A stretch of DNA of 37,419 nt, taken from positions 1 through 37,419 of the forward strand of contig JAIRQQ010000086.1 of the NCBI GenBank assembly GCA_031256395.1, given 5' to 3'. Positions 1-37,419 of this stretch are shown piece after piece. The notes under the pieces were generated by a model. It searched no databases. It had not been told where the DNA came from and worked only from the letters and a program-made list of their open reading frames with translations. The DNA comes from Nitrososphaerota archaeon (lineage in GTDB: Archaea; Thermoproteota; Bathyarchaeia; Bathyarchaeales; Bathycorpusculaceae). A program made the translations under genes and the position numbers. Numbering within the stretch: the stretch's first letter is position 1; every line of letters starts with the position of its first letter.

Positions 1-57
1 GCAGTTTGGACATAGCTTTATTTCTGGCTTAAAGTATAGTTTGGTTGCCCTGCTGTA

Positions 58-81
58 GTTTTTGTGTTTCTTCACAAAAAC
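58..81. terminator. Perfect 9-bp hairpin (GTTTTTGTG-tttctt-CACAAAAAC), possible terminator of an upstream gene
   Basis: Direct inverted repeat read in sequence; 6-nt loop; lies upstream of the gene 1 promoter. Confidence 0.45.
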
Positions 82-190
82 CTAAGGCTGCAGCGTGGGC
101 ATAAAAAATTAACCTAAAACCACCATACGCAACACGTGTATGCTGGTTATAGACTTATGGTTTTAAAATGGTATCGGGTGACTTTACCAA

Positions 191-240
191 AATTATATAT
201 ACACTTTCAATTCACCTAATTTATTTATAAATTTAAGGAG
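191..240 (+). promoter_or_regulatory. TATA-like box (ttatatata) and SD (aaggag) for the TTG-started PQQ gene
   Basis: AT-rich TATA-like element at about 193-200; 'aaggag' at about 235-240 ahead of the TTG at 249. Confidence 0.5.
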
Positions 241-248
241 TAATAAAA

Positions 249-2795
249 TTGCAAAAAACAAAAACTTTTCTCGCAATGATTCTATTAGTCGCACTATTAG
301 TACCTACAGTATGCCAATTAGCCTCCGTTGTATCCGCAGAAAACCCAAAAATACCAATATATCTAGAAGTCCACGCTGAACCTAATCCCGTCGGTATAGG
401 CCAAGATTTGTACTTGAGCTTATTTTCCACAAAACCCATACCAGGAACCTTCAAAGAAATGTCTATTGTCATTGTCAAACCCGATGGCAGAAACGAAACC
501 TTTGGTCCCTACGACAGCGATACAACCGGTGGTGTCGGCGGTATAGTATTTGTCCCCCAAGTCGAGGGCAACTATACAGCACAAGCATTCTACAAAGGCC
601 AAACCATCCGAGTCTCTGGAGTTGACTACGACATTCAACCCGCCATGAGTAAAGCCGTAAACTTTACCGTCCAAACAGACCCCATCTCATCAACCCCCTT
701 TGTACCGCTACCCACAGAGTATTGGTCACGACCCATATATTCAACTAACTTTGCATGGTCAAAATTGGGCGGCAACTGGTGGGGCCTAGGCAAACCCTCA
801 TTTACCGACACCGGTGGATATGATGCTACAGGTAACAACTTTAACCCTTACAGCCAAGCACCCAACACCGGCCACATCATGTGGGTAAAGCCCACTGCGT
901 TTGGCGGCCAAGTCGGCGGACCGATTAGCGGCGATCAAGAGAGTCAGTACACCTCAACCTCTATTCTCTATCGGCAATTTGAACCCATTATCCTAAACGG
1001 CATCATATACTACAAGCTCTATCCCAACACACCTACAACCGTCACAAGTGCCGGCGGCACACCTGGATGGGATGCAGTTGATCTGCGCACAGGTGAGTTG
1101 GTTTGGCACAAAGACACCAATGATACCTTAGTCTTTGGCTGGAACATGCAATTCCACACAGTTCAAGAATATGGAACCCAAGCCTACCTAGTCGCAATCG
1201 CAAACTCTACCACTTGGAAACTCTACGACCCCCTAACCGGTTACTATATTGCAAGCATAACAGGTGTCCAAAGTACAACAGCTCCTGGTCTAGTTGAGAC
1301 AGACGATGACAATACGCAGGGCGCAGTATACATGTACTACATAAACGGCACATATCCCAACCTCTCACTTACCATGTGGAACTCAACCCACTGCTTATCA
1401 GGTACAACAGGCAGTGCTTCTACAATTCGTCCCACAGGTAACATTCCCTTCTCACGTGGTATTGAATGGTCTGTGCCTATTCCATCAACCATCAAAATCG
1501 ACGGTAAGGATGTTAACATCACCGGTCCAGACACAAACAAAAACCCACTATTGACCATTGCTGCAAGAACAAATGACGTCATTGTGCTAAGATCTCACGG
1601 ACAAGAACTGCCCATGTTCACAGACCAATTTGGCACAGAATACTCAATTGAACTCGGAATTGGTGCAAAGAACGGCACACTACTCTGGGGCCCAGTTAGA
1701 CGGGACACCCAGCAATACAACGAAATCACTGTTGTCGCAGCAGGCGATGGCTACTATGTTACGCATGACAAAGACCTCAACATAGCCTATGTTTACAACA
1801 TACAAACCGGTAAGCAAATAGGCAAAGGCATCTCATTGGAAGGCAATTCACTTAGCACTCTATCTCGTGGTGGCGCTATAGCATACGGTAAATGCTACAT
1901 CTGGGACTTTGGCGGTTATGTCAACGCAATCGATCTAGCAACCGCAACTGTCAATTGGACACTAACACCAAGAAGTGCAGGCTATGACACACCTTATGGT
2001 ATCTACCCCTATTGGCACTTTGGTTCACACAGCATTGCTGACGGAAAACTGTTCTTATCTGAGGGCCGCATGTATGACCCACCGCTATTTACCAACGCAC
2101 GTAAAATGGCCATTGACGTCAATGACGGTTCTGTTGTTTGGAGTATCCTTGGAACCTATGCACGTGAACCAAGCGCAATTGCCGATGGCTATATGGTTGG
2201 CTGGAACAGCTATGACGCCCAAATCTATACCTTCGGTAAGGGGCCATCCCAAACCACTATCAATACCAATACTGGCGTTGTCACTTCAGGCAGTAGCGTT
2301 CTTCTAACGGGTACAGTCACAGACATATCTGCAGGCACACGTGACGCTGATAGATCTGCACGGTTCCCCAACGGTGTTGCAGCAGTATCTGATGAGAGCC
2401 AAAGCGCATGGATGGAATATGTCTACATGCAACAACCAATGCCAAAAAATGTCACCGGTGTTACTGTTGAACTCTCAATACTAGACAGCAACAACAACTA
2501 TCGTCCCATTGGCAAAACAACCACTGATGAAACAGGCTTCTTTAGCTATAACTGGAAACCTGACATCGAAGGCAAATTCACTGTCTATGCACGCTTTGAG
2601 GGCAGTGAATCCTACTGGCCATCCAACGGACGTACTGCTTTTGCAGTTGACGAAGCCGCTCCAACACAAGCACCCACTGAAACCCCCGGCCCAGGAATCG
2701 CTGATACCTACTTCCTACCCGCAGTCGCAGCCATAATCATCGCGATAATCATAATCGGCGTCCTGATTATGATCATGCTCAGAAAACGCCCCTAA
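249..2795 (+). CDS. Secreted PQQ-like beta-propeller protein with Ig-like regions and C-terminal TM anchor
   Basis: 848 aa; signal peptide (TFLAMILLVALLVPTVCQLASVVSA); propeller-like strands (AVDLRTGELVWHKD, NAIDLATATVNWTL); C-terminal AAIIIAIIIIGVLIMIMLRKRP. TTG start with SD. Confidence 0.8.
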   Translation: MQKTKTFLAMILLVALLVPTVCQLASVVSAENPKIPIYLEVHAEPNPVGIGQDLYLSLFSTKPIPGTFKEMSIVIVKPDGRNETFGPYDSDTTGGVGGIVFVPQVEGNYTAQAFYKGQTIRVSGVDYDIQPAMSKAVNFTVQTDPISSTPFVPLPTEYWSRPIYSTNFAWSKLGGNWWGLGKPSFTDTGGYDATGNNFNPYSQAPNTGHIMWVKPTAFGGQVGGPISGDQESQYTSTSILYRQFEPIILNGIIYYKLYPNTPTTVTSAGGTPGWDAVDLRTGELVWHKDTNDTLVFGWNMQFHTVQEYGTQAYLVAIANSTTWKLYDPLTGYYIASITGVQSTTAPGLVETDDDNTQGAVYMYYINGTYPNLSLTMWNSTHCLSGTTGSASTIRPTGNIPFSRGIEWSVPIPSTIKIDGKDVNITGPDTNKNPLLTIAARTNDVIVLRSHGQELPMFTDQFGTEYSIELGIGAKNGTLLWGPVRRDTQQYNEITVVAAGDGYYVTHDKDLNIAYVYNIQTGKQIGKGISLEGNSLSTLSRGGAIAYGKCYIWDFGGYVNAIDLATATVNWTLTPRSAGYDTPYGIYPYWHFGSHSIADGKLFLSEGRMYDPPLFTNARKMAIDVNDGSVVWSILGTYAREPSAIADGYMVGWNSYDAQIYTFGKGPSQTTINTNTGVVTSGSSVLLTGTVTDISAGTRDADRSARFPNGVAAVSDESQSAWMEYVYMQQPMPKNVTGVTVELSILDSNNNYRPIGKTTTDETGFFSYNWKPDIEGKFTVYARFEGSESYWPSNGRTAFAVDEAAPTQAPTETPGPGIADTYFLPAVAAIIIAIIIIGVLIMIMLRKRP

Positions 2796-2815
2796 ACAAA
2801 CAACAAACAAAACCA

Positions 2816-2846
2816 ATTTCCTTCCTTTCTTTTTCTCTTTTTTTCA
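2816..2846 (+). terminator. Oligo-T archaeal-type terminator tract
   Basis: Pyrimidine/T-rich run 'ttccttcctttctttttctctttttttc' just after the stop of the PQQ gene. Confidence 0.45.
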
Positions 2847-3102
2847 ATAAATCCATAACCCGCATACAAGGTTGTGGTGTATGTTTGGTGTTGTTGGTTT
2901 TTATGTTAATATATCGTCTTGGTTTTTGTGAATACGTGTGATCATGGGCAACTGCAAAAATCTAAGATAAACTCTTTAGAACTTGTATGTTAGTTATGGA
3001 CTTATAGTTTTTTTAATTCCACACTTAGCAAGTTTTGCCAAAAATTGTTTAATAAAATTAAAATAGAGAAGGTCGCCCGCCTCAAGTTTAACAGACCGCT
3101 AT

Positions 3103-4518
3103 TTAGCGGTGGAATGCTGACATAGCGCGCCATAGATTATAGTTTACAGCAGTACGTGTCATTATTTTGCTGTAAATGTTACCTTGAAGATAACCTTTCT
3201 TGGCTTGACGCATGATATAGTTTATGGAGTAGAATTTATTGTAGAATTGCTTGCGCATTTGAGCAATTTCTTTAGCCGGTAGATTGGGATCTTCAAAGAT
3301 AGCATTCATAGTACTATATGTTTTCCAATCATCTGACATCTTCCAGCCATTTTTCTCAACAAGTTCTCTTAGTTGCGTGCCCGGAAAAGGCGTAGCATGA
3401 CAGAGCCAAGCATCATCAGGTTCAGTTTTGCGCACAAAATCCAGCGTTTCTTGGAGAGTCTGTTTAGTTTCCCCAGGATAGCCTATGATAACTGAGACAG
3501 TGACAAACATGCCTGCATCTTTGGCCCACTTTATGGCATTGTGACATTGCTGATTGGTAACACCATGTTTTAAGGTCTGACGCATTTGTTCACATCCCGA
3601 TTCTATGCCAAACATGACTTCGTCACAGTGGGCTTTGGCCATCTTTTGCAAGAGTTCTTTGGTGACGGTGTCGGCTCGGGTGCCGCATCCCCATCGCAGA
3701 TTAATTTTGCGCTCAATCATACCATCACAGATGTCAGCGGCTCTTTTTTTATCAAAAGTCAAAGTGTCATCTTGAAATGCTATACCCTCAGCGCCGTATT
3801 CACTTTGTAGCCACTGCAACTCATCAAGTACGTTTTGGGGGCTTCGCGCGCGGAATTGTTGGCCAAACATTTGTGATGCAACACAGAAGGGGCACTTGTA
3901 GGGGCAACCACGGCTGGTTATAACTGAGAGTAGTTTTTGACCCTGAACCCAATATTTCTCAATGGGTACATATTTGTAGGCTGGCCGGGGGAGACTGTCG
4001 AGGTTTTGAATGGGGGGTCGGTTAGGCGTTTGGATGATTTCTTGGCCTTTACGAAAAGATATGCCCTTTATATCGTTTAGCGGTTTGTTTGTTTGGGATT
4101 GGTTTGCCAGTTCAAGAAGCGTTTCTTCGCCCTCGCCTCGAACAATTAGATCTATGGATTTTTCTGTTGCTAGAATATCTCTATCTTGAAATGTGGCATG
4201 GGGTCCGCCTAGTATAATTTGAGCATTTGGACAGGCCTGTTTTGCGGTTTGTGCGGTTTGAAAAGCGGCTTCTGCTATAGGTGTCATGGAGCCTATGCCA
4301 ATTATTGCCGGCTCAAAGGATGTCAGCTCGGTTTGGAGTTTGGTGTAGTCATAGCGATTCACTGGACAGTCGATGATTTTAACCTCAAAATTATTTTGGT
4401 CTAAAACTGCTGCCATATAGGCTAGTCCCAGCGGCGGGAAGAGGGGGTGGTGTCCGATGTCGGTGAGAAGTGGAGGTGTGATGAGAGCTATTTTCTTGTT
4501 GGGCATCATCATGTTCAC
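3103..4518 (-). CDS. B12-binding-type radical SAM protein
   Basis: 471 aa; N-terminal Rossmann-like region with GGPHATF and EGEETLLEL; radical SAM motif SRGCPYKCPFC. Confidence 0.85.
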   Translation of the reverse strand: MNMMMPNKKIALITPPLLTDIGHHPLFPPLGLAYMAAVLDQNNFEVKIIDCPVNRYDYTKLQTELTSFEPAIIGIGSMTPIAEAAFQTAQTAKQACPNAQIILGGPHATFQDRDILATEKSIDLIVRGEGEETLLELANQSQTNKPLNDIKGISFRKGQEIIQTPNRPPIQNLDSLPRPAYKYVPIEKYWVQGQKLLSVITSRGCPYKCPFCVASQMFGQQFRARSPQNVLDELQWLQSEYGAEGIAFQDDTLTFDKKRAADICDGMIERKINLRWGCGTRADTVTKELLQKMAKAHCDEVMFGIESGCEQMRQTLKHGVTNQQCHNAIKWAKDAGMFVTVSVIIGYPGETKQTLQETLDFVRKTEPDDAWLCHATPFPGTQLRELVEKNGWKMSDDWKTYSTMNAIFEDPNLPAKEIAQMRKQFYNKFYSINYIMRQAKKGYLQGNIYSKIMTRTAVNYNLWRAMSAFHR

Positions 4519-4558
4519 GGTTGGGTAGTTATGGCGGGTTTTTTGCTTATGAACTTTG

Positions 4559-6892
4559 CTAACCTCTGCTCTTGGTTTGAGCAGTTTGTTTGTTATTTAG
4601 TGTTGGTTGGTGTTTGTGTTGGCGTACCCAAAATATCAGTACCACGACACCAATTAGAAGAAGTATACTGGCAACGCTGAGCAGAATTAACCACAGAGGG
4701 ATTGATTGGTTTTCATTTTTTTGGAAGTTATTGCCGTTGTTGTTGTCTGGGTTGCCGATTGCATAGATGAGATGGTCATATGAGCCTACATATATGGCAT
4801 TGTTTGCAAGGGCGGGGGAGGAGACCACTGCACCGCCTGTTTGATAGCTCCACTGCAGTTCTGCGGTTTGGGCGTTTAGCGCATACACTTTGCCATCACT
4901 GGATCCAAACACCACCACCTCATCTGCAATAACTGGTGAGGAGCTAACACTATCACCTGTCTGATAGATCCACACAAGAGTGCCATCTACCCCGTTTAGT
5001 GCATAGAGGTAGCCATCTTCAGAGCCCACATAGACCTTGTTGTAGGCGATGGCCGGCGAGGACGAAACCGTACCCCTTGTGGAATAATTCCAAATCAACT
5101 CCCCATTTACTGCGTTTAGGGCATAGAGACTATGATCATAACAGCCCACATACACTACCCCCTTCTCTTCTGATATGGCAGGCGAAGAAACCACATAACC
5201 TCCCAATTGTGTTTTCCACAACAGGGTGCCGTCTGGGTTTAGAGCATAGAGATACCCATCATTTGAGCCAAAATAGATAACACCCCCAAAAACCGCAGGA
5301 GAGGACACCATGATCTGATCTTTGGTTTCATATTTCCACAGCCGCGTACCGTCTTGGGCATTTAGTGCATAGAAACTATAGTCCTCTGAGCCCACATACA
5401 CCACCTCCCCATAAACTGTGGGTGAACAAACAACCGCATAGCCTGTTTGATAACTCCACCGACAAACCCCTGTATAGGCATCTAGCGCATAGATCTTACC
5501 ATTATAGCTCCCAACATACACTACCCCTTCACTGATTGCCGGCGAGGAAAACATCACCATATCCCCGGTATCGTAACTCCAAATTGCACTGTTGTGCATC
5601 TCCCAATCATAACCCGCCATACCCGTTGAGGCATTTAACGCATACACCTTACCATCATGCGAACCCACAAAAACCAAACCCTCCCAAACCGTGGGCGAGG
5701 AATCAACCTTTTTACCCGTAGCAAAACTCCAAACCAACCCACCATCTAACACATCAAGAGCATAGAGTTTACCATCAGAAGACCCCATAAAAACCCGCCC
5801 CTGAGCAATCTCGGGACGCGAAATTATCTGATCCCCACTAAGAAAACTCCAAACCAACCCACCATCTTTGACATTTAGCGCATAGATTTTACTATCATCT
5901 GAACCCACAAACACCCGCTCCCCCCAAACAATAGGCGCGGAGGCAACCCCTGCACCTGTAGCATAACTCCAAACCAACTCCCCCCTTGCGGCATCTACTG
6001 CATAAACACAACTATCCATCGAACCCACAAAAACCAAACCCCCCGATACTGCCGGCGAGGAATAAACAGCCGCACCAGTGGCAAACCTCCACTGCAAACT
6101 ACCCGTTGCAGCATCTAGAGCATAGAGATACCCATCAGAAGACCCCACATAAAGCATGCCATCCATAACTGCTGGAGTAGACGCAACAGTTGCATCCGTT
6201 GTATACTTCCAAACAAGCTCCCCACTGGTCATGTTTAGTGCATAGATATTTTTATCCAGTGAACCAACATAGACCATACCCTCACTTAACGTCACCGAGG
6301 ATAGCATAATCTCCGCCTCTGTAGCATAACTCCAAATTAACTCCCCAGTATCGGCTTTTAGCGCATAGACACTGTTATCCTCTGAACCAAAAAACACCAC
6401 CCCATCAACAACCGCAGGATCTGAATCCACATAATACCCAGTTGAATAACTCCAGAGCTTTCTACCCGTAACCCCATCTAACGCATAGAGATTATAGTCC
6501 TCTGAGCCCACATACACAACCCCCTCTGCAACCGCCGGCCTAGAAACCACTATACCCCCAGTAGCATAAACCCAAACCCTCTCTCCGGTGTCAGCATTAA
6601 AAGCATAAACTCTATGATCATATGAACCAACATAGACTATACCATCACTATAGGTAGGTGAACCAACCTGCCCCCCAGTATTAAACTTCCAAAGAGTCTG
6701 ATTAGACAACGGCACCTGTTGCGTAGAAGAAAACCCACTATGCAACAAATCACCACGAAACATCGGCCACCCCAAACCACCCCCAGACAAATCTGCTGCT
6801 ACTACCACTGTTGAATAAACCATGCTTGAAAACAAGAGCAACAACAATAGACCGAGACACAACATCCTTCGGCTTATCATAACACTATACAC
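4559..6892 (-). CDS. Secreted PQQ-repeat double beta-propeller protein with C-terminal TM anchor
   Basis: 777 aa; about 16 repeats of ~40 aa of the form VYVGSxDxxxYALxxxTGxxxWxYxTG...SSPAV; signal peptide; TM near the C-terminus (IPLWLILLSVASILLLIGVVVLIFWV). Confidence 0.88.
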   Translation of the reverse strand: MYSVMISRRMLCLGLLLLLLFSSMVYSTVVVAADLSGGGLGWPMFRGDLLHSGFSSTQQVPLSNQTLWKFNTGGQVGSPTYSDGIVYVGSYDHRVYAFNADTGERVWVYATGGIVVSRPAVAEGVVYVGSEDYNLYALDGVTGRKLWSYSTGYYVDSDPAVVDGVVFFGSEDNSVYALKADTGELIWSYATEAEIMLSSVTLSEGMVYVGSLDKNIYALNMTSGELVWKYTTDATVASTPAVMDGMLYVGSSDGYLYALDAATGSLQWRFATGAAVYSSPAVSGGLVFVGSMDSCVYAVDAARGELVWSYATGAGVASAPIVWGERVFVGSDDSKIYALNVKDGGLVWSFLSGDQIISRPEIAQGRVFMGSSDGKLYALDVLDGGLVWSFATGKKVDSSPTVWEGLVFVGSHDGKVYALNASTGMAGYDWEMHNSAIWSYDTGDMVMFSSPAISEGVVYVGSYNGKIYALDAYTGVCRWSYQTGYAVVCSPTVYGEVVYVGSEDYSFYALNAQDGTRLWKYETKDQIMVSSPAVFGGVIYFGSNDGYLYALNPDGTLLWKTQLGGYVVSSPAISEEKGVVYVGCYDHSLYALNAVNGELIWNYSTRGTVSSSPAIAYNKVYVGSEDGYLYALNGVDGTLVWIYQTGDSVSSSPVIADEVVVFGSSDGKVYALNAQTAELQWSYQTGGAVVSSPALANNAIYVGSYDHLIYAIGNPDNNNGNNFQKNENQSIPLWLILLSVASILLLIGVVVLIFWVRQHKHQPTLNNKQTAQTKSRG

Positions 6893-7062
6893 ACACCAAG
6901 ATAAGCTAAAGATGTTCCGCAGAAACCCACCCCTTTTAGCCTGACTTTCTCATTTTTCTCTACAAATATAGCCGCACCAAGTCTGAGTAGCTGGTTTGTG
7001 GGGATGCGAAATGTTTAAGCATAAAGCGTTCCCATCAAGAGGCAAGTTGGTGTGAAGCAGAA

Positions 7063-8448
7063 ATGAAACCCCACATAACCCTAGTTAACCCTGCCGCACC
7101 GGTTGGTGCTGTTATGCACTGGCCCTTTGCGCTTCTGGGTTTAGGATACCTCGCCGCAGTCCTAGAAAAAAACGGCTATAAAGTCGATGTCATTGACTGC
7201 CAAGTCGAAAAACTCTCCATAGAGCAATTTACCCAAGAAATCCAAAAACGCCAACCCAACATAGTAGGCATAACCTCCTCCACCCTCACCTACAAATCCG
7301 GCCTAAACCTCATCAAGGCCACAAAACAGGCCCTGCCAAATTGCACAACCCTTGCCGGCGGACCCCATGTAACATTTTGGGACGACCACGCCCTAGAAGA
7401 ATGCCCCGAACTTGACATAGTTATCCGAAGAGAAGGCGAAGCCACCATTCTTGAATTGGTGCAACACCTCGAAGCCAACAAACCCTGCGATGACGTCTTA
7501 GGCCTCACCTATAGAAAAAACAACCAAATTGTTCGCACCCCCGATCGACCCTACATCGAAGATCTCGACTCTCTACCCTTCCCTGCACGCCATCTATGGC
7601 CCATGGAAAAATTCAAAGAATATGAAGATGTCCTCTACCTATCCATGAGCCGCGGTTGCGTGTACTGGTGCGAATTCTGTTGCACCGTGCGCATGCACGG
7701 CCGAGAATACCGCATGCGAAGCGCCCAAAACGTAGTTAACGAACTAGAATACCTCTACAAAACCTACGGCAAAACCAAATTCACCTTCTGCGACGACGCC
7801 TTCACAGTCGACAAAGACCTCGTAGAGGAACTTTGCAACGAAATCATAAAACGCAACCTAAAAATCGAGTGGAACTGCGGCAGCCGCGTCGACATGGTCA
7901 CCAAAGAACTACTCATAAAAATGAGAGAAGCCGGATGCATCTCATTTTGGTGCGGCATCGAATCAGGCACCCAACAAGTCCTTGACGCCATGAAAAAAGG
8001 CATCACCCCAGAATTAACCGAAAAAGTCATGGGCTGGGTCCGCGAAGCCGGCATGAAACCCGTCCCCAACGTTATCCTAGGCTTCCCCGGCGAAACCAAA
8101 AAAAGCGCCTGGAAAACCATCAAATTCGTCGAAAAAATCGCCCCCGACGCAGTAGGATTCTACAACGTCGCAACCCCCTTCCCCGGCACACCCCTCTACG
8201 ACCAAGTTATTGCCAATGGCTGGTTGCGCGTCACCGACTTTGACAAATACGACACCACCCGCCCCATCTTTGAAACCCCCCAACTAAGCATGAAAGAACT
8301 CGGAAAACTCCGCGAAAGCGCATTCCACCACTACTACCTAAGACGCGCCTACTTCATGGACAAACGCCGCCGCTTCAAACTCTACACAGCCATAACCGTA
8401 GGTCTCCACCTAGCCGCCAACATTAAACTCAAACTCAGAAGAAACTAA
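7063..8448 (+). CDS. B12-binding-type radical SAM protein
   Basis: 461 aa; GGPHVTF, SRGCVYWCEFC, GFPGETKKSAWKT, TPFPGTPLY. Confidence 0.85.
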   Translation: MKPHITLVNPAAPVGAVMHWPFALLGLGYLAAVLEKNGYKVDVIDCQVEKLSIEQFTQEIQKRQPNIVGITSSTLTYKSGLNLIKATKQALPNCTTLAGGPHVTFWDDHALEECPELDIVIRREGEATILELVQHLEANKPCDDVLGLTYRKNNQIVRTPDRPYIEDLDSLPFPARHLWPMEKFKEYEDVLYLSMSRGCVYWCEFCCTVRMHGREYRMRSAQNVVNELEYLYKTYGKTKFTFCDDAFTVDKDLVEELCNEIIKRNLKIEWNCGSRVDMVTKELLIKMREAGCISFWCGIESGTQQVLDAMKKGITPELTEKVMGWVREAGMKPVPNVILGFPGETKKSAWKTIKFVEKIAPDAVGFYNVATPFPGTPLYDQVIANGWLRVTDFDKYDTTRPIFETPQLSMKELGKLRESAFHHYYLRRAYFMDKRRRFKLYTAITVGLHLAANIKLKLRRN

Positions 8449-8488
8449 CCACCCGCCAACACACCAACAACATCGGTGACTGAAAAAT

Positions 8489-9175
8489 ATGGGTAAACCC
8501 ACAAAGGTGCTAAACAGCGAAATAGTGAAAACCTACGGCTTAAATGCCGGCGCCAGTGTAGTTGGTATAGCCGCCTCCCAAGATTTCAATTTAGCCCCCG
8601 AGGGCTTTAAACCCTCAGACCACCTCGCTGGTTGTCTCTCAGTGATTGTTTTGGGCGCCCCCTTCCCCCAAGAAGCCCTGCTCAATTCAACTGAATATAC
8701 CGCTCACCGAAAGATCATGATAGAAAAAATAAACACTATCGCAAAAAACGTAGCAAAACAAATCAAAGCTGACGGATACAAAGCACGCGATATAAGCGGA
8801 TTTGGCGGCAAATGGGTGAATGGCAAACAATTCGGCCTCATATCTCTAAAACATGCTGCTGAATTGGCTGGACTGGGACTTATTAACCGAAATTATTTAC
8901 TCACCAATCCGATCTATGGCAATCTTCTTTGGTTTAGCGCAGTTCTCACCGATGCCGAGTTAACACCCGATAAAAAAACACAAGATATTGTTTGTGACAA
9001 CTGTAACAAATGCGTTGAACTCTGTCCCTCAAAAGCCTTAACCACTCCTGATTTATTTGGAAAGAGCGAATGTGCTGGAATGTGCTTCAAAATGATAAAT
9101 GCCCACTGGCAAGTTAGTTGCTATGTATGCCGTAAAACATGTCCCCACCGGTTTGGCAAACAACTACCACCGTAA
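8489..9175 (+). CDS. Epoxyqueuosine-reductase-like (COG1600/QueG-like) 4Fe-4S protein, short form
   Basis: 228 aa; GLGLINRNYLLTNPIYGNLLWFSAVLTDAEL followed by CDNCNKCVELCPSKAL and a second Cys cluster (CYVCRKTCPHRFG). Confidence 0.65.
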   Translation: MGKPTKVLNSEIVKTYGLNAGASVVGIAASQDFNLAPEGFKPSDHLAGCLSVIVLGAPFPQEALLNSTEYTAHRKIMIEKINTIAKNVAKQIKADGYKARDISGFGGKWVNGKQFGLISLKHAAELAGLGLINRNYLLTNPIYGNLLWFSAVLTDAELTPDKKTQDIVCDNCNKCVELCPSKALTTPDLFGKSECAGMCFKMINAHWQVSCYVCRKTCPHRFGKQLPP

Positions 9176-9206
9176 ACCTGCCAAAACTGGACGCGCAATC
9201 TACTCA

Positions 9207-10649
9207 TTATTTTCCACGTAGCATTCGTATGGTTCTTTGGGGATTGCGTAGAGCAGTGAGGAGTTTTTTGTAGGTTAGGGTGCGGTTTATGGCGTTGGCT
9301 CTCATGCATAGCTCCATTAAATCTTGCGCAGTCCACTCTTTGGTTTCAATCAGTGGTTCTGTGGCGGCTAGGGCATAGTCACAAAAGTCTTCGCGCAAAT
9401 ATCCTCCCGCTTTTGTTTGTTCATAGAATTCGGTGCCATAAACCGGCATAGCAATACTGAAGATAAAGCTCTCTGCACCCAACTCTTTGAGCTTGTAGGC
9501 ATATTGAATAGTTTGCTCTATATCGGCTTTAGTCTCCCCGATTAATCCCATAACAAAAAAGACACCCACTTTTATTCCCACTTTTTTACAGGCGACAACG
9601 GCGGCTTCAACCTTTTTTAGATCCAGATTTTTCTTAGCAACCTCAGAGACGATGCGTTGGACGCCTGATTCGGGGGCCACACGGATTTTTTTACACCCCG
9701 CCCGCTTCATCTTGCGCAACAAATCCTCACTTAGCGTATCCGCACGAACACCATTTGGAGTAAACCACTCAAAGCGCAGGTTACGCTCAACAATTAGATC
9801 ACATATGGCGGCCATACGCTTGGGATCCCAGGTCAGATTATCATCGGCAAAGTCTATCTGTTTGATGTTGTAGGTTTTGATGATATGCTCCAGTTCATCG
9901 ACCACGTTTTTGGGACTTCGCGCGCGCCATTTTTTACCCCACACAATAGCATGAGTGCAAAAAACACAGCTAAAGGGACAACCACGGCTAGTGATGACTA
10001 TGGTATTGGGTTGCGTGATTTCTCCCCGCAGAGGATTTTCCTTAACCGCATCAGCATAGATCTGCATCGGCAAGAGATGACGCGCCGGCATAGGCAAAGT
10101 ATCTAAATCCTCAATAAACGCGCGCTTGGAGTTTAGCTGTATGACCCCCTCTTTTCTATAACCCAACCCATCAATACCCTCCAAATCAGTTTTTTTCTCC
10201 AGAGCCTCAACCAACTCTTTTATGGTGATTTCGGGTTCGCCGACTACCACAAAATCTGCTTCACTGTCCTCTAAACACTCCTTTGGACGAGCAGAGGAAT
10301 GTAGCCCAAATAGCACGACGGTGATGGTTTTATCTATATTTTTTGTGAGGGTAACAACTTCATAGGCAGTCTTAGACCAGCCTGAGAAAGGAATCTCTAC
10401 AATAACCACATCGGGCTTGAAATCTCGAATGCGCCCAGCAATTGTTTCGGGGCTCAACCCTACCCGGTATTTGGTTGCATCCAACTCAAGCAAATTATTC
10501 CACCCCTCAGTGGGTGCATCAATGATGCTGACTTGATGATTACTCTCAAGCACCGCTGCCACCGATACCATAACTATGGGTGGAAAAACGTTGGGTTTAC
10601 CCCAAACCTTGGGCTGAATCCGCGGAGGATTAATTAAACAAACACGCAT
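9207..10649 (-). CDS. B12-binding-type radical SAM protein (likely start at internal MRVCLINPPR)
   Basis: ORF 9207..10679; SRGCPFSCVFC motif; conserved family N-terminus RVCLINPPRIQP suggests Met near 10649. Confidence 0.82.
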   Translation of the reverse strand: MRVCLINPPRIQPKVWGKPNVFPPIVMVSVAAVLESNHQVSIIDAPTEGWNNLLELDATKYRVGLSPETIAGRIRDFKPDVVIVEIPFSGWSKTAYEVVTLTKNIDKTITVVLFGLHSSARPKECLEDSEADFVVVGEPEITIKELVEALEKKTDLEGIDGLGYRKEGVIQLNSKRAFIEDLDTLPMPARHLLPMQIYADAVKENPLRGEITQPNTIVITSRGCPFSCVFCTHAIVWGKKWRARSPKNVVDELEHIIKTYNIKQIDFADDNLTWDPKRMAAICDLIVERNLRFEWFTPNGVRADTLSEDLLRKMKRAGCKKIRVAPESGVQRIVSEVAKKNLDLKKVEAAVVACKKVGIKVGVFFVMGLIGETKADIEQTIQYAYKLKELGAESFIFSIAMPVYGTEFYEQTKAGGYLREDFCDYALAATEPLIETKEWTAQDLMELCMRANAINRTLTYKKLLTALRNPQRTIRMLRGK

Positions 10650-10697
10650 CGAGGTGCCTTCAATACAGCCATATCGCACATTGATTTAATGTTTACC

Positions 10698-11726
10698 CTA
10701 CATCGGGAAAATCCAGAGCCGCACCAAAATTAGCACCGCCACACAAATCAACCCCCAGAGCACAATGGTCACATCACGAATCTTTAGCGCACCTAAGACC
10801 TTATCCCCTGTCAGCGGCTCTTGAGGATCACCTAGGATGTATTGGCCGGGTTTTTCAAGTTGAATACGAAGTGCTCCTGCGGTGGCGGCCATTGGCCAGC
10901 CATGATTGCGGCTTTGTGTCTTTTTATGGTCACGTCGGGCAACTCGCCAAGCATTTTTGGCATCCATGCGCAAAATGGCTGCGGCAACAATCATTAACAA
11001 TGCCGTTAGACGCGTGGGGATATAGTTGACAAAGTTATCGAGATTGGCACTAAACCAGCCGGTGTTTATGTGCTCTTTGGTCTTAAAGCCCACCATACCA
11101 TCTAGGGTGTTTATGGCGCGAAACGCTATCGCACCTGTAACTCCAAATAATGCAAAACTCATCATAGGCGAGAGCTTAAAATCAATCAAGTTCTCAGACA
11201 TCGATTCTATAACAGCACTACCCATCTGGGTGGCATTGAGATTTTTACTATCCCGACGCGAGAAATGGGCATATTTTTTGGTCTCTGCCGCATCATCTTG
11301 ATTAATAGCCGCCGCAGTGGCTTTAGCCCAATCCGTTTCGAGCTTTATGCAGATAGTCATCTTTAGCAGCATTATGCCAATGACTGCATAGAGCAATATG
11401 TTAAGACAGCTCGGCAAAAACGTATAGACCGCCCACAACCCAAAAAATGTGGGTGCGGCAAACGCAAAGATAACTGTTAAGCCCAACAAGACCCCTAGAA
11501 ACTTTTCCATTTTAGGATCAGGGTTTTTGAAGTAGGGTTCAATTTTTTTAGTAAAATTTCCCATCAACACCGTAGGATGCAACTTGAACGCCAACTTGTC
11601 AGGATAATTGGGTGAAGGATCCCCTAAAATCAAATCCAACACAATCGCAAAAATAAGCACTGCTACAGCTGTTATAATACCTAAATGGAGAGTATTTTGG
11701 GTTAACCAAGCGATGATATCAAACAC
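10698..11726 (-). CDS. cbiB: Adenosylcobinamide-phosphate synthase (cobalamin biosynthesis)
   Basis: 342 aa multi-TM protein with family motifs LDLILGDPSPNYPDKLAFKLHPTVLMGNF, SENLIDFKLSP, NTLDGMVGFK, SRNHGWPMAATAGAL. Confidence 0.9.
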   Translation of the reverse strand: MFDIIAWLTQNTLHLGIITAVAVLIFAIVLDLILGDPSPNYPDKLAFKLHPTVLMGNFTKKIEPYFKNPDPKMEKFLGVLLGLTVIFAFAAPTFFGLWAVYTFLPSCLNILLYAVIGIMLLKMTICIKLETDWAKATAAAINQDDAAETKKYAHFSRRDSKNLNATQMGSAVIESMSENLIDFKLSPMMSFALFGVTGAIAFRAINTLDGMVGFKTKEHINTGWFSANLDNFVNYIPTRLTALLMIVAAAILRMDAKNAWRVARRDHKKTQSRNHGWPMAATAGALRIQLEKPGQYILGDPQEPLTGDKVLGALKIRDVTIVLWGLICVAVLILVRLWIFPM

Positions 11727-11929
11727 ACTTTGATACTCAAAACCTCGTTATATATCACTTACTGTACCACGTTATCCCTTCCAAAATTATTTCCCTACTC
11801 AACTTGCATAGTTGAATTTCAGGCGGCTTTGACTGTTGCTTTCTCTTGTTAGACCCGCAGTCTGCTTGGTACATACTCTGCCAAGAACAATAAAGAAGGT
11901 GGTTATGTATTTGAGCGGTGCGTTAGCTG

Positions 11930-14458
11930 TTATTTTTTGTTGTGATTGTATATTTTGAAGACTATTGCTATGGTGGCTACGATTATGATGGCTATGATTA
12001 TGGTGCCAAGGATTGTTGCTGGTGTTATTATTGCTGGTCTGTTTGGGGGTGGGGTTGTTTGGGTTGTTGGGGGTTCGGGTGTGTCTTCTTTGAAGCAGTA
12101 GATGTTCCAGTCGTTGCAGCCTATGTAGAGTTTGCCGTTGGCTATGGTGGGTGAGGACCAGGTGCTTGAGGGGAGGGTAGCGTTTGCGATTTTGGCGCCG
12201 TTATTTGTTGCATCAAAGATAAAGATGTGGCGTTGGCTGGTGGCCATGTAGACTTTGCCATCGGCATAGGAGGGGGAGACGTAGAGTTCATCGCCTGTGT
12301 AGATGGTCCACTTTGTCCAGCCGTTAGAAACATCAACGCATGCCAAATTGAATTTGTCAATTAGTAGCACAGTGCCGTCTTTGACATAGATTGGTGAGGA
12401 TACGATGAATTCTGTGGCGGTGGGGTTTGAGAAGTGCCACAGCATATTGCCGCTGCTGGCCTCAATGCAGAAGTAATCACCCCAATTAGAGGACGCAAAC
12501 ACTCGTCCCTCTGCAACAGAGGGCGAGCCTAGCATTTGGGTGCCGCCGCCAAACGATATGCGATAAGGAATCTCGTATGTCCACAAAATTTCTCCTGTGG
12601 TGGCATCTAGTTTGTAGAGTGCTCCTGCGTCAGGTTCTTCAGCGGTAAAATAAACTGCGCCCTCAGCTACTGCGGGGGAGGATTCTATGGGGCCCTTAGC
12701 TTTTGTTTGCCATTTAATATGACCCGTATTGCCATCTAGTGCGTATAGGTGGGTGTCTAGTGAACCTACATAAACCACTCCATCCACTACTGCGGGGGAG
12801 GATTTTAAGACTAAATTACCAAATGTAAAGGGTAGATCGCCATTGACAAAGGTCTTCCACAAAAGTCTGCCTGTTTTTGCATTTAGGCAATAAACATAAC
12901 CATCATCGCCTCCAGTGTAGACTTTGCCATTATCTACTGCGGGGGAGGATTCTATGGGGCTTTTGGTGGCAAATTTCCAGAGCAGATCGCCTGTGTAGGC
13001 GTTTAGCGCATAGAGGTTTTTATCTTGTGAGCCAACGTAGAGTACACCATCGGCTATTGAGGGTGAGGCACTAACGGCTCCTTTGGTGCTAAACCACCAA
13101 TCAACAGTGAGATTTTTGGGTCCAATTTCTGCGGTGGAGGAGTGGGTTGCGTCTGCGCGCCACTGCGGCCAATCGCTCACGGTGGAGGGTATATTATTTT
13201 GCTCATCGGTGCTTTGCATAGCCCAGATTTGATTAACTGTTGTGTACTCATTACCTGAGATGGTATCCACTGCTGTGGTTACATCTCCGGGGATAAGATA
13301 GAGTGTGCCGTAGGCAATGGCCACTGATTCTCGGGGTGGTAGGGCCTCTATGTTTAGTGACCAGATTTTTCTGCCGGTGTAGGCATTTAGGCAGGAAAAT
13401 TCGGATATGCCGCTCTCAGCGTTGTATTGGGCTGATTGACCGGTGGTCATGTAGAGTTTTCCATCTGCAACTGAGGGCATGCCTGGCCACATCAAGGTGT
13501 CATTTGGGCCTTTGTATCTCCAGACCACTTCACCTGTGTACATGTTAAAGGCATAGAGATAGCCGTCTTTGTTCATCTCATATACCAAACCATAGGCAAC
13601 CGCACATCCCGTGGTGAAATAGCCATCGGTATCTGGTCGATATCGCCAGACAATGTTGCCATTGGTGGCGTTGAAGGCATACATGGTATTGTCATCGCTT
13701 CCACCCTTAAAGTACAGCCCATCGGCATATGCTCCTGTAAATATCATGGGCCCCTTGGTTGGGGTAGCCCAAATAATGTCGCCTGTTTTAGCGTCGAGGG
13801 CATATTGCATGTTTTGGAACGATCCGGTAAAGATTTTGCCCTCGCCGTAGGTGATGCCAATACCTGTTATGCCGCCGCCGCGAATATAGGTCGTCCAAGC
13901 TACTGTGGGCGGTTTTGAGGGGTTGCTAAAGTCCCAAGCCACAATGGTAGAGTTGTTTTTGGTGTAGAACATTTTCTGTTCTGGGCTGTAGACATTGGTG
14001 TTAAAGATGCCTGTATAGGTGTTAAAATCTGGGCTTTTCCAAAGTATGTCTCCGGTTTGGGGGTTGAGGCAGTAGCTCTCAACTATCATGTGTGTGTTGT
14101 CGATTTTGTACGCTATGGGCCAGTGTGTTTCTTCTGGGAGTTGGGTTTGCCAAACTAGGGTCCCTTCTTGGTTGAGTGCAAAGACGTGGGTGTGGTTGGT
14201 GACATAGATTTTGCCATTAAAGGCTGCTATGTAGGGTTGGATGTTGGGTATGTCAGCTTTCCAGGTTATGGTTGGTGTGTTGGGGGCTGGGCCTGCTGAG
14301 AAGCGGGTGTAGGCGGAGTCGCCTTGAAATTGGGGCCACTCATATTGGTCTAGGCGGATGGTGGGTGCGGCTTGTGTTTGCCCGCCGATTGAGATTGAGG
14401 CTATTCCGGAAATAAGGAGGATGGTAAAAAGGATGGTTGTTACAAAGATTTTTTTGAT
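11930..14458 (-). CDS. Secreted PQQ-like beta-propeller protein with C-terminal TM anchor; 5' end not recognised by the ORF caller because no canonical start codon is present
   Basis: Listed ORF begins at internal Met 14089. The open frame continues upstream with QWPQFQGD-like text and a signal peptide (IKKIFVTTILFTILLISGIASISIGGQTQA). C-terminal ATILGTIIIAIIIVATIAIVFKIYNHNKK. Confidence 0.75.
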   Translation of the reverse strand: MKKIFVTTILFTILLISGIASISIGGQTQAAPTIRLDQYEWPQFQGDSAYTRFSAGPAPNTPTITWKADIPNIQPYIAAFNGKIYVTNHTHVFALNQEGTLVWQTQLPEETHWPIAYKIDNTHMIVESYCLNPQTGDILWKSPDFNTYTGIFNTNVYSPEQKMFYTKNNSTIVAWDFSNPSKPPTVAWTTYIRGGGITGIGITYGEGKIFTGSFQNMQYALDAKTGDIIWATPTKGPMIFTGAYADGLYFKGGSDDNTMYAFNATNGNIVWRYRPDTDGYFTTGCAVAYGLVYEMNKDGYLYAFNMYTGEVVWRYKGPNDTLMWPGMPSVADGKLYMTTGQSAQYNAESGISEFSCLNAYTGRKIWSLNIEALPPRESVAIAYGTLYLIPGDVTTAVDTISGNEYTTVNQIWAMQSTDEQNNIPSTVSDWPQWRADATHSSTAEIGPKNLTVDWWFSTKGAVSASPSIADGVLYVGSQDKNLYALNAYTGDLLWKFATKSPIESSPAVDNGKVYTGGDDGYVYCLNAKTGRLLWKTFVNGDLPFTFGNLVLKSSPAVVDGVVYVGSLDTHLYALDGNTGHIKWQTKAKGPIESSPAVAEGAVYFTAEEPDAGALYKLDATTGEILWTYEIPYRISFGGGTQMLGSPSVAEGRVFASSNWGDYFCIEASSGNMLWHFSNPTATEFIVSSPIYVKDGTVLLIDKFNLACVDVSNGWTKWTIYTGDELYVSPSYADGKVYMATSQRHIFIFDATNNGAKIANATLPSSTWSSPTIANGKLYIGCNDWNIYCFKEDTPEPPTTQTTPPPNRPAIITPATILGTIIIAIIIVATIAIVFKIYNHNKK

Positions 14459-14701
14459 GATCTTACCCCCGATGGTGTAGATAGGGGGTTTATGGGATAT
14501 ATTGATTTCTTGTCTAAAAGTGGGGTGGGTTTTTTGGGTTGTGGTTTTGGTTGTGTGGTTGTTTGGTTGTGGTAGCTGCGTTTTTGTTGTTGTGTTAGTG
14601 CTGATTTATTTGCATCTTGTTAGCGTAGGTTTAGTTGATTTTGCCGCAAATTTAATAAGGATTCTTGCAATCACTACTTATGAGCTTTTTTGCTGTTTTT
14701 A

Positions 14702-14730
14702 ACGAGAAGCATGACTGATCAGTTTCTCGT
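14702..14730. promoter_or_regulatory. Hairpin/operator-like element ACGAGAA-gcatgactgatcagt-TTCTCGT with inner 10-bp palindrome ACTGATCAGT
   Basis: Perfect 7-bp inverted repeat enclosing a palindrome, ending 21 nt before the ATG at 14752. Confidence 0.45.
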
Positions 14731-14751
14731 GAAAAATAATGAGGAAACTTT

Positions 14752-17475
14752 ATGAAAATAAAAAATAAAAAAACTTTTTTTTCTATGATTTCAGTTTTTT
14801 TGCTGTTGACAATCGCAGCATCAACAATTCTGATGAATGCTTCAGCTCAAACCACCTTTTTCAACTCCTACATCTACCTTGCAGTAAACAGCCCCAGCGT
14901 AGGCTTAAACCAAGAACTAATCCTACTCACTTGGACCGCAGATATACCCCCGTATGGCACAGCCCCAACTCAGGGCGAACGCGGCTGGTCAAACCTACAA
15001 ATCATCGTAACCGACCCAGATGGCACCAACACCACCCTACCCATTGAGCGAACCGATCCCACAGGTGCAGCCTATGTTGTGTTCATGGCTACCGAAAAGA
15101 CCGGCACCTACACCGCCCAAGCATTTTTCCCCTCCCAAACTGTGAACACTGGCGCAGGTACCCAAAACGTCTACAGCGATGCTTTTAGCCCAATTGCCAC
15201 CTTCCAAGTCCAAACCCAACCCGTTCCCACCCGAAGCGATGCCCCTGTTCCCCAAGATTACTGGACCCGCCCCATCTCAAGCAACATGAACCTCTTCTAC
15301 ACCCTTACCGGCAACTGGATCGGCGGTGCAGCTAACCAATGGCCCCAAGGCAGTGCAAACGAAGGCTCCTCCTACTTCAGCTACAGTCCCGGTCCGGGCA
15401 GCGCCCATATCCTGTGGACCAAACCCTACTGGGTAGGCGGCCTAATGGACAACCGCTATGGCACTTCTGGTTTTGCACAATACCACTATCAAGGTCTAGC
15501 CTTTACTGCCGTTGTTATAGACGGTAAAATCCACTACCAACCCCGCTACACAGGCGCTAGCGCCCAAGGCTGGGCTGCTGTTGACCTCTACACTGGCGAA
15601 ACCCTCTACGAAAACTATACCGACATCGCCCCAACATTTGGCCAAGTCTACGATTACGCATCACCTAACCAAAATGGCGGCTTTCCCTACCTCTACCGAC
15701 CCGTCACATACGCAGATCTGCCTGACATAGTTCGACTATCCAACGTAACCCTAAACCCTGATTTGACCCTAACCGTAAACAGCGGAGCTTCCAACATAAA
15801 CAAAACCTCCCTCGCATCAAACAGTTTTGGAACCATCTGGGACATCATTGACGCACACACACTCCAACATGTAACCTACATAGCCAACGTCTCCACAGGT
15901 GGAACACCTGTCTATGGTATGGATGGAAGCATACTTCGCTACAACGTGACTAACATAGGTACCCAACCCTACATGACCATCTGGAACACTTCTGCAGGCA
16001 CCATGGTTAGTGGAATAAACGGAACCGATGCTTGGCAGTGGCGACCCTCAGGTGGAGGCGGTGGAGGATCTACCACTCCGTTTTGGGGCGCCGCTGTTGC
16101 ATACAACATAGTTCATGACGGCAATCTAATGATCACCGGCAACTTTTCTATCCCCAGCATCTCAGGTCCATCAAACGCCTTGTTAAACCAGACCGCTACT
16201 CTTCAAGCCATACGCGAAGGTCAATACGCCCTATTTGCAACTCCTGGACGCAACGATGAACGCGGGGTCGTTCCAGCCTTTGTCCTTGCAATTGATCTCT
16301 CAAAAGGCAACGAAGGCAAAGAACTCTGGCGCAATACCTTCACTCCTCCTTTCGCATCTACTGAGAGTAACGCCTCCATCACCCTAACAGGCGTATACTC
16401 AATCGACAAAGAAACCGCAACTGTGGTCTATCAGTCCACCCGACTGCTTCAACGCTGGGGATTTGACGCTAAAACCGGCACTCAACTCTGGAATGTCACT
16501 GTACCACAAGCAGACTACTATGGCTTCAATACTAACCGATACGGCAATACGCTTCTATCAAGCGGATATGGCGGCGTTTTAATTGCCATTGATTTACGAA
16601 CGGGCTATATGTGGAACTTTACTGCCGCTAATGAATATCTGGTCGATTCAGTCTTTGGCACCTACCCCATGAATGTGGGTGCAGTTTCCTATGATGGCCG
16701 AATCTACATCGGTACCGGCCGCCACTCCCCCGGTCCAGTCTTAGAAAGCGGAAACGTATTGCAGTGTATCAACGCATCAAATGGCGTACGCTTATGGAAC
16801 TTTCCAGTCTATGGGGTTATGATGCCCTCTGGAAATGCCGGCAGCAACTTTGTTTTAGCCGACGGACGCCTCATCGCCCTTAACGCCTATGACAACCAAC
16901 TCTACTGCTTTGGCCGCGGCCCAAGCGCAACCACTGTCTCCCCACCCCAAGGATCCCTACTCCTTGGAGGTAAAGTCACCCTCACCGGTACCGTCACCGA
17001 CCAAACAACATCTGGACGACGCAACACCAACGACAAACTCGACTTCTCACTCAAAGGCACCCCCGCAATCTCAGACGCCGACCAAACTGCATGGATGTAG
17101 CACCTCTACCAACAAGCCCCCGCCCCTCTAAATGCCACAGGCGTACCTGTGAGTTTTGCTGCCATTGACCCCAACAACAACTATATCACCCTAGGTGAAA
17201 CCATAAGCGACGCAAGCGGCAACTATGCCTTCACCTTCGAACCCGCAATCCCCGGCACCTACCAAATCTATGCCGCCTTTGCAGGCTCCGAAGCCTACGG
17301 CCCATCATCATCAACAACCTATCTAACAGTAGGCGAAACCAACTCTCCAACCCAAAACCCCAATCAACCCTCAGGATCCGCAGCTGACGCCTACATCCTG
17401 CCCGCATTTATCGGCATAATCATCGCCATAGTCCTGTCCCTAATAGCAATCGTATTACTGCTCAGAAAACGCTAA
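14752..17475 (+). pseudogene. Secreted PQQ-like propeller protein with Ig-like C-terminal domain and TM anchor, interrupted by in-frame TAG at 17098-17100
   Basis: ORFs 14752..17100 and 17149..17475 are in the same frame. Joined sequence TAWM*HLYQQAPAPLNATGVPVSF aligns with SAWMEYVYMQQPMPKNVTGVTVEL of the gene at 249..2795. TM tail at the end. Confidence 0.75.
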
Positions 17476-17580
17476 ACCAAGCCAACAACAACCAACAACT
17501 CCCCCTATTTTTCCAAATAATTCTCGTGTACCTGTCCATACCGCCCGTTATGGCAGTATTTGCCTATTGGTGGTATTTTT

Positions 17581-17604
17581 AGTTGTTACACTTTGTAACT
17601 AACT
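17581..17604 (+). terminator. Hairpin AGTTGTTAC-actt-tGTAACTAACT downstream of PQQ gene
   Basis: Inverted repeat with a one-base bulge, preceded by a T-run; upstream of the TATA-like region of the next gene. Confidence 0.35.
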
Positions 17605-17760
17605 CTCTCTTTATCGCCTGAGGTGATTGTAGCTGTGTGTTCTGTAGAAAAACATCTAGACCTATTTACATTAGTTAATATATCATTAAATATTATATAC
17701 GAAATACTTATTTAAACTGCAACTTTTGGAGATTGAGATCAAAGTTTAAAGGGATAATTA

Positions 17761-18522
17761 TTGAAAATCAATCTCACAACAAAAGACATTACCGCAATAG
17801 CTGTTTGCTCAGCACTCTATGGCTTATTTGGATACCTAACCTCCGGACTTAGCTTCTTTGGTATAGGCTTTCTCCCAGCAGTTATCATTCCTGCAGTCTT
17901 CGCTACACTCTACGGTCCTTGGGTTGGCGGCATAAGCGGTGCCATTGGCATATTCATACGCGCCATGCTCGTACACGGTAACGCTCCCCTAAGTCTCTCA
18001 TCAGGTGTTCCAGCTAATTTCATTTTATTCTTCTTGATTGGTTATCTCTACACTAAAAACGTCAGTTTAAAACAAGCCCTCACATGCGTAACTTTAGCCA
18101 TTGTCGGACTAATGGTCCCCTCCATTGTCTTTCTCTCTGACATGACCGCCTATACCGGATTACCCGTTGGAACATTCATCTTTGCCTCCTGGCTAACAGT
18201 GATTGGCAGTCTAGTTGCTGTTGCCATCGTTTCAGTACGCTGGAAATCCTGGCGCAGCTACGTCATAGGCGCCATAGCTGGACAAATTGTTGTCTCTCTT
18301 TTACTCTCCGTAAGTGTATGGGCCGTTAGTCCCCTATTTTTAGACTATTTTGGAACACCATTTGCTACAGTGTTTATCCTGCCGCTCTTTGTCTGGACCG
18401 TAGCCACCGAAATCCCATTCATCCTCCTAGTTGGACCTCCTATAATTGCAGTTGTTCAAAGCGCCTTCCCCTCACTGCGGCCCAAAAACAAACCTCAAGA
18501 AAAAACAACACCCCAAACTTAG
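17761..18522 (+). CDS. ECF-transporter substrate-binding (S) subunit-like membrane protein
   Basis: 253 aa, about six TM helices; N-terminus TTKDITAIAVCSALYGLFGYL and LYGPWVGGISGAIG resemble ECF S-components. TTG start. Confidence 0.55.
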   Translation: MKINLTTKDITAIAVCSALYGLFGYLTSGLSFFGIGFLPAVIIPAVFATLYGPWVGGISGAIGIFIRAMLVHGNAPLSLSSGVPANFILFFLIGYLYTKNVSLKQALTCVTLAIVGLMVPSIVFLSDMTAYTGLPVGTFIFASWLTVIGSLVAVAIVSVRWKSWRSYVIGAIAGQIVVSLLLSVSVWAVSPLFLDYFGTPFATVFILPLFVWTVATEIPFILLVGPPIIAVVQSAFPSLRPKNKPQEKTTPQT

Positions 18523-18685
18523 AAAACGCACCTACATAGGACCTTTCAGTCCCTTTTTTATGTTATATCCTAAAGTTCTGTCCTTTGTGAAAATAATCCC
18601 AAGCCTAAAAACCCTGTTGTAGAGCACTGTTAACCTAAGCATAGCTAAGTATGTTGATTAAATAAAATGGGTGGAGTGTTGTTTG

Positions 18686-19858
18686 TTATGGGGTTTGTTC
18701 TTGTTTGCGTAGTGCTTGAGGGATATAGTTACATGCGGGGTCGGATTCAGCTATGTCACCTGTGTAGGCGTAGGCTCGGTTTCGGCATCCGCCGCAGATG
18801 TCTCTATATTCACACACACCGCATTTGCCTTTGAGGATGTTGCGGTCTTGGAACTTGTTGTAATAGGGCGAGGCTTTGACATCTTCCCATGCAGTGGTCA
18901 ACGTTTTGTTGCGTATGTTTCCCAGCATCATGGGTTCATTGGGTTGCAGGTCAGTGTAGAAACAGGGAATTAAATCCCCATTCTCCGTTACGCTGAGATA
19001 GCCGCCAAAGGCAAAGTAGGTACATTTGCCATGAAACTCTTTTTCATACCAATGATTAAACTCTTCCTCAGATAGACGTTGTTTGACAACTCTTGCAAAG
19101 TGGGGACAGTGGACATGAACCTCAAATTTATTTTTGTATTTTTCTGTAATATCCCAAATGTGATTAAGCGTCCACTCATACTGATCCGGAGTCGGAGTGA
19201 GATCCATGGTAGATTTAGCTCTGCCGCTGGGCACCAAATGATTATACCAAACAAAGTTAGCCTTGTATTTCTCTGCCAGCTCAGCAACATGATCAAGATG
19301 CTCATAGTTAATGGTCGTTATCGCGCAAGCTAACCCATTTAGAATCTTACCTGCGGAGAGCTTCTCAATAGCCGCCAAAGCTTTTTTGTAAGACCCTTTA
19401 CCGCGTAGCTGATCATTGATTTCCTCAGGGCCATCAATACTTACTGAGGACCAAACCTGATTTTTAACCAAGTTATCATAGACTGACCCATCAACAAATA
19501 CTCCATTGGTCAGCAGACAAACATTTAGCCCCTTATTTTTTGCATACAGCACAATCTCAAAAATATCGGGCCGTGTTAGCGGTTCGCCGCCTTTTATACC
19601 AAACCATCGAACGCCAAATTTGTGCACTTCATCAACCAGATGAAACGCTTCTTGAGTAGTCATCTCTCTTGGCGCATGCGCACCAGTAGCATCAACGTTA
19701 CAATATAGACAACGAGCATTACAGGCACCTGTTGCCCGCCAAGAAGTCATAAGTAAAGGACCATTCTGTGTCAAGTAATAACCCTCTTTCCAGATAGCTA
19801 ACCATAAACCCTCCCCTCCAACTTTAAAAAGATTTTGCACCTGCTCCAAATTGCCCAA
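18686..19858 (-). CDS. Radical SAM/SPASM-domain protein (NirJ/AhbC/AhbD/PqqE-like superfamily)
   Basis: 390 aa; CNARCLYCNVD, GGEPLTRPDI, C-terminal CGVCEYRDICGGCRNRAYAYTGDIAESDPAC. Confidence 0.8.
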   Translation of the reverse strand: MGNLEQVQNLFKVGGEGLWLAIWKEGYYLTQNGPLLMTSWRATGACNARCLYCNVDATGAHAPREMTTQEAFHLVDEVHKFGVRWFGIKGGEPLTRPDIFEIVLYAKNKGLNVCLLTNGVFVDGSVYDNLVKNQVWSSVSIDGPEEINDQLRGKGSYKKALAAIEKLSAGKILNGLACAITTINYEHLDHVAELAEKYKANFVWYNHLVPSGRAKSTMDLTPTPDQYEWTLNHIWDITEKYKNKFEVHVHCPHFARVVKQRLSEEEFNHWYEKEFHGKCTYFAFGGYLSVTENGDLIPCFYTDLQPNEPMMLGNIRNKTLTTAWEDVKASPYYNKFQDRNILKGKCGVCEYRDICGGCRNRAYAYTGDIAESDPACNYIPQALRKQEQTP

Positions 19859-20023
19859 TTGCCAAACTACAGCTCACTTTGGAAAAGCTATAGCAAAGTT
19901 GTTCTTTTCATTCATACCCGCAATTTTTATCTGGCTTATTTTTGGCAGACATTTTAATTGTTTACACTTGTAAGTAGCTCATTAGGCTGACTGCCTGCAA
20001 ATTGTGGACAATTGAACCTATTG

Positions 20024-21499
20024 TTAGGTTTGTTGGTCTTGCTCTGAGGTGCTGTAGCCGCCTTTGCTTTTTTTGGGGGTGCGGAGTTTGCTGAGTTTTT
20101 TAAATCCCCATCGGAGCGTTTTATTGTTCCATATTCGGTGATTGAGTGCGGCGCGGGCCATGATTTGGCTATAAAAGTCCCTCTTTACCTTTTTACGTAG
20201 AAAATAGCTGTAGGAGAAATAGTTGTCAAAGAATTCTTTTTTGACTTCTTCTAACTTCTCAAGGGGCAACAGGGTGTTTTTGAAGATTTGGGTTTCTTCA
20301 CGGTATTGATTCCAGTTGGCATCCACTTCTAATCCAAGTTCTTTTATAAAATAGGCTAATTCGGTACCTGGGTAGGGAACTGCTTCACACATATAGACAT
20401 AGTCGGGTTTGGTTTTGTAGAGAAACTCGATGGTCTGCTCAAGCATCTCGGGTGTTTCGGTGGGATAGCCAATAACAAGCGAAACGGCAACAGAGATGCC
20501 TGCTTCTTTGGCCCACTGGATGGCTTGGGCGTTTAGTTCTACGGTGGTGCCTTTACGCATGAGTTTGAGCATTTCTTGGCTGCCTGATTCGACGCCGAAG
20601 TGGATTAGTTGACAGTTTGGGGCTTTGAGCTTTGCCAAAAGCTCCCTAGAGACGCGGTCCACTCGGGTGCGGCAATCCCAGGGCAGGTTGATTTTGCGTT
20701 TTTGCATCTCATCACAAATCGCATAGGCACGCTGTAAATCGTAGGTGAAGGTGTCATCATAGAATGCAAACGCCCCTGCACCAAACTCGTCTCGCAGCCA
20801 TTCCAACTCATCCACGACTTTTGCGGGGCTTCTTCCTCTAAAATTGTGGCCACACATCTTGGAGGCTAAACAAAAGGTGCATGCGCTAGGACAGCCACGG
20901 CTAGTTATTATGGGCATATAATTGACGCCAAAGAGCTTGTACATATTGGTGTCAAAGTGATGATGTGCGGGATGGGGCAAATTATCAATGTCAGGCAGAA
21001 AGGCGCGGTCGGTGGTGCTAAAGGTTTGATTATTGCTCCTATAGGTAATACCCTGAATGGCACTAAGACCAAACATCATCCCCTGCTCAGAGACAAACCG
21101 CGCTAATTCCAGCACGGTCTGTTCCCCCTCACCACGCACCACAACATCTAGATCAGGACTATCAGAGAGGGCTTGTTGATCAAGTACACTAACATGTGGA
21201 CCACCCATAAGCGTGAGCGCCTTGGGCACCGCCGCCTTGGCAGACTTTAAAACCTCAAGAGCCGGCAAATAAGTAACCGTAGCCGAGGTAACCCCTACAA
21301 TATCAGGATTTAGACTGCGAAACTTTTCCTCCAAAGACTGCGGAGTATATTTTTTGGTTTGACAATCCACCACATCAACAGAATAGCCCTCTTTTTCAAG
21401 AACTGCTGCTAAATAACCAATACCCAAAGGCAAAAAAACCGATTGCGCCGCTTCAGACGGGTAAGGCGGATTAACCAGAGCCACACGAGCCTTCAACAA
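20024..21499 (-). CDS. B12-binding-type radical SAM protein
   Basis: 491 aa; GGPHVSV, SRGCPSACTFC, GYPTETPEMLEQT, PYPGTELA. Confidence 0.85.
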   Translation of the reverse strand: MLKARVALVNPPYPSEAAQSVFLPLGIGYLAAVLEKEGYSVDVVDCQTKKYTPQSLEEKFRSLNPDIVGVTSATVTYLPALEVLKSAKAAVPKALTLMGGPHVSVLDQQALSDSPDLDVVVRGEGEQTVLELARFVSEQGMMFGLSAIQGITYRSNNQTFSTTDRAFLPDIDNLPHPAHHHFDTNMYKLFGVNYMPIITSRGCPSACTFCLASKMCGHNFRGRSPAKVVDELEWLRDEFGAGAFAFYDDTFTYDLQRAYAICDEMQKRKINLPWDCRTRVDRVSRELLAKLKAPNCQLIHFGVESGSQEMLKLMRKGTTVELNAQAIQWAKEAGISVAVSLVIGYPTETPEMLEQTIEFLYKTKPDYVYMCEAVPYPGTELAYFIKELGLEVDANWNQYREETQIFKNTLLPLEKLEEVKKEFFDNYFSYSYFLRKKVKRDFYSQIMARAALNHRIWNNKTLRWGFKKLSKLRTPKKSKGGYSTSEQDQQT

Positions 21500-21622
21500 A
21501 ATGCCCCCACAGTAATATCCAACACATGAATGCGCCGCTATTATGTCTTACTCAAACACAAAAACACCCCCAAGGGCTAAAACGAAGGTTTTTAACCCGC
21601 TCACCTCACTACACATCTATAA

Positions 21623-23176
21623 ATGGTGAGTCCTATGCCAGCAACTCTAGCAATCCTTAACGCAAACATACACACCCAAAACCCCAACCAACCCCACGCC
21701 CAAGCCCTGGCCATCCAAAACAACCACATCCAAAAAGTCGGAACCAACCAAGACATCACCCCCCTAATTGATGAAACCACACTAATTTTAGATCTCAAAG
21801 GCAAAACCATTCTCCCCGGCCTAATCGACACCCATATCCACCTCGCCGACTACGGCCGATGCCTCCTCTGGCTTGATCTCACCAACACAAAATCCATAGA
21901 AGAACTTCAAGACCTTCTCAAACAAAAAATTACCAACACACCCAAAAACAGCTGGATTATCGGACAAGGCTGGAACGAAACCCGTCTCCAAGAACAACGC
22001 ATGCCCACCGCCGCAGATTTGGATCTGGTTAGTCCAAACAACCCCGTTATCCTCTACCGCGAAGCCGCCATGCTCTGCATTGCCAACACCCAAGCCCAAA
22101 ACCACGCCAACATAACCCCCGCCACCCCAAACCCCCAAGGCGGAATCATCGAAAAAACCCCCCAAGGCCAACCAACCGGCATCTTTCGCGACACCGCCAC
22201 CACCCTAATCTGGCAAGCAGTTTCCGAACCCACCCAAACCGAACTACTCACCGCCACAGCACATGCCTGCCAAAAAGCCTTCCAAGCCGGCATAACCAGC
22301 CTCCACTGGCTCATACTAAACGAAACCGAACTCACCCTAATCCAAAAACTCTACGAACAAAACCAACTGCTCTTTAGAGTAAACGTAATCGTCCCCGAAA
22401 CCCTCCTAGAAAAAACAATTCAAATCCAATCAAAAAATCTCGAGGTGTTGCAAGTTAGCGGCGCCTTTATTGTGGCTGATGGTTACCTAGACTCCAAAGA
22501 AGCCGCCCTAAACGAGCCCTACAGCGATGACCCCACAAACACCGGTAAACTTTTGCTCTCCAAAGAGGCACTGTCAGCTTCGATTACGCGGGCGCTATCA
22601 TTTGGCGTTCAACCCGTTATCCATGCAATGGGCGATCGTGCCATAGATTTGGTTTTATCAGTAATTGAGCAGACAAAAAGCAAGCAACGCATCCGAATCG
22701 AGCAAGCCGCAATCCTCAACCCCGCACTTCTTGAACGGATAAAAAAACAGAATGTGGCCATAACAATTCAACCCAAAGTCATAACAACCGAATTCACAGT
22801 CTGGTCCGCCGATCAGCGGCTCGGCCCACGCGCCAAGTGGCTCCACCCCCTAAAAACTCTCCTAGATGCAGGTGTAGTGGTTGCCGCCGGCTCAGATTGC
22901 CCCATGGAACCTCTAAACCCCCTGCTGGGTATCCAAGAACTAATGTCACATCCCAAACCCGAACAACGCCTAAGCCTAAATGAAGCCATCAACCTATACA
23001 CCCTAAACGCCGCACGATGCGCAGACCAAGAAACCACCAAAGGCTCAATCCAAGAAGGCAAACTAGCAGATCTCATCATCCTAACCACCGACCCCGCAAC
23101 TGTCGAACCACACAAAATAAACACCCTAACCATAGACTTTGTCATACTAAACGGCCAAATTCTAGTCATAACCTAA
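21623..23176 (+). CDS. Amidohydrolase family 3 (YtcJ-like)
   Basis: 517 aa; LPGLIDTHIHLADYGR, GQGWNETR, IHAMGDRAIDLVL, GSDCPMEPLNPL, GKLADLIIL. Confidence 0.85.
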   Translation: MVSPMPATLAILNANIHTQNPNQPHAQALAIQNNHIQKVGTNQDITPLIDETTLILDLKGKTILPGLIDTHIHLADYGRCLLWLDLTNTKSIEELQDLLKQKITNTPKNSWIIGQGWNETRLQEQRMPTAADLDLVSPNNPVILYREAAMLCIANTQAQNHANITPATPNPQGGIIEKTPQGQPTGIFRDTATTLIWQAVSEPTQTELLTATAHACQKAFQAGITSLHWLILNETELTLIQKLYEQNQLLFRVNVIVPETLLEKTIQIQSKNLEVLQVSGAFIVADGYLDSKEAALNEPYSDDPTNTGKLLLSKEALSASITRALSFGVQPVIHAMGDRAIDLVLSVIEQTKSKQRIRIEQAAILNPALLERIKKQNVAITIQPKVITTEFTVWSADQRLGPRAKWLHPLKTLLDAGVVVAAGSDCPMEPLNPLLGIQELMSHPKPEQRLSLNEAINLYTLNAARCADQETTKGSIQEGKLADLIILTTDPATVEPHKINTLTIDFVILNGQILVIT

Positions 23177-23200
23177 AATTCTACTGGATTTAAAGCAGTG

Positions 23201-23965
23201 CTAAAAATGGTAAAAGGCGTATAGTGGATCACTAATTTCTATGTGTATTTTACGTTCCCAAAGTCCATTTTTTTGTTTAATTATTCCGTAGTCTCTTGTA
23301 GCAAAAACAGCTTGTTCGTTTTTTAGTGCTTGATATTGGTGTACACAGGCTACATGTAAGCTGTCGGGCGCATGAATACCGTATCCCTCAGCTATTCTTG
23401 CAATTTGTTTAACTCTTTCATCAACTGCAATAACTTTTGTTTTTATATGTCCTTTTTCAAACTCTACTAGATTATCACAAACATCTGCAATAGTGCTGAT
23501 ATTTAATAGCACGGTTTTAGTTAGCTCAAGCAGAAAGCCATCAATCGTTATGGTGAGACCTTTATCTAATTTGTCAGCAATGAACTGTATTGACCATTGC
23601 TCAACCTCCATTAGCGGTCCCGTAAGACTTCCTTGGCGCTTTGCCATTACATGATATTCAGAGAATAAATCCTCAAGGGCCTTAACATCAGAGAAATCTA
23701 TGGGTGCATCTGAGGGAATTTTTCGTTTATCTCTTGATTCAACCAAAGCGGTATAGACCGTTTCCCTTATAGCGGTACCCAAAAAATCAGTTGTTCTCTG
23801 GACTTTACTCTTCACTTCATTTTTTACAGAATCAGAAATATAACAGGGGATTTTGTTGAGATGCGCATCATTTTTTAATTTAGCTAGTCTCGGATTATTT
23901 TCGTTAAGAATGTCTGATAATACGAGATTTGCGTCGAGGAAAAAGCATCTTGCTTTTTGAACCAA
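23201..23965 (-). CDS. PIN-domain-like putative nuclease
   Basis: 254 aa; N-terminal FFLDANLVLSDI, C-terminal HAPDSLHVACVHQ and FATRDYGI acidic positions typical of the PIN fold; TTG start with GGAGG SD located inside the upstream gene. Confidence 0.6.
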   Translation of the reverse strand: MVQKARCFFLDANLVLSDILNENNPRLAKLKNDAHLNKIPCYISDSVKNEVKSKVQRTTDFLGTAIRETVYTALVESRDKRKIPSDAPIDFSDVKALEDLFSEYHVMAKRQGSLTGPLMEVEQWSIQFIADKLDKGLTITIDGFLLELTKTVLLNISTIADVCDNLVEFEKGHIKTKVIAVDERVKQIARIAEGYGIHAPDSLHVACVHQYQALKNEQAVFATRDYGIIKQKNGLWERKIHIEISDPLYAFYHF

Positions 23966-23968
23966 TAG

Positions 23969-24886
23969 CTATGAGCCTCCATTTAAGGTAGCAGAAGACA
24001 TGCCTAAAAGATTACCAATCATGTTAACTGTTGAATTCGGTGTATTGCTTATTTTACATAAAACCTCTGTGTCGTCATTTAGTAACATTAACCTTATTTC
24101 ATGTAATTTTGTATTAAATTCTTGATTTAACTGTTCAAATTCGGATATTTCAATTTTTTTAATATCCAAAAACTTTGGCCAATTCAAATCGCCCGTTGTG
24201 TCTGCATTCCAAATGATGACATATCTCCGTAGCCGTGTGCAAGCATAGGCGCATTCATCAAATTTGTTAATTATTGGGCCTAATTCACTTTGCATATTTT
24301 TTATAATTTTGGTAAACATCTTCGAATTTCTCGAATATTTAGCCCTATATTCGTATATTCTTGTAGTATTCTGAATAAATTTCAAGAAATCATAGCATGT
24401 ATTGTCAAAACGTGTAAGCTGGTTATAAAACGTTAAAGGTAAATTAGACATTAGAAATCTCTTTGCATCCAACGCTAATCGATTGTCCCTTTCTTTTTCA
24501 AACCGTTGTTTCATAAAAGAAACAAATGTGTAAAAAGGCCTGTTTCTGTCTAAGCGTTTTGTATTTTCTATTTCTTGTTGTAATGCTTTGTCCTCTTCAA
24601 ACAGTTTAACACTTCTATCAGTGAATGCCTTAACTAAATCTGAAACATTGAACCTCTCAGGAATCGATATAGAGTTAAAAATCATATTGTTATCTGCCGT
24701 GACTAATTCTTCAAAAGTACTCACAGGTTTAGTGGGTTCCAGTTTTGTTTTAGTCACCTTGCATCTAACATTGCCAAATTTTACGTCTTCCGTAATTTCC
24801 ACAGGTTTTAGGTCTAGTAAGCCAAAACGCAAACTATTTTGCGGATAACTGAAAACCTGAGATGTACCAAGACTCAAAACAAACAC
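23969..24886 (-). CDS. Uncharacterised alpha-helical/charged protein coupled to the PIN gene
   Basis: 305 aa ORF, no family recognised; GTG start; its 3' end encodes the SD of the downstream gene. Confidence 0.6.
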   Translation of the reverse strand: MFVLSLGTSQVFSYPQNSLRFGLLDLKPVEITEDVKFGNVRCKVTKTKLEPTKPVSTFEELVTADNNMIFNSISIPERFNVSDLVKAFTDRSVKLFEEDKALQQEIENTKRLDRNRPFYTFVSFMKQRFEKERDNRLALDAKRFLMSNLPLTFYNQLTRFDNTCYDFLKFIQNTTRIYEYRAKYSRNSKMFTKIIKNMQSELGPIINKFDECAYACTRLRRYVIIWNADTTGDLNWPKFLDIKKIEISEFEQLNQEFNTKLHEIRLMLLNDDTEVLCKISNTPNSTVNMIGNLLGMSSATLNGGS

Positions 24887-25025
24887 CTTGTGGAATCTGG
24901 CACTAATGTCACACTTAACCCTCTTGATACGCTCACTATATTATTAACTATTTTAAAGTATAAAATCAAATATATAAGTGGCCATCGACGCTACATAAAC
25001 CCATAAAGGCCTATCTCGTCAGTTG

Positions 25026-25221
25026 TTAAAGATTTGTAAGAAAATGTGATATCCTATTTTGGGGTGTGTTGTGTTTCCAGTCACTTGCTCTTTTTCTCTC
25101 CAGATTGAACTGAGCAAATTCCTCAGCACTAACTTTATCTCTGCTCATAACGTCTATCGCCACAAACGTGCATTCTTTAACTCCTATCAGCCATCGTATT
25201 AGATATAACATAAGGTGTCAT
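25026..25221 (-). pseudogene. Probable small-gene remnant with frameshift near its 5' end
   Basis: Strong SD (AGGAGGT, minus strand, 25228-25234) 6 nt before ATG at 25219-25221, which opens only a 14-codon frame. The 61-aa ORF is in a different frame 10 nt downstream. Confidence 0.35.
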
Positions 25222-25281
25222 AGGTGAACCTCCTATTGAAATGGCTTTAATTTAAAGTTCTTTCAAGAGTTGAGCTTGTAA

Positions 25282-25334
25282 CCAAACGGTGCACGAATTT
25301 GAAAAGAGAAACAGTATCCCGTTTCGCCGTTTGG
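25282..25334. repeat. Inverted repeat CCAAACGG ... CCGTTTGG
   Basis: Perfect 8-bp arms separated by 37 nt, with additional inner CGAA/TTCG pairing. Confidence 0.4.
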
Positions 25335-25421
25335 AAACAGCATTTTCTACTGCGTTAAAAGGTGTTGTACTGAAAAATACTGCAAGGATAACTGCCTCTG
25401 AGGTGGTCGGGGTGTGTTGGT

Positions 25422-26516
25422 TTATTCTCTGGGTTCCTGCTTAGCTTTCTCTAACTGTTTTTCTATGGGTAGGTTGTAGGGGCATTTGGGTGTGCATTGT
25501 CCGCAGTGTTCACATTTCTCGGCTTTGATTTCGAGACCGTTGTAGCGTTTTTTGGCCCAGTTTTTCAATCCATATATGTCCTGTAGCATCTGAAAACGCA
25601 GTATTGCGGGGATGTTTATGTTGTTTGGGCAGGGCATACACAAGCCGCAGTCGCGGCAGTAATAGTTGCCTAATTCAAAGCTAAACTGTTGCTTCTTCTC
25701 AGGTGTTAGACTGTGGTATTGGTTTGCGGCGTTTGCGGCGGTTTCCACCTCTGAGATACTTTTAAGCCCTGCAATAACCCCTGAGACATCTTGGGCAAGC
25801 ACATACTGCAGTGCACTGGCCACTTGTTCCTCGGCGGTTTGGCCCAATAGTGCTTTGAGTTCCTCTTCTTCTGAGATGAGCGAGAGTGAGGGTTGGTAGA
25901 GACAAGTTATCAAGTTGGAGGTTTTCACTGAGAGCGGCTTCATGATAACCACTCCTACATCATGTGCTTTTGCAGTGGGAATGAGCTCCTCAAGTGCTTG
26001 CGGTGTCACCACGTTTAGTGGTACCAAAACGGTGTCAAATTCGCCTGTTGTTATTGCTTTTGTGAGTACCCGCGGTTTATGCCCGGTGATTCCGATAAAT
26101 TTGGTTTGTCCTTCGCGCTGAGCTTGCTTGCAGGTTTGCAACACGCCATCTTCGCTCATGGCTTTGTTGAGTGTTTTTTCATCATCAATGCCATGGAGTT
26201 GCAAAATATCCACATAATCAGTTTGCAGATTTTTGAGGCTCACTTCAAAGTCTTGGAGCGATTCGCGTTTGGTTCGATTGCCTGTTTTGGTAGCAATTAT
26301 ACATTGATTTCTTTTTTTGTTTTGGAGTGCTTCACCGATTTTTTCTTCGCTATCCCCATCCCAGCGGGCGGTATCAAAATAATTAAACCCCAACTCAAAG
26401 GCATGTTGCACAACCTCGACTGCCTGAGGTTTGGGTAGTTCGGCTATCCAAGTGCCGCCAAAGCCTACTTGGGACATTCTTAGATTAGTTCTGCCCAGCC
26501 GTCGCCTATCCATCAA
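25422..26516 (-). CDS. Aldo/keto reductase with C-terminal 4Fe-4S ferredoxin domain
   Basis: 364 aa; RRLGRTNLRMSQVGFGGTWI, FDTARWDGDSEEKIGEAL, CRDCGLCMPCPNNINIP, CEHCGQCTPKCPYNLPI. Confidence 0.9.
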   Translation of the reverse strand: MMDRRRLGRTNLRMSQVGFGGTWIAELPKPQAVEVVQHAFELGFNYFDTARWDGDSEEKIGEALQNKKRNQCIIATKTGNRTKRESLQDFEVSLKNLQTDYVDILQLHGIDDEKTLNKAMSEDGVLQTCKQAQREGQTKFIGITGHKPRVLTKAITTGEFDTVLVPLNVVTPQALEELIPTAKAHDVGVVIMKPLSVKTSNLITCLYQPSLSLISEEEELKALLGQTAEEQVASALQYVLAQDVSGVIAGLKSISEVETAANAANQYHSLTPEKKQQFSFELGNYYCRDCGLCMPCPNNINIPAILRFQMLQDIYGLKNWAKKRYNGLEIKAEKCEHCGQCTPKCPYNLPIEKQLEKAKQEPRE

Positions 26517-26526
26517 ATCACCCTTA

Positions 26527-27903
26527 TTAGGCAGTGCCGTTGGCTTTTTTGGTGCCGTGCAACAATCGATTTTTGGTGAAGGTTAGAATGCCTTCACGTT
26601 TGGCTCGTTTTAGAATCTGTTTGGGCCTCATGTGGAAACTCTTAAAGAAGCGCCATTGTAGTGCTTTGAGTGCTTCATAGTCGTATTGGTCGCTTTTGAC
26701 GCTTAGCAAATACTCGTCGAGTTGGGTATAGTTTTTGTTTTGGAGCAGTTCTTTGTAGATTTTACTATCAGGATAAGCGATAAAGATATTGAACTGACAA
26801 TAATCCGGATCAATTTTTTTAGCGAATTTGAGTGATTTTTCCATATCCTCCAAGGTCTCATCGGGTAATCCAAGCATAAAAGAGCAGGCGGTTTCTATGT
26901 GGTGTTTTTTGCATAGTTTAAAGGCAGTTTCGACTTGTTGGGGGGTGGTATTTCGATTTATACGTTTTAGGATTTTAGGTGAGCCCGATTCCACGCCAAA
27001 CCAGATGACTTTACAGCCTGCCTTGCTCATAAGCTCCAAGAGCTCCTCATCCACCAAATCCACCCGAGTATCACAAACCCACTCTAAATCCAGTTTTTGC
27101 TCAATCATGAGGTTGCAAAGCGTTTTGGTTTTTTCTTTGTTTAGGGTAAAATTATCGTTTATGAAATAGATGCCCTTTGTACCATAGCGGCTCTGTAGAT
27201 CTTGAATTTCGCCTATGACGCGTTTTGGGCTAAAGTTGCGATTGATGTTGCCCCAGAGTTTGCGGGTTTCACAAAACCCACAACTATACACACACCCTCG
27301 GCTAATGCTCATAACATCCGCCGGTTTAGCCTCTAAGAATTCGATGGTGCGATCATACTGCTCAAGGGGCAACAAATGCCTAGCGGGGTAGGGAATCTCA
27401 TCCATATCCTCAATAAATTTAGGTGCATTTACGATGATGCCGCTTGGGGTTCTACATGCCACCCCTGGAATCGATGTTACTTGGTCTAGTTTGTTCTGTG
27501 TTAGGGCGTTTGCTAATTGAGTTATAGCCCGCTCGCCTTCTCCGATAATAGCATAATCAATCTCGTTATGTGCCAAAAGTGTCTCAGGCAAATAAGACGC
27601 ATGCCAGCCACCCACCACCACCACACAATCCGTTTTTGCCTCTTTTATGGCCTGAGCGGTTTCTAGGCAACGCGCAAACGTAGCTGAACCACAAGTAATC
27701 CCCACCATAAACGGTTGGCGCTGTCCAATTATTTGCTTAACTTCTTCAAGAGACTTGTTGGCCAAATAATTATCCAACATCTCAACCGTATAACCCGCCT
27801 TCTCAAGGGCGCCTGCAATATACATCAACCCAATAGGCGGCAAACGTTTCCCATGATACCACGTATCTTTTTCAGGGGGCGCAGTAGTCATAAGCAAAAT
27901 CAA
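26527..27903 (-). CDS. B12-binding-type radical SAM protein
   Basis: 458 aa; GGWHASY, SRGCVYSCGFC, GLPDETLEDMEKS; 10-nt gap to the downstream aldo/keto reductase. Confidence 0.85.
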   Translation of the reverse strand: MILLMTTAPPEKDTWYHGKRLPPIGLMYIAGALEKAGYTVEMLDNYLANKSLEEVKQIIGQRQPFMVGITCGSATFARCLETAQAIKEAKTDCVVVVGGWHASYLPETLLAHNEIDYAIIGEGERAITQLANALTQNKLDQVTSIPGVACRTPSGIIVNAPKFIEDMDEIPYPARHLLPLEQYDRTIEFLEAKPADVMSISRGCVYSCGFCETRKLWGNINRNFSPKRVIGEIQDLQSRYGTKGIYFINDNFTLNKEKTKTLCNLMIEQKLDLEWVCDTRVDLVDEELLELMSKAGCKVIWFGVESGSPKILKRINRNTTPQQVETAFKLCKKHHIETACSFMLGLPDETLEDMEKSLKFAKKIDPDYCQFNIFIAYPDSKIYKELLQNKNYTQLDEYLLSVKSDQYDYEALKALQWRFFKSFHMRPKQILKRAKREGILTFTKNRLLHGTKKANGTA

Positions 27904-28079
27904 GCCAATCGACTCTCCGAGGACATTTCAGGTTTGATAACTCGCGCCGCTTATAGCTTTAACGGAAAAACAACCTCCATAGCTTTAGCATTCTTTCCCG
28001 CCGCTTACCTTAACAAAAAAGTTAGATAGATTAAATAACAAAAACCAACCTAAACTCACAATACACCCAAAAAACATAG

Positions 28080-29348
28080 TCAGGTGGATTTTTTGTGTTG
28101 GTATTTTCTCAAAAACAACAACCCCAAACAGACAACAACCGCAACCGCAACAATAGCCGCTGTAACAGCACCACCGATAAAGACCAGTGACCGTGGTGCA
28201 TTAGCAACAGTAAAGGTTATGGTTTCAGAGGCACCCATGTTTCCATATTTATCCTCTGCAAACACTCTCACACTATGACGCCCACTAGACAACCCCGACA
28301 GAGAAACATTACCCCCAACCGTTACGTTGGCTTGACCATCAAGACTATACCCCATCCACACAACCGGATGATTTAAACTAAACTCAAGGGACACCGGAGT
28401 CCCAAAATCATACCTGCCCCCCTCTTCAAGAGATAAAACTGAAATCTCAGGCGCAATCCGGCCATAACCAAACGGCGTATACACAAAAACCCTCTGAAAA
28501 TGAACCCGATCAGTATTCGCTACATGCCTAAACATCTCAAAATTTTTACTAAAATACTCACGCAACTCATAAGGCAATGCATTAGGAAAACTATAGGTTT
28601 CGGTGCAGCCTCCCAAGACATACAATAACCCATCTACCTCAACAACCCCTCGGCCATGAAGCCCAAGCGGCACGTTCGTTCCATCCATCCAACTATCTAA
28701 AACAAGATCGTGAATCCTAAGCCCAATCCCATCACAAACATACTCCCGACCATCAAAAACCATTCCATCAGAAGGCATCTCCGGCCAAGGCCCCTCATAC
28801 ACCGACCAAGTATCCTCTATGGGATCATAAACCTCACAAAGCTCCGAATTTACATGTCCGCCCATGACATATATGTAACCGTCCACAACACACGCAGACG
28901 CACCATTTCTGGGAGTTGGTATAGATGCCTTTCTTGTCCATTGGTTTGTGGCGGGGTCATAAACCTCATTTACTCCATAGAGACCCGAGGAGGCTTTACT
29001 TCCACCTATATAGTAAATTTTACCCATAGAACATACTGCGACGCCTCCGTATCGGGGTGTAGGCAATGATGACAGAGTCATCCAAGTATTAGTCTGCGGG
29101 TCATATTTCTCAACGGCACCAGTAACCAGCCACTGACCCCACGAAACAAGACCGCCAATCGCATATATCTTGCCATCCAGTACCACCGTGCCAAAATAGC
29201 TTCGCGGATAACGCATAGAGGCCATCTCAACCCAAATATTCTCCTCCGGCGGCGGTACAGGTGCCCCCAAAACAGAAGTCCCAACAACTAAGCAAAAAGA
29301 TAACAAAACTGCCAAAACTAACCCTGTTACCCTGCTCACACGATCCAT
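28080..29348 (-). CDS. Secreted Kelch-repeat protein with C-terminal TM anchor
   Basis: 422 aa; signal peptide; kelch motifs (KIYAIGGL...YDPQTNTW, KIYYIGGS...YDPATNQWTRKASIPTPRNG); TM near the C-terminus. Confidence 0.85.
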   Translation of the reverse strand: MDRVSRVTGLVLAVLLSFCLVVGTSVLGAPVPPPEENIWVEMASMRYPRSYFGTVVLDGKIYAIGGLVSWGQWLVTGAVEKYDPQTNTWMTLSSLPTPRYGGVAVCSMGKIYYIGGSKASSGLYGVNEVYDPATNQWTRKASIPTPRNGASACVVDGYIYVMGGHVNSELCEVYDPIEDTWSVYEGPWPEMPSDGMVFDGREYVCDGIGLRIHDLVLDSWMDGTNVPLGLHGRGVVEVDGLLYVLGGCTETYSFPNALPYELREYFSKNFEMFRHVANTDRVHFQRVFVYTPFGYGRIAPEISVLSLEEGGRYDFGTPVSLEFSLNHPVVWMGYSLDGQANVTVGGNVSLSGLSSGRHSVRVFAEDKYGNMGASETITFTVANAPRSLVFIGGAVTAAIVAVAVVVCLGLLFLRKYQHKKST

Positions 29349-29555
29349 CCTGTATCATATCCTTGCTTCTTAGCTGTTAAGCTGAATAATAGCTAGTGAA
29401 GGCGGTATTATTTTTTACTGTTTTGTAATTTTATTGTTTGATGTTAATTTATTCTTGGAGGAGCCGTTTGAAGGGTTGTATTACTGGTGTCTGCAATATC
29501 AGTTTTATAGTATTTGCCATTTGCAAATAGTCGCCCAACAATCCAGTCGCTTGGT

Positions 29556-30998
29556 CTACATGGGTTTTTTGTGGTAGTGGTGTTTTCTTAAAACCACTAA
29601 CCCCACACAAACACCAATAATAACCACTGCCGCTCCCGTAGTTGCAACAATAGCTCCTAAGGGAAACAGTGGTTTAGGTGCAACCGTAAATACTATGGTT
29701 TGTGAGGTGCCTATACTTCCATATTTTCCCTCTTCTGCAAACACTGTAATATTGTGTCCTCCCCTTGTCAGTCCCGTCAAAGTGGTATTGCCCCAAATTG
29801 TCACATTAGCCTGTCCATCAAGACTATATCCCAACCAAGATACTGAGCGATCCAAACCCAAAACAAGTGGCACATCCCCAAAAGCATACTCTCTACCATC
29901 CTCCAAAGACAAAATCGAAACTACCGGTGCAACCTGCCCAAACCCCAGCGGAACATATTGCTCAAGTATCGCTGTTGGAGTTATAACCCGATAGGGATGA
30001 ATACACCACGGATCAAACCCATTAGTATAACCCCCCAAAACATACACTATATCATCTATAATCTCCATCGCAAAACCTCGCCGTGGAAGAGGAACCTCTC
30101 CAAGGGACTTCCAACTATTAGATTCTAAATCAATTACCAATAGGTCATGAGCATAAGTCTCACGCGCCCTAAGTGGGCTGTACAAACAATAAAGACTATC
30201 TGGGGCATAAACCCCTGAAGTAAACCTACAGTGGACTGTATTTGGGTTATAGAATATTTTGTCTGATGTTGCAATCACGCTCCAGGCATCGGTTTGTGTA
30301 TTATAGAGTTGAACCATAGACTCTACCGGGTAGCTGGTGGCTAAGCCCTTTGTTAGCCAATAGCTGGGTTCAGCATAAACCCCAACAACATAGATTTTAC
30401 CCTCATAAACAGCCGAGTCATACCCCCAAAACCCATCTGGTTTCGATGTCCTATATGTCCAACTATCAACTAATGGATCATAAACCAAAGTCAAAGAACT
30501 ATTGGGCGAGCTTCCAAACACAAATATTTTTCCATCCACCGTATTTGCCTGCACATTTTTTTGAGGCAACGGCATGGTCGTTTTACTTTCCCAGACATCT
30601 AATACCGTATCATAAACCAGATTAAACTTTTCATTTATGCAGTAAATCTTGCCCTCAACAACCGCAGTAGCAAACCCACTACTCGCAATGGGCATAGGCG
30701 CCCTATATGTCCAGCTGTTAGAAAACGGATCATACACCTCATTAATCGTAAGCTCCATTTCCACAATCATAAATTTGTCTTCGGCATACTTATACGCCAA
30801 ACCGCCCATGGCATAGATTTTACCCTCCACCACCGCAGTACCTAAATCCCAACGCGGTTCATGCATCGGTGTCACTCTAATCCACGTATTCTCCTCTGGT
30901 GGCGTCACTGGATCTGCTAAAACAAGCGCTTGGACAAATAAGCAAAAAGATAACAATACCACAAAAACCAATCCTGCCACTCTGCACAAACTGCCCAT
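29556..30998 (-). CDS. Secreted Kelch-repeat protein with C-terminal TM anchor (paralogue of 28080..29348)
   Basis: 480 aa; same architecture and shared C-terminal domain (WLGYSLDGQANVTIWGNTTLTGLTRGGHNITVFAEEGKYG). Confidence 0.85.
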   Translation of the reverse strand: MGSLCRVAGLVFVVLLSFCLFVQALVLADPVTPPEENTWIRVTPMHEPRWDLGTAVVEGKIYAMGGLAYKYAEDKFMIVEMELTINEVYDPFSNSWTYRAPMPIASSGFATAVVEGKIYCINEKFNLVYDTVLDVWESKTTMPLPQKNVQANTVDGKIFVFGSSPNSSLTLVYDPLVDSWTYRTSKPDGFWGYDSAVYEGKIYVVGVYAEPSYWLTKGLATSYPVESMVQLYNTQTDAWSVIATSDKIFYNPNTVHCRFTSGVYAPDSLYCLYSPLRARETYAHDLLVIDLESNSWKSLGEVPLPRRGFAMEIIDDIVYVLGGYTNGFDPWCIHPYRVITPTAILEQYVPLGFGQVAPVVSILSLEDGREYAFGDVPLVLGLDRSVSWLGYSLDGQANVTIWGNTTLTGLTRGGHNITVFAEEGKYGSIGTSQTIVFTVAPKPLFPLGAIVATTGAAVVIIGVCVGLVVLRKHHYHKKPM

Positions 30999-31205
30999 AC
31001 GGTATCACTCTTGCTTTAGCTATCCAGCTAGTAATGGTTGCGTGAGCGGTATATTTTTTACTATTTGCAGTTATTGCCCATGATGGAATCGGACTTTTTG
31101 TTTAATAAAAAATATAAGGAATTCACAACATTACTCTTGCCGCATAACATTTCACTTGGGGACTAAAATTAACCGTGGAAATCTCTCAAACTAATCTACT
31201 CATAG

Positions 31206-32873
31206 GTGTCTGACTTGATTGATGCTGTCTACAAGCCGCTTATTGTTCAAAGCGATATGACCTTGTTGCTTGAAACAAACAATGCATCCTACGAATCTGC
31301 CCGTGATGAGCTCTTAACGTTTGCTGAGATGGTAAAATCTCCAGAATATATTCACACTTATAAGATGACTCCGATTTCTCTTTGGAATGCCGCCAGTGCA
31401 GGCGTAAAGAGTGCTGATATTTTAGCAACCCTTGAAAAATATAGTAAATATCCCATATCTGAAACAGTTATTGCACGCTTAACCCAGATCAGCGGCCGCT
31501 ATGGCAAGGTACGAATCTGTAAAGAACAAAACGAATTATTTCTTGAAACCGACGACCAATACATCATGGCCCAGCTATGCGCAGAAAAAACAGTTTCTAA
31601 ATTCTTTATTGACACACCCAAAAATAATCAAGTAAAAATTGATCCCGTGTTTCGGGGCCATATCAAGCAGGCGCTTATGAATATCCAATTCCCATCCGAG
31701 GATTTGGCAGGATATGCGGATGGGGCAACCTTACTTGTTGATTTACGACGTGATGTTTTTCAGCCCCGCGATTACCAGCTTGATGCGGTTTGTGCTTTTC
31801 GTGCTGGAGGCAGAGGTGATCATGGGGTTGTGGTTTTGCCTTGTGGGGCGGGAAAAACCATTGTGGGAATTGCGGCTATGGCAGAGCTAAAAACCGAGAC
31901 CTTGATTCTTACAACATCAATCACTGCGGTGCGCCAGTGGATTAGTGAGCTGGTTACTAAAACAGGGTTGGATCCTGAATTGGTTGGAGAGTATAGCGGT
32001 GAGAAAAAAGATGTTCGCCCTGTGACGGTTTCGACCTATCAAATCATAAGCGCCAAAGATAAAGCAGGCGTGCAGAAGCATTTTGAGTTGTTCTTGGAGC
32101 GTAACTGGGGATTTATCATCTATGATGAGGTACATACCTTGCCTGCACCCGTTTTTCGCATAACTGCAGAGTTGCAAGCCAAGCGCCGGCTGGGCTTAAC
32201 TGCAACTTTGGTACGCGAAGATGGCCATGAAACCGACGTATTTGCCCTAATTGGCCCTAAACGCCACGAAATGGGTTGGAAAGTCCTTGAAAGCCAAGGC
32301 TGGATTGCCCAAGCGGAGTGCTTTGAGGTACGCATTGCTATGCCTGAGGAATTAAAGATGCCCTACGCAATTGCTCCCAAACGCGAAAAATTCCGCATAG
32401 CCGCCGAGAACCCCGACAAACTTGTCATTATTAACAAATTGCTTGCCAAACATGTGGGTGCGCATATTTTGATTATAGGGGTCTATCTTGAGCAGCTCCA
32501 ACATATCGCTGAGCAGCTAGGTGCACCGCTTATAACCGGCAAAACCCCCAACCGCGACCGCGAGGTGCTCTATGAGCGCTTCAAGAGCGGAGCGTTTCCA
32601 GTTTTGGTGGTCTCCAAAGTTGCCAACTTTGCCATTGATCTCCCCGATGCAAATGTGGCTCTTGAGGTTAGCGGGAGCTTTGGCTCACGCCAAGAAGAAG
32701 CTCAACGCCTTGGCCGCATTTTGCGCCCCAAACAAGGCGAAAATAAAGCCTACTTCTACACCATCGTCTCACGCGACACAACCGAGGAGAGTTTTTCGAT
32801 GCACCGCCAACTCTTTCTCACCGAACAAGGCTACCCCTACAAAATAATAGACGAGGACCCCAGCCATGAGTGA
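31206..32873 (+). CDS. XPB-type DEAD/DEAH helicase, bacterial-like form
   Basis: 555 aa; PLIVQSDMTLLLE, VVLPCGAGKTIVG, IIYDEVHTLPAPVFR, LGLTATLVREDG, SGSFGSRQEEAQRLGRILRP; GTG start. Confidence 0.9.
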   Translation: MSDLIDAVYKPLIVQSDMTLLLETNNASYESARDELLTFAEMVKSPEYIHTYKMTPISLWNAASAGVKSADILATLEKYSKYPISETVIARLTQISGRYGKVRICKEQNELFLETDDQYIMAQLCAEKTVSKFFIDTPKNNQVKIDPVFRGHIKQALMNIQFPSEDLAGYADGATLLVDLRRDVFQPRDYQLDAVCAFRAGGRGDHGVVVLPCGAGKTIVGIAAMAELKTETLILTTSITAVRQWISELVTKTGLDPELVGEYSGEKKDVRPVTVSTYQIISAKDKAGVQKHFELFLERNWGFIIYDEVHTLPAPVFRITAELQAKRRLGLTATLVREDGHETDVFALIGPKRHEMGWKVLESQGWIAQAECFEVRIAMPEELKMPYAIAPKREKFRIAAENPDKLVIINKLLAKHVGAHILIIGVYLEQLQHIAEQLGAPLITGKTPNRDREVLYERFKSGAFPVLVVSKVANFAIDLPDANVALEVSGSFGSRQEEAQRLGRILRPKQGENKAYFYTIVSRDTTEESFSMHRQLFLTEQGYPYKIIDEDPSHE

Positions 32874-34746
32874 TACAAAACTTGCCGAGCTGGAACAATA
32901 CTTAAACACTTGCACCAACGACACTACCTATGGCTGCGCCGAGGGTACCGGCCTAACAGCGTTGCATCGGCGTCTTTTTAACAACAAAACCAACGTCTTA
33001 AAAAAAGACATGATAAAAAACCTCGCCGCCTTCTATGCCAACGACCAAAACATCCTAGATCTCTGGGCCGAACTCTCAGAGTGCGAACAAGACTTTCTAC
33101 GCTACGTGGTGCAATGCGGCAGCGAATACCTCCCCACCACTCTGATATATGCAAAGAAACACAACCTCAAACTCGAATACATAGCACCCGGTGGCTACAC
33201 CAAAAACCTAACCAACGCCTTTGACTACATGCGCCTAAAATTTCTCCACCTGCTGACTTGGAACATCCCCAACACCAAAACCGTCATACTCTTCCCCGGC
33301 GGCAACATGCCCCAAACCGTTTTTAACGTCTTAAAAAATCTGGTCGGTCCCATAAAATTCGACTACACATCCTATCGCCCAACAAAAACTGATTATCTCA
33401 TATGCCGAGAAAACCGCCTCAACGACTTGGCAACGCTGGTAAAACTTGCCGCCAGCGAACGCCTAAAAGTAAAACCCGACACATTGGATCTCACCCCCGC
33501 CAAACTGGCCAAACTCGCCGAAACAATTGATTTCGAAGAAGTCTGTGACAAAAACGGCAAATTCTGCACTCCAAAAGAGGCCAAACACAAAAACGACTTC
33601 AAAATCACCCAACCCCTCTTCATATTAGCCGCCAACTCGGGCTTACTTGACATCGACCCAGACGGATATGTGCACCCCGGCAAAAACTCCCCTGATTTGC
33701 TAGCTAAACCCCCAAACGAGCTAGCAAAACAATTATTTACAGACTATTGTGAGAAAAATAAAATCTATGAACTCCACTACCTAACCCACATTGCCCTCAA
33801 AGATAGTTGCGAACAAATTGAGTGGCACAAATGCCGAAAAATCATCATAGATCTGCTAAAAAACTGCCCAGCTGAGCAATTCTTAACGTTTGATTCCTTG
33901 GCTAATCACACCCAAATGTTCTATGGCAATTTCCTGCGCCGCCTGCTCTACTGCGACATTGTAGTGCGCGGTTACACCTCTGAGGAATACTATGATGATG
34001 ACTACGTACCCGACTGGAGCGAATGCGAAACACACCTAATCGGTCTCATCTTGTCCTTTCTTTGCACCATAGGCATACTTGATATCGCATACACAGAAAA
34101 CATTATCCGCACAAAATACACCGAAAATGACTTCTGCATAGGCATTGCCGGCTTTCGCATAACAAAACTCGGCGCATGGATTTTGGGACTAACCAATCAA
34201 TACCAAACCACCCCCAAAACCCTCTACCATCCCATAAACGACACAGGCCAGCTCATAGTACTGCCCGATTATTCCATAATTATATCTGGGCTTAAGTGCC
34301 GCATTGAACATGAAACTTACTTTAGCAAATTCCTCACTAAACACTCCATTGATGGCAACGCCGCAATCTACAAACTCGACTTTCCCTCGATAATCCGTGC
34401 CCATGATCTCAACATAACCCCTCAAAAAATAAAAAAAACCCTGCAAAAAGCAAGCGGCAAACCCCTCCCCAACAATGTGATTCGTTCTTTGGATGATTGG
34501 CAACTAAAAATCGGACGCGTAAAAATCCACACCCTAACCATACTCGAAACCGACGACGCACTGTTGCTCGAAGAAATAAAACACATCAAAGGCCTAAACA
34601 AGATCATAACCAGCCAACTACGCCACGCTATAGTCATAGATGGCGAACAGCAGAAGAAAGCAAAAACTCTAATAGAAAAAAATGGCTGGCCAGTAAAAAT
34701 CAACGAAACATCTGTTGCTGATAAACCCTCCAAAAATCCCCCCTAA
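32866..34746 (+). CDS. Helicase-associated (Helicase_C_3-like) partner protein of XPB
   Basis: 626 aa; overlaps the XPB stop (ATGAGTGA); C-terminal TGQLIVLPDYSIIISG and winged-helix-like text resemble the helicase-associated proteins next to bacterial XPB. Confidence 0.6.
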   Translation: MSDTKLAELEQYLNTCTNDTTYGCAEGTGLTALHRRLFNNKTNVLKKDMIKNLAAFYANDQNILDLWAELSECEQDFLRYVVQCGSEYLPTTLIYAKKHNLKLEYIAPGGYTKNLTNAFDYMRLKFLHLLTWNIPNTKTVILFPGGNMPQTVFNVLKNLVGPIKFDYTSYRPTKTDYLICRENRLNDLATLVKLAASERLKVKPDTLDLTPAKLAKLAETIDFEEVCDKNGKFCTPKEAKHKNDFKITQPLFILAANSGLLDIDPDGYVHPGKNSPDLLAKPPNELAKQLFTDYCEKNKIYELHYLTHIALKDSCEQIEWHKCRKIIIDLLKNCPAEQFLTFDSLANHTQMFYGNFLRRLLYCDIVVRGYTSEEYYDDDYVPDWSECETHLIGLILSFLCTIGILDIAYTENIIRTKYTENDFCIGIAGFRITKLGAWILGLTNQYQTTPKTLYHPINDTGQLIVLPDYSIIISGLKCRIEHETYFSKFLTKHSIDGNAAIYKLDFPSIIRAHDLNITPQKIKKTLQKASGKPLPNNVIRSLDDWQLKIGRVKIHTLTILETDDALLLEEIKHIKGLNKIITSQLRHAIVIDGEQQKKAKTLIEKNGWPVKINETSVADKPSKNPP

Positions 34747-34967
34747 CCACACATCTTTACTTATGTTGTCCCAAAAATGTTCGTCTCACAAACAAACTGT
34801 TTATCTCTCTTCATTGTTTTCTGCAATCTCGGGATGTTTCTAAGTATCTGGTGTGGGTATCAAACTGTTAGTTGGATGCGTCGCTGTATGTGTTGTATGG
34901 TTAGTCGAGTAAAAAAATTAGAATTGGTTTTTGGACTTAACTATTTGTTTATTTAAAATGTTACCGC

Positions 34968-35255
34968 TTACTTTTTGGTAAGGGTTATTTCCATCGTGGA
35001 AACCATTCTGGACTTGTTCTCGCCCTCGCGTGGTGGCATCTCGGCTGTTCCGATTGCGATTTTGCTGATTTTTAGGTCTTTTATGAAGCGGTTTCTTGCG
35101 ATTTCTGCAACGTCAACTGCGGTGGTTATGGCTTGGCCTCTTGCTTTTAGAGTGATCTCTTTTAGATCGTTTGAGGAGAGGCTTGTGATTATGGCCAGAA
35201 CATAGCTCATTGGGGGTTTGTTTCCGACGAAAATTACGTCTGCGTTTTCTGTCAT
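34968..35255 (-). CDS. albA: DNA/RNA-binding protein Alba
   Basis: 95 aa; VFVGNKPPMSYVLAIIT, LKARGQAITTAVDVAEIARNRF. Confidence 0.92.
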   Translation of the reverse strand: MTENADVIFVGNKPPMSYVLAIITSLSSNDLKEITLKARGQAITTAVDVAEIARNRFIKDLKISKIAIGTAEMPPREGENKSRMVSTMEITLTKK

Positions 35256-35431
35256 TTTATTTTTCTCCTTTATGTCTCATGTGTAACATTGCAGGTCTAC
35301 GCTTTGTTGCGAGACCGAACATTACTGTCAAATATTTATGGCTTCTTCCTTATAAAGCCATTGAAAACACAACTATGCAAACATATCTGCTGGCGGTTGG
35401 GGGCTAGAAAGGCTTTTGTGTAGCTAAGGTA

Positions 35432-36094
35432 TTGGCTACTTGCGAGAGGCAAAGCGTGCTCACCAAACTTAAAAAACAAATCCAGCAAATGCTAACAACT
35501 GAGGCTAAGATAGCTCATAGATTGGGGTTTACGCCTAATCGGATTAGTGTTGTGGGGTTTATATTTGCGATGGCCTCTGCGGTTGCCTACGCCGCCGTTT
35601 CGGTGCAGGCGTCTTGGTTTTTGTTGCTCGGCGTTTTTTTCCTTTTGGCGTCTGGGTTTTGTGATACTATGGATGGTATTGTTGCCCGAACCTTTGGACA
35701 GACAACCGTGTTTGGCGGGTTTTTTGATGCTGTTTTGGACCGCTATGCTGATGCGGCCGTTTATGCGGGTATACTTTTCGCGGGGTTGGCTAATGCGGCG
35801 TGGGGTGCGTTTTGGGGGCCCATTATTGCTTTGGCGGCTTTGGCGGGTTCAATGATGGTTAGCTATACCCGTGCCCGTGCAGAGGCATGTGGGATAAAGA
35901 TGGAATCTGTGGGATTTGCGGAGCGCGCAGAGCGCATGCTCATCTTGGCCGTTGCCAGCATAGCCGGCTATTTCTGGTTACCTGTTCTAGGCTATGGCGT
36001 AGCAGTGTTAGCCGTTGTCTCAAACCTGACCGTTATACAACGAGCCCTGCATGTCTACAAAGAATTAAAGAAAAAACAAACTATATCCGTATAG
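35432..36094 (+). CDS. CDP-alcohol phosphatidyltransferase (archaeal phospholipid / archaetidylinositol-phosphate synthase-like)
   Basis: 220 aa, multi-TM; signature DGIVARTFGQTTVFGGFFDAVLDRYAD. Start may be the internal ATG (MLTTEAKIAHRLGFTPNRIS). Confidence 0.85.
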   Translation: MATCERQSVLTKLKKQIQQMLTTEAKIAHRLGFTPNRISVVGFIFAMASAVAYAAVSVQASWFLLLGVFFLLASGFCDTMDGIVARTFGQTTVFGGFFDAVLDRYADAAVYAGILFAGLANAAWGAFWGPIIALAALAGSMMVSYTRARAEACGIKMESVGFAERAERMLILAVASIAGYFWLPVLGYGVAVLAVVSNLTVIQRALHVYKELKKKQTISV

Positions 36095-36120
36095 AGAGAA
36101 TAAAAGAATAAAGGAGAAGA

Positions 36121-36143
36121 AAGCAACTAGTTGCTTCTTTTTT
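36121..36143. terminator. Bidirectional terminator: 16-bp perfect palindrome AAGCAACTAGTTGCTT followed by a T-rich run
   Basis: Between the convergent CDP-alcohol transferase and S26e genes. Confidence 0.6.
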
Positions 36144-36147
36144 GTTG

Positions 36148-36441
36148 TTAGAATCTTCGTTTGTAGCCTTTTGAGTGGCGTTCGTTTTCTGCTCGAACTT
36201 TGACGATACCGCGGTGGACCGCACATGAGATACAGTAATATTTGGTATCCACCCAAGATGCTAGAAATGTGCCTTTTTGCCTGAGTTCTTTAGCTAACTG
36301 GGGCTCCACAAATGACACCCGACGAGTTGAGCGTTTTGCTTTATCTCTGGGCACCATCGCTCCGCAGTTAACGCATTGTACAAGGGTACTACTTCCTTTG
36401 CTTCCTTTAGCTCTTCCTCGGCTCTTTCGCTTAACAGGCAT
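36148..36441 (-). CDS. rps26e: Ribosomal protein S26e
   Basis: 97 aa; CVNCGAMVPRDKAKRSTRR and KYYCISCAVHRGIVKVRA. Confidence 0.93.
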   Translation of the reverse strand: MPVKRKSRGRAKGSKGSSTLVQCVNCGAMVPRDKAKRSTRRVSFVEPQLAKELRQKGTFLASWVDTKYYCISCAVHRGIVKVRAENERHSKGYKRRF

Positions 36442-36487
36442 TAATTAGTCCTCTTTTATTTTTTGGTCATTTATTGAGTTAACTATC

Positions 36488-37378
36488 TTATATATCTGCT
36501 CTTAATTTTAATAAAGAAGCTATGTTTGCATCCGAGGTTATCTGCGGAACAATCCGCCCATCCGCAGAAGTCATCAAAGTAGTCACACCCGGACCATGCC
36601 CCGCACAAATACAATTGGTGTGAACCACCACCCCCACCGAAACCGCACCCTGCCTATAGATTCTGCCAAAGGAATGATCCGCATCAATAATAGCCACCAA
36701 ATCACCCAAACGCAGAGTTTCTAATCCATATTGCTCAACAATGGTCTGATCAAAGAGCTGAATATCATAATCACCCGAATTTGTCTGATTAGCGCCCAAC
36801 CCCGAACCCATAATAGCTGCGGGTATGCGGTGAGTAACCGGCACCAAAAGCTTCTCACCCACAGGCTGAGGATCCCAAGCCTCAAGCAAAGCCGGATCAG
36901 TATTTAACACCTTTATATCCGGAAAATACTGCTGAAGCTTTAACCCCGTCCCATACGATTTAATGAGAATCTTATCCCCCGGTAGCAACTTTTCTAAAAC
37001 TTCTTTTGAGAAATCCACCATCACATGCTCAATCCCACCATGCTTACCCACCACCGTACCACTATCGCCTTTAGCCTCCCCCGAAACAACAACCGCCACA
37101 TTACCCACACAAGAAAGCACATTAAACGCAGTGTTGGCTCCCTGGCCTGTCCGCGGATCATTTTCCTTATTTACCACACTAGCACCAGGTTCCACATGAT
37201 CAGCCTCCCAACCCAAAGCAGGATCACCCACACGCAAATTATACGTCACACCCCCCACCCCAGGCAACACCTGCGGTTTTCCGGTCGCAGAAATAGTGTA
37301 GACATTACGAATAGTGGGACTGGCAACCTCACCCATAACGGAGAGTTTTATGAGTCTATCCGCATTAGTTTTAAGCAT
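36488..37378 (-). CDS. DUF4438 domain protein
   Basis: 296 aa; LPGVGGVTYNLRVGDPALGWEADHVEPG, GEAKGDSGTVVGKHGGIEHV, GHGPGVTTLMTS. Confidence 0.8.
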   Translation of the reverse strand: MLKTNADRLIKLSVMGEVASPTIRNVYTISATGKPQVLPGVGGVTYNLRVGDPALGWEADHVEPGASVVNKENDPRTGQGANTAFNVLSCVGNVAVVVSGEAKGDSGTVVGKHGGIEHVMVDFSKEVLEKLLPGDKILIKSYGTGLKLQQYFPDIKVLNTDPALLEAWDPQPVGEKLLVPVTHRIPAAIMGSGLGANQTNSGDYDIQLFDQTIVEQYGLETLRLGDLVAIIDADHSFGRIYRQGAVSVGVVVHTNCICAGHGPGVTTLMTSADGRIVPQITSDANIASLLKLRADI

Positions 37379-37419
37379 GATTTTTCATCTCAGTACAATT
37401 GGGTAGTTAGCGCGATCTT

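Follow-up and report, generated by a model that had tools for sequence, protein, structure and literature searches.

A recurrent archaeal gene pair encoding a PIN-like protein and a large orphan partner, a candidate mobile conflict module

VapBC toxin-antitoxin systems consist of two small genes, one encoding a toxin of about 130 aa that targets tRNA or rRNA and the other a DNA-binding antitoxin, whose domain may be of the AbrB, RHH, PHD, HTH or a similar type. Among Pfam families of PIN proteins, PIN_12 (PF16289, which we take to be the family formerly called DUF4935) has, to our knowledge, no partner like the one described below. PIN proteins act also in rRNA maturation and mRNA decay (PMC7180214), while PDC-S70, which is enriched in archaea, is a putative defence candidate that consists of one PIN gene (PMC12988326). 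The MNT-HEPN two-gene modules, which are mobile and abundant in archaea, were first predicted from conserved pairing (PMC2701414). Toxin-antitoxin modules have been predicted before from the combination of traits reported here, namely a fixed pair, an upstream partner, tight spacing, a nuclease-like downstream protein and patchy mobility, and the PIN partners listed in that work are small proteins, mostly DNA-binding (PMC2701414).

The pair analyzed here lies in a window of 37,419 nucleotides (the whole stretch of DNA under study), which forms one end of contig C11 in a host genome of 2.0 Mb and 135 contigs. Its gene content, notably the XPB-type helicase with its neighbour and the CDP-alcohol phosphatidyltransferase-like gene, points to an archaeal host, and the class is probably Bathyarchaeia. 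An upstream gene, gene A, is followed on the minus strand by a gene for a PIN-like protein (Table 1). Re-examination of the sequence confirmed the coordinates, TAG stop, CTA codon, TTG start and common reading frame given in a preliminary description of this locus. On the coding strand the junction reads TGGAGGCTCATAG CTA TTG GTT, with a single codon (CTA) between the two genes. As first reported, gene A contains a GGAGG in its final codons; this motif precedes the TTG by 10 nt. The pair resembles PDC-S70 as a predicted PIN-based defence of archaea, but PDC-S70 is a single gene whereas the pairing here is constant; a scan of eight members against PADLOC-DB, a library that includes other PDC models and possibly that of PDC-S70, gave no match up to E 1. 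With MNT-HEPN it shares the character of a mobile two-gene module of archaea predicted from conserved pairing, although the protein families are unrelated by Pfam scans.

Table 1. Positions of the gene pair and of other features in the window.
Feature	Position	Strand	Basis
Predicted PIN-like nuclease, 254 aa, TTG start	23201..23965	-	ORF; weak PIN_12/TIGR00305 matches; conserved acids D11, E50, E122, D201, D225
Gene A, 305 aa, GTG start, TAG stop	23969..24886	-	ORF; in other genomes its homologue immediately precedes the PIN gene
Junction	23966..23984	-	GGAGG Shine-Dalgarno-like motif in final gene A codons, TAG, CTA, TTG
Accessory slot holding the pair	23177..25413	.	Flank DNA identity with G015 stops at these borders
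Amidohydrolase flanking the slot	21623-23176	+	Conserved, convergent with aldo/keto reductase
Aldo/keto reductase flanking the slot	25422-26516	-	Conserved, convergent with amidohydrolase
XPB-type helicase and its neighbour	31206-34746		Gene content as read
CDP-alcohol phosphatidyltransferase-like gene	35432-36094		Gene content as read
B12-binding radical SAM-like proteins	3103-4518, 7063-8448, 9207-10679, 20024-21499, 26527-27903		By eye

The distribution of the pair was assessed with single-protein and then profile searches of overlapping archaeal genome sets, which we estimate to hold roughly 600 distinct genomes. Single-protein searches of 101 relatives, IMG/VR, GTDB contigs, phages and plasmids returned no homologue. 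Among 398 genomes of the phylum, however, both proteins had matches close to each other in G106, and a further match to gene A lay in G389, where a PIN-like gene follows it. A profile of the PIN-like protein found matches in G570, G054, G498, G007, G008, G024 and G031 within the class, and in G421, G335 and G126 within the phylum. Overall, the neighbourhood search that had been proposed for this locus recovered the window pair and 11 further assemblies, giving 12 with an intact pair (G000, G106, G389, G570, G008, G498, G054, G007, G421, G335, G003 and G126), with homologues mostly 12-30% identical. Wherever the DNA ahead of the PIN gene was intact, the adjoining gene on that side was gene A, as confirmed by profile (G126 excepted); the gene A of G007 was spotted by position before the profile detected it. 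In the reciprocal direction, a gene A profile matched 9 of the 257 class genomes, and all nine carry a PIN gene directly downstream. Among them are G024, in which the PIN gene is disrupted, and G003, whose PIN gene had escaped the PIN search but gave E 4.7e-15 when the locus itself was scanned. Gene A likewise adjoins every PIN match in the 257 class genomes except that in G031, a fragment at a contig end. Since reciprocal matches are always paired, there is no solo gene A in the class, and no solo PIN gene apart from this cut copy. Conservation of their homologues across 11-12 loci, mostly with 12-30% identity, shows that both ORFs are real genes. Two side observations came from these searches. 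G003 has undergone a large PIN expansion, with 35 PIN-family matches against 0-6 in six other genomes searched. In G126 a 235-aa gene (L035 7818-8525) overlaps the PIN-like gene by 23 nt and is unmatched by the gene A profile, so that it represents a strongly diverged gene A or else another kind of partner.

Gene order and close spacing are conserved at the 12 intact loci, in agreement with the tight coupling noted at first: gene A is directly upstream of the PIN gene in all of them, with gaps of 3, 4, 11, -16, 13, 11, 11, -1, -8, 4, -23 and 8 nt. The PIN gene of G007 has no ATG, GTG or TTG at the expected place, so its true start, and hence that gap, is uncertain. The preliminary description had also raised a readthrough fusion. 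The frame relation is mixed, and the genes share a frame only in the window, that is at 1 of 12 loci, which is within chance expectation and leaves the readthrough reading without support, and no fused frame came to light. We therefore reject it.

Assignment of the downstream protein to the PIN superfamily is favoured by its conserved acids, while matches of individual proteins fall below curated cut-offs. The window protein reaches 15.8 bits against PIN_12 (E about 0.02; cut-off 32), 14 bits against Pfam PIN (E 0.078; cut-off 23.6) and 15.4 bits against TIGR00305 (E 0.017; cut-off 29.15), and the best homologue, that of G106, reaches 26.1 bits against PIN_12 (E 1.3e-5), still below the cut-off. 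PIN_12 is thus the best Pfam match of this nuclease, differing from it in that the matches are sub-cut-off and confined to the N-terminal half. That this is so in every single protein was counted against the conflict-module reading developed below, though we regard it as a limit of sensitivity rather than a structural defining feature. In a profile comparison with VapC-type proteins of related genomes, the N-terminal part of the PIN-like protein aligned at P 8e-5 (controls: 0.14-0.5 for the reversed full-length profile and 0.4-0.8 for gene A), whereas the C-terminal part alone gave no alignment. Across 11 proteins the columns D11, E122, D225 and P247 are invariant; D201 is present in 10, with E in the other, and E50 in nine. 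Ranked by conservation, D11, E122, D225, P247, F101 and D201 are followed by C41, E50, T223, R67 and others. The active-site acids whose conservation had been in question are thus retained: D11, E50, D201 and D225 would fit the PIN acid pattern (D in strand 1, E, D, D), E122, inside an insert, may join the predicted active site, and together these residues are as expected of a putative metal-dependent nuclease. Judged from these sequence comparisons, the downstream protein is likely PIN-type.

As the preliminary description proposed, gene A belongs to no recognised family: beyond scattered chance-level matches, none was found in Pfam, NCBIfam, PADLOC or PHROGs, nor did any housekeeping family among these match it, and there was no meaningful match in the PDB. 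We discounted several candidates as chance matches. Those to CARF3, Plk4 and Mad3/BUB1 each came from one member only (E 0.009-0.16) and did not recur in homologues, and a match in G162 (E 1.8e-4) spans six stops. PDB profile matches (best E 9e-5, to a circular tendon repeat protein) covered helical stretches and included no PIN protein. The GTG start is backed by homologues with aligned starts. Single-sequence AlphaFold models of gene A (pLDDT 40) and of the PIN-like protein (pLDDT 37) were of low confidence, too poor to be used in a fold search.

These properties bear on whether the pair is a divergent VapBC system, which it resembles as a patchily distributed, mobile two-gene operon with an upstream partner, tight spacing and a PIN-like nuclease with conserved acids. 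However, both proteins are about twice the usual size or more, as anticipated in the preliminary description, the PIN-like protein having 247-306 aa, of which an insert makes up about 100 residues, and its partner 235-315 aa. In addition, no AbrB, RHH, PHD, HTH or similar DNA-binding domain was found in eight gene A proteins (Pfam, up to E 1), and the relation to PIN families is weak or at profile level, with the VapC-type profile joined over the N-terminal part only. We therefore consider a divergent VapBC very improbable.

Several lines of evidence concern inheritance of the pair as a unit. Distances among gene A proteins correlate with those among their PIN partners (Mantel r 0.86, p 1e-4); this value is inflated because four members are closely related, and without these r is 0.63 (p 0.025). 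Within the genus there are separate pair lineages (G000; G007 with G008; G003), and in both gene trees the window pair joins G570, from another family (supports 89/90 and 92/95), the deep branches being long and unresolved. From these comparisons the two genes appear to move together between archaea. Mobile-element or defence genes occur at some loci only, the remaining loci, window included, having ordinary neighbours. In G007 the order is tRNA-Phe, integrase, regulator-like gene, module; in G421 an integrase ends 111 nt upstream of gene A, and an MmeI-N-like gene lies a few kb away; in G498 an integrase-like gene (weak, E 0.002) adjoins the module; and near the G008 copy is a BRO-N/DinD-like gene, PDC-S13 in PADLOC. 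A DndC-like PAPS reductase, an AAA ATPase and a PD-(D/E)XK-like protein lie within 7 kb of the G106 copy (L023 3679-9397), possibly a DNA-modification defence island. The integrases at three of these loci, one beside a tRNA-Phe gene, and the BRO-N gene would suit a pair that maintains or processes integrative elements, in which the PIN-like protein serves as a structure-specific or RNA-processing nuclease and gene A as its cofactor. Several copies, including that of the window, nevertheless have ordinary chromosomal genes on both sides and no integrase nearby, and the phage, plasmid and viral collections IMG/VR, INPHARED and PLSDB yielded no copy of the module; we judge such a role improbable.

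The slot that holds the pair provides a direct view of its turnover. In the congeneric G015, DNA on the two sides of the slot is 90% and 88% identical to that of the window, but in place of the pair there is a different stretch of about 1.48 kb that carries repeat-rich ORFs and is unrelated to the window DNA. G004 has a third cargo, likewise unrelated and about 1.6 kb long. The slot, bounded by the convergent amidohydrolase and aldo/keto reductase genes, is thus a site of turnover, and we note it as a cargo hotspot in three congeneric genomes (window 23177-25413; L060 4750-6227; L061 2676-4293). The AT-rich patch first described here was borne out, with 34.8% GC in the pair against 46.1% in the remaining window; at most other loci the pair is also lower in GC than its surroundings, G106 showing the opposite. 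The pair's spread is patchy: it occurs in 10 of the 257 class genomes and in 6 of the 32 from the genus. An ordinary housekeeping operon for RNA processing might be envisaged from the part that PIN proteins play in rRNA maturation and mRNA decay (PMC7180214), but so sparse a distribution, and nearest relatives that have other DNA in the same slot in place of the pair, lead us to reject it as scarcely credible.

Disrupted copies have affected the PIN gene. In G024 it breaks at two contig ends (L099 1-420, L020 1-160) that carry the same 18-nt inverted terminus next to TA, as would be expected of an IS630/Tc1-type insertion, and its N-terminal part also has frame breaks, while gene A is intact. 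In G031 a C-terminal PIN fragment (L022 1-300) directly adjoins one end of a transposase-like frame of IS630 type (type assigned by eye), and gene A was not found in that genome. Such cut genes fit a costly nuclease, although two cases are too few to establish toxicity and assembly errors are possible. Together with the integrases and the DndC-like gene near one copy, they favour a conflict role.

We propose, with about an even chance of being correct, that the pair is a toxin-antitoxin-like conflict module, distinct from VapBC, that moves horizontally among archaea, with a PIN RNase as putative effector and gene A as its inhibitor. We use 'toxin-antitoxin-like' because gene A is unlike the small, mostly DNA-binding partners of PIN proteins; its size, far above that of typical antitoxins, and its lack of their DNA-binding domain were counted against this reading. 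The downstream gene would encode a metal-dependent PIN-fold ribonuclease, and the upstream gene a large dedicated partner that would bind and restrain it. Gene A would be made first and the PIN-like protein translated by coupling from its end, so that the nuclease would rarely be present without its partner. An invader, or loss of the module, might then upset gene A and free the enzyme, which could cut cellular RNA (tRNA or rRNA, by analogy with VapC) and stop growth or infection.

Alternatively, gene A may be the recognition or activating subunit of a sensor-effector defence complex, responding to viral RNA or protein, with the nuclease active only in the complex. A large, fast-diverging and ever-present gene A is as fitting for a recognition subunit as for an inhibitor, and the DndC-like gene near the G106 copy and the MmeI-N-like gene near the G421 copy point the same way. 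On the other hand, no known sensor domain was found in gene A, and both its place ahead of the PIN gene and the G024 copy, where PIN alone is disrupted, speak slightly more for an antidote; we regard the sensor-effector reading as possible but unlikely. We tentatively suggest that the pair represents a so far undescribed system of archaeal immunity or addiction, one where an enlarged PIN ribonuclease is under the control of a large orphan partner; it would then add a new two-component kind to VapBC and HEPN-MNT. We found no description of this pair in the open-licence literature, though an earlier one, for example as an arCOG pair, is possible. A recurring mobile nuclease-plus-partner pair that is invisible to current family libraries is of a kind overlooked by surveys, and the pair supplies two profiles for mining.

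Elsewhere in the window, five related B12-binding radical SAM-like proteins, recognised by eye, are encoded within 25 kb, an unusual local expansion, and several PQQ/kelch-type repeat proteins (also by eye) are interspersed with them.
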